Source: an uncultured Clostridia bacterium (GTDB lineage: Bacteria; Bacillota; Clostridia; TANB77; CAG-465). From it: a stretch of 42,922 nucleotides of DNA. The notes under the pieces are model-generated. The model was not told the DNA's origin. It ran no database searches and was given only the letters and a program-made list of their open reading frames with translations. Numbering within the stretch: the first letter of the stretch is position 1; every line of letters starts with the position of its first letter. Location of the stretch: NCBI GenBank assembly GCA_944386635.1, contig CALXBV010000045.1, forward strand, positions 1 through 42,922. Reading direction: 5' to 3'. Shown in pieces: positions 1 through 42,922 of the stretch. The translations under genes were made by a program, and so were the position numbers.

Positions 1-70
1 CAGATAATCAATTTTATGAGAAGTTTGATGATGGAACTATAAAAAATATTACAGATGAAATTCCTTTTGA
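1..70 (+). repeat. Inverted repeat, active hsdS copy (IR-L)
   Basis: Bases 1-70 are the perfect reverse complement of 1969-2038. The repeat encodes the conserved HsdS linker just before the second TRD, and identity stops abruptly where the TRD begins. It may extend left of the window. This is a probable crossover site for inversion. Confidence 0.93.
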
Positions 71-584
71 AGTTTCAGATAATTGGACTTGGACTAGAAT
101 AAAAAATGTTTGCATAATTAATCCAAAAAATAATTTGAACGACAATTTAGATGTTTCTTTTATACCTATGAATTTGATTGAAGCAGGCTATACATCTGAA
201 CATACATTTGAATTAAGAAAGTGGAAGAATATAAAAAAAGGATTTACTCATTTTAAAGAAAATGATATTGGAATTGCTAAAATTACACCTTGCTTTCAGA
301 ATAGAAAATCCGTAATATTTAAAAACTTAAAAAATGGATATGGTGCTGGTACTACAGAACTATATGTAATAAGAAATATTAGTAAATTCATAGTAACCAA
401 ATTCTTATTTTACATTTTTAAGTCTAACTATTTTATAATCAATGGTATATATTCTTTTTCAGGAACTGCAGGTCAACAAAGAATTAGTAAAAATTTTATT
501 CCATATTTTTTAATACCTGTACCTACTTCTAATGAACAAGAAAAAATAGTTAAAAAAATAGAAATTTTATTCAATAAAATATAA
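1..584 (+). CDS. hsdS: Type I restriction specificity subunit HsdS, C-terminal part
   Basis: This is the 3' end of an hsdS gene; the reading frame is open from base 3, so the true start lies left of the window. HsdS is the DNA-recognition subunit of a type I restriction-modification complex and carries two target recognition domains (TRDs). The visible part starts in the conserved linker (YEKFDDG, then EIPFEVSDNW), continues through a complete second TRD, and ends in the conserved tail NEQEKIVKKIEILFNKI. The first 70 bases are repeated perfectly in inverted orientation at 1969-2038 in the silent hsdS cassette. A recombinase gene follows 38 bases downstream. This is the expected layout of an invertible specificity locus in which the second TRD can be exchanged. 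A TTG at 135 could be mistaken for a start but lies inside the domain. Confidence 0.88.
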   Translation, partial: DNQFYEKFDDGTIKNITDEIPFEVSDNWTWTRIKNVCIINPKNNLNDNLDVSFIPMNLIEAGYTSEHTFELRKWKNIKKGFTHFKENDIGIAKITPCFQNRKSVIFKNLKNGYGAGTTELYVIRNISKFIVTKFLFYIFKSNYFIINGIYSFSGTAGQQRISKNFIPYFLIPVPTSNEQEKIVKKIEILFNKI

Positions 585-622
585 ATAATGTATAATGTCA
601 TATTGGAAAGGAGGGTTTCAGT

Positions 623-1426
623 ATGGCATTTAATTTTAAAGAATATTTGAAAAAAAAGAATCTTTCACAAAACACTATTAAGTCTTACTTATTCACAGTT
701 AATCAATACCAATCAAAATATTTAATAATAAATAAAAAAAATTTACAAGCATATAAAACATTTCTGGTTGAAAATTATAAAATTAAGACTGTAAATTTAA
801 GAATTCAAGCAATAAATAATTACTTAAAATATTTAAAGAAAGACAATTTGAGGCTACCATTATTAAAATTGCAACAAAAGAATTTTTTGGAAAATGTTAT
901 AAGTGAAGCTGATTATGAATATTTTAAAAAATGTTTGAAAAATGATAAAGAAATTTATTGGTATTTTGTTATAAGATTTATTACAGCAACTGGTGCTAGA
1001 ATTAGCGAATTGATTCAGTTTAAAGTCGAACATGTAAGAATAGGATATTTTGATTTATATTCCAAAGGTGGAAAATTAAGAAGAATATACATACCAGAAA
1101 AATTGCAAAAAGAAGCTTTATCATGGTTTGCCAAAAATAATGTTACAGAAGGATTTATATTTAAAAATAAATATGGAAACCGTATAACAGCTAGGGGAAT
1201 TAGCGGAGAATTAAAAAAACTTGGTATAAAATATGGCTTAAATCCAAAAGTAATATATCCTCACTCTTTTAGACATAGGTTTGCTAAGAGTTTTTTAGAT
1301 AGATTTAATGATATATCTTTATTAGCAGATTTAATGGGGCATGAAAGTATTGAAACAACTAGAATATATTTAAGAAGAACTAGCACAGAGCAACAAGATA
1401 TTGTAAACAAAATAATTGATTGGTAA
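623..1426 (+). CDS. Tyrosine recombinase of the hsdS inversion locus
   Basis: A 267-residue XerC/XerD-type site-specific recombinase. The N-terminal SAM-like core-binding domain covers about residues 5-85 and the catalytic domain about 95-260. Catalytic residues are visible: Arg126 in GARISEL, His214 and Arg217 in HSFRH, His240 in LMGH, and the nucleophile Tyr249 in RIYL. The start is set by a strong GGAGG about 9 bases upstream of the ATG. The gene lies between the two inverted hsdS copies, the usual place for a recombinase that inverts type I specificity genes. Because the segment between the repeats includes this gene, it would be inverted along with it. A TATAAT at 591-596 may give it its own promoter. 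Its assignment to hsdS inversion rather than chromosome dimer resolution comes from context. Confidence 0.9.
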   Translation: MAFNFKEYLKKKNLSQNTIKSYLFTVNQYQSKYLIINKKNLQAYKTFLVENYKIKTVNLRIQAINNYLKYLKKDNLRLPLLKLQQKNFLENVISEADYEYFKKCLKNDKEIYWYFVIRFITATGARISELIQFKVEHVRIGYFDLYSKGGKLRRIYIPEKLQKEALSWFAKNNVTEGFIFKNKYGNRITARGISGELKKLGIKYGLNPKVIYPHSFRHRFAKSFLDRFNDISLLADLMGHESIETTRIYLRRTSTEQQDIVNKIIDW

Positions 1427-1429
1427 AAT

Positions 1430-1460
1430 AAACAGCTGATTATTCAGCTGTTTAAATTTT
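1430..1460. terminator. Bidirectional terminator between recombinase and silent hsdS
   Basis: A perfect 10-bp stem (AAACAGCTGA / TCAGCTGTTT) with a TTAT loop lies between the convergent recombinase and silent hsdS frames. A/T-rich flanks on both sides fit termination in either direction. Confidence 0.75.
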
Positions 1461-2848
1461 ATTTAGAATAATATTTAATTTATTCATAATTTTTTCCTGT
1501 TCATTCTGAGGTGGTATAGGAATTAATATTTTTTCTAATTGCTTTAAGTAGAGACCTTTTTGAGCTGTACCTGTTGATTCGGAAATCATTTTGTCTTGGA
1601 TATAATGGCAATCAAATACTAATTTTAAGAAAAAATTATTTATCAATGGTGTAATAACCGATACACTTCTTTGAAACAGAATGTTTTGGTGTATATCCTT
1701 ATATATACAACTTCTTCCTATTGTACCCACTATTGTAAGTAATATATCATTATCTTTTAAATCAATTCTACTTTTACCTTTTTCATAATCTATTTTCGTT
1801 AGATACCTAGCTTGTTCAATATTAACTAATTTATTATTCTGTATATTTTTTGCTGATAACATTATATAATCAGTAGCCGTATTTTGTCCGGGTGGAGGAT
1901 TATGATCTCCATCAACTATTTTTGTACAAACACTTTTTAATCTTGCCCATTGCCACGTATCTGGTATATCAAAAGGAATTTCATCTGTAATATTTTTTAT
2001 AGTTCCATCATCAAACTTCTCATAAAATTGATTATCTGTATTATCTTTATAAATTATAGATAAATTTTCTTTTTTAATTTTCTTAGATTTAATTAATTCA
2101 CGTTTTTCGTCTAGAATTTTATTGATTAAAACATCTGCTGGTCCATCATTAGGATCTTGTTTTACTAATTTTCCCTGTATCGCATATTGTAATATTGATT
2201 TTTTTAATTCTTCTTTATATGAATTGTTTAATTTTTCTAATCTAGTATATGTATTATCGTATTTTTCTATGTATGGATTAAAATATTTAATTTTTTCTAC
2301 GATCTTTTTTTGTTCATTATATGGAGGTAGTGGAAAAAATAGAGAATTTAAATCTTCCTTATTAAAACCAGCTTGTGCACTTCGTGAAGCAGATTTTACA
2401 AATAGCTGATAAATACTAGATGAATAATATGTAAATAAAAACCCATCAAATATTATACTTTTTGACTCATATTTTTTACATACTTTGGCTAAAGCTACAT
2501 TATATGCACCATTTTCAGCCCAAAAAACTTTTCCTAATGACCCTCCATATCTTGCTAAAATAATATCACCTTTTTGAGAAAATTTAGATACTTTATTTTT
2601 ATCTACATATATAGGGATAGGTTTATCTCCATAATCTCGTATTTGCTATAATCTAACAAAGTTTTTTTCTTGAACATATGAAAATTCTGATTTTGGTGGC
2701 TGAGAACCACCAACAATTTCAAATAATTGGTTATGTCTAACCCATTTCCAACTATCAGGAATATCAAAAGGTATTTCTTCAGTAATATCATTTACAGTAC
2801 CATCATCAAACTTCTCATAATAATGATTATCCGCATTAATATAGTATT
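1452..2848 (-). pseudogene. Silent, start-less hsdS cassette with two TRDs
   Basis: Read on the minus strand, this region encodes HsdS sequence without a start codon. It begins abruptly in the conserved linker (YEKFDDG), runs through a first TRD, and then the full central conserved region (PYNEQKKIVEKI, AIQGKLVKQDPNDGPADVL, ELIKSKKIKKEN). A second linker copy and second TRD (DGDHNPPPGQN) follow, ending with NEQEKIMNKLNIILNKI. There is no N-terminal methionine region, and a TAG at 2646-2648 interrupts the first TRD. From 2645 to the end the frame is open, about 397 codons, but it has no ATG, GTG or TTG until 1862. A start-less copy opposing an active hsdS is typical of a donor cassette. Internal ATGs such as 1862 are not real starts. 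Confidence 0.85.
1969..2038 (-). repeat. Inverted repeat, silent hsdS copy (IR-R)
   Basis: Perfect 70-bp reverse complement of bases 1-70. It lies in the central linker of the silent hsdS cassette, immediately before a TRD different from the one in the active copy. A third, diverged linker copy lies at about 2764-2831 and shares the 19-base core that encodes YEKFDDG. Confidence 0.93.
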
Positions 2849-2891
2849 TTTTACGAGAATATGATATACTTCACTGGGATGGAGGAAGAAA

Positions 2892-3242
2892 ATGTCAAAT
2901 TTAAAAGCAGCAGATATACTTATAATTCAAAAGATGATAGAAAAGAAAACAAAGGATAAAGGATTAGTATGGGATTTTACTAATGCTTCGTTTAAAGACT
3001 TTGTAGAATCATATACTGGATTAGATATATATGATGACAAATATGTTTCAGAAGATGGTGGCTCAAAAATGAAACGTTTAAAAATGTTTTTAAAAGTAGA
3101 AGAAAACATCTATGTAATAATATTACTACAAGGAATCAGTGAGTATGGCAAAAAGAGAAAGTATCTTTGTAAGAGTAATATAGAAGAATTAGAAAGATAT
3201 ATAAGAAAACTGAAAAGACTTGAAAAAAAATTTGAAATTTGA
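2892..3242 (+). CDS. Abortive-infection-like protein, N-terminal half
   Basis: A 116-residue frame with a good GGAGG upstream of the ATG. Its middle part (a 'fkdFv...tGLDIYDDKY...DGGSKMKRLKMFL' pattern, residues 31-67) resembles the N-terminal region of proteins that end in the Abi_C (abortive infection C-terminal) domain. The next frame (3220-3666) carries just that C-terminal domain and overlaps this one by 23 bases in the +1 frame. The switch point is an A8 tract at 3223-3230, so one missing A would fuse both into one protein of about 260 residues. It is probably the first half of a single gene that is frameshifted, phase variable or programmed to shift. The family assignment is from remembered pattern only. 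Confidence 0.6.
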   Translation: MSNLKAADILIIQKMIEKKTKDKGLVWDFTNASFKDFVESYTGLDIYDDKYVSEDGGSKMKRLKMFLKVEENIYVIILLQGISEYGKKRKYLCKSNIEELERYIRKLKRLEKKFEI

Positions 3243-3666
3243 CAAAAGTATATTTAAGAGTGAAAAAAGAGTAGAATTATTAATAAATGATATAAATGAA
3301 AAAGTAGCTAAAAAGCAATTTGAACTAGCAATAGATAGAGTTCATACGCTTTTTAAAGGGTATATAGAAGTAATGTGTGAAAGTAAAGGAATTAGTATAC
3401 AAGATAAATCATTAGATGCTTTATATGGTGAACTGCTTAAATATATTCATGATAATAGGATTATAGAAGAGGGAGTTACTAAAGACATATTATCATCTTC
3501 AAAAAAAATAATGAAAAGTTTTGATTATGCTAGAAACAATAGGTCTTTTGCACATACAAATAATATAATGAAGCAAAATGAAGCGGAATTTCTATGTTTA
3601 TATATTATAGATTTGTATAAATTTTTAAGTAAAATTAGCTTGGAGAAAGATAACTCAATTGCATAG
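3220..3666 (+). CDS. Abortive-infection-like protein, C-terminal (Abi_C-like) half
   Basis: The frame opens at a TTG with no visible ribosome binding site of its own, so it is probably translated as the continuation of the 2892-3242 frame. The sequence fits the Abi_C pattern: a helical segment (elAIDRVHTLFKGYIEVMCESKGI), a short 'ALYGELLKYI' stretch, and a C-terminal 'RNNRSFAHTNN' motif like the R-N-x-x-x-H-G signature of such domains. Proteins of this kind are found in phage-defence islands, and here hsdS lies upstream and fic downstream. The biochemical activity is unknown. An alternative is two translationally coupled subunits, but the lack of an ATG and SD argues against that. Confidence 0.6.
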   Translation: MKKNLKFDKSIFKSEKRVELLINDINEKVAKKQFELAIDRVHTLFKGYIEVMCESKGISIQDKSLDALYGELLKYIHDNRIIEEGVTKDILSSSKKIMKSFDYARNNRSFAHTNNIMKQNEAEFLCLYIIDLYKFLSKISLEKDNSIA

Positions 3667-3862
3667 ATATAATTAAAAATAACATAACATTTTAATATTT
3701 TGTTAATATGATAATTTATGTGTAAAATAATTGATGTGGTTATGTTATAGAAAAAACATTTAATTCCATAATGGAAATTATAAAAAAAGTATTATTTATA
3801 AAACTTCCTTTTTTGGAAATAGTATGATATAATATATTATAAAGAAAAGGAGAGTTTTTATT

Positions 3863-4786
3863 ATGTTAGGAGAAAAAATAAAAAAATATAGAGAAGAAAA
3901 GAAAATGACTCAATTAGAAGTGGCAGAAGTATTAGGAGTAAAGCCAGCTACAATATCTAAATACGAAGCTGGAACTTTAGAACCTAATATCGATTCATTA
4001 AAAAAGTTAGCTGAATTATTTGAAGTTTCAGTTGATGAACTATTAAAAGAAGATGAATTTGATGTTTCTAAAATTAATGTATTAGAAGTCTTAATAGAGC
4101 AAAAGGAAATGAAACTAAAAGGAAATTTGTATCATAATACACAGATAATTTTTGCATATAATACAAACCACATTGAGGGAAGCAAACTAACAGAAGATCA
4201 AACAAGATATATTTATGAAACGAATACTTTATTAACAGAAAAAGAATCAATTACAAATTTGGATGATATTATTGAAACTGCCAATCATTTTAAATTAGTT
4301 GATTATATGCTAGATGTAGCAGATAAAGAGCTAACAGAAGAAATGATTAAAGAGTTTCATAAAATATTGAAAGAAGGAACGTCAGATAGTAGAAAAGATT
4401 GGTTTAATGTGGGTGACTATAAAAAGTTAGCAAATGAAGCAGGAAATATGAAAACCACATTACCTAAAAATGTGCAAAAAGATATGAAAAAACTAATGCA
4501 ATGGTATAATTCATTAGTAAAAATAACAATAGAAGATATAATAGAATTTCATTATAGGTTTGAATGTATTCACCCATTTCAAGATGGAAATGGTAGAGTC
4601 GGTAGAATTATAATGTTTAAGGAATGCTTAAAAAATAATATTATTCCATTTATTATATTAGATAAGGATAAATTATTTTACTATAGAGGATTAAAAGAAT
4701 ATAAAAGTAAAAAGGGTTATTTAACAGATACTTGTTTAAATGCCCAAGATCAATATATAAGATTAATAGAATATTTTTTGAAATAA
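3863..4786 (+). CDS. XRE-family regulator fused to a Fic domain
   Basis: A 307-residue protein. Residues 3-60 are an XRE/Cro helix-turn-helix (TQLEVAEVLGVKPATISKYE). Residues about 80-300 are a Fic domain with a complete active-site loop HPFQDGNGRVGR at 237-248. Fic enzymes transfer AMP or another phosphate-containing group onto proteins. A TNHIEG sequence at 101-106 matches the [S/T]xxxE[G/N] inhibitory motif that, when N-terminal to the Fic core, keeps the enzyme autoinhibited. The HTH suggests the protein also binds DNA, perhaps its own promoter. A TATAAT lies at 3828-3833 and AAAGGAG precedes the ATG. It is a single gene in a defence-like neighbourhood, with no separate antitoxin visible. 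Confidence 0.88.
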   Translation: MLGEKIKKYREEKKMTQLEVAEVLGVKPATISKYEAGTLEPNIDSLKKLAELFEVSVDELLKEDEFDVSKINVLEVLIEQKEMKLKGNLYHNTQIIFAYNTNHIEGSKLTEDQTRYIYETNTLLTEKESITNLDDIIETANHFKLVDYMLDVADKELTEEMIKEFHKILKEGTSDSRKDWFNVGDYKKLANEAGNMKTTLPKNVQKDMKKLMQWYNSLVKITIEDIIEFHYRFECIHPFQDGNGRVGRIIMFKECLKNNIIPFIILDKDKLFYYRGLKEYKSKKGYLTDTCLNAQDQYIRLIEYFLK

Positions 4787-5245
4787 ATGATGTTTTTATA
4801 AAGAAGTAATAGCTGGAATATTATTATCATTTTAATATATTTATAAATTTGATAGAACTTTGAATTAATTTTAATTATTTATTAATGTAACAAATAATTA
4901 AAAAATGTCTTAAAATACACACAGATATTCTATAAATTAGAGCTCTCGTAAATGCTGAAATACCAACAAAAGTTCTAATTTCCACAAACTTACAAAAAGT
5001 GGTCAAGTCTCGTTCATAACCCAAAGGGATAATTTTAAAGTTAAATGAGAATAAAATGTAGATAAAAATCATATTAAAAAGCATTCAAGATTAAGAAATG
5101 AATGCTTTTATATTTTTAGTATTTTAAATAAAAATATAAGGTGGCAAATTTTTTTTAGTTTATGGTATAATAATTTTGTAAAAAATATAACTATTTTTTT
5201 AAGTCTTATCTAAAGATGAAAATATTAAAAAGGGAAGTGATACAA
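4787..5245. other. Intergenic region between fic and mgtA
   Basis: No gene that I can support lies here. A hairpin at 5077-5109 with T-rich sequence downstream could end a transcript. The stretch 4910-5040 is noticeably less A+T-rich than its surroundings and holds a 69-codon minus-strand frame without an SD, so a remnant or an RNA is possible. A TATAAT at 5166-5171 with a weak TGGCAA upstream (18-base spacer) is the probable mgtA promoter. I see no M-box-like Mg2+ riboswitch. Confidence 0.5.
5077..5115 (+). terminator. Rho-independent terminator
   Basis: A 10-bp stem (AAAAGCATTC / GAATGCTTTT) with a 13-base loop, followed by ATATTTTT. No clear gene ends just before it; fic ends about 290 bases upstream. 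Confidence 0.55.
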
Positions 5246-7867
5246 ATGATACAGCTATTTGATATTAAGAAAAAAGTAAAACAAATGAAAAATATAGATA
5301 AAGAATTACTAGAAAAATATAAAGAGATATCTAAAAAGAGTAAAGAAGAAATCTTAAAAGATTATAATGCAAAAGAAAATGGATTATCTCAAAAAGAATA
5401 TGAGAAAAGATTTGAAGAAGATGGACCAAATATAGTAGTTAAGAATAAGAAAAAAAGTTGGATATCCTTTTTTATAAAAGCATTTAATGATAAATTTATA
5501 TATATTTTGTTACTACTTGCAATAATTAATTTTATATTAGATGATAAATTAGGTTCAGGCATAATAGTAGGAATAGCAGTTGTTAGCGCTTTTATTAAAT
5601 TTTGCCAGAATTATTCTACATATAAATTTAACGAAAAATTAAAAGCACAAATTTATTCTAGTACTAATGTTGTAAGAAACGGAAAAGAAAAAGAAGTTAG
5701 AGTAGAAAACATAGTAGTAGGGGATATTATAAAATTAAATGCAGGCTCAATAATACCAGCAGATATAAGGTTAATAGAAAGTAAAGATTTATTCTTAAAT
5801 CAATCAGTATTTACTGGTGAGAGTGTTTTGGTTGAAAAAACAACCGATGGAAATGAGCCTAATGGGCTATTTGATATAAATAACATATGTCTTATGGGCT
5901 CAAGTGTAGTAAGTGGAAGTGGAACAGCAGTTGTAATTCAAAAAGGCTTTGATACATATTTAGGAAGAATGAGTAAAGATTTAGATAATAAAAAAGAATT
6001 AACTAACTTTGAAAAAGGAATGAATTCAATTACAAAGTTATTAATTAAATACATGGTAGTAGTATCAATAGCTGTATTTATAATTTATTCTTTTATAAGA
6101 CATGATTTAGTAGAAGCATTATTATTTGCACTTTCTGTTGCAGTTGGTATAACACCGAGTATGTTACCAATGATAGTAAATGTTAATTTAACAAAAGGAA
6201 GTAAATCATTAGCTAAAAAGAAGACTTTGGTAAAAAATATACAATCAATACAAAATTTAGGGGCAATAGATGTTTTATGTACAGATAAAACAGGAACATT
6301 AACCCAAGATAGAATAACATTACAAAAATACATAAATGTAATGGGAGAAGAAGACTTAAATATTTTAAAATATGCATATTTAAATAGTTACTATGGAACA
6401 GGAATAAAGAACTTAGTAGATAAAGCAGTAATAGCATATGGAAATGAACATAAAATAAAGCAAGTATTAAAAGAATATGAAAAGATAGATGAAATTCCTT
6501 TTGATTATACAAGAAAGAAAATGAGTGTAGTTGTAAAAAATGAAGACGGATATAGAATGATAACTAAAGGTGCGATAGAAGAAATATTAAAAAGTTGTAG
6601 CAACGTAAATTATAAAGGTGAAATAAAGCCAATAACAGATGATTTAGTTAAAAAAATTGAAAAAAATGCAGATAATTTATCTAACATGGGAATGCAAGTA
6701 ATTGCATTAGCGACTAAAGATGAATATCCTGGAGTTAATGTATTTAATACAAGTGATGAAAGTGAGATGACATTTGTTGGATATGTTGCCTTCTTAGATC
6801 CACCAAAAAAAGATGTAAAAAGAACTATTAATGAGTTAAAAAGAATAGGAATAAAAACTAAAATATTAACAGGTGACAATGCATATGCAACAAAGAATAT
6901 ATGTAGTATAGTTGGATTAAGGTCGGATAAAATAATTACAGGAATTGAATTAGATAAAATGACTGATGAGGAATTATCAAAGGCTGTTGAAGAAGTAGAT
7001 GTGTTTGCAAGATTAAATCCATTACAAAAAGAAAGAGTAGTAGATACATATAAGAAAAATGGACATGTAGTAGGATATATGGGTGATGGAGTAAATGATG
7101 CACCATCACTTCATAAGGCAGATGTAGGAATTTGTGTAGATTCTGCAACAGATATAGCTAAAGAGGCAAGTGATATTATACTATTAGAAAAAAGTTTACA
7201 GGTAATATATGATGGTGTAATTGAAGGAAGAAAAGTGTATGGAAATATTATAAAATATATGAAAATGGCATTGAGCTCAGATTTTGGTGATGTATTTAGT
7301 ATATTAATAGCAAGCATTTTCTTACCGTTTTTACCATTACTTCCGATACAAATGTTAATACAAGACTTTTTATATGATATATCACAAATAGCAATTCCAT
7401 ATGATGATGTAGATAAAGAGTTCCTTGAAAAGCCAAGAAAATGGGATACAAAAGGTCTTGGCAAGTTTATGAATGTAATGGGAATAACAAGTTCGGTAAT
7501 AGATGTATTTGCATTTTTAATCTTTTGGTTTGTATTAGGATATAATAGTGTAGATAAACAATCATGGTTCCAGACAGCATGGTTTGTAGAATGTTTAATA
7601 AGTGAAACAATGATAATCCATTATATAAGAACAGCAAAAATACCATTTATACAATCAAGAGCAAATAAGTTTTTAACAATATCAACAATTATAACAATTA
7701 TAGGTACGATATTAACACCAATTATATTACACAATGTACAATCATTTAATTTTGAAATATTACCAGGAGTATATTATTTATATGTAATATTGTTACTTGC
7801 AATATATACTGTACTTGTCCAATTTATAAAGAAAATTTATATAAGGAAAAATGGTGAGTGGTTATAA
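5246..7867 (+). CDS. mgtA: Magnesium-importing P-type ATPase (MgtA type)
   Basis: A P-type ATPase of about 873 residues, near the usual MgtA length. Visible elements are the TGES actuator loop, the phosphorylation motif DKTGTLT (Asp347), KGA in the nucleotide-binding domain, and GDGVNDAPSL in the hinge. The TM4 motif is 'VGITPSMLPMIV', close to the VGLTPEMLPMIV of class P3B Mg2+ transporters and unlike the PEGLP of Ca2+ pumps. About ten membrane segments are expected, with a C-terminal group between residues 680 and 860. I chose ATG 5246 because AGGGAAG lies 8 bases upstream; an in-frame ATG at 5216 has no such site. Substrate is inferred from family. It appears monocistronic, with its own terminator. 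Confidence 0.82.
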   Translation: MIQLFDIKKKVKQMKNIDKELLEKYKEISKKSKEEILKDYNAKENGLSQKEYEKRFEEDGPNIVVKNKKKSWISFFIKAFNDKFIYILLLLAIINFILDDKLGSGIIVGIAVVSAFIKFCQNYSTYKFNEKLKAQIYSSTNVVRNGKEKEVRVENIVVGDIIKLNAGSIIPADIRLIESKDLFLNQSVFTGESVLVEKTTDGNEPNGLFDINNICLMGSSVVSGSGTAVVIQKGFDTYLGRMSKDLDNKKELTNFEKGMNSITKLLIKYMVVVSIAVFIIYSFIRHDLVEALLFALSVAVGITPSMLPMIVNVNLTKGSKSLAKKKTLVKNIQSIQNLGAIDVLCTDKTGTLTQDRITLQKYINVMGEEDLNILKYAYLNSYYGTGIKNLVDKAVIAYGNEHKIKQVLKEYEKIDEIPFDYTRKKMSVVVKNEDGYRMITKGAIEEILKSCSNVNYKGEIKPITDDLVKKIEKNADNLSNMGMQVIALATKDEYPGVNVFNTSDESEMTFVGYVAFLDPPKKDVKRTINELKRIGIKTKILTGDNAYATKNICSIVGLRSDKIITGIELDKMTDEELSKAVEEVDVFARLNPLQKERVVDTYKKNGHVVGYMGDGVNDAPSLHKADVGICVDSATDIAKEASDIILLEKSLQVIYDGVIEGRKVYGNIIKYMKMALSSDFGDVFSILIASIFLPFLPLLPIQMLIQDFLYDISQIAIPYDDVDKEFLEKPRKWDTKGLGKFMNVMGITSSVIDVFAFLIFWFVLGYNSVDKQSWFQTAWFVECLISETMIIHYIRTAKIPFIQSRANKFLTISTIITIIGTILTPIILHNVQSFNFEILPGVYYLYVILLLAIYTVLVQFIKKIYIRKNGEWL

Positions 7868-7881
7868 AATTCATATGTATG

Positions 7882-7930
7882 AAAAAGCACCCGAAGTGTT
7901 GTTATAGACAACATTTGGGTGTACTTTTTT
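7882..7930 (+). terminator. Terminator of the mgtA-like gene
   Basis: A long imperfect hairpin (AGCACCCGAAGTGTTGT paired with ACAACATTTGGGTGT) ends in a T6 tract. Because gerQ converges from the right, it may serve both strands. Confidence 0.75.
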
Positions 7931-8279
7931 ACATGCCATATTGCATGTTGGGATTATACATATTTGAATTATATATAAATGAATTATTAGATATTGTAAC
8001 AAATTTAATAGAGAAAATATCACAATATAATAAGTTATTATCTTGTACAGATCTTAGTACTATGTAACTTGCACCAACATCAAGTAGTATACCAATTCTA
8101 TCTTGAAGACTAGATGTTCCTATTAAAAATTCTACTTTAACAAGTTTACCTATGTAATTTCTTAAGAATGCTGGCGTATAAATTGAATTAGTAAGATTTT
8201 CCGGCATGTTAGAAGGACTTGTGGTATCGTTATTTAATTGTACTGCTTGACGTGAATTGTTATTTATATTATTTAACAT
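7929..8279 (-). CDS. gerQ: GerQ-like spore coat protein
   Basis: A protein of about 116 residues. The core 'FLRNYIGKLVKVEF...GILLDVGASYIVLRS...LLYCDIFSIKFVTI' has the layout of GerQ, an SH3-like/Sm-like coat protein of the inner spore coat. The N-terminal 40 residues are Asn/Gln-rich and probably disordered. The ATG at 8279 has GAAAGGAG directly upstream; an in-frame ATG at 8312 lies inside the preceding gene without SD and is less likely. The gene is directly downstream of a cwlJ-like hydrolase. In Bacillus, GerQ is required to place CwlJ in the spore, so linkage supports the call. Similarity is moderate and comes mainly from pattern plus context. Confidence 0.72.
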   Translation of the reverse strand: MLNNINNNSRQAVQLNNDTTSPSNMPENLTNSIYTPAFLRNYIGKLVKVEFLIGTSSLQDRIGILLDVGASYIVLRSVQDNNLLYCDIFSIKFVTISNNSFIYNSNMYNPNMQYGM

Positions 8280-8298
8280 ATTTATTCTCCTTTCAAAA

Positions 8299-8745
8299 TT
8301 ATGTGCTTGCATATAAACTTGTAGGTGAATAGAAACAATGATTTACTATTCTTGTATGTAATGAGCCTGTGCCATTATATGGAAATTCTTGTGGACATGT
8401 TGGCCTATATGGATTCATAAACCAAAGACAATCTGCTGCAGCATTTAATCTATTTCCACTTAGTGCCCAGTCTGCAATATAATAATGAGTCTCATCAGGA
8501 GTCATATTATATATATTTTGTGGATTATATGTACCTTGTAGCATATCGGTTGCACAGTTAAATTGTCCTTCCTGAAATATAATATTTCGTATATTTCCAC
8601 CTTGAGATACTCTAAAATATTCACCTGTTGATACGTTTACTCTATTCATTACAACTGATGCTACTGCTCTCATTCCATTGTCTCCTTCTCCTCCAGCTTC
8701 GCACATTACAATTCTTGCTAAAAGCTCTCTATCTGAAAAGCTCAT
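8299..8745 (-). CDS. cwlJ: Spore cortex-lytic cell wall hydrolase, CwlJ/SleB family
   Basis: A 148-residue protein that is entirely a Hydrolase_2 (SleB/CwlJ) domain: 'RELLARIVMCEAGGEGDNGMRAVASVVMNRV' at the N-terminus, then 'EGQFNC' and 'ADCLWFMNP'. The catalytic Glu of the family lies in the CEAGGEG region. It has no signal peptide and no peptidoglycan-binding domain, as expected for CwlJ rather than secreted SleB. It would degrade muramic-lactam cortex peptidoglycan during germination. It is co-directional with the GerQ-like gene 19 bases downstream, so the two form a probable sporulation operon. TAGGTGAT precedes the ATG. Confidence 0.88.
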   Translation of the reverse strand: MSFSDRELLARIVMCEAGGEGDNGMRAVASVVMNRVNVSTGEYFRVSQGGNIRNIIFQEGQFNCATDMLQGTYNPQNIYNMTPDETHYYIADWALSGNRLNAAADCLWFMNPYRPTCPQEFPYNGTGSLHTRIVNHCFYSPTSLYAST

Positions 8746-8924
8746 AAAATCACCTACTTTAACTAATATAATATTATGATTAAAAATAAATATTGTTAAA
8801 AATTTTAATATATAAAGTAATATTTGTGTTAATATCTAGTAAAATCACATTTTTTAAATATTAAAATTTGAATTTTAAAGATTTGTATTATATACTATTT
8901 ATATCTTAATTTAGGAGGATAAAA

Positions 8925-9344
8925 ATGAATTGGAATCAAATGATACCTGAGTTTGATGTTTTTAGCTTAGATGAAAGCATAAATTTTTATGTGGATTTAA
9001 TAGGATTTAGTATAGTATATGAAAGAAAAGAAGATAAGTTCGTGTTTTTACAACTTGAAAATATACAGATAATGCTACAAGAAATAAATAAAAAAGAAAA
9101 TAAATGGGAGACAGCAAAACTTGAGTATCCACTGGGAAGAGGTATTAATTTTCAAATAGATGTTACAAATATAGATAAGATATATAATAAATTAAAAGAA
9201 GGTAAGTATAAGATATTTGTGGATATAGAAAATCATTGGTATAGAAAAGATAATATACTTATAGGATGCAGAGAATTTCTAGTACAAGATCCCAATGGAT
9301 ATGTATTAAGATTTAGTGAAGATTTAGAAGATAAAAATTTATAG
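8925..9344 (+). CDS. VOC (glyoxalase/bleomycin-resistance) family protein
   Basis: A 139-residue single-module VOC protein (two beta-alpha-beta-beta-beta units). The start 'MIPEFDVFSLDESINFYVDLIGFSIVYER' and end 'REFLVQDPNGYVLRFSEDL' are typical of bleomycin-resistance-like proteins, which bind a drug or metal in a dimer cleft. The C-terminal Glu of the usual metal site could be the E in FSED. TTAGGAGG precedes the ATG. An ABC-F gene starts 14 bases downstream, so they are probably cotranscribed and perhaps linked to drug resistance. The substrate cannot be told. Confidence 0.82.
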   Translation: MNWNQMIPEFDVFSLDESINFYVDLIGFSIVYERKEDKFVFLQLENIQIMLQEINKKENKWETAKLEYPLGRGINFQIDVTNIDKIYNKLKEGKYKIFVDIENHWYRKDNILIGCREFLVQDPNGYVLRFSEDLEDKNL

Positions 9345-9358
9345 AAAAGGTGGATAAG

Positions 9359-11254
9359 ATGAATTATAAAATTGTAAATGGCTCTGTATCATATGGGGCA
9401 AATGCAATATTAGAAGAAATTAATTTTGAAATAAATGGAAATGATAAAATAGCAGTAGTTGGTAGAAATGGGTGTGGTAAGTCTACACTTCTAAAAGCTA
9501 TAATAAATAATGATATGCTAGAGCAAGGTATAGGTGAGCAAAAGTTTGGCGTATATAAGCAAGGCTCACCTGTAATAGGATATTTAGAGCAGGTACAATT
9601 TGAGGATGATAATTGTACATTATTACAAGAGATATTAAAAATATATAATCCAATAATAGATTTAGAAGAAAAAATAGCTAAATTAGAAGAGGAATTAAAA
9701 ACTAATTCTACAGAGAAAACTATAAAGAATTATACATCTTCATTAGAGCAATATGAAATAATGGATGGATATACATATAAGAAGGAATATCAGACAGCTC
9801 TTCATAAGTTTGGATTTAGTGAGAGTGATTTATATAAAAATATAAACGAATTTTCTGGTGGACAAAAAACTAAAATTGCACTTGTGAAGTTAATACTTAG
9901 TAAACCAGATATTTTATTACTAGATGAGCCAACAAATCATTTAGATATTACAACAATAGAATGGTTAGAAAACTATTTAAAAAACTATCCTAAAGCTATT
10001 GTAATAGTATCACATGATAGAATGTTTTTAGATAAGATAGTAAATAAAGTGTATGAAATAGAATATGCATCAATGACGGAGTATACAGGAAATTATACAG
10101 ATTTTGAACATCAAAAAAGAGTAAATTATGAAAAGCAGTTAAAAGATTATGAGTATCAACAAAAAGAAATAAAAAGATTACAAGCTATAGCGGATAGATT
10201 TAGATATAAGCCTACAAAAGCTAAAATGGCTTTATCTAAACTTAAAAAAATAGAGCAAATGGTAAAAGTAGAAGAACCAAATAAATATGACTTAACTACA
10301 TTTCATACAAATTTTAAACTTAATACGGTGAGTGGAAAATTAGTATTAAAAGTTAAAGAATTAGAGTTTGGATACACATGTTCTTTGGGAAAAGTATCAT
10401 TTGAATTATATAGAGGTAAAAAGCTTGGTATAATAGGAGCAAATGGAAAAGGAAAATCTACACTTTTAAAAACTTTAATGGGATATATTCCAAAAATTTC
10501 CGGTGAATATGATTACGGTTATCATGTTGAAAAAGAATATTTTGATCAACAAATGGAATTTATAGATAAAAATAGGACGGTAATAGAAGAGTTTAGTAGT
10601 TCATTTCCAGACTTAACTATAACTCAAACAAGAAGTGCACTAGCTTCTTTTATGTTTTATGCAGATGATATAGAAAAGCAGATAAATCTCTTATCTGGTG
10701 GTGAAAAGGTAAGATTACAGCTATGTAAAATATTTAAGAAAGGCCCTAATTTGTTACTTCTAGATGAGCCTACTAATCATATGGATATAGTTGGAAAAGA
10801 AAGCTTAGAGAATATATTGAAGTCATATGAGGGAACTTTAATTGTAGTATCACATGATAGATATTTTATAAATAAGATAGCAGATTCATTACTTATATTT
10901 GAAAATGATTATATAAGATATTTTGATGGTACATATTCAGAATATTTAGAAAAAAGAGATAATATAAAAGAGGAAATAAAAGTTAAAGAAAAAATAGATA
11001 AAAAAGGGACAGGTGCATACTTTGAAAATAAAGAAAAAAATAAAATTAAAAACAAGATAAAAAGACTTGAAAATGATATAGAAAAGCTTGAAGAAGAGAT
11101 AAAAAATATACAACTTGAAATGCAAAAAGAAGAAAATTATACAAATTATGTTAAGCTTTCTGAATTTCAAAAAGAAATAGATGAGAAAAATAGCAAAATA
11201 GAAGAAAAAATGGAAGAATGGGAAAGTTTAAATAAATTATTGGAGAAAAAATAA
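9359..11254 (+). CDS. ABC-F family ATPase (translation factor type)
   Basis: A 631-residue soluble protein with two ABC cassettes and no membrane domain. Cassette 1 has Walker A GRNGCGKST (35-43), signature FSGGQ and LLDEPTNHLD. Cassette 2 has GANGKGKST, LSGGEK and LLDEPTNHMD. The linker, roughly residues 235-300, is the basic helical segment that reaches the P-site tRNA in ABC-F proteins. A highly charged coiled coil fills about residues 540-631, as in the YdiF type. These proteins act on ribosomes, either as housekeeping factors or as antibiotic-resistance proteins. ATG 9359 is preferred over GTG 9350 because AAAGGTGG fits it. I cannot decide between resistance and housekeeping. Confidence 0.88.
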   Translation: MNYKIVNGSVSYGANAILEEINFEINGNDKIAVVGRNGCGKSTLLKAIINNDMLEQGIGEQKFGVYKQGSPVIGYLEQVQFEDDNCTLLQEILKIYNPIIDLEEKIAKLEEELKTNSTEKTIKNYTSSLEQYEIMDGYTYKKEYQTALHKFGFSESDLYKNINEFSGGQKTKIALVKLILSKPDILLLDEPTNHLDITTIEWLENYLKNYPKAIVIVSHDRMFLDKIVNKVYEIEYASMTEYTGNYTDFEHQKRVNYEKQLKDYEYQQKEIKRLQAIADRFRYKPTKAKMALSKLKKIEQMVKVEEPNKYDLTTFHTNFKLNTVSGKLVLKVKELEFGYTCSLGKVSFELYRGKKLGIIGANGKGKSTLLKTLMGYIPKISGEYDYGYHVEKEYFDQQMEFIDKNRTVIEEFSSSFPDLTITQTRSALASFMFYADDIEKQINLLSGGEKVRLQLCKIFKKGPNLLLLDEPTNHMDIVGKESLENILKSYEGTLIVVSHDRYFINKIADSLLIFENDYIRYFDGTYSEYLEKRDNIKEEIKVKEKIDKKGTGAYFENKEKNKIKNKIKRLENDIEKLEEEIKNIQLEMQKEENYTNYVKLSEFQKEIDEKNSKIEEKMEEWESLNKLLEKK

Positions 11255-11321
11255 AATTTATGTAACATTTATATTGTTGAATTAAAATTAAATATATGTT
11301 AATATGAATTTAGGTGATATT

Positions 11322-11489
11322 ATGAAACTTAGAAAAAAAAAGAATGATGATTATTTAGAAAAAGATTTGGACAATTTGCCAGAGCTTACTGAAGACAGGA
11401 TAAATGAATTTATAACTAATACTTCAAGTAAGCCAAGGAAAGTAATGAATCCATATAAAATATATAATGATATAACAAAGGAGAAGTAA
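11322..11489 (+). CDS. Small unknown protein, first gene of a three-gene operon
   Basis: A 55-residue, charged protein beginning MKLRKKKNDDYLEKDLDNLP, with no membrane segment. The ATG at 11322 has TAGGTGAT upstream; an ATG at 11304 lacks an SD. It ends one base before the next gene begins, so the two are translationally linked. I do not recognise it. It could be a partner of the HExxH protein that follows. Confidence 0.6.
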   Translation: MKLRKKKNDDYLEKDLDNLPELTEDRINEFITNTSSKPRKVMNPYKIYNDITKEK

Positions 11490-11490
11490 T

Positions 11491-13158
11491 ATGAACAATA
11501 TTGATATAAATGAATCAGATTATAGAAAATTGCAATATATTACTTTAGAAATGTTTAATAAGTTTGTATATAATAAAGCAAATTTAAGTAAAGAAATGTT
11601 TGAAAAAGAATTACTTGGATATACTAGAAAGATACTTAATGCTAATTTAGAAAAAGATGAAATATTTAATGCAAAGATAGATATATTACCTATTAGCAAG
11701 AAAAAGGAAAAAAATGTAAATGGATCTATGCTATTTAAAGAAGATTTAAATAGTAAGAATCATTCTGTTATGAGGGTAAATATAAGTAAGGTAATAAATG
11801 GAACTAGAAATAAAGGATTATCTAGTCCTAATCCGAAAGTCAGAATGGAAACTATTACAAGATATATTGAAACTATTCAGCATGAATATAGACATTACAA
11901 GCAAAAAAGAGCAATTAGGGTAAATGATGACAGAGTTGGTTATACATCTGCTGAAAAACATATTATGTCTAGAGAGTCTGCAAGTATGGGGATAAAAAAT
12001 GAATTTTTTTATAAACTAAAAAACAATTATAAAAATTATTTTATGGAAGCAGATGCAAGATTATCTGGAAAAACAGAGAGCCTTATTATTAGTAAACCCG
12101 CTTATTTTCAAACCAAACAAATGATAAAAAATGGAACTTTAAAGAATATAACAATAGAAGATGTGGATAAAGATGCTTTTGATAGGACTGTAAGTAGAGA
12201 AACAAATGATATAGTTATGAGTAACGAAATGAGTTTCTTTAAAGCTACTGGAAATAGGAGTAGAATTACAAGTAATGCTACAGATTTTTCTATTGCATGC
12301 AACAAAAAAATTTTGAAATGCTATCCATTCTTAGGCGTTGAATATAATAATGATGGAACAAGAAAATCTCTTGAAGATATAATTATACAGGAACAAAGAA
12401 TAAAAAATAAAAATTATGATTATCAAACGCAAAAAGATATAAATGATTATTTTGATATGCTATATACAGATATATTAGTACATAAAATGACAAAGGAAGA
12501 ATTTAAAGAAACTACAAAAAGAATAGGAAAAGAAAATATGAATGAATTATTAGGACGTTGTAATAATTATAATGTTAATAATAGAAGTAAAAAGAAGCAA
12601 GATTTGTATCAACTATGTGAAAATTCTCAATGTATTATAGATAAAAATTCATTTTCGACTACACAAAGGTATAAGGAATATATAGAAGATTTAGACTATA
12701 AAATAGATAAAGAATATAATGATGTTGAAAAGAGTATAATGCAAAAGGAAAATATAGTTGAAAGAATAAATAATGTATACAAAACCAAATCACAAAGGCG
12801 TGAGTCATTAAATAATGAAATTAAAGAAAATAAGAAGTACAAAAATGTATTGAAAATAATTAAAAAACCAGTTATGATGTGGTATAAGATATCTGAGGCT
12901 TTTGAAAATGATAAGCAAAATAAAAGAATAGTAGACCCAGATACATTAAGAAGAAAAAGCATGTATAACAGTAAAAGTGATTTTTTATATTATGATGAAG
13001 ATGATGTAAATTTAGATGAAAAAAGAAAAGAGTTAAGAGAATTAAAGGATATAAGAGAACAAAAAGTAGCTCTTTTAACAGAGGCAAAAGATTGCTATAG
13101 AGAATCTGAAAAATATAAAATATCAAAAGAAAAGAATCACGAAAAAAGTAAGGAGTAA
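11491..13158 (+). CDS. Unknown protein with HExxH metallopeptidase-like motif
   Basis: A 555-residue soluble protein that I do not recognise. Around residues 128-140 it has TIQHEYRHYKQ, a proper HExxH (His131, Glu132, His135). Fifty-one residues further on, YFMEADAR (Glu186) could give the third zinc ligand of a gluzincin-type peptidase. An upstream beta-rich stretch, about residues 60-100, could form the substrate strand. The C-terminal half (about 300-555) is helical, very Lys/Glu-rich and partly coiled coil. There is no signal peptide, so it acts inside the cell. The gene has AAGGAG before the ATG and sits between two small genes, with a terminator after the third. The peptidase function is inferred from the motif alone. 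Confidence 0.65.
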   Translation: MNNIDINESDYRKLQYITLEMFNKFVYNKANLSKEMFEKELLGYTRKILNANLEKDEIFNAKIDILPISKKKEKNVNGSMLFKEDLNSKNHSVMRVNISKVINGTRNKGLSSPNPKVRMETITRYIETIQHEYRHYKQKRAIRVNDDRVGYTSAEKHIMSRESASMGIKNEFFYKLKNNYKNYFMEADARLSGKTESLIISKPAYFQTKQMIKNGTLKNITIEDVDKDAFDRTVSRETNDIVMSNEMSFFKATGNRSRITSNATDFSIACNKKILKCYPFLGVEYNNDGTRKSLEDIIIQEQRIKNKNYDYQTQKDINDYFDMLYTDILVHKMTKEEFKETTKRIGKENMNELLGRCNNYNVNNRSKKKQDLYQLCENSQCIIDKNSFSTTQRYKEYIEDLDYKIDKEYNDVEKSIMQKENIVERINNVYKTKSQRRESLNNEIKENKKYKNVLKIIKKPVMMWYKISEAFENDKQNKRIVDPDTLRRKSMYNSKSDFLYYDEDDVNLDEKRKELRELKDIREQKVALLTEAKDCYRESEKYKISKEKNHEKSKE

Positions 13159-13160
13159 AT

Positions 13161-13370
13161 ATGGAAAATATCCAAATTTTAAAAGAAAAGTATGATAAAG
13201 GCGAAATAAAACAAGAAGAATTAACTAGGGAACAAAGAATACAGATTGGTAAGCTTTATGATAAAGAAATAGCACAAACAAAGGAAGATATTGATGATCT
13301 TGATATAGAGATAGAGATTTATAAGAATAAGTTAATAGATATTATTGAAAAATTAAAAAATAATAAATAG
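13161..13370 (+). CDS. Small coiled-coil protein, third gene of the HExxH operon
   Basis: A 69-residue acidic/basic helical protein (QTKEDIDDLDIEIEIYKNKL) that probably forms a coiled coil. It starts two bases after the stop of the HExxH gene, and its AAGGAG site lies inside that gene's end, so translation is coupled. It has no recognisable family. A strong terminator follows. Confidence 0.65.
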   Translation: MENIQILKEKYDKGEIKQEELTREQRIQIGKLYDKEIAQTKEDIDDLDIEIEIYKNKLIDIIEKLKNNK

Positions 13371-13383
13371 AAATTATGGGCTT

Positions 13384-13408
13384 AGGACTAGTATACTAGT
13401 CCTTTTTA
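13384..13408 (+). terminator. Terminator of the HExxH operon
   Basis: A perfect 20-base palindrome (AGGACTAGTATACTAGTCCT) followed by TTTTA. It closes the three-gene unit before the ABC-F promoter. Confidence 0.85.
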
Positions 13409-13445
13409 TATTGATAGGTTATTTTTATAATAGACGTAAGTATAA

Positions 13446-13474
13446 TTGACTTGGGGTATAATAGTTGATATAAT
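13446..13474 (+). promoter_or_regulatory. Promoter of the second ABC-F gene
   Basis: TTGACT (13446-13451) and TATAAT (13469-13474) are separated by exactly 17 bases, a near-consensus housekeeping promoter. The ATG follows 45 bases after the -10. Confidence 0.8.
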
Positions 13475-13518
13475 CAAGGATATAATAAGAAATGAATAAC
13501 TAAAAATAAGGAGCTATT

Positions 13519-15150
13519 ATGATAATTTTAGATGTTAACAAAGTAAGTATGAATTATGGATATGGACAATTATTTGAAGATGTATCATTTTGTTTAAATG
13601 AGGGAGAAACAATTTCAATTGTTGGACCTAATGGATGTGGAAAATCTACGTTGTTAAAAATAATTGCTGGAATAGAAAAGGCAGACAGTGGACAAGTAAG
13701 TATAAAAAAAGATGCAAAAGTTGCATATTTAGATCAAATAGGTTCGAGTGTAGTGGATGATAGAAGAGTATATGATATTTTAAAAGATACATACAAAGAA
13801 CTTAACGAAATGGAAAAAAGATTAAAAAAATTACAAGAAAAACTTAATTCGGGAATTGATGATGAAGAATATAATAAAGTGTTAGATAAATATTGTAATT
13901 TGGTAGATAAGTTTTCTATAGCTGGTGGATATGATATAGATATAAATATTAATACGGTTGTAGATGGACTTAATATAAATAAAGAAATACTTGAACAAAG
14001 TTATAGTGATTTAAGTGGAGGAGAAAAAACACTTGTACAACTGGCTAAAGTTCTAATTATCAAACCAGATTTAGTTTTATTAGATGAGCCAACAAATCAT
14101 TTAGATATATCTAGAATTGAATTGCTAGAAAATTATATAAAGTCATTTAAAGGTGCAGCCGTTATAGTGTCACATGATAGATACTTTTTAGATAAGATGT
14201 CTAATAAAATATTAGATTTAGATAATGGGGTAGGAAAAATATATAATACTAATTATACAGGATATATTGAAGAAAAAAGAAGAAATTTTGAAAAACAAGT
14301 TGCAGATTATAAAGATCAACAGGCTGTAATAAAAAGACTTGAAGAGCAAAGAAGTTATTTTGCTGAAAGAGGAATGGCAACAAATAGCTCAACTCTTTGT
14401 GATAGAGCACATGCTTTACAAACTAAAATAGAAAAGTTAAAGAAAATGGCTATAGCAAGACCACAAGTAAAAAAGAAAATAAATGTTGATTTTAATGAAG
14501 AACATAAATTTAGCAAAAAAGTTATTAGTGTGGATAAGTTATCTGTTACAATACCAAATGGTAGAAAGATTTTAGATAATATAAATTTAGATATATTTGC
14601 TCATGAAAAAGTAGCTATTATTGGTGCTAACGGAAGTGGAAAGACCACATTTGTAAAAACAATAATAGGAGAGCAAGAATTACCAGTTACTGGAAACATA
14701 GAGATAGGTCCAAGTGTAAAGATAGGATATCTACCTCAGGTTATTCAGTTCTTAAATGATGAACAACAGTTATTAGAGTATTTTAAAAATTCTGTAGAGG
14801 TCAATGAGCAAAGAGCAAGACAAATTTTGGCAAATTTTCAGTTTTATAAAGAAGATGTAAATAAGAAGCTAAAAAATCTATCTGGTGGAGAAAGAATGCG
14901 TGTCAAACTTGCAGAACTTTTACAGCGAAAAATAAATACTTTGATTTTTGACGAACCAACAAACCATATAGATATTCCAACAAAAGAAGTGCTAGAAGAA
15001 GCTTTAGAGGAGTTTGATGGTACACTTATATTTATAAGTCATGATAGATATTTTATTAATAAATTTGCAGATAAGATAATAGAATTTAAAAATGGAAAAA
15101 TTAATATTTATTTAGGTAATTATAATGATTATATTAAAAAGAGAAAATAG
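13519..15150 (+). CDS. ABC-F family ATPase, short form
   Basis: A 543-residue protein with tandem ABC cassettes. Cassette 1 has GPNGCGKST, LSGGEK and LLDEPTNHLD; cassette 2 has GANGSGKTT, LSGGER and IFDEPTNHID. Between them is the linker (QVADYKDQQAVIKRLEEQ...) that contacts tRNA on the ribosome. The protein ends soon after cassette 2, without the coiled-coil tail of the other ABC-F here, so the two are different subfamilies. The end resembles YbiT/YkpA or YfmM-like proteins in length. It has its own strong promoter and AAGGAG start site, which fits a housekeeping translation factor, but resistance cannot be excluded. Confidence 0.87.
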   Translation: MIILDVNKVSMNYGYGQLFEDVSFCLNEGETISIVGPNGCGKSTLLKIIAGIEKADSGQVSIKKDAKVAYLDQIGSSVVDDRRVYDILKDTYKELNEMEKRLKKLQEKLNSGIDDEEYNKVLDKYCNLVDKFSIAGGYDIDININTVVDGLNINKEILEQSYSDLSGGEKTLVQLAKVLIIKPDLVLLDEPTNHLDISRIELLENYIKSFKGAAVIVSHDRYFLDKMSNKILDLDNGVGKIYNTNYTGYIEEKRRNFEKQVADYKDQQAVIKRLEEQRSYFAERGMATNSSTLCDRAHALQTKIEKLKKMAIARPQVKKKINVDFNEEHKFSKKVISVDKLSVTIPNGRKILDNINLDIFAHEKVAIIGANGSGKTTFVKTIIGEQELPVTGNIEIGPSVKIGYLPQVIQFLNDEQQLLEYFKNSVEVNEQRARQILANFQFYKEDVNKKLKNLSGGERMRVKLAELLQRKINTLIFDEPTNHIDIPTKEVLEEALEEFDGTLIFISHDRYFINKFADKIIEFKNGKINIYLGNYNDYIKKRK

Positions 15151-15201
15151 TATACTATTATGTTAAAAATATAAATAATTTTGATGATATTGAAAAAAAT
15201 A

Positions 15202-15230
15202 TTGAATAAATTTATATAAAAAAATATAAT
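15202..15230 (+). promoter_or_regulatory. Promoter giving a leaderless mRNA for the carboxypeptidase
   Basis: TTGAAT (15202-15207) and TATAAT (15225-15230) have a 17-base spacer. Transcription would start around 15237, and the start codon is at 15239-15241. No Shine-Dalgarno sequence lies in between, so the transcript would be leaderless or nearly so. Confidence 0.65.
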
Positions 15231-15238
15231 ATTATATT

Positions 15239-16501
15239 ATGAGAAAAAAGATTTTTATAATATTATTATTTTGTTTTTTATTTATACATGGAAATATTTT
15301 TGCTGCATTTAAAGATTTAGATATTAATGAAAAATACTATGGTGTTTATATGGCAAATAATTTAGAAGCTTTGTATGAGAGCAATTCAGATCAAAGAGTG
15401 CCAATTGCTAGTATTACTAAAATTATGACAGCTATTGTTTGTATTGAAAATATTAAGGACCTAAATCAAACAGTTATTGTAAATTTGCAAGAAGTTCAGA
15501 AGTATTATAATGAAGAATATTCTGTTGCCGGATTAAGAGATGGGCAAGAAATATCATATTATGATTTAATAGCTACAATGCTTATACCATCCGGTGCAGA
15601 TAGTGCAGCTTGTATATCTCTTAATGTGTTTGGAGATTATTCTAAATTTATTGAAGCAATGAACCAAAAGGCTAAAGAACTTGGTATGAATAGTACATCA
15701 TTTGCAAATCCAATTGGGGCAGATGATCCTAATAATTATTCTACGGTTTATGATGTTGCATTAATGATGAAATATGCAGTAGATAATGATATAATAAAGG
15801 AGTTAATGTCTACTTATAAATATACAACTAAAGATGGTAGTATAACTGTACATAATGCTTTGTTTGTACTTGCAAATTTATATGGAATTGATGTAAGTAA
15901 AATTGCTGGTGGAAAAACAGGCATGACAGGAGATGCAGGATATTGCTTAGCAAGCTATTCAAATAATGAGGAAGATCCTTTGATTTGTATTGTCTTGGGA
16001 TGTGATATAAGAGGTGGATGGCTACCGCATTTGGAAGATAGCCAGAAGATATATAATTATGTGGATGAAAATTATGAAATAAGAAATATTGTGTCTAAAG
16101 GAGATAAAATTATTACTTTACCTACATATCATAGCACAAAAGCTAATATACAATTATATGCATCAGATAATGTTAGTATATATATGAGTAAAGAACAAAA
16201 TATAGATACTCAGAAAATAACTATAGATTATACTGGCATGAATATATTAACTTCAGAAAATAAAAAAGGGGATATTATTGGAAAAGCTCATATATATTAT
16301 GATGAGATATATGTTGGTGATGTAGATATTATGTTGGAGGAAGATGTTCCTTTTAGTATATTAAGTTGGTCAAAAGATAATATACAATATGTATTACTAG
16401 TACAAATGTTTTTGATTGGAATTATAATATTTATATATAGAAAATATTGTAGTATTAATAGAAAGAAAAATTTACAATATATACGAAATACAAAATTCTA
16501 G
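15239..16501 (+). CDS. D-alanyl-D-alanine carboxypeptidase (S11, DacF type)
   Basis: A 420-residue penicillin-binding protein that trims the terminal D-Ala from peptidoglycan stem peptides outside the membrane. A signal peptide spans residues 1-22 (MRKKIFIILLFCFLF...). The catalytic SxxK is Ser58-Ile-Thr-Lys61 and KTG is at 226-228. At the position of the usual SxN motif I read Ser118-Gly-Ala120, so the Asn is replaced. A second domain follows, and a membrane helix at about 388-407 (YVLLVQMFLIGIIIFIYRK) anchors the C-terminus, whereas many relatives use an amphipathic helix. The signal peptide fixes the start at 15239 although there is no SD. It is monocistronic, with a terminator at its stop codon. 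Confidence 0.85.
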   Translation: MRKKIFIILLFCFLFIHGNIFAAFKDLDINEKYYGVYMANNLEALYESNSDQRVPIASITKIMTAIVCIENIKDLNQTVIVNLQEVQKYYNEEYSVAGLRDGQEISYYDLIATMLIPSGADSAACISLNVFGDYSKFIEAMNQKAKELGMNSTSFANPIGADDPNNYSTVYDVALMMKYAVDNDIIKELMSTYKYTTKDGSITVHNALFVLANLYGIDVSKIAGGKTGMTGDAGYCLASYSNNEEDPLICIVLGCDIRGGWLPHLEDSQKIYNYVDENYEIRNIVSKGDKIITLPTYHSTKANIQLYASDNVSIYMSKEQNIDTQKITIDYTGMNILTSENKKGDIIGKAHIYYDEIYVGDVDIMLEEDVPFSILSWSKDNIQYVLLVQMFLIGIIIFIYRKYCSINRKKNLQYIRNTKF

Positions 16502-16526
16502 TTATTTTATAGTAACTAGATTTTTT
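16496..16526 (+). terminator. Terminator of the carboxypeptidase gene
   Basis: CTAGTTA pairs with TAACTAG and a T6 run follows. The stem includes the TAG stop codon of the gene. Confidence 0.75.
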
Positions 16527-16556
16527 GTTGTAATATTTATTAAAATTATTAATAAG

Positions 16557-16567
16557 TGCAACCTTTT
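16557..16567 (+). promoter_or_regulatory. Putative ECF-type -35 element (autoregulation)
   Basis: TGCAACCTTTT lies about 60 bases before the sigma gene. AAC-centred -35 elements followed by T-rich sequence are the hallmark of ECF-dependent promoters, which often control their own operon. A separate TATAAT at 16606-16611 could give basal expression. Confidence 0.5.
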
Positions 16568-16623
16568 AATATATATAAATACTCTTACTAGATGAAAGGA
16601 GTGCTTATAATACATTATAGGCT

Positions 16624-17166
16624 ATGTATTTTATGTTGAATGAATTATTGAAAGAATTAAAAAATGGTAGTGATAATGCCTTTGAAAAGATAGTTGAAAT
16701 ATATGAGCAAAGATTATTATTGATTGCAAAGTCTAGATTAAAAGATGTATCGCTAGCAAGCGATGCTGTGCAAGAGACATTTATAGAATTATATATAAAT
16801 TCAAAGAAAATTAAAAGTTGTGAGAAGTTGAATTCTTGGCTTGTTGTAGTGTTAATTAATAAATGTAATAAAATAATGAGAAGATCATATAAACCTGATG
16901 TATCTTATGATTTACTTGAAGAAAAGAAACCATTATACCAAGAAGATCTTGAATTGCAAAAAGTAATAGGAAATATAGATTTTCTTAATATTATAGATTT
17001 TTTAAGTGTTGAAGAAAGAACAATTATAACGATGTATTTTTTAGAAGAATATAAGATAAAAGAGATAGCAGAAGTTTTAAATTTAAATATAAATACCGTT
17101 AAAAGTAAAATTTTAAGAATAAAAGAAAAAATAGAAAAAAAGTTAGGAAGTGAGCAATATGAATAA
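16624..17166 (+). CDS. ECF-type RNA polymerase sigma factor
   Basis: A 180-residue sigma factor with only sigma2 (about residues 15-85, including 'SDAVQETFIELYINSKKI' and 'LNSWLVVVLINKCNKIMRR') and sigma4 (about 120-175, with the helix-turn-helix 'KIKEIAEVLNLNINTVKSKILRIKEKI'). Such factors direct RNA polymerase to stress-specific promoters. The start is uncertain: ATG 16624 and ATG 16633 are both possible and the only strong SD (GAAAGGAG, about 16594) is too distant for either. The gene overlaps the next by 8 bases (ATGAATAA), the usual coupling to an anti-sigma gene. Confidence 0.87.
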   Translation: MYFMLNELLKELKNGSDNAFEKIVEIYEQRLLLIAKSRLKDVSLASDAVQETFIELYINSKKIKSCEKLNSWLVVVLINKCNKIMRRSYKPDVSYDLLEEKKPLYQEDLELQKVIGNIDFLNIIDFLSVEERTIITMYFLEEYKIKEIAEVLNLNINTVKSKILRIKEKIEKKLGSEQYE

Positions 17167-17935
17167 TCTTGATAATATATTATCTCAAAAAGCAAAAGAA
17201 AATGAATTTAAAATGGCTAAATTTGATAAAAGTAAAATTAATAATATGATTCTTATTGGAAAGAAGAAGAAAAAAATGATATTATATAGAAATTTGACAT
17301 TATCTTCATGTGCAGTTTTAGTTATTGTGTTTTTGGCTACATTTTATTTAGACACTTATACAAATACAATGGTAGAATCTAATATAAATGCTGTAGCGGA
17401 AAATAAAGAAAATAATGATACAACATTTTATATAAATTATGATACTGATGAGTTAAAGGATATATCAGATGTAGAAGTTTTAAAGGAGGATGCTCAGCAA
17501 ATTGTTATTGCTAAAGTTGATAAAATAGAAGGATGTACTAACTATAATCAGAATACAGGAAATTATACAAGGATTAATACTTTAGGAAATATTAAAATTT
17601 TGCAAGTCTTAAAGGGAGATATAGAAGTTAGTTCTATAGTACCTTTTATAAGAGGCGGTGGAACTATTTCATATTCTGAGTATCAAAAAGGAGTAATTTA
17701 TGGCGATAGAAATAAAATACAAGGAACATATGAGTATGTAACAGAAAGGAGAAAAGGAGATATTGAAATAGAAGAAGGTAAAACATATTTGATGTTTTTA
17801 TATTATGATAGTATTAATGAAAGATATGAAATAATGGCATATCAATATGGATTAAGAGAATATAATGCAGATACACAAATGGTACTTAACAATGATACGC
17901 ATACTATGCAAAGATTAAGTGAATTGGAATTATAA
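17159..17935 (+). CDS. Probable membrane-bound anti-sigma factor
   Basis: A 258-residue protein. The first 40 residues are cytoplasmic and could hold the sigma factor; a single membrane helix follows at about 46-66 (LTLSSCAVLVIVFLATFYL), then an outside domain of about 190 residues with a beta-rich pattern and 'EEGKTYLMFLYYD' near the end. The ATG at 17159 has AGGAAGTGAG upstream and overlaps the sigma stop; GTG 17150 is an alternative. The role is inferred from overlap with the ECF gene and topology, because no zinc (ZAS) motif is visible. A fragment homologous to its last 45 residues occurs at 19151-19285. Confidence 0.65.
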   Translation: MNNLDNILSQKAKENEFKMAKFDKSKINNMILIGKKKKKMILYRNLTLSSCAVLVIVFLATFYLDTYTNTMVESNINAVAENKENNDTTFYINYDTDELKDISDVEVLKEDAQQIVIAKVDKIEGCTNYNQNTGNYTRINTLGNIKILQVLKGDIEVSSIVPFIRGGGTISYSEYQKGVIYGDRNKIQGTYEYVTERRKGDIEIEEGKTYLMFLYYDSINERYEIMAYQYGLREYNADTQMVLNNDTHTMQRLSELEL

Positions 17936-18022
17936 AATTTTAATACATAAAGTTAATAATCTAAATTTTTATAGTTGAAAAATTATCATGTTAATGCTAT
18001 TCTATAAGTAGGAGGTTTATAT

Positions 18023-19021
18023 ATGGAAGAAAATAAATCAAATGAAACAGAACAGCAAAATGATAAAGAGAAATTATTACAAAACCAAAGAAATAGTAAA
18101 AATAAAAGAAGACCAAGTATATTAATTTCAATAATTTTAGTGATTTTTGGTGCTTTAATTGGTAGTGGAATATTTTTTTTATGTTTTAAAGACAAAATAT
18201 TAACAAGCAACTTAGATAATGTCAAATTTGAAGAGATGGTTGAACCGGAGCAAAATAATGAAGAAAACAATAATGTACAAGAACAAGTAAAAGTACCAGA
18301 AATAGATTTGAATATAAATGGTGATTTTATTAAAAGTCTATATAAAAAGGTACCTGTTAATTATTTAGTACAGGCAATTTATGATGATAATTTAACTGCA
18401 CAGGTAGATTTAACTCAAAAGGAAAAAATGCTATTTGTTCTTGATAATATGCGAGAAAATAAAGAGTATGAAGAGATGGATTTTGAAGACGTTTTTGAAA
18501 AATCGAGTATGACATATGATATAAGTAAAGTACAAAAATATACTATTGCAGATGTTGAAAAAAATTATAAATCAGTATTCGGTAGTGATAGAGAAATAGA
18601 TAAGTTTAATTATTTAACTGTTGGGTATATATATGGATATGATGAACAAGATGATTGCTTTTATGGATATACTTATCCTGGTGGTGGCGGAAATAGCTTT
18701 GTATATCGAACAGTTTTGGATAGTGCAGAAAAAAATAATGATGGTACAGAAATATATTTATATGATTATTATATAAAAGCTAAAGAAAATTATACTGAAA
18801 ATAGTAATAGAAAATATGAAATATATACTTATTCAACATCTGGTAGTAGTATTGGCACAGAAGAGGATAGACCATATTCATATGATTACTATATATATGA
18901 TAATGTCTTTAATAAGTATAAAGGAAATGGTTTAGTTAAATTTAAACATACTTTTAAATTAGATGATACTGGAAATTATTATTGGTATTCGTGTATGCCT
19001 GTTATTGAAAGTAATTATTAA
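18023..19021 (+). CDS. Membrane-anchored protein of unknown function
   Basis: A 332-residue protein. A charged, disordered N-terminus (residues 1-35, Glu/Asn/Gln-rich) precedes one membrane helix at about 37-56 (SILISIILVIFGALIGSGIFFL), and the rest is outside. The external part is rich in Tyr and Asp ('YTYPGGGGNSFVYRTVLD'), with a low-complexity linker after the membrane. It follows the sigma/anti-sigma pair by about 90 bases in the same direction with its own GGAGG, so it may be a regulon member. I do not recognise the family. Confidence 0.65.
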   Translation: MEENKSNETEQQNDKEKLLQNQRNSKNKRRPSILISIILVIFGALIGSGIFFLCFKDKILTSNLDNVKFEEMVEPEQNNEENNNVQEQVKVPEIDLNINGDFIKSLYKKVPVNYLVQAIYDDNLTAQVDLTQKEKMLFVLDNMRENKEYEEMDFEDVFEKSSMTYDISKVQKYTIADVEKNYKSVFGSDREIDKFNYLTVGYIYGYDEQDDCFYGYTYPGGGGNSFVYRTVLDSAEKNNDGTEIYLYDYYIKAKENYTENSNRKYEIYTYSTSGSSIGTEEDRPYSYDYYIYDNVFNKYKGNGLVKFKHTFKLDDTGNYYWYSCMPVIESNY

Positions 19022-19050
19022 TAGTAATAAAAATAAAAAATAATTTTAGA

Positions 19051-19084
19051 AAAAAACTGAGCATAGTAACGTTCAGTTTTTTTG
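19051..19084 (+). terminator. Terminator after the 18023 gene
   Basis: AAAAAACTGA pairs with TCAGTTTTTT across a 12-base loop. The T-run is part of the stem and continues past it. Confidence 0.75.
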
Positions 19085-19150
19085 TTTTCTAAATTTAATT
19101 TGTATTTAGTATTAAGACTAAAATTTATATTATAGTGATAATAAAATCTT

Positions 19151-19285
19151 ATGTTTTTATATTATGACGATATTAATGAACGATATGAAATAATGGCATA
19201 TCAATATGGATTAAGAGAATATAATTTAGATACACAAATAGTAATTAACAATGATACACATCAAATGCAAAAATTAAGTGATTAG
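19151..19285 (+). pseudogene. Fragment duplicated from the anti-sigma-like gene
   Basis: Bases 19151-19285 encode MFLYYDDINERYEIMAYQYG... down to a TAG, and this matches the last 45 residues of the 17159-17935 protein with only a few changes. Upstream of it there is no matching sequence, no SD and no long frame. It is the 3' remnant of a second copy left by partial duplication or by deletion of a tandem paralogue. The rest of the 19085-19435 interval shows nothing more than an A/T-rich promoter-like stretch. Confidence 0.8.
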
Positions 19286-19435
19286 GGTTGTAACTATATG
19301 TTTCAAAGTTAAAATATAATTGCATAAATATTACGAATATATTAATAGAATTGATAAAGTTAAATATAAAATATGAAAAGCATTGTGTTTTAAAATATTA
19401 ATATTATATAATATAAGTGGATGAGGTGGATATAT

Positions 19436-20089
19436 ATGAAAAGTAAGATAACATTAATAATTTTACTGGTATTGGTATTAATTATTGTATTAGTTGGTTT
19501 ATCAATTTTTTTAGGATATAGCTACTTAAAAGAAAAAGAAAATGTAACAACATTAACATCAGAAGTTGAAACTTTAAAAGAAAGCTATGACCAAAAAGAT
19601 GAGGAAAATGAGTCATCACAGGTTATAGAGCAAGTTGTCGAAAAAGAGGTTGAAAAACTTGCAATACCTAAATTTGATGCAAATAAAGTAGAGAGTAATG
19701 CTAGTTCTGTACAAGAGCAAGGTATGTTACTTCAAATTGGAGAAGCAGTAGTATCTTTAGGAGATAGAAGTACACTAGGTAATAAATCTAGACAAGTATT
19801 TGTATATAGGGATAATAACTATGTCTTTGGAGAAAATGGTGGGCCAAATATTATAGATGCAATATTTGCTACTTGTGATGATGGCTCTTCGTATTATTAT
19901 GCTGTTTTATTGGAAGATGGAACAGTTTATTATGCAAAAGATGAGGTAAATTTTGAATTTAAAAAAGTTGACATAGAAAATGCTGTAAGAATATTACCAT
20001 TAAGAATAAAAGATGAAAATGGGCGTATTTTAGGAAGATTAGGTGTAATTACAGATGATGGTGTAACTCATGTAATTGAATTTGATTAA
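19436..20089 (+). CDS. Membrane-anchored protein of unknown function
   Basis: A 217-residue protein. A membrane helix at about residues 4-29 (ITLIILLVLVLIIVLVGLSIFLG) is followed by a short coiled coil (TLTSEVETLKESYDQKDEENE, QVVEKEVEKL) and an external domain of about 130 residues ('GRILGRLGVITDDGVTHVIEFD' at the end). ATG 19436 is chosen because GAGGTGG lies 5-6 bases upstream; ATG 19421 would overlap that site. It has the same layout as the other membrane proteins of this cluster but no sequence similarity that I can see. Function unknown. Confidence 0.65.
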   Translation: MKSKITLIILLVLVLIIVLVGLSIFLGYSYLKEKENVTTLTSEVETLKESYDQKDEENESSQVIEQVVEKEVEKLAIPKFDANKVESNASSVQEQGMLLQIGEAVVSLGDRSTLGNKSRQVFVYRDNNYVFGENGGPNIIDAIFATCDDGSSYYYAVLLEDGTVYYAKDEVNFEFKKVDIENAVRILPLRIKDENGRILGRLGVITDDGVTHVIEFD

Positions 20090-20097
20090 AATTAAAT

Positions 20098-20136
20098 AAA
20101 AAACTGAGCATATTTTTATATGCTCAGTTTTACTAT
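20098..20136. terminator. Bidirectional terminator
   Basis: A 12-bp stem (AAACTGAGCATA / TATGCTCAGTTT) lies between convergent genes, with A-rich sequence on the left and T-rich on the right, so it works for both strands. Confidence 0.85.
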
Positions 20137-22151
20137 TTTCTAAACTTTAATTTATCTTTAAGAGTAAAATTAAAATCAATATTGCAAAGTCTTTTTGCAG
20201 CATCTAAGTTTAAAGATACTTTGTTTCCAGAATATTTAGGATCAAATTCTAATCCACCTGGAATCTCATTGCTTAAATAAGTGGCTTTATTGTGATCAGG
20301 GGCTGTATAAATTAATCTGTTTTCTTTAATATTAATTTCAAAATTGTTCCTTTCAAGTTTCCATGCTGTTTTTAATTTTTGTATAAGATTTTGACAAGTA
20401 ATCTTAGAAGAATAGTAATCTCCGTCTCTTGTAGCTACTTCTGCATAGTCTGGTATATATCCTAGATATTCTTTAAAGATATCTCTTATAACTTTAGATG
20501 ATTCAAAGAATATATCCGGGTTATATTCATTATCAGTTTTGATTTTTTCTACCATTTGATTAACAATAGGAAACATTCTTTTTAAATATTCATTATAGAA
20601 ATCATTTGTTATTTTAGATATTCCAGTACGAATAATTTTAGTATTATTATTGGCAAGTATTCTATCTATGCTTATATTTATCGGACAACTAAATACTCTT
20701 TTAACTAGTTCTTGTTTTACACATTTTATATCATTAGATGTCATTAATATTGCTGGATAGGTTAAGTTCATATTTTGTATTTCTAACTCGTCATATTTTA
20801 TTAATTCTTCACCATGTTCCTTGAATTTTGACTGTGGTACTTCATCAAATATTATTGGTATTCCATGAATTAAATCTTTAAGCGCAAAAATTTCAGTTTT
20901 TTTAAAATTGTTTCCGTTTTTTATAGGAATATCTTTACCACTAAGCATTTTTGAAAGCATTTTAGCAAACATTGTTTTTCCACCATTACTAGCTCCATAA
21001 CAAACAGCATATATAGGAAAGTTTACAAGACTTCCACCATTAGTAAATTCATGATATCTTAAATATGCAAAAAAAGGAGAAGCAAAGAACCAGTTAGCTA
21101 GTAAAAAATAATTTCTTTTTGCATTTTTTACATCACCAGCAGCTATAGAGTCAAAATTATTAAAAAATGTATCAAAAAATTTTAATGTGTTGGTAATATT
21201 TTCTGAATTGATATTATTTAAATCTAATTGTTTATCATTTAAAAAGGCTGTATTATTATCATAATTTAAATTTAATTGTGGATATACTAGTCTTTTTTCT
21301 TTTTCATCATTATATAGTTTTTTTATATCTAATTTTATCTTATTATTATTTTCTGGTTTTAATATGAATTTGGATTTATTTAAGGTAGATGGCATTACTG
21401 ATTTATATTTCCTAGCCAAATTTCTAACGTCGGTAGTAAAAGCAATATCATTGCTTTTGTTATTATTAATTGTTATTTGTTTCTCATTTAGTAATAATGA
21501 TGGGATAATATCATTAATTGGAATATTTCTTTTCATATTAGATATTTCTGCTTTAGTTAGAGCTGTATCGCAAGAAAATTTGAAAATATTAAAATTATTA
21601 AAATAGTAGTTAAAAGCCTTATCATCATTATTAAATACAACAAATTGTTCACGCTGAATACCATTAAAAGCAATATAGGATAGATTAGCTGATCCTATAA
21701 TCACTCTACTGTCATTTGTTGATGAGTTTTTAAGAATATAAATTTTCTCATGTGATTTAGTAGAACGAGAAATATAAAAAGTTAAAGAATCGTCAGAAAT
21801 TAAAGAAATAATCTTTTCTTTAGATTTATTTGAAGATATAGTTTTTATGATTCCTTCTTTTATCTTGCTTTGAAATGCACAAATATATTCCAAACTACTA
21901 TCTAATACAGTACTGTTACCAAATATAATTTCACATTTTTTAAATTTTTCTGCTATTACTGGGATAAAACTAATACTTGATGAATAAGTAATTGCATAAA
22001 GTTCATCATATCCATTAAATAGTAAATTATAATTTGTTTCTTCGCTATCAACAAATTTAGCATTTGTAACTTGAATAGTATTTTTATCATTTAGTGTTTC
22101 GTTTTTTTCTACTTCTTCTTTTGTATTAAACATATTTACTTGCTCATTCAT
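20133..22151 (-). CDS. PLD-family nuclease fused to a P-loop (SF3/AAA-like) ATPase
   Basis: A 672-residue soluble protein. Residues about 45-190 form a phospholipase-D-like nuclease module with one HxK motif (His134-Glu-Lys136, SHEKIYIL) and GSANLS at 153-158, as in PLD-type restriction nucleases; two chains would be needed for one active site. Residues about 340-510 are a P-loop ATPase with Walker A GASNGGKT (386-393), Walker B IIFDE (433-437), a TSN sensor (471-473) and a likely arginine finger Arg485. The spacing resembles superfamily 3 helicases of phages and plasmids. A winged-helix-like C-terminal part follows. ATG 22151 has GAAAGGAG upstream; the longer frame to 22205 lacks one. It stands alone with its own promoter. 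I know no family with this order. Confidence 0.78.
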   Translation of the reverse strand: MNEQVNMFNTKEEVEKNETLNDKNTIQVTNAKFVDSEETNYNLLFNGYDELYAITYSSSISFIPVIAEKFKKCEIIFGNSTVLDSSLEYICAFQSKIKEGIIKTISSNKSKEKIISLISDDSLTFYISRSTKSHEKIYILKNSSTNDSRVIIGSANLSYIAFNGIQREQFVVFNNDDKAFNYYFNNFNIFKFSCDTALTKAEISNMKRNIPINDIIPSLLLNEKQITINNNKSNDIAFTTDVRNLARKYKSVMPSTLNKSKFILKPENNNKIKLDIKKLYNDEKEKRLVYPQLNLNYDNNTAFLNDKQLDLNNINSENITNTLKFFDTFFNNFDSIAAGDVKNAKRNYFLLANWFFASPFFAYLRYHEFTNGGSLVNFPIYAVCYGASNGGKTMFAKMLSKMLSGKDIPIKNGNNFKKTEIFALKDLIHGIPIIFDEVPQSKFKEHGEELIKYDELEIQNMNLTYPAILMTSNDIKCVKQELVKRVFSCPINISIDRILANNNTKIIRTGISKITNDFYNEYLKRMFPIVNQMVEKIKTDNEYNPDIFFESSKVIRDIFKEYLGYIPDYAEVATRDGDYYSSKITCQNLIQKLKTAWKLERNNFEINIKENRLIYTAPDHNKATYLSNEIPGGLEFDPKYSGNKVSLNLDAAKRLCNIDFNFTLKDKLKFRK

Positions 22152-22185
22152 TTTATTTTCTCCTTTCGCATATTTTAATATTTGC

Positions 22186-22214
22186 ATTATACCATTATAT
22201 TGCAAAAATGTAAA
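22186..22214 (-). promoter_or_regulatory. Promoter of the PLD-ATPase gene
   Basis: On the minus strand, TTTACA (22209-22214) and TATAAT (22186-22191) are separated by 17 bases, about 35 bases before the ATG at 22151. Confidence 0.75.
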
Positions 22215-22320
22215 TAAATTATGTAATATTAAACTTATAATGTTGCCAAAATTCCTGACTCATAACTTAAATGCTTAAAAATATAAAATAAAGTAAAGTT
22301 ATTATATCTAGAATATATAA

Positions 22321-22350
22321 AAAAGCTCTGATTTTAATCAGAGCTTTTTC
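22321..22350. terminator. Terminator of the deformylase gene
   Basis: AAAAGCTCTGATT pairs with AATCAGAGCTTTT, and the stem includes the stop codon of the deformylase frame. A/T tracts on both sides allow bidirectional use. Confidence 0.8.
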
Positions 22351-22885
22351 TTAGATTATATTTTTTAATCATTTCTTTAGTTGAAAAATCTTTTTCAACT
22401 CTATTTAAGAATACAATTCCATCTAAGTGATCACATTCATGTTGTATAAGTCTTGCAAAGAAGCCATTAACTTTTCTTTTTAAAAGTGTACCTTTTTCAT
22501 TATAATAGTTTATTTCTATATTTTTATATCTTTTAACTTTTCCTACAATTTCAGGTACACTTGCACAAGCTTCAAATTGTTCATCAATTTCTTCATCTAA
22601 ATTTTTCCAAATTGGATTAATCATTATAGTTAAAGGTATATCTTGTGCATCATTATATGTTATTTTTTCTTTCTTAGCATTTATAACAATTACACGTAAA
22701 GCATAGCCTAATTGTGGAGCTGCTAATCCGTAAGTATTGGTGTTAAATAATAGCGTTTCTTTTAAGTCTTTGAATAGATCTTGATATTTTCCTGCTTTTA
22801 CATCATCAATATTTAATTTTTTACATTTCTTCTTTAATATTGGATCACCAACTAAACGGATTGATAATATTTTTCCTCTATTCAT
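22334..22885 (-). CDS. def: Peptide deformylase, divergent
   Basis: A 183-residue protein with the three deformylase motifs. Motif 1 is YGLAAPQLG (52-60; the first Gly of GxGLAAPQ is lost), motif 2 is EACASVP (106-111, usually EGCLSVP; Cys108 is the metal ligand), and motif 3 is HECDH (149-153, HExxH). The enzyme removes the formyl group from the initiator methionine of nascent proteins. All metal ligands and the catalytic Glu are kept, so it is probably active despite the changes in motif 2. AAGGAGG precedes the ATG. It has a near-consensus promoter of its own. It may be a second, accessory deformylase. Confidence 0.88.
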   Translation of the reverse strand: MNRGKILSIRLVGDPILKKKCKKLNIDDVKAGKYQDLFKDLKETLLFNTNTYGLAAPQLGYALRVIVINAKKEKITYNDAQDIPLTIMINPIWKNLDEEIDEQFEACASVPEIVGKVKRYKNIEINYYNEKGTLLKRKVNGFFARLIQHECDHLDGIVFLNRVEKDFSTKEMIKKYNLRKSSD

Positions 22886-23309
22886 TTTTAATACCTCCTT
22901 AAATTTTTTTAGAGTATAATAAATTTAGTGCTGCCTTATTATACTTGTTTTTATTTAATTAGTCAATATTTTTGATATATTTTTTTACTTATAACTATAA
23001 AAGTCAGAAGCAAATTTAAGTTATTTATATATGTTGATTTATAAAATATTTTAAAATAAAGTAAAAATACTGATATTTTAATACAAATATAAGTTTTTGC
23101 AGCATAGTTATAAAAAATTATAATTTTTGAAAGTAACTTAAATTTTAATTTTTAGCAATGTATAAGAAAAATATTAATATTTATTTTTTTATGAATTTAT
23201 GATAATATATTTTTAACAAAATTAAGTGATGCTTTATTGAAAGCAAATTAGAATTTAAGAAGAAAATCGGTATTTAAAAAATTATAATTATGTAAGAAAG
23301 TGAGTATAT
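22886..23309. other. Divergent intergenic region (deformylase / polyamine operon)
   Basis: Very A/T-rich. It contains the deformylase promoter (separate entry) and, on the plus strand, a short GCTTTATTGAAAGC hairpin at about 23232 in the probable leader of the 23310 gene. A TATGATAATAT at about 23199 could be a -10. I see no riboswitch or gene. Confidence 0.5.
22938..22966 (-). promoter_or_regulatory. Promoter of the deformylase gene
   Basis: TTGACT (minus strand, 22961-22966) and TATAAT (22938-22943) with exactly 17 bases between them. Confidence 0.82.
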
Positions 23310-24515
23310 ATGAAGTTAATTAAAATTCCCGAAGATAAATATTATGAATATAAAATTCAAGCAATGTTTGATTGTTATAAGTGGGATCCACAGTTTTGTG
23401 ATACTAATACTTTATCAAGATATGTATTGATATTAACTAAAAAGGAAAATGAAGAAATAATAAAGTTGACAGAAAGTTTAGATAGAGAGACTAGATTAGC
23501 AGAAGAATATTTAAATAAAAATATAAATGTTGCCAAAAAACTAGCGCTTCCTAGAAAGATTTTAGAACAAATACCTAATATGCAAAGTTATGATAAAAGT
23601 CAAAATATTAGGCTTATGAGATATGATTTTCATCCAAGTACAGATAATAACTGGGTTGTAACTGAAGTAAATAGTGATTGTCCTGGAGGTTTTGCAGAAA
23701 GTTCACTTTTACCAAATATAGCACGTAAAATAATTGACATGACTGAGTTAGAGTATAATTCATTTGGAGAAAAAATGGTAGAAGCTATAAACAAAAAATT
23801 AAACAAAAAAGGTACAATTATGATGGTACATTGTACTTGTTTTAGTGATGATAGGCAAGTTATGCAATATATGGGAGATAGACTTGAAAAAGAAGGATAT
23901 AAGATTATTTATGGTGCGGCAGATCATATTAAATTTAAAGAAAATAAAGCTTATTGTATTTTAGATAACAATCAAATGAGTATAGATTTAATTTTTAGAT
24001 TTACCCCATTGGAATGGCTTATTCAAATGAAACCACGTAGATGGGATGGATATTTCAGTAGCATAACTAAATCTTGTAATCATCCTATTAGTATATATGC
24101 TCAAAGTAAAAGGTTTCCGTTTGTTTGGAAAGACTTGGAGAAAGCAGGTATTAGTATGAAAACGTGGAAAAAATTACTACCAGAGACTTTTGAAGTAAAA
24201 AATTTTAGCTTAGATGAAGGATTTATATATAAACCAGTTTATGGTAGAGTAGGAGAAAAAATTTCAATTAAAGAAGCATGTAAAGAAGATGAATATGAAA
24301 AAATTTTAAAAGATGTAAAAAAACATCCAAAACAATATTTGTTACAAAAGAAATTTCAAAGCAAGCCACTAATAGGTGAAGATGGAAAAGAATATCACAT
24401 TTGTCTTGGATCATATACTATAGAAGGAGAGCATGCTGGGTATTATGCACGAATGAGTATATATCCAAGAATTGATTCTTATGCAGAAGATATTCCAGTT
24501 TTAATTGAAAAATAG
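23310..24515 (+). CDS. Glutathionylspermidine-synthase-family ATP-grasp ligase
   Basis: A 401-residue protein of the GSP synthase C-terminal family (PF03738 type). Diagnostic stretches are RYDFHPSTDNNWVVTEVNSD (104-123) with CPGG after it, and the ATP-grasp part near the end ('EGFIYKPVYGRVGEKISIKEA' and 'QKKFQSKPLIGEDGKEYHICLGSYTI'). Enzymes of this fold join a carboxylate to an amine with ATP; in the namesake reaction glutathione is coupled to spermidine. It lacks the amidase domain of E. coli Gsp. It begins a three-gene operon ending in a homospermidine-synthase-like gene, which suggests a polyamine as the amine substrate. GAAAGTGAG precedes the ATG. The YgiC/YjfC ligases of unknown substrate are the alternative assignment. 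Confidence 0.82.
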   Translation: MKLIKIPEDKYYEYKIQAMFDCYKWDPQFCDTNTLSRYVLILTKKENEEIIKLTESLDRETRLAEEYLNKNINVAKKLALPRKILEQIPNMQSYDKSQNIRLMRYDFHPSTDNNWVVTEVNSDCPGGFAESSLLPNIARKIIDMTELEYNSFGEKMVEAINKKLNKKGTIMMVHCTCFSDDRQVMQYMGDRLEKEGYKIIYGAADHIKFKENKAYCILDNNQMSIDLIFRFTPLEWLIQMKPRRWDGYFSSITKSCNHPISIYAQSKRFPFVWKDLEKAGISMKTWKKLLPETFEVKNFSLDEGFIYKPVYGRVGEKISIKEACKEDEYEKILKDVKKHPKQYLLQKKFQSKPLIGEDGKEYHICLGSYTIEGEHAGYYARMSIYPRIDSYAEDIPVLIEK

Positions 24516-24525
24516 AGGGAATAAA

Positions 24526-25188
24526 ATGAGTGGAAGAGAAGTATTTAAAATATATGCACCTGCTAGCGCAAAGTGGACAGACTGGGTACGACCAGTACTA
24601 TTTGTTGCAATTGACACTTATAATAGAAAGCCTATTGGCGATTGGCAGGATAGAAAAGTAATGTTTATAAAAGAATACCAACAAGATACAGCTATATTTA
24701 TTGATTTACCCGGTAAAGAGAGTATAGAACTGGGAATAAATTTAGGGTATTTTGGATATAGGCCAATTCCAGTCTTTAATGGAACTGATGAACAGCGAGG
24801 TTCACAAGCTACTACTAATACTTATTTAATAGAAAGTTGCTTAATAAATGGTAGTGAAAAACTAAAAAATATACAACTAAAAAGTGATGCAAATCCAGCT
24901 TTTTTACTAGATAGTTATCGAACTAATAGATATAGAACTAAAGAATCGATTTTCGATAATAGTTGGGATTTATATAAACAAGATGTTCCATCAGCCAAGT
25001 ATTTTAAGCAAAATGGTATAAATAAAATAATAATTGTTGGAGATACAATTCAAAGAGACATAAAAAAAATTTTGTTAAAATTTCAAGAAGAAGGAATTGA
25101 AATTTATATAACAGACGGATATGTATTTCCAAAAAAAGTCATATTAACAAAAACAATAAAAGAACGATTTGAAAGGGAAGAGATATAA
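24526..25188 (+). CDS. Unknown protein in the polyamine operon
   Basis: A 220-residue soluble protein that I do not recognise. The N-terminal half has a beta-rich pattern with 'PVLFVAIDTYNRKPIGDWQ' and 'TAIFIDLPGKESIELGINLGYFGYRPIPVFNGTDEQRGS'; the C-terminal half contains 'KIIIVGDTIQRDIKKILLKF'. No classical nucleotide loop or metal motif stands out. The ATG at 24526 has AGAGGGA upstream and lies 10 bases after the ligase stop; the homospermidine-synthase-like gene begins three bases after its stop. This tight packing makes a role in the same pathway likely. It could supply or modify the substrate of the ligase, but nothing in the sequence shows this. Confidence 0.7.
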   Translation: MSGREVFKIYAPASAKWTDWVRPVLFVAIDTYNRKPIGDWQDRKVMFIKEYQQDTAIFIDLPGKESIELGINLGYFGYRPIPVFNGTDEQRGSQATTNTYLIESCLINGSEKLKNIQLKSDANPAFLLDSYRTNRYRTKESIFDNSWDLYKQDVPSAKYFKQNGINKIIIVGDTIQRDIKKILLKFQEEGIEIYITDGYVFPKKVILTKTIKERFEREEI

Positions 25189-25191
25189 AAT

Positions 25192-26649
25192 ATGATTGAA
25201 TTTAGTAATAAAATAGTACAATTTGGCTTTGGAGCAGTAGGAAAAAGTTTTTTTGAAAAAGTTTCTAAAGAAATAAAATTTGATAAAGAAAAATATTTTG
25301 TAATTTCTAGAGATAAGCTTGAATATACATTTTTTCTTGAGCTTGGAGGAAATATTGGAAATTTTATTGTAGCTGATATTAATAGAGAAAATTTTAAAAA
25401 AATATTTTCAAAATATCTGAATGAGGGAGATTTACTAATTGATTTTGCTGATAGTGTTGGTACAAAAGATTTTATAGAATGGTGTGCTAATGAAAATATA
25501 ATGTATCTAAATACAGGAGAAACAGATTGGAGTGATAATTGGTATAATATTTTTGATGAAAATTTGAAAAAAAATGAATTACGAAATCAATTAAAACACA
25601 AAAGTAATGTGAATAAGTATCCAATTGTAGTACAACATGGCAACAATCCGGGATTGGTATCTCATTTTGTAAAAGCAGGTCTTGAATATATTGTAAAAAA
25701 ACAATTTAAAAATAATCAGGAATATAATGATTTTTTAAAAGAAAATAAATTTAATGAACTTGCTATGGCACTTGATTTAAAAGAAGTTCATGTAAATGAT
25801 AATGACTATCAAGAAATTAAAGGTAAATTTGACGAAAACAAGCTATATAGTACATGGTCAGTTGATTCATTTTTTTTCGAAATGTTAAGTGAGGCAACTG
25901 CTAATATTGGTACAAGTGAAAAATTTAATTTTGAAAAAGAATGTAAAACTCTAGATTTAAAAAATGGCTTTTTAGAATTTAAAGATATAGCAATTAATAA
26001 AATGGGAAAGACTTATTGTTCTAAAGGTATGTTTGAAGGATTTTTAGTACCTCATGAAGAGACTATTACTATTGCAAAAGCTCTTGAAGTAATGAAAGAG
26101 GGAAAGGTTATATATAGACCAACAGTTATTTTTTTGTATTCTCCTTGCGATTTTGCGGTAAAATATCTAGAAAAAGCTAAAGTAAACGATTATCTCTGTC
26201 CAAATATAAATAAGCCACAAGATGATAATATTTCAATTATAAGAGGTTTTAAGTACCCTGAAAAATCAGAGATTGTTTATAAAGAAAATATAAAACGAGG
26301 TACGGAGTATGTAGGAGTATTATTATTAGGAAGTAAGTTTGATCCAGTATGGATAGGAAATAGAATAAAAAAGAATTTTTTGTATAAAGATAAAAAAGCA
26401 TCTTTTTGGCAAACACCAACAATAACACCTGTTGCTATGTCGGCCTTATCTGCTACTTGTTGGATGATAAAGCATAAAGATAAAGGCGGAATATATTTTC
26501 CTGATGATATTAATGAATATAAGGATATAATTAACTTTGCAGAAAAATATATTTCAAAAACAATTTACAAAACTATTAGTAAAGAGAAAATAGAGCATAC
26601 TCTTAATATTAGATTGGATTGTTTACAACTAAAAGATATATTATTATAA
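25192..26649 (+). CDS. Homospermidine-synthase-like enzyme
   Basis: A 485-residue protein of the saccharopine dehydrogenase / homospermidine synthase superfamily. The N-terminus has a Rossmann GxGxxG (Gly12, Gly14, Gly17 in VQFGFGAVGKSF), and later come 'LNTGETDW' and 'HGNNPGLVSHFVKAGL', both characteristic of homospermidine synthases. These NAD-dependent enzymes couple two putrescines, or putrescine with spermidine, into homospermidine and release ammonia or diaminopropane. The length fits bacterial homospermidine synthase (about 480). It is the last gene of the operon and is followed by a strong terminator. Carboxyspermidine dehydrogenase is an alternative, but it lacks these motifs as far as I know. 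Confidence 0.82.
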   Translation: MIEFSNKIVQFGFGAVGKSFFEKVSKEIKFDKEKYFVISRDKLEYTFFLELGGNIGNFIVADINRENFKKIFSKYLNEGDLLIDFADSVGTKDFIEWCANENIMYLNTGETDWSDNWYNIFDENLKKNELRNQLKHKSNVNKYPIVVQHGNNPGLVSHFVKAGLEYIVKKQFKNNQEYNDFLKENKFNELAMALDLKEVHVNDNDYQEIKGKFDENKLYSTWSVDSFFFEMLSEATANIGTSEKFNFEKECKTLDLKNGFLEFKDIAINKMGKTYCSKGMFEGFLVPHEETITIAKALEVMKEGKVIYRPTVIFLYSPCDFAVKYLEKAKVNDYLCPNINKPQDDNISIIRGFKYPEKSEIVYKENIKRGTEYVGVLLLGSKFDPVWIGNRIKKNFLYKDKKASFWQTPTITPVAMSALSATCWMIKHKDKGGIYFPDDINEYKDIINFAEKYISKTIYKTISKEKIEHTLNIRLDCLQLKDILL

Positions 26650-26657
26650 TAAAAAAA

Positions 26658-26716
26658 GAGCATTATTGAAGTGAACCCTACTATTTCACTTCATTATAAT
26701 GCTTATTCTTTTATAT
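26658..26716 (+). terminator. Terminator of the polyamine operon
   Basis: A long two-part hairpin: GCATTAT and TGAAGTGAA pair with TTCACTTCA and ATAATGC across a short loop, followed by TTATTCTTTT. Confidence 0.82.
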
Positions 26717-26733
26717 TATAGTTTTAGGTATTA

Positions 26734-28911
26734 TTAATGGCCACCGCCGCCACCGCCACCTCCGCGGCCACCGCCACCATAACCATGTCCACCAAATCCG
26801 CCGCCTCTTGAAGAGGTGTGGATAGAATGCCCAAAAGCTCTAGATGTTCTATGAAAGTTACGTGAGTGAATATAAAAGTTATGATTTAATATTGGACTAC
26901 TATCAATGTTTAATTCTACAGCATGTATCTTTATAGCTTTTATAACTTTTTCTGAGATACCAAAAGCGGTTGCATAAATTAAATACTTTTCCCATAAAGG
27001 CAACTCGTAAACTTCTCTTTCTTTAATTAAAGTATTACTGTTTAAGAAATTATATAATCCATACCATTTTGCTTGTTCATTAGCACCATATTGTGTAAAT
27101 AAAATTAGATTACTTGATTTTATAGTTAAATAAAAATATTTCCATAAACAAGTAATACCTAAAATAGTATAAGCACCAAAGCTTAATGACATAGGTGTAA
27201 AATAAGAAATACAATTTACAACAATCAATAAAAGTAATCCTAAGCTTAAACTTAATTTTGCTGCTTTTTCAAGTTCTTTTTTTGGCGCATCATATTCTGC
27301 GGTTTGAAAATATCCATTCATTACACCATTTTCTAAAATAGGCTTCTTTTCCATATCTTTTACAAATGAATTTGTATATTCATAATCGGTATTTATACAT
27401 TTTTGAAATTGATTTATTGTAATTGAATTATTATAAGCTCTAGAGTGTCTTTCTAACAATTCTAAATAAAGTCTTTCAGAAGTTGTAAGTGGTTCTAAAG
27501 TATCACCAGTATTTTCATTTATAGATGTATAAATAGGCTCAGGTGAATAATCTGGAGAATCAGTAAATGTAGGAGTTGTAGAATCTGTACGTATTGGTTC
27601 TATAGAGATTACTGTATTTGAATTGCTCCAGTCACCATTATTATTTAATTTAGTAATTTTAACATATTTTTTTCTTACCAAGCTAAGTAAAATTGCTGCA
27701 TATTCTTCTTGCTTTTCTTTATTTTCATTAAATGGATCCTTCATAAATACTAACTCTGAAGCAAATATTGGATCTAAGTCACTTGGTATTTCTCTAAAAT
27801 AATCAAAATCTATTTCTGGCTCATAAAAAGTATATTTTTTCTTAATTTTTTTATATTTATTTATTGCACCGATAACTATCAAAACAGAGCCAAATATAGA
27901 AGCAATTAACAATAGTGTTTTATAGATATTAAATGTTATATTTTCTGTTTCATAGTATTCATTTTCCGCAATACATTCATCTAAAACATTTTGACTTGAA
28001 TATATATTATTAGGTGCGTATTGTGTGAAAATATGTTTGTCATCTCCATATGCAAGTAAGCAGAACTCTAAATAGCGATTACTATAGTCAAATTTTAAAT
28101 CAGATTTATTTAAATTAATTGAGAATGTATGATATCCAGGGTTTATAGAATCTGATTCAATGTATGGAAATCTACTATTAGATGTACCGAATGTATATGC
28201 ATAGTATGTAGAAGGCATTATTTCATTTGGTATAAGAATTTGAGCTTTATAAGAATTTAATTTTGTGATAGTATCTCCAGAATACATAGACAAATATAAT
28301 TCAGAACAATCGTTATATTTTAATGCTGCATTGTTCATTGTATATACAATTTTAAAAGTCAGTTTTTCTCTATATGTCCATGGAATATATATTAGTAAAG
28401 ATTCATCATTATCTGGATATGTTTCTGAACCGTCACTATGGTGCCAACGCATAGTTGAATTTTCAGTATAGTCATAATCTTCCCAATACATTTTAGAAGT
28501 CTCTAGATAAGGTATTTCTTGTCCATTGTCTAGAATTTGCGTAACTGATTTAACATCGTAAGTTACTTTTAAACCATCAACATACTCTTCTGGAAGCTCT
28601 CGCCATAATTCTTTATATGTGTTAGACATTGAGCCTGCATGTACATCAAATGTTAGATATTCTGTAATTTCAACACTGGCACTTCCATCTGGATCATCAT
28701 GTAATACAGAAGTATATTCAATATCTGTTAAATTACAATAATCTGTTGGATTTAAGCTAAATCCATCAAGTCCAAAATCTTCCCAAGTATATCCATCTGA
28801 TATTATTATAAATAACATAAATAGAAAAAAAAGTATAAATGGAAAAAATAAAATAACAATACCTTTTATTGTTTTTTTTATTTTTCTAAGAAAATATTTT
28901 AAATATTTCAT
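26734..28911 (-). CDS. DUF2207-family membrane protein with Gly-rich tail
   Basis: A 725-residue membrane protein. An N-terminal hydrophobic helix lies at about residues 16-37, followed by an external DUF2207-type beta domain (about 55-300; 'EITEYLTFDVHAG', 'TYKELWRELPEEYVDGLKV'). A helix at about 330-350 and a cytoplasmic part follow. Two or three helices come next around 555-610, then a soluble segment, and a tail that ends in GGGGRGGGGGGGGH. The Gly-rich end is typical of this family. Its function is unknown; roles at the cell envelope are presumed. AGGAG precedes the ATG. The tail codons are unusually G+C-rich for this genome because they are glycine codons. Confidence 0.82.
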   Translation of the reverse strand: MKYLKYFLRKIKKTIKGIVILFFPFILFFLFMLFIIISDGYTWEDFGLDGFSLNPTDYCNLTDIEYTSVLHDDPDGSASVEITEYLTFDVHAGSMSNTYKELWRELPEEYVDGLKVTYDVKSVTQILDNGQEIPYLETSKMYWEDYDYTENSTMRWHHSDGSETYPDNDESLLIYIPWTYREKLTFKIVYTMNNAALKYNDCSELYLSMYSGDTITKLNSYKAQILIPNEIMPSTYYAYTFGTSNSRFPYIESDSINPGYHTFSINLNKSDLKFDYSNRYLEFCLLAYGDDKHIFTQYAPNNIYSSQNVLDECIAENEYYETENITFNIYKTLLLIASIFGSVLIVIGAINKYKKIKKKYTFYEPEIDFDYFREIPSDLDPIFASELVFMKDPFNENKEKQEEYAAILLSLVRKKYVKITKLNNNGDWSNSNTVISIEPIRTDSTTPTFTDSPDYSPEPIYTSINENTGDTLEPLTTSERLYLELLERHSRAYNNSITINQFQKCINTDYEYTNSFVKDMEKKPILENGVMNGYFQTAEYDAPKKELEKAAKLSLSLGLLLLIVVNCISYFTPMSLSFGAYTILGITCLWKYFYLTIKSSNLILFTQYGANEQAKWYGLYNFLNSNTLIKEREVYELPLWEKYLIYATAFGISEKVIKAIKIHAVELNIDSSPILNHNFYIHSRNFHRTSRAFGHSIHTSSRGGGFGGHGYGGGGRGGGGGGGGH

Positions 28912-29260
28912 TTTAATCTCCTAAAAACAATATATATAAATTATATATAATTTTTTATTCATTGTAAACTAAAGTATGTAATTTTTTTGTTATCCAAAAT
29001 AAAATCATAGTTTATATTGAAGTGGTAAAATGAAAGAGGACACAAAAAATCTACTTTCATTTTTTTGTTTATGTTAAAATAAAATTAAGGAGAAATTAGT
29101 TATGGAAAGAACAAAAGGAGAAAAAAATAATACTAGTTAAAAAACCAGTATTATCGATGATTTTATATTATAGCTAAATTCAAAAATTAAGTTGTATTAT
29201 ATTAATTTTGTTAATAATTATAATAAATTTAAAAAGAACAGTATATACTATTCTTTTTTC
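28912..29260. other. Intergenic region with hairpins and a 12-codon frame
   Basis: No standard gene. A hairpin at 29027-29063 (AAAATGAAAG / CTTTCATTTT plus a T-run) looks like a terminator on the plus strand. A 12-codon frame (29102-29140) with AAGGAG in front follows, and its end overlaps one copy of an island-wide hairpin repeat. It could be a degraded gene start. Confidence 0.45.
29126..29159 (+). repeat. Interspersed hairpin repeat, copy A
   Basis: AATAATACTAGTT followed by an A-rich loop and CCAGTATTATCGATG. It matches copies at 29892 and 36991, with changes mainly in the loop and inner stem. Confidence 0.6.
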
Positions 29261-29755
29261 TTAAAATTCTTCACTTGGTGTTATGTGCATAGTTTCTACA
29301 AGTCCATATGTTTCATATTTTATAGTATTTCCTTTTACGTATAATTTATATCTTATACGATATTCTTGTGTACCATTTTTTTCTTTTAAAGTAAGTGTTA
29401 AAATAGAAGTATCTTTATCATATTCTAAATATAGAGTATGTATAAATTTGTTCTCTGTATTATTTTTTTCCAATTCCTTTAATTTTTTTATATTGTTATC
29501 ATTAAACTGAGTATTATCAATAATGTTTGTTAAGCAAGATTTATCTAGTGTTATATTTCCAGAATCATATATTTTAAACTCATCAAAAAAGTCTTCATAT
29601 ATAGTTCTTAGAGTATCAACCTGATTATCTTCATTTTTTAATGTTTCAAGTTTTTGCCTTTTATAATAATTTATACCAAAATATACAAAACAGAAAACAA
29701 AAAATATAGAAACAATTAATATAATTAACATAATTAAAATTTTATTCTTTTTCAT
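29261..29755 (-). CDS. Membrane-anchored protein of unknown function
   Basis: A 164-residue protein with a single N-terminal membrane helix (about residues 5-28, LIMLIILIVSIFFVFCFVYFG) and a hydrophilic external domain of about 130 residues with alternating strands ('FIHTLYLEYDKDTSILTLTLKEKNG'). There is no lipobox. GGAGG lies 12-14 bases upstream of the ATG, a rather long spacing. I do not recognise it. It is the last gene before the integration hotspot and could be chromosomal or left over from an element. Confidence 0.6.
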   Translation of the reverse strand: MKKNKILIMLIILIVSIFFVFCFVYFGINYYKRQKLETLKNEDNQVDTLRTIYEDFFDEFKIYDSGNITLDKSCLTNIIDNTQFNDNNIKKLKELEKNNTENKFIHTLYLEYDKDTSILTLTLKEKNGTQEYRIRYKLYVKGNTIKYETYGLVETMHITPSEEF

Positions 29756-29891
29756 ATATAAAAAAACCTCCTAAGAATAGAATATATTATAATATTAATT
29801 TTGTCAATGATAAAAAATACTATAAAATATTATTGTTAATTAATATGATCTTAAATAGCTGTTATTATTTTAGGCAGTTAATTGAATAGAA

Positions 29892-29925
29892 AATAATACT
29901 AGCCAAAAAGATAGTATTATCAATG
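29892..29925 (+). repeat. Interspersed hairpin repeat, copy B
   Basis: AATAATACTAGCC, A-rich loop, then ATAGTATTATCAATG. As at copy C, an integrase arm-like sequence lies upstream and a tRNA-Pro end lies downstream. Confidence 0.6.
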
Positions 29926-29962
29926 CTTTCAAATATATAAATTTTTTAAAATAAAAAAATTA

Positions 29963-30031
29963 GTCGAAGTGATAAGCAAGATATATTCAAATTACAGTGT
30001 TTTAGTCACCTCATGCGTGTTAATTAGCATT
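29963..30031 (+). repeat. Attachment-site remnant R1 (tRNA-Pro end plus element end)
   Basis: Begins with GTCGAAGTGA, a one-base variant of the 3' end of the tRNA-Pro gene at 37085, and continues with about 60 bases that are repeated at R2 with close to 90% identity, including GCGTGTTAATTAG. The distance between R1 and R2 is 131 bases. Confidence 0.75.
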
Positions 30032-30069
30032 TATATATAAAATAATATAAAATATTTTAAAATAAAAAA

Positions 30070-30162
30070 AGAGGTTAAAAACCTCTAAAATTGGTCGGAG
30101 TGATAAGCAAGATATGTTCAAATTACTGTGCTTTAGTTACATCATGCGTGTTAATTAGAATT
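30070..30162 (+). repeat. Attachment-site remnant R2 with tRNA terminator
   Basis: Starts with the tRNA-type terminator hairpin AGAGGTT/AACCTCT and continues into GGTCGGAGTGA. Together with about 30 bases to the left, this is the same sequence as at 37032-37098, where the real tRNA-Pro gene ends. After the core it follows R1 rather than the tRNA. This is what an attL-type junction looks like. Confidence 0.8.
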
Positions 30163-30222
30163 TTTATCTATAAAATAACATAAACTATTTTAAGATAATT
30201 TAAAGAAAACTTTAATAATATA

Positions 30223-30266
30223 TTCATTACGAAAAAAGTACATATACGGAAAAAATTCGTAATGAA
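30223..30266. repeat. 11-bp inverted repeat
   Basis: TTCATTACGAA (30223-30233) and TTCGTAATGAA (30256-30266) are perfect inverted copies 22 bases apart. They could be a recombinase or regulator binding site; no gene is attached. Confidence 0.6.
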
Positions 30267-30306
30267 AAAATAAATTTTTATATAATATCCAAACTATTTG
30301 AAGCAT

Positions 30307-30336
30307 AAAAAGGTTGATTTTTTTATCAACCTTTTT
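30307..30336. terminator. Rho-independent terminator
   Basis: AAAAAGGTTGAT pairs with ATCAACCTTTTT over a T-rich loop. It separates the attachment debris from the structured element. Confidence 0.75.
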
Positions 30337-30370
30337 AATTTATTATAAATTAGTAAACGCCAAAACGGGT

Positions 30371-30538
30371 TCCAAAGGGATTTATCCCTTGGCACACGAG
30401 AACTTTTACAAAGTTCTCTAGTGTGTTAGAGAACTTATGCGAGCAAATTGATTTAAAGCGTATTTGCGAGTGTTGTTCTCTGTTATATTGTAATATATTA
30501 TTTTATCGAACGTAAAAATTAAATTTCACGTTCTTTTT
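30371..30538 (+). ncRNA. Candidate structured RNA/DNA element, copy 1, with terminator
   Basis: Four hairpins follow each other: CCAAAGGGA/TCCCTTGG (30372-30392), GAGAACTTT/AAAGTTCTC (30398-30418), AGAGAAC/GTTCTCT (30428-30481) enclosing GCAAAT/ATTTGC (30443-30467), and a terminator GAACGT/ACGTTC plus T5 (30508-30538). Copy 2 at 34392 keeps the first and third stems with different bases but intact pairing. That compensatory change points to selection for structure. A terminator right after the fold suggests a short transcript of about 170 bases, though I see no good promoter. It could instead be a DNA hairpin used by the mobile element. Confidence 0.5.
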
Positions 30539-30655
30539 GTCAGTAATATCAAGCATTGTAGCGTTTTTTAATTATTGAAAATTGGTAATTTTTAGTAAAA
30601 AATAGAAATTATTAGAAAAAACTAATAATTTCCCCTATATAGTCATCCTATACAT

Positions 30656-30679
30656 TATAATCTTACTATGTTCGAACAT
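30656..30679 (+). promoter_or_regulatory. -10 and palindromic operator of the decayed integrase
   Basis: TATAAT (30656-30661) is followed six bases later by the 12-base palindrome ATGTTCGAACAT (30668-30679). The intact integrase has the same arrangement with a different palindrome, GTATTCGAATAC. The site would cover the transcription start, so a repressor is likely. Confidence 0.6.
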
Positions 30680-30707
30680 AAAATTATTTTATTGAGAGGA
30701 GATTATA

Positions 30708-31940
30708 ATGGCAAGAAAAAAAGGTAGTAACGAAGGTAGCGTATATTATAGAAAAGACAGAGGTAAATGGATAGCACAATATTATAATTATCATCCAATA
30801 ACTTTAGAAAAGGTGCATAAAGAAAAAAGCTTTTCTACTGAAGAAGAAGCTAAATTATATTTAAAATCTATAATGTTTCAAAAAGAAAATCCTATTTTTA
30901 TAGAAAAACATGGAATACCGCTAAAAGATTTAATGAAGTCTATATTACAAAATAAGTATGAAACAAATATGATTTTTGATGCGCAATATGAAAGAGTACA
31001 ACGAACTATAAAAATATATGTAAAGGTGCTTTGGTAGAAAAGAATATTAGAGATATATCTTCAGAAGAAATACAGAACTTTATGAATATATATAAAGATT
31101 TAAGCGATTCAAGTATCAAGAAAATATTTGAACAGTTTAATCCAGCATTTAACTATGCACTAGATAGAGGATGTATTTTTAGAAATCCTATGAAACAAGT
31201 TATTAGACCTAAAAGTAATAAAAAAGATAAATTAGTAAGAGCTATGACTTTAGAAGAAGAAAATCAGTTTGTAAACTATTTACAAAACAAATCAATTAAA
31301 GAATGTCCATATAAAAATGAATTTTTAATTCAACTATTTATTGGGTTAAGAATTGGGGAGTGTTTAGCATTATCTCATCACGACATAGATTTAATGAATA
31401 GAAAAATATATGTTCATAAAACTTTAACTAGACGTATTAATGGTTTAATTTCAATGAGTAACTCTCCAAAGACTCAAGCTGGAAATAGATTTTTACCTAT
31501 TCCAGATTCATTATACCAATATATAGTAGAGCAAATGAATTATAGTAATGCACAAGAAAATAATGAAGAAAAACTATTATTTAAACCCAAACAGAATAAA
31601 TATACCACTCCTGAAAATGTTAATAGAGCTTTAGGAAGAATTTTAGATGAGCTTGGCATAGAACATATGGCATCCCTTGTTTAAGGCATACTTATGCAAC
31701 TCGTGCTATTGAGGCAGGTGTTACACCAGTTGTATTGTAAAAGCTCATGGGACATACAGATGTATCTATTACTTTAAATACTTATACATCTGTTTTTGAT
31801 AGATATAAAGAAACAGAACTTGAAAAAGTAAATGAATATTATATGAAGCAAAATTTATTAAATTCTAAAAAAAAAATTTATTATTAGAAGAAAAAACAAA
31901 TATATCAAATACTAATGAAGAAATAGATAAAGAAATATAA
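30708..31940 (+). pseudogene. Decayed tyrosine integrase (paralogue of the 35427 integrase)
   Basis: The frame starts with MARKKGSNEGSVYYRKDRGKW and aligns along its whole length with the intact integrase at 35427. It is broken three times. A one-base deletion near 31010 shifts the frame at 'RTIKIYVKV'. A second one-base deletion at about 31675 destroys the HxxR catalytic box (the relative has HSLRH). A nonsense TAA at 31738-31740 replaces the Gln codon before LMGH. The remaining frames (30708-31037 and 31031-31684) are pieces of one gene, not two genes. GGAG precedes the ATG. It once mobilised an element with TGTGTTAATT arm-type sites, which still flank it. Confidence 0.9.
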
Positions 31941-32286
31941 TTAAATATTGTGTGTTAATTCTAACGGCAAAGTTTGAGTTATGAGTGTTTAGCCCATATC
32001 AAGTTTTTTATAGATTTTTGTGTGTTAATTAAATTTGGTATGTAGATAAAACACACTTTTTAGATATTAAAAATCAGTTCAAACCATTGATATTACTGAA
32101 TGCTGTAGAAAAAAATACGCAGTTTTTTTATACTCTAAAATTTTGCAGGTGTTTTGGTCAAAAAAAGTGAAAAAATAAATTAAAATAGAGAGAGTTAAAT
32201 TAAAGTATAAAAAAATAAAACAAACTAAAAAGCTTGAAATATCAACATTTTGTAAATTATTATAAAATAAAATGAAATAAAAAAAC

Positions 32287-32317
32287 GAGGCTAAAAGCCT
32301 CATTTATGGTTGCGGGG
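32287..32317 (-). other. Initiator-tRNA-like 3' end remnant with tRNA terminator
   Basis: On the minus strand CCCCGCAACCA is followed by a GAGGCT/AGCCTC hairpin and a T-run. CCCCGCA plus CCA is the 3' acceptor strand of initiator tRNA-fMet; the rest of the tRNA is absent. The layout is the same as at the tRNA-Pro end, so this looks like a second attachment site trapped in the island. GCGTGTAATT 54 bases to the right resembles the arm-like sites at R1/R2. Confidence 0.5.
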
Positions 32318-32404
32318 ATACACGACAACATAGCTAAATAGCTTATCTTAAATTTTTCTGCGTGTAATTTGCCATTAAATAAAGTAAGCAAATTTGAGAT
32401 AAAA

Positions 32405-32440
32405 AAGTAAGTGATAATAAATAAAATATATCACTTACTT
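32405..32440 (-). terminator. Terminator of the GNAT-nuclease operon
   Basis: AAGTAAGTGATA pairs with TATCACTTACTT, and on the minus strand a T6 tract follows. Confidence 0.8.
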
Positions 32441-32502
32441 ATATAAATTATAATTTTTTGAATAGATTGAATTTTAAATTCATCTAAAGTAACTCAATGA
32501 TT

Positions 32503-33855
32503 TCATTTAATTAAATTTATCAAAAAGATAATTATGAAGAATAAAACTATTATACTAATTGTCAAAATCAATTTGAATAAATTATTACTATTTTCTAATT
32601 TATTTTTTTCATCTTCTTCATAGTGTTCTTCTTTATATAGGATTTTTTCATTATCTTTTAGTAATTCAATATTAATATTAGCACTTTCACCAATCTTTAG
32701 TACACATTCGCATGGCTTAAGGTCATCAGGAATTTTAAAATACAATTTTATTGATAATTTTTCATTTGGTATAATATCTGGTGGTAAATCAAATTCAGAA
32801 AATCTGTAGCTAATGCCATACATAACTATTAGCATATCTATATCGTGTCCTATCATACTTTCATATTCATTTCCAAAATTATCTATCAAAGAAAATTTAT
32901 TAAAAATTGATATATAATTAATAAATTCATTTTTGTTAATGTAGTCTAATTTTAACTCTAATAAAGAATAATTGATATATTCATTTCTAACATCAGACTT
33001 AAAATAATTAGTCGGTATTTTAAATTTCTTTAAACTAATTGGAGATATTATTCCATTAATATTGCTGTATGAATCAGGAGTAGTTTTAAGTACATATTTT
33101 ATTTTATATTTTAGATGCTTATTTATAGCATTATTTACATATATTTTAGTACTTTCATCTGATACACTAACAGAAACATCATTAAAAGATTCATATTTTG
33201 GTTCAAAATTGCATTGGTAATGAATAGTATGAGTACATCTAGCATTAGGGTATGTCATATACTCATTATATAAACTCTCTATTTCTTTTAAAAGCATAGG
33301 ATTATTCGTCTTTTTTATTATATCTTCGTAATAGAGCACTTCAAGATTAGCAAATTCTGGATATTCAGTGTTTATTAGGGTTTCTGAAGATATTGGTATT
33401 TTTGAAATGATATAATTTCTGGGAACATATGTAGTTATTCTTTCATGTTCATACTTACTTAAGCTCCATATTTCTAATTTATTACAATAATCAGCATACT
33501 TTTCTATTGTTTGAAAAAATTCTTTTTTACCTGCAGCTAATTTACATTCCACAATTGTATTTTCATATGATAAATCAAGAATTTTACCATTTTCTAGTTT
33601 TTTCTGTGCTACTATATTTTTTCCTTGTTCTATTAAAATTTTTTCTACTAATTTTTCCCATTTTTTTCCTAAATTTATTAATTCTTTTTTTGATTTATCT
33701 GGTGTATCTTTTAATTTTGAATTTTTTTTGAATGTATTATTTTGAAAACAAAATTTAACTTGACAAGACTTACAAATATAAGTAGAAACTCCTGTAGGAT
33801 TTGTACATTCATCTAAATACTCTGAACCACAGTCGGGACATTTCACTTTATCCAT
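32503..33855 (-). CDS. Zinc-ribbon / PD-(D/E)XK nuclease / membrane-anchored protein
   Basis: A 450-residue protein with an unusual order of parts. Residues 4-35 are a zinc ribbon (Cys6, Cys9, Cys28, Cys31). Residues about 60-150 look like a PD-(D/E)XK nuclease: Glu67/Glu71 in the first helix, Asp94 in KILDLSY, Glu103-Cys-Lys105 in IVECKLA and Gln115 in FFQTIEKY. Residues about 215-410 form a beta-rich domain with two segments like DUF4352/telokin-like domains ('LIDNFGNEYES', 'LPPDIIPNEKLSIKLYFKIP'). A single membrane helix ends the protein (about 427-448). GGGAG precedes the ATG. It lies 29 bases after a GNAT gene on a mobile island, so it is a candidate defence effector. Function is inferred. 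Confidence 0.7.
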   Translation of the reverse strand: MDKVKCPDCGSEYLDECTNPTGVSTYICKSCQVKFCFQNNTFKKNSKLKDTPDKSKKELINLGKKWEKLVEKILIEQGKNIVAQKKLENGKILDLSYENTIVECKLAAGKKEFFQTIEKYADYCNKLEIWSLSKYEHERITTYVPRNYIISKIPISSETLINTEYPEFANLEVLYYEDIIKKTNNPMLLKEIESLYNEYMTYPNARCTHTIHYQCNFEPKYESFNDVSVSVSDESTKIYVNNAINKHLKYKIKYVLKTTPDSYSNINGIISPISLKKFKIPTNYFKSDVRNEYINYSLLELKLDYINKNEFINYISIFNKFSLIDNFGNEYESMIGHDIDMLIVMYGISYRFSEFDLPPDIIPNEKLSIKLYFKIPDDLKPCECVLKIGESANINIELLKDNEKILYKEEHYEEDEKNKLENSNNLFKLILTISIIVLFFIIIFLINLIK

Positions 33856-33884
33856 TTTATTCTCCCTTTAATTATCATAAATAT

Positions 33885-34277
33885 TTAAGTTTTATTTTCT
33901 TCTTTAAAATCATGATATTTTTTTAGTGATAAAACATATTCTTTAAAAGCTCCACTATCCAAAACTTTTTCTGCGCCAAACTTTAGTAATAGATTCGAAA
34001 ATATATGATTTGCATAATATATTACAAATCTTATTTCATCAGCATTAAACATTTTAATATATTTTTCTATTGCAATTTCAAATAGCATTTTACCATAACC
34101 TCTTCCTCTATAGCCTTCTTCTATATCTATTGAAATATTATTAGCATAAGAATTTTTGTCTATTTGAGCAGCACCCATTATAGTGCTACCTTTACTTAAA
34201 GTAATAGAAAAATAATTCTCACTTTTATTTCTTACTAGTAAAGACCATCCATCTCCTAAATCTTCAAAATAACTCAT
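33885..34277 (-). CDS. GNAT-family N-acetyltransferase
   Basis: A protein of about 130 residues with the GNAT acetyl-CoA motif EGYRGRGYGKMLFEIAIE (R/Q-x-x-G-x-G pattern) and the later helix 'IFSNLLLKFGAEKVLD'. GNAT enzymes move an acetyl group from acetyl-CoA to an amine on a small molecule, protein or tRNA. The start at 34277 has GGGGGAATT upstream; a longer frame to 34355 would run through the promoter TTGATA-17-TATAAT at 34327-34355 and is rejected. It is the first gene of a two-gene minus-strand unit with the zinc-ribbon nuclease. The substrate is unknown. Confidence 0.82.
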   Translation of the reverse strand: MSYFEDLGDGWSLLVRNKSENYFSITLSKGSTIMGAAQIDKNSYANNISIDIEEGYRGRGYGKMLFEIAIEKYIKMFNADEIRFVIYYANHIFSNLLLKFGAEKVLDSGAFKEYVLSLKKYHDFKEENKT

Positions 34278-34326
34278 ATAATTCCCCCTATAAAAAGAAT
34301 ATCTAAATAAATTATTTATTAAGATA

Positions 34327-34355
34327 ATTATACTAAAAAAGAAAAAGATTATCAA
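34327..34355 (-). promoter_or_regulatory. Promoter of the GNAT-nuclease operon
   Basis: TTGATA (34350-34355) and TATAAT (34327-34332) on the minus strand with a 17-base spacer, about 50 bases before the GNAT start. Confidence 0.8.
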
Positions 34356-34391
34356 CGAAATATTAAATTTAACACTTCATAAAAAGTTTCT

Positions 34392-34481
34392 AAAGGAAAG
34401 TATTTCCTTTTGCACACGAGAACTTATGCGAATAAATAATAAGTGTATTATTTATTTAAATAATTGCTAGCATTGTTCTCT
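34392..34481 (+). ncRNA. Candidate structured RNA/DNA element, copy 2
   Basis: Homologous to 30371-30482. Stem 1 is AAAGGAAA/TTTCCTTT (34392-34410); the outer stem GAGAAC/GTTCTC (34418-34423 with 34475-34480) encloses AATAAATAAT/ATTATTTATT (34431-34456). The joiner GCACACGAGAAC and the AAGTGTATT region are conserved with copy 1, but the stem sequences differ while pairing is kept. The GAGAACTTT hairpin of copy 1 is missing (about 31 bases, bounded by a GAGAACTT direct repeat). In copy 1 the terminator follows at once; here the NUDIX pseudogene lies in between and the matching terminator is at 35223. Confidence 0.5.
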
Positions 34482-34565
34482 CATATAAATTAATAAAAAA
34501 TTATGACTTTTATATTTTATAAAACAATGTAGTAATAAAAATAATATACTAGAAATATAAACGTG

Positions 34566-35045
34566 TTATATTTCTTTTAATATAATATGTTTTATTTTAT
34601 CATCATTATTTTTTAATTCTTCAAAAATTTGTCTTGGCTTAATTAAAGCATCACTATTATTAATATCAAACCATTTAAATGTCAAGTTTTTTCCTTCTTC
34701 TATTCCATCAAATTTTTCTAAGTTTAATAAATTACTATTTTGGTCTAATTCAATTAAATAATAAAATGAAATTTGATGTACTTTATATTTTTATAAATAA
34801 TTAAAAAAGTCTTCTACAACTGCTAAAAGTCTTTTAACCTTAACATTTTCACCTATTTCTTCTTTACATTCTCTTATTATTGTTTCTTCAGAGCTTTCAA
34901 AACTAGCTACAGAGCCTCCTAAAAATCCCCATGTTTCTTTTCCTTTTCTTCCTTGAAGTAATATTTTATTTTCATTCACTATTACTCCTACTGATCTACA
35001 TACAAATTGTGAGCCATCTTTTAATAAAAATTTTATATCTTCCAT
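34566..35045 (-). pseudogene. NUDIX hydrolase gene with in-frame stop
   Basis: Read on the minus strand from ATG 35045 (AAGGAG upstream), the frame encodes a NUDIX domain. Its box is complete, G-x5-E-x7-REUxEExGU, from GSVASFE to RECKEEIGE. After 'VVEDFFNYL' a TAA at 34791-34793 stops it at about 84 residues. The same frame then continues with 'KYKVHQISFYYLIELDQNS...' for another 75 codons to a TAA at 34566, and that part looks like the normal C-terminal half of the domain. One substitution (for example GAA to TAA) would explain it. The full protein would have about 160 residues. NUDIX enzymes hydrolyse nucleoside diphosphate derivatives. It may still make a truncated protein. Confidence 0.8.
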
Positions 35046-35064
35046 TTTATTCTCCTTCGGAAAA

Positions 35065-35093
35065 ATTATACTATCATTAAGTTTATTTATCAA
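35065..35093 (-). promoter_or_regulatory. Promoter of the NUDIX gene
   Basis: TTGATA (35088-35093) and TATAAT (35065-35070) on the minus strand, 17 bases apart and directly upstream of the AAGGAG. The rest of 35094-35426 holds a terminator and the integrase promoter and nothing else that I can see. Confidence 0.8.
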
Positions 35094-35222
35094 TAAAAGA
35101 ATTTAAATTATAATAAATAATTATATAAAATATATTTTGATTTTCATAAAAATTTTTGTAGTAAGTATAACTATTACTTAATTTTTTAATCAAATTATCA
35201 TTTTGATAAATATATATTTTAT

Positions 35223-35258
35223 AGAGAACGTGAAATTAAAAAATCACGTTCTCTTTTT
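35223..35258 (+). terminator. Strong terminator upstream of the integrase
   Basis: AGAGAACGTGA pairs with TCACGTTCTCT, then T5. It is homologous to the one behind structured element copy 1 (GAACGT/ACGTTC at 30508), and the bases after both are similar (AGTAATATCAA). Confidence 0.85.
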
Positions 35259-35375
35259 ATAGTAATATCAATGCTTTCATGGATTTTATACTTTTTAAAT
35301 TTCTGTTTTTTTCTGTCAAAATCAGATAAAATAAGAAATTATTTGTCATTTAAGCTTAATTCTCTTTTTTTCAGT

Positions 35376-35399
35376 TATAATCAATATGTATTCGAATAC
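35376..35399 (+). promoter_or_regulatory. -10 and palindromic operator of the intact integrase
   Basis: TATAAT (35376-35381) followed six bases later by the palindrome GTATTCGAATAC (35388-35399), 27 bases before the ATG. Spacing is identical to the decayed integrase, but the half-sites differ, which suggests each element had its own repressor. Confidence 0.6.
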
Positions 35400-35426
35400 G
35401 TAATAGATTAATGAAAGGAGAAATAT

Positions 35427-36698
35427 ATGGCAAGAGAAAAAGGTAGCAATGAGGGTAGTGTTTTTTATAGAAAAAATAGAAATAAATGGATAGCACAATA
35501 TTATGATTATGATCCATTAAAACAAAAAAGAGTACAGAAAACTAAAAGTTTTGATACTGAAGAAAAAGCTAAAAAGTATTTGCAATCAATTATGTTTCAA
35601 AAAGAAAACCCAATATATATTGAACATAATGGTATACCTTTAAAAGAATTAATGAATACTATAATTCAAAATAAGCTTGATACAAATATGATATCTGAGT
35701 CACAATATCAAAGAGTTCAAGCTACATTAAAAAGTATATCAAAAGGCAATTTAGTAAATAAAAATATAGATACAATTACTGCAGAAGAAATACAAAAATT
35801 TATAAATACATATAAAGACTATAGTGATTCTACAATAAAAAAAGTTATAGGACAGTTTAGACAAGCATTTAAATATGCTTTTGATAGAGGATATATAACT
35901 AGAAATCCTATGTCTCAAGTTATAAGACCTAAAAGCAATAAACCTCAAAAAGTAGTTAGAGCAATGACCTTAGATGAAGAAAATAAGTTCGTAAATTATC
36001 TACAGAATAAAACTTTAAAAGAATGTCCATACAGAAATGAATTTTTAATTCAATTATTTATGGGCTTAAGAATAGGCGAATGTTTAGCTTTAGATATTCA
36101 TGATATAGATTTGATGAATAGAAAAATATACGTGCATAAAACTTTAACGCGTAATAGTAATGGTAATATAATGCTAAGCAAAACTCCAAAAACGCAAGCT
36201 GGAAATAGGTACTTACCTATTCCTGAGTCGTTATATCCTTACATTATAGAACAGATGAAATATTGTGAGTCACAAGAAGACAATAACGACAAATTATTAT
36301 TTAAGTCTCCACAAAATAACTATACAGATGCTGAAAATGTAAATAAGGCACTATCTAAAATATTAAAAGAATTAAATATAGAACATATGTCTTCTCATAG
36401 TTTAAGGCATACTTATGCAACTAGAGCAATTGAAGCTGGTGTTACTCCAGTAGTATTACAGAAATTAATGGGACATACTGATGTTACTATAACACTTAAT
36501 ACATATACCTCTGTATTTGATAAATATAAAGAAACAGAGCTTGAAAAAGTAAATCAATATTATATAAATAAAAATCTATTACAAACTCCCGCTTCTAATA
36601 ATTTATTGATAGATAATGAAGTACCTGTAATTGAATCTAAAGCAGATATAATAAAAGATGATAAAGTAAATGAGAATAATATGGAGTATTATAGATAA
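35427..36698 (+). CDS. Tyrosine integrase of the tRNA-Pro element
   Basis: A 423-residue phage/ICE-type integrase. The N-terminus (MAREKGSNEGSVFYRKNRNK, with 'WIAQYYDYDP') is an arm-binding AP2-like domain, the middle (about 65-165) the core-binding domain, and 175-380 the catalytic domain. Catalytic residues are Arg215 (GLRIGE), His324 and Arg327 (HSLRH), His350 (LMGH) and Tyr360 (NTY). It integrates and excises circular DNA at an attachment site, here most likely the 3' end of the adjacent tRNA-Pro gene, 390 bases downstream. AAAGGAG precedes the ATG. No excisionase or conjugation gene is visible, so excision may depend on other factors. It appears intact. Confidence 0.92.
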   Translation: MAREKGSNEGSVFYRKNRNKWIAQYYDYDPLKQKRVQKTKSFDTEEKAKKYLQSIMFQKENPIYIEHNGIPLKELMNTIIQNKLDTNMISESQYQRVQATLKSISKGNLVNKNIDTITAEEIQKFINTYKDYSDSTIKKVIGQFRQAFKYAFDRGYITRNPMSQVIRPKSNKPQKVVRAMTLDEENKFVNYLQNKTLKECPYRNEFLIQLFMGLRIGECLALDIHDIDLMNRKIYVHKTLTRNSNGNIMLSKTPKTQAGNRYLPIPESLYPYIIEQMKYCESQEDNNDKLLFKSPQNNYTDAENVNKALSKILKELNIEHMSSHSLRHTYATRAIEAGVTPVVLQKLMGHTDVTITLNTYTSVFDKYKETELEKVNQYYINKNLLQTPASNNLLIDNEVPVIESKADIIKDDKVNENNMEYYR

Positions 36699-36744
36699 AA
36701 GCATGTTGTAGATAATATTTTATCCATTGTATATATATTAAATA

Positions 36745-36957
36745 TTAACTGACCAACGTTTGAGTTATGAGGGTTTGGCTTATATCAAGGCTTTCAAGAA
36801 TTTTGGTCAGTTAATTGAATCTATTAAAACAAATCAGTTTTACTATTATTGTTAACTAAACACCGCTAAAACTATTGAGTATGTAGTGGTCAGTTATTTG
36901 AACTGACCAAAGCTATAATTTTTAAATCTTTGTCGGTTGTTTGGTCAGTAGTTTGAA
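36745..36957 (+). repeat. Cluster of GGTCAGT arm-type repeats
   Basis: The motif TTGGTCAGTTAATTGAA or a variant occurs five times: inverted at 36745-36756, direct at 36803-36819, an inverted pair GGTCAGTT/AACTGACC at 36888-36908, and direct at 36941-36957. They lie between the integrase and its tRNA target, as arm-type binding sites do. A related GGCAGTTAATTGAA lies at the far left end (29873-29886). Confidence 0.75.
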
Positions 36958-36990
36958 AAAAATAACATAAACTAAAATTAGCTATAAAAA

Positions 36991-37025
36991 AATAATACTA
37001 GCTAAAAAGCTAGTATTATCAATAC
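36991..37025 (+). repeat. Interspersed hairpin repeat, copy C
   Basis: AATAATACTAGCT, AAAA loop, AGCTAGTATTATC. This is the copy with the most perfect stem. It sits between the arm sites and the tRNA terminator. Confidence 0.65.
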
Positions 37026-37053
37026 TTTAAAAGAATAATATAAAATATTTTAA

Positions 37054-37079
37054 AATAAAAAAAGAGGTTAAAAACCTCT
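37054..37079 (-). terminator. Terminator of the tRNA-Pro gene
   Basis: On the minus strand AGAGGTT/AACCTCT is followed by a T7 tract, directly after the tRNA CCA. The same hairpin is present at R2 (30070-30086). Confidence 0.85.
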
Positions 37080-37084
37080 AAAAT

Positions 37085-37161
37085 TGGTCGGAGTGACAGG
37101 ACTTGAACCTGCAACCCCATGGTCCCAAACCACGTGCGCTACCAATTGCGCTACACCCCGA
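37085..37161 (-). tRNA. tRNA-Pro (anticodon UGG), CCA encoded
   Basis: The minus strand gives TCGGGGT as the 5' acceptor strand, pairing with ACTCCGA (one G-T), then a D-arm with AGCGCAATTGGTAGCGCA, and the anticodon loop TTTGGGA on a GTGG/CCAT stem, so the anticodon is TGG (Pro). The T-arm contains GGTTCAAGTCC, and CCA is encoded at 37085-37087. It is the integration target of the adjacent integrase; its last bases recur at 29963 and 30094. Element DNA replaces sequence only beyond the 3' end, so the tRNA stays functional. Confidence 0.95.
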
Positions 37162-37358
37162 ACTGTGTACGCAAATTATTATAACACTAGTTAATCTAAA
37201 AATCAATACTTTTTTTAAAAATTAAACAAATTTTGCAAAATAGAAATTTAGATAAAAAATGATATTAATATAGTATATGCATAATATTAGAAATAGATGT
37301 ATATTATAGCATTACTTTATTTCATAATCAATACTTTTTTCTATTTTTAAGTAAAATA

Positions 37359-37385
37359 TTGACTTTGTAGGCAAAAAAGTATAAT
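37359..37385 (+). promoter_or_regulatory. Probable promoter of the acpS-metG operon
   Basis: TTGACT (37359-37364) and TATAAT (37380-37385) with a short 15-base spacer, 42 bases before the acpS start. Both hexamers are near consensus; the spacing is tight. Confidence 0.5.
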
Positions 37386-37427
37386 ATATATTGTGTAAAT
37401 ATCTATTTTTTATTGAAAGGAAATATA

Positions 37428-37835
37428 ATGAAAGTCTATTGTGGAACAGATATTATTGAAGTAGATAGGATTAAAAAGGCTATCACAGAAAATAAACATT
37501 TTAAGACAAATATTTTTACGAATGCTGAAGTTGAAGATATTGGAAAAATCAGTAATGAGTCTGTTAGATATCAAAGATATGCTGGTAGATTTGCTGCTAA
37601 GGAAGCAATATATAAATCATTATCTAAAGTTCTAACTAAAGAAGAGTTTTCACCATCTTTTTTAGATATTGAAGTACTAAATGATGAAGAGTTTAAAAGA
37701 AGACCATATATAAATGTGGTTAATAAGACTTTGGATGATATTTTTGTAAAGCATAAAATAAAAATAGATTTAAGTATTTCTCATGTAAGAGAAAATGCAA
37801 TTGCTATGGCTGTTGCAAATGTAGAAAAGGAGTGA
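37428..37835 (+). CDS. acpS: Holo-[acyl-carrier-protein] synthase
   Basis: A 135-residue phosphopantetheinyl transferase of the AcpS type. It moves the 4'-phosphopantetheine arm from CoA to a Ser of acyl carrier protein, which fatty acid synthesis requires. Motifs are [10 protein letters not shown] (6-15, with the Mg2+-binding Asp) and [13 protein letters not shown] (53-65, with the second acidic ligand Glu). Length fits the family. The ATG at 37428 has GAAAGGAA in front; a TTG 15 bases upstream lies before that site and is rejected. metG follows after four bases. Confidence 0.93.
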
Positions 37836-37839
37836 AAAG

Positions 37840-39765
37840 ATGGAAAATAATAAGAAATACTACATAACAACACCTATATACTATCCAAGTGGAGATTTTC
37901 ATGTAGGAACATGTTATTGTACAATTATGGCAGATATTTTAGCAAGATATAAAAGATTAAGAGGTTATGATGTATTTTTTATGACAGGTACCGATGAGCA
38001 CGGACAAAAAATCGAAGAAAAGGCAAAAGCTAAAGGTATGACTCCTAAAGAATATGTAGATGATTTCGTTGTAAGAGCTAAAGATTTATGGAAAATATTA
38101 AAAATAAGTTATGATAAATATATGAGAACAACCGATGAAGATCATGTAAAAGCTGTTCAAAAAATATTTGAAAAACTTTATGAGCAAGGTGATATATATA
38201 AGGGGGAATATAAAGGACTATATTGTACACCTTGTGAATCATTTTGGACAGAAACTCAATTAGTTGATGGAAAATGTCCTGATTGTGGTAGAGAAGTAAA
38301 AGAGGTAAAAGAAGAAAGTTACTTCTTTAGACTTTCTAAGTATCAAGATAGACTATTAAAATACTATGATGAGCATCCAGATTTTCTAGAACCAGAAAAA
38401 AGAAAAAATGAAATGATAAAAAACTTTTTTGATAAAGGCCTAGAAGATTTATGTGTAACAAGAACTACCATAGATTGGGGAATAAGAGTACCATTTGATC
38501 CAAAACATACAGTATATGTTTGGTTAGATGCATTAACAAATTATATAACTAAACTTGGATATACTACAGAAAATGATGAAATGTTTAAAAAATATTGGCC
38601 AGCAGATATGCATTTAGTAGGTAAAGAGATATTTAGATTTCATGCTATAATATGGCCAGCAATTTTAATGGCTTTGGATTTACCATTACCTAAAAAAATA
38701 TTTGGACATGGGTGGCTTGTAATAAATGGTAATAAGATAAGTAAATCATTTGGTAACTATAAAGATCCTAGAATTTATATTGAAAAAACAAGTGTAGATG
38801 CGTTAAGATATTATTTAATGAATGAAATTACTTTTGGAGAAGATGGTAATTTTTCAGAAGAACTTTTTGTAGAAAGAATAAATTCAGATTTATCTAATGA
38901 TCTAGGTAATTTGGTTAGTAGAGTAACTACAATGGTAGAAAAATATAATAATGGTATAATTGTAAAAGAAAATTTGCCATTTCAAGATATTGATGCTGAT
39001 TTAATTGATGTTGCAAGTAAAACAGTGGAAAATGTTGAAAAATATATGGATAATTTAAAGACAAATGATGCAATATCAGAAATATGGAAATTAGTCTCTA
39101 AAGCAAATAAGTATATAGATCTAAGTACACCATGGATTTTAGCAAAAGAAGGTAATACACAAAGATTAAATCAGGTGCTATATAATTTAGTTGAATGTAT
39201 AAGAATAATTGCTATTCCTCTTCAAATGTGTTTTGTGGATACTCCACAAAAAATATTTGAACAAATAGGGGTATCTAAAGATGAGACGTTATGGGATAGT
39301 GCAAAAGAGTTTGGATTATTAAAAACAGGTACAAAAGTAAAAAGAGGAGAAATTTTATTCCCAAGAGTTGAAATGACAGAAGACTTGTTTAAAGTAGAAG
39401 AAAATGAGGAAGAGAAAGAAGATAAAAAAGGAATAATCACAATCGATGAATTAGATAAAGTAGAATTAAAAGTTGGACAAATAAAAGAAGTAGAAAAAGT
39501 AGCAAAATCTAAAAAGTTATATAAATTACAAGTAGATGTTGGAGAAAAAGCTCCAAGAACAATTGTATCAGGAATTGTACCATACTATACAGAGGAAGAA
39601 TTACTAGGAAAACAAGTTGTTGTAGTTACTAATTTAAAACCTGCAAAGCTATGTGGAATTGAATCTAATGGAATGCTACTTGCAGCAGGTGAGGAAGATG
39701 TGGTAAAATTATTAGTATTAGATAACAACAATGGTACACTAGAAAATGGAACTAACATACATTAA
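37840..39765 (+). CDS. metG: Methionyl-tRNA synthetase
   Basis: A 641-residue class I synthetase that charges tRNA-Met. It has the HIGH-type motif HVGT (21-24), a zinc knuckle of the CxxC type (Cys129, Cys132 and a second pair at about 145-148), the KMSKS loop as KISKS (299-303), and a helical anticodon-binding domain. A C-terminal EMAP-II-like tRNA-binding domain starts at about residue 540, after a charged linker ([12 protein letters not shown]). The single zinc knuckle and C-terminal domain match the Bacillus/Clostridium form. It is cotranscribed with acpS; AAAGGAG overlaps the acpS stop. Confidence 0.96.
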
Positions 39766-39805
39766 TTTGTATGTTTAGATATGTTATAGGAGGTAAACAA
39801 AAGAT

Positions 39806-40690
39806 ATGAGTGAAAACAAGGAAGAATTAGAGAAAAAAGCTACTGAAAGTGATGTACAACAAGAAAGTAAAGTAGAAGAAAAAGTTACTGAAGAAAATAC
39901 ACAAAAAGAAGAAAATAATACTACTCAAGATAAAACTACAGAAGATAAAACTGTTGAGGAAAAGGCTACTGAAAATAAATCTGAAGAAACAGTTAAAGGT
40001 AGTGAAGAATATTATGATGAATTAGACTATCAAGAAAAAGATCAAGCTGAAAAAGTAAAGGCAAAGACTAGAAGTGTATTAAGAGAAGTTTTAGACTGGG
40101 TGTTATGTTTTGTACTTGCATATATAGTATATTTGAATATAAATTATTTTATTGGCTCTGTAGCAGGTGTAAAACAAAATTCTATGTATCCTACAGTAAT
40201 GGATGGAGAAAGAGTCCTAGTTGTTAGACCATGGCTTACTTTTAGTGATTTAGAATATGGAGATATAGTTACTTTTGAAGCGCCTATAGAGCACAAGTTA
40301 TATGTAGATACAGAAGATGATTTACCTATAGCACAATATGAGCAATACACAGGACTTACAAAATTTTTATATAAGTTTATGAATGTAAATAAAGTTAATT
40401 ATATAAAAAGAGTTATAGGGGTAGCAGGAGATCATATTGAAATAAAAGATGGTGCTGTATATAGAAATGGAGAAAAATTAGATGAGCCATATATAAGGAC
40501 ATCTGTTACAACACAACAAGAAGAGGAATATTCAGATGTTATAGTACCGGAAGGTACAGTATATCTAATGGGAGATAATAGAGATTCTAGTTTGGATTCT
40601 AGAACTTTTGGATGTATTCCTCTAGATAGAGTGAATGGATATGTTGTATGTAGAGTATGGCCATTAAATAAAATTGGTGGTATAGATTAA
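39806..40690 (+). CDS. lepB: Signal peptidase I
   Basis: A 294-residue type I signal peptidase that cleaves signal peptides outside the membrane. Residues 1-85 are a long, low-complexity, Glu/Lys/Thr-rich cytoplasmic extension with repeated 'TTEDKTVEEKATE'-like units, much longer than in typical Gram-positive SipS. One membrane helix spans about 95-117. The catalytic Ser126 is in NSMYPTV, Lys201 in YIKRVIGV, and the box GDNRDSSLDSR is at 256-266. GGAGG precedes the ATG. It sits in a run with metG and holB. The extension probably stays unfolded; its role is unknown. Confidence 0.93.
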   Translation: MSENKEELEKKATESDVQQESKVEEKVTEENTQKEENNTTQDKTTEDKTVEEKATENKSEETVKGSEEYYDELDYQEKDQAEKVKAKTRSVLREVLDWVLCFVLAYIVYLNINYFIGSVAGVKQNSMYPTVMDGERVLVVRPWLTFSDLEYGDIVTFEAPIEHKLYVDTEDDLPIAQYEQYTGLTKFLYKFMNVNKVNYIKRVIGVAGDHIEIKDGAVYRNGEKLDEPYIRTSVTTQQEEEYSDVIVPEGTVYLMGDNRDSSLDSRTFGCIPLDRVNGYVVCRVWPLNKIGGID

Positions 40691-40703
40691 AGGAGATAAA
40701 GAT

Positions 40704-41546
40704 ATGTTTGAAAATATTGTTGGACATGAAAAGCAGAAAGAAATTTTAACTAAAAGTATTGAAAATAACAGTATTTCACATGCATATCTTTTTTTGGGCC
40801 AAGAAGGTATTGGAAAATTTAAACTTGCATGTGAATTTGCCAAAAAAATATTAAATACAGATAATTTAAAAAATAACCCAGATTTTAAAGTAATAAAAAG
40901 AAGAGAAGATAAAAAAGATATAGTTGTCGAGCAAATTAGAAAAGAACTAATAGATGATGTGTATATAGTTCCTGCTACAGGAGATAGAAAAGTATATATT
41001 ATAGATGATGCCCAACAATTAAATGTTGCAGCTCAAAATACTTTACTAAAAACTTTAGAAGAACCACCTAGATATATTACAATTATACTTATAGCTTCAA
41101 ATTTAAGTGCTTTTTTGACTACTATTTTATCTAGAGTAAATCAGATACCATTTGAAGGAATATCACCTGATATGCTTAAAACTTATTTATTAAATGAATA
41201 TAATGTTACTTTAGATGAGTCTATATTAGAATATGTAGATGGTTCTATAGGTAAAGCAATTAATATAATAGATAATAATCTTGCTCAAAAATATAAATCT
41301 ATTGATGAGCTGTATACATATATTAAAAATAAAGATATTATTAATTCATTACAGTATTCTTCAAATATAGATTTTAATTACGATGATTTTTTAGATTATT
41401 TAGAGTTTATTTTATATAAGAGAAATAGATATAATTGTATAAAAATAATAGAAAATGCAAAAAACAGGTTAAAATTTAATGGAAATTATGATATAATAAT
41501 AGACAGTATGTTACTAAGATTAATAGATAACATTGAGGAGGAATAA
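40704..41546 (+). CDS. holB: DNA polymerase III delta' subunit
   Basis: A 280-residue AAA+ clamp-loader subunit. The start 'MFENIVGHEKQKEILTKSIENNSISHAYLF' and the P-loop GQEGIGKF (32-39, where Phe replaces the usual Thr/Ser, so ATP is probably not hydrolysed) are typical of delta'. 'YIIDDAQQLNVAAQNTLLKTLEEPP' is the Walker-B/sensor region. At the SRC site I read SRV. The zinc-binding cysteines usual in delta' of many species are absent. It works with tau and delta to load the sliding clamp. It is followed at once by ricT (stop at 41546, next ATG at 41547), the same order as holB-yaaT in Bacillus. Confidence 0.9.
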   Translation: MFENIVGHEKQKEILTKSIENNSISHAYLFLGQEGIGKFKLACEFAKKILNTDNLKNNPDFKVIKRREDKKDIVVEQIRKELIDDVYIVPATGDRKVYIIDDAQQLNVAAQNTLLKTLEEPPRYITIILIASNLSAFLTTILSRVNQIPFEGISPDMLKTYLLNEYNVTLDESILEYVDGSIGKAINIIDNNLAQKYKSIDELYTYIKNKDIINSLQYSSNIDFNYDDFLDYLEFILYKRNRYNCIKIIENAKNRLKFNGNYDIIIDSMLLRLIDNIEEE

Positions 41547-42410
41547 ATGAAGAAAGTAGGAATAAGATTTAAAAAGACTGGAAAACTTTCTTTTTATGCA
41601 TTTGACGATGATACAATTAATATTTCCGACAGTGTTGTAGTAGATACAGAAAAAGGTGAAGAAATAGGTGTAGTTGCTAAAATTTTGGATATAAAAGAAG
41701 ATGAGCAGTTAGATAAAGCAAAAAGAATAGCAACTAAAGAAGATTTTCAAAATCAAAAAAATATGGATGATAAGGCTAAAGAGGCATTAGCTTTTTGTAA
41801 AGAGCAAGCTAAGAAGCTTAATTTAGATATGAAATTACTAACAGCTGAATATACTTTAGATGGTACAAAACTTACAATATATTTTGTATCAGAAGAAAGA
41901 GTAGATTTTAGAGAATTAGTAAAAATAATTGCATCTAAATATAAAGCAAGAATTGAGTTAAGGCAAATTGGTCCAAGAGATGAAGCAAGAGAGTATCCTA
42001 CACTTGGTATGTGTGGCAAAGAGATTTGCTGCAGAACACATCTTCAAAGTTTTGAACCTGTTACTATAAAAATGGCTAAGGAACAAGGATTACAAATTAA
42101 TATGTCAAAACTATCTGGAGCGTGTGGAAAACTAATGTGTTGCTTAAGATATGAAGAAGAACTTTATAAAGAAAATTTAAAGAAACTTCCAAAGGTAGGA
42201 GAGATTGTAAAAGTAAAAGGTGAAAAAGAAAAAGGAAAGGTTACATCAGTAGATATCTTAAATTTAACTGTAAGAGTAAAATTTGGATTAGATGATGAAG
42301 ATGAAGAAAGATATGAGACTTATCCAGTAGAAAATATAAAGTGGACACCTAAGAGTGCAAAAAAAGAAGAAATAGAAGAAGATATAATAGAAGAAGATAT
42401 TGATGAATAA
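41547..42410 (+). CDS. ricT: RicT / PSP1-family protein (YaaT)
   Basis: A 287-residue PSP1-domain protein. It has two Cys clusters, GMCGKEICC (Cys156, Cys161, Cys162) and GACGKLMCC (Cys193, Cys198, Cys199), which in Bacillus RicT serve the [4Fe-4S] clusters of the RicA-RicF-RicT complex. That complex affects RNase Y-dependent mRNA processing, sporulation and competence. The acidic C-terminus (EEIEEDIIEEDIDE) is probably disordered. It is coupled to holB and followed by a ferredoxin gene 20 bases away, which may be related to its iron-sulphur chemistry, though I know of no direct evidence. Confidence 0.93.
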   Translation: MKKVGIRFKKTGKLSFYAFDDDTINISDSVVVDTEKGEEIGVVAKILDIKEDEQLDKAKRIATKEDFQNQKNMDDKAKEALAFCKEQAKKLNLDMKLLTAEYTLDGTKLTIYFVSEERVDFRELVKIIASKYKARIELRQIGPRDEAREYPTLGMCGKEICCRTHLQSFEPVTIKMAKEQGLQINMSKLSGACGKLMCCLRYEEELYKENLKKLPKVGEIVKVKGEKEKGKVTSVDILNLTVRVKFGLDDEDEERYETYPVENIKWTPKSAKKEEIEEDIIEEDIDE

Positions 42411-42430
42411 ATTATTAGGAGGTGAAAAAA

Positions 42431-42604
42431 ATGGCATATAAAATAACAGATAAATGTATTGCTTGTGGAGCATGTGAAATGAACTGTCCAGTAGGAGCTA
42501 TTTCTATGGGAGATGGCAAATATGAGATAGATAAAGAAAAATGCATAGAGTGTGGAACATGTGCAAGTGTTTGCCCAGTAGAAGCACCAGAGCAAGATAA
42601 ATAA
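42431..42604 (+). CDS. 2[4Fe-4S] ferredoxin
   Basis: A 57-residue clostridial-type ferredoxin with two CxxCxxCxxxCP motifs: [12 protein letters not shown] (residues 9-20) and [12 protein letters not shown] (38-49). Each binds a [4Fe-4S] cluster; the protein carries single electrons in anaerobic metabolism. AGGAGG with good spacing sets the start at ATG 42431; a GTG at 42422 lies too close to it. The presence of such a small bacterial ferredoxin supports an anaerobic lifestyle. Confidence 0.95.
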
Positions 42605-42613
42605 TATAAGCTT

Positions 42614-42644
42614 AAAGATAGCAATTTTTTGCTATCTTTTTTTT
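42614..42644 (+). terminator. Terminator after the ferredoxin gene
   Basis: AAAGATAGCAA pairs with TTGCTATCTTT across a TTTT loop, followed by more T. It ends the acpS-ferredoxin gene run. Confidence 0.88.
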
Positions 42645-42678
42645 AGCTTTTATGGTATATATAATGTAGGTGGTTGAA

Positions 42679-42922
42679 GTGAATAGTAAAGTATTGTTAA
42701 ATTATAGAGATAAAGATACAGGACTTATAGATTATGATAAGTTTCAAAGAGAAAATCCTGAATTTATTACTTTCGATGAAGATAGGGGAACACCAAGAAG
42801 AGATAAGAAGTGGATATTTTTTGAAGATAAAAAGGTAATGGTTAGAAATGAATATTTGGATCAAGATAATGTAAAATATACAACATATCAAGAATTAGTT
42901 TTTGAAGAGTTAGCAAAACAAG
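42679..42922 (+). CDS. Unidentified protein, 5' part only
   Basis: A frame open from GTG 42679 to the window end, at least 81 residues and partial. AGGTGG lies five bases before the GTG; a GTG at 42670 is less likely. The sequence begins VNSKVLLNYRDKDTGLIDYD and is highly charged with many aromatic residues ('KKWIFFEDKKVMVRNEY'). I do not recognise it from this piece. Confidence 0.65.
   Translation, partial: MNSKVLLNYRDKDTGLIDYDKFQRENPEFITFDEDRGTPRRDKKWIFFEDKKVMVRNEYLDQDNVKYTTYQELVFEELAKQ

Follow-up and report, generated by a model that had tools for sequence, protein, structure and literature searches.

A four-gene cassette of an uncultured Clostridia bacterium combines a glutathionylspermidine-synthetase (GspS)-family ligase gene (gss), a gene of no known family (unk), a homospermidine-synthase-like gene (hss), and a convergent gene encoding a DUF2207 membrane protein, and the four genes appear to travel together as a horizontally moving module among uncultured Clostridia. 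By analogy with known ligases, the module might act at the membrane and attach a polyamine to a peptide or protein, with the Gly-rich C-terminal tail of the DUF2207 protein as the most likely acceptor. We favor this reading tentatively, at somewhat less than even chances.

The layout of the cassette within the window, i.e., the whole stretch of 42,922 nucleotides that was analyzed, is given in Table 1. A previous interpretation of this DNA, made without database searches (here, the sequence-only reading), had proposed a tightly packed three-gene operon with one terminator. The packing holds, with intergenic gaps of 10 (gss-unk) and 3 (unk-hss) bases and one strong hairpin 3' of hss (-18.9 kcal/mol, z -3.9), and the three genes form a real, conserved unit, but the fourth gene had been overlooked. 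Because the hairpin is located between convergent genes, it probably serves both hss and the DUF2207 gene. It was not flagged by a simple terminator scan, probably because of its AT-rich make-up.

Table 1. Features of the cassette (positions are those of the window)
Feature	Position	Strand	Description
gss	23310-24515	+	401 aa; PF03738 GSP_synth; synthetase domain alone, without amidase domain
unk	24526-25188 (ATG at 24526)	+	220 aa; no known family; predicted alpha/beta fold
hss	25192-26649	+	485 aa; homospermidine-synthase-family enzyme
Terminator-like hairpin	26650-26733 (26658..26704)		between convergent hss and DUF2207 genes
DUF2207 membrane protein gene	26734-28911	-	convergent to operon; PF09972 and PF20990; cassette-specific subfamily
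Gly-rich DUF2207 C-terminal tail, SRGGGFGGHGYGGGGRGGGGGGGGH	26737..26811	-	candidate carboxylate acceptor

Our analysis of 238 genomes of the order shows that gss is present in 33. At each of the 33 loci retrieved, gss lies next to unk, and in 29 of them hss comes directly after; thus, the three genes co-occur as the proposed operon implies, and their grouping is not due to chance. Contig-edge cases aside, unk and hss are confined to the gss genomes of the order, 28 of which carry hss (a further copy is a contig-edge fragment). Of the 33 loci, 30 carry the convergent DUF2207 gene; two of the others are cut off by a contig end, and the third is decayed. The gene is therefore present wherever the cassette is uncut and intact. 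Four nearly complete genomes keep gss, unk, and DUF2207 and lack hss, which is a dispensable member of the cassette. Distances of the four cassette proteins correlate (r 0.94-0.96), and the window copies are 87/83/87/84% identical to those of a genus of another family, while the bacterium's own genus is more distant. The moving unit therefore includes DUF2207. The distribution of the cassette is patchy, and integrase genes lie near it. Outside the order, 397 genomes of the same phylum yielded one contig-edge unk match, downstream of a gss; an unk match in genome G079 (E 6.5e-4, containing stops) was treated as spurious. A gss-unk locus in another class adjoins a DUF350 gene, an arrangement that recalls the proximity of yjfL to yjfC.

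As judged from its predicted structure, gss is a member of the GspS ATP-grasp family with a full-length GspS-type fold. It matches PF03738 (E 2e-24, 86.9 bits; cut-off, 29.3), and its model aligns with YjfC (7uk6; Z 32.2 over 363 residues), YgiC (7uk8; Z 30.2), and Escherichia coli GspSA (2ioa; Z 29.2), with overall values of 28-32; YjfC is the nearest solved fold, although its lead over GspSA is small (3 Z units). This agrees with the ATP-dependent acid-amine ligase, paired with hss, that the sequence-only reading had proposed. Residues R104, D106, E119, N121, K308, R313, and Q346 are invariant in 32 copies and common to the E. coli relatives, in which R316, D318, E330, N332, and the Lys/Arg/Gln set are presumably the ATP/metal-site residues. 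GspS Asp389 and Glu392 align with gss D180 and D181, whereas Ser337 aligns with G126 and Glu391 with a gap, so that neither of the latter is kept. In GspS, Ser337 assists attack by the N1 amine and Glu391 binds spermidine (PMC6272389). With the Glu391 equivalent absent, the amine may be bound differently in gss.

All 14 PDB matches of the hss product are homospermidine synthases (best, 2ph5; E 2e-36), which by sequence places it in that family, as had been supposed, and not among the carboxynorspermidine or lysine dehydrogenases. Catalytic residues N152, W222, E230, H288, and E290 are invariant in 29 copies and correspond to Asn162, Trp229, and the triad Glu237-His296-Glu298 in the enzyme of Blastochloris viridis. 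Of eight residues to which a role has been ascribed in this reference enzyme, three are replaced, conservatively and in 29/29 copies (E210D, Y323F, and D361E, at D203, F314, and E372 of hss), and a stretch around residues 338-362 has no counterpart in the solved homospermidine synthases. A search for a putrescine source that covered OKR-type and ODC-fold decarboxylases and the transporter protein PotA gave no sound match for an OKR-type decarboxylase in the cassette genomes searched, a strong ODC-fold decarboxylase in only 3 of 31 (these may be LysA), and PotA above the cut-off in 0 of 45, a result that counts against the polyamine-to-protein reading. The unk product has no match in Pfam, NCBIfam, PADLOC, or PHROGs. 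Its structure model (pLDDT 81, pTM 0.83) showed no confident structural match (Foldseek best E, 0.016; VIA-align Z, ≤4.8) and nothing below 0.001 in a viral library.

The cassette DUF2207 protein matches PF09972 (39.9 bits) and PF20990 (98.9 bits), both above the cut-off, and has hydrophobic segments near residues 18-36, 332-350, and 547-574. Cassette copies score at least 301 bits, versus at most 110 for other DUF2207 loci; in these sequence comparisons they are a dedicated subfamily, which was not found outside the cassette among the copies compared. A Gly-rich C-terminal tail is conserved among them. Using the motif [KR][GQ]G[FYL] within the last 40 residues, we found that genes neighboring YgiC/YjfC-type ligases encode a C-terminal [KR]GG[FYL]-plus-Gly tail in 13 of 15 loci, compared with 0 of 118 control genes; the tail was not found in the neighbor genes of GspSA itself. 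Within the order's own loci, 1 of 388 ORFs carries the motif, and it is a cassette DUF2207 (locus L040). The cassette tail (SRGGGFGG...GGH) resembles the [KR]GG[FYL] tail without being identical to it: the last residue is His (Phe in locus L055), not Gly, and at more distant cassette loci the exact RGGF element is missing. In 11 of the 30 cassette DUF2207 genes a frameshift, real or artefactual, falls within the tail. DUF2207 paralogues without a nearby ligase likewise have Gly-rich C-terminal tails, and the tail may therefore be a general DUF2207 feature.

We propose that the hss enzyme would convert diamines into homospermidine or a close variant, and that gss, whose ATP-site residues are observed, would use ATP to convert a C-terminal carboxylate into its acyl phosphate before coupling it to the amine. 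The acceptor would be a peptide or protein with a Gly-rich end, and the presumably cytoplasm-facing DUF2207 tail is the best candidate because of its conserved linkage and the analogous tails beside YgiC/YjfC-type ligases. The perfect linkage of unk to gss suggests an obligate ligase accessory, perhaps a specificity or presentation subunit. Loss of hss while gss, unk, and DUF2207 stay is what a role of hss as amine supplier predicts. More generally, it is possible, if doubtful, that YgiC/YjfC-type and cassette ligases alike join spermidine or homospermidine to the tail carboxylate of an envelope protein encoded next to them, the targets being DUF1190 proteins in Proteobacteria and DUF2207 in the cassette. 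However, the DUF1190 partners of YgiC resemble exported lipoproteins, which are hard to square with a ligase in the cytoplasm, other than one that modifies them prior to export.

Few proteins are known to bear polyamines, the textbook case being hypusine in eIF5A. Polyamine attachment to DUF2207, if true, would be a little-known type of modification with a clear candidate target, and C-terminal polyamination of membrane proteins, if true, would be widespread and overlooked. If such ligases adjoin their own substrates, mass spectrometry could directly test what the E. coli peptide-spermidine ligases natively modify. The cassette would then exemplify such a system passing whole between families of uncultured Clostridia.

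There are other explanations. Possibly, although on balance we doubt it, the product of gss is soluble, a conjugate (not a thiol) of a polyamine with a small acid or short peptide, and DUF2207 merely exports it, senses it, or responds to it: relatives with the GspS fold, Cp1B among them, work on small acids (PMC12568646), neighboring hss and gss genes have already been interpreted as a soluble conjugate route (PMC9992855), and ligase-free DUF2207 proteins have tails too. Yet this leaves unexplained both the consistent Gly tails beside YgiC/YjfC-type ligases and the dedicated DUF2207 subfamily. Formation of another triamine or an opine-like amine by hss, for use by gss, is rather unlikely and fits the polyamine-to-protein reading in all but the identity of the amine; the three invariant replacements and the additional stretch would be in line with it, whereas the retained triad, Asn162, and Trp229, and the uniform assignment of the solved relatives, argue for homospermidine.

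The sequence-only reading had suggested a trypanothione-like thiol, in which homospermidine would be coupled to a peptide thiol such as glutathione. The family name and the hss-gss pairing suit this idea, and glutathionylhomospermidine has been proposed as the product of the pair in Proteobacteria and Achromobacter phage Motura (PMC9992855), so that the idea of a homospermidine conjugate made by such a pair is not new. In the cassette we consider a thiol very unlikely, given that GshF, the one glutathione synthesis enzyme searched for, exceeds the cut-off in 0 of 31 cassette genomes (separate gshA/gshB genes or uptake might be other sources), that Ser337 and Glu391 are not kept, and that YjfC outranks GspSA as fold match, if only by 3 Z units. 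There is similarly little to be said for a phage-defence or phage-carried metabolic cassette. Patchiness, transfer, nearby integrase genes, and the many phages with YgiC-like ligases would accord with it, but none of the four members matches PADLOC, and no close gss relative was found among the phages, plasmids, and viral contigs searched. A phage origin of the cassette was also rejected; the sole phage hss match is that of Motura (22% identity).

Several known systems resemble the cassette in part. E. coli GspSA shares the fold (Z 29) and ATP-site residues of gss, which lacks its amidase domain, Ser337, and Glu391. The homospermidine synthases of B. viridis, Legionella, and Pseudomonas are similar to hss over nearly the full length, including the triad, Asn162, and Trp229, whereas hss differs in E210D, Y323F, D361E, the stretch at 338-362, and its linkage to a ligase. 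In the available part of its description, SMU.243 of Streptococcus mutans has the DUF2207 architecture with a Gly/Ser-rich C terminus, its mutant shows reduced hydrogen peroxide and acid tolerance, and, unlike for the cassette protein, no link to a polyamine ligase is described (PMC10457818). PspA-linked operons, which contain a GspS-related ATP-grasp ligase, DUF350, DUF1190, and DUF2491 (PMC11237479), likewise tie such a ligase to membrane proteins and polyamine metabolism; the window cassette has hss and unk instead of PspA, DUF1190, and DUF2491. The hss-gss clusters published for beta-Proteobacteria and phage Motura (PMC9992855) also have the genes for a homospermidine synthase and a GspS-family ligase close to each other. 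In Motura, hss, a tailed DUF1190-like lipoprotein gene, and gss lie side by side with the lipoprotein gene in the middle; the gene order differs from that of the cassette, hss is 22% identical, unk and DUF2207 are absent from the region, and the ligase is nearer to YgiC/YjfC. E. coli YgiC and YjfC were themselves reported as peptide-spermidine ligases in the title of Pederick 2023 (cited in PMC12568646 and PMC10948618), and RefSeq product names agree. They are about 20% identical to gss, which lacks the Glu391 equivalent, and their partners are DUF1190 and DUF350 proteins rather than DUF2207; no gene for either lies at the window cassette, a DUF350 neighbor occurring only at the locus of another class, and the cassette has unk and a linked hss in addition. 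Nevertheless, like gss, they show the full-length GspS-type ATP-grasp fold (Z 30-32) without an amidase domain, and, as in the cassette, the adjoining membrane-linked protein bears a Gly-rich C-terminal tail.

The GspS-family ATP-grasp ligase gene (gss), the gene for a 220-residue protein without known family (unk) and the homospermidine-synthase-like gene (hss) have the boundaries proposed by the sequence-only reading, with intergenic gaps of 10 and 3 bases. A strong AT-rich hairpin (−18.9 kcal/mol, z −3.9) lies 3′ of hss, between it and a convergent gene for a DUF2207 membrane protein, and thus probably serves both genes. The window genome is a 1.46-Mb assembly of 77% completeness.

Features of the window
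Feature	Coordinates	Observation
gss	23310-24515	PF03738 match, E 2e-24
unk	24526-25188	no family match in four libraries
hss	25192-26649	among solved structures, matches homospermidine synthases only (E 2e-36)
DUF2207 gene	26734-28911	convergent to hss
Type I restriction specificity fragment	135-584	near window start
Integrase	623-1426	near window start
HTH-Fic protein	3863-4786	near window start
690-residue protein	20133-22205 (−)	PLD-type restriction nuclease domain (RE_NgoFVII); further portion outside every Pfam model
Integrase	31031-31684	few kb downstream of the cassette
Integrase	35427-36698	few kb downstream of the cassette
tRNA-Pro	37085-37160	downstream of the cassette

Within the order, 33 of 238 genomes carry gss and 32 carry unk (one spurious match left out; the sole gss without unk is in a locus reaching a contig end), while hss is present in 28, plus one contig-edge fragment that adjoins a cassette-type DUF2207 gene. 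In the genus of the window, hss occurs in 5 of 28 genomes, adjoined by gss and unk. Comparison of 33 loci bears out the proposed co-occurrence: gss and unk are neighbours in all 33, hss follows next in 29 and a convergent DUF2207 gene is found in 30, while gene content beyond these four differs between loci. Two of the three loci lacking DUF2207 are contig ends, and the third has frameshifted gss and unk. This last locus (L042, 4227-7582), with hss intact, is a decaying cassette. Four nearly complete genomes carrying gss-unk-DUF2207 have no hss anywhere in the genome.

Because DUF2207_C is present in 216/238 genomes of the order, presence of the family alone says little. Against the window protein, cassette DUF2207 copies score at least 301 bits and the other loci at most 110 (L178 in this comparison is the contig-edge cassette of genome G110); by this measure, the cassette copies form a separate group among the DUF2207 loci compared. 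Pairwise distances of the four cassette proteins correlate (r 0.94 to 0.96), and the window copy is closer to a genus of another family (gss/unk/hss/DUF2207 identity of 87/83/87/84%) than to its own genus (85-86/72-79/81-83/73-81%), which we read as en bloc transfer of all four genes. That other genus also has a second group, with gss identity of only 61-63%. The conserved unit is real, is larger than first described and moves horizontally. The two integrases, one of them short, and the tRNA-Pro a few kb downstream of the cassette may show where an integrated element stops; the genes at the window start are possibly a phase-variable restriction locus.

The proposed product, a trypanothione-like thiol, is not supported. 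The predicted gss model (pLDDT 83, pTM 0.88) matches YjfC best (Z 32.2, rmsd 3.5, 363 residues), then YgiC (Z 30.2) and E. coli GspSA (Z 29.2), all at full length, and a profile from 32 gss copies places YgiC (E 2.8e-4) ahead of GspSA (0.11). ATP-site residues are invariant across gss copies. GspS Ser337 and Glu391, reported to aid amine attack and bind spermidine (PMC6272389), align with Gly126 and a gap, respectively, and none of the 31 cassette genomes has GshF over the cut-off. These observations argue against a glutathione conjugate. Going by the title of Pederick 2023, as cited in PMC12568646 and PMC10948618, YgiC and YjfC are reported peptide-spermidine ligases, and their RefSeq product names agree. 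The phage Motura ligase (locus L146, 3977-6802), although it carries a glutathionylspermidine synthase annotation, shows a TPTSL loop of the YgiC/YjfC type rather than the GspS loop, so that glutathionylhomospermidine may be the wrong product there too.

The family assignment of hss is supported. It keeps five of eight residues reported to take part in Blastochloris viridis homospermidine synthase (N162, W229, E237, H296 and E298), and all 29 copies carry the conservative replacements E210D, Y323F and D361E. hss is a member of the homospermidine synthase family, with homospermidine as its candidate product. Cassette genomes show no sound OKR-type decarboxylase match and no PotA over the cut-off, and an ODC-fold decarboxylase is strong in only 3/31; the diamine is therefore probably taken up by means other than PotA or made by other enzymes.

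A candidate acceptor is the Gly-rich tail of the window's DUF2207 protein (SRGGGFGGHGYGGGGRGGGGGGGGH), which was compared with the C-terminal ends of E. coli YgiB (28 residues, not shown), YjfM (RGGYGRSSSARGHWGG) and the Motura protein encoded between hss and gss (RGGFGSTGSSFSAGG). The neighbourhoods of 15 YgiC/YjfC-type ligases were examined, drawn from Proteobacteria, Actinobacteria and phages. At 13 of these loci, a partner at most three genes away carries [KR][GQ]G[FYL] among its C-terminal 40 residues, as against 0/118 control genes and 1/388 ORFs of the order loci (a cassette DUF2207). Because the motif was defined once the first examples were known, and the partner was chosen from several nearby genes, these counts are somewhat overstated, although the contrast is still large. 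A Methylobacterium partner has the near form YGGFG, the available genes of phage DSS3_VP1 have none, and the genes directly flanking the true GspSA gene of E. coli lack the motif. Since other DUF2207 paralogues likewise end in Gly runs, typically without Arg before GG, the tail as ligase target is suggestive, not proof. By hydropathy, DUF2207 has helices near residues 18-36 and 332-350, and residues 547-574 are hydrophobic; we infer a second helix beyond this last segment, as a cytoplasmic tail would need, in agreement with the topology predicted for SMU.243 (PMC10457818).

The 3′ Gly-codon runs of DUF2207 genes (loci L074-L103, L041, L045, L046, L050 and L052) show recurrent single-C insertions, which disrupt the reading frame ahead of the conserved end. 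In 30 non-cassette loci, GGC[C]GG was counted 36 times and GGA[C]GG 6 times, and 11/30 cassette copies have tail frameshifts; the window copy (26737-26811) is intact. Sequencing artefact, phase variation and programmed frameshift are candidate explanations.

Overall, we consider it rather probable that the cassette serves polyamine ligation to a peptide or protein in general; the fuller statement, with the DUF2207 tail as likeliest target, is put forward tentatively. The unk model has an alpha/beta fold, and structure comparison gave no confident match.

An hss-gss pairing with possible glutathionylhomospermidine has already been published (PMC9992855). PspA-linked operons combine a GspS-related ligase with DUF350 and DUF1190, and the relevant passages of PMC11237479 discuss polyamine sensing or modification, with no mention of Gly-rich tails. 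In one genome of another class, gss followed by unk adjoins a DUF350 membrane protein gene, which links gss-unk with gene neighbourhoods of the YjfL/YjfC type.
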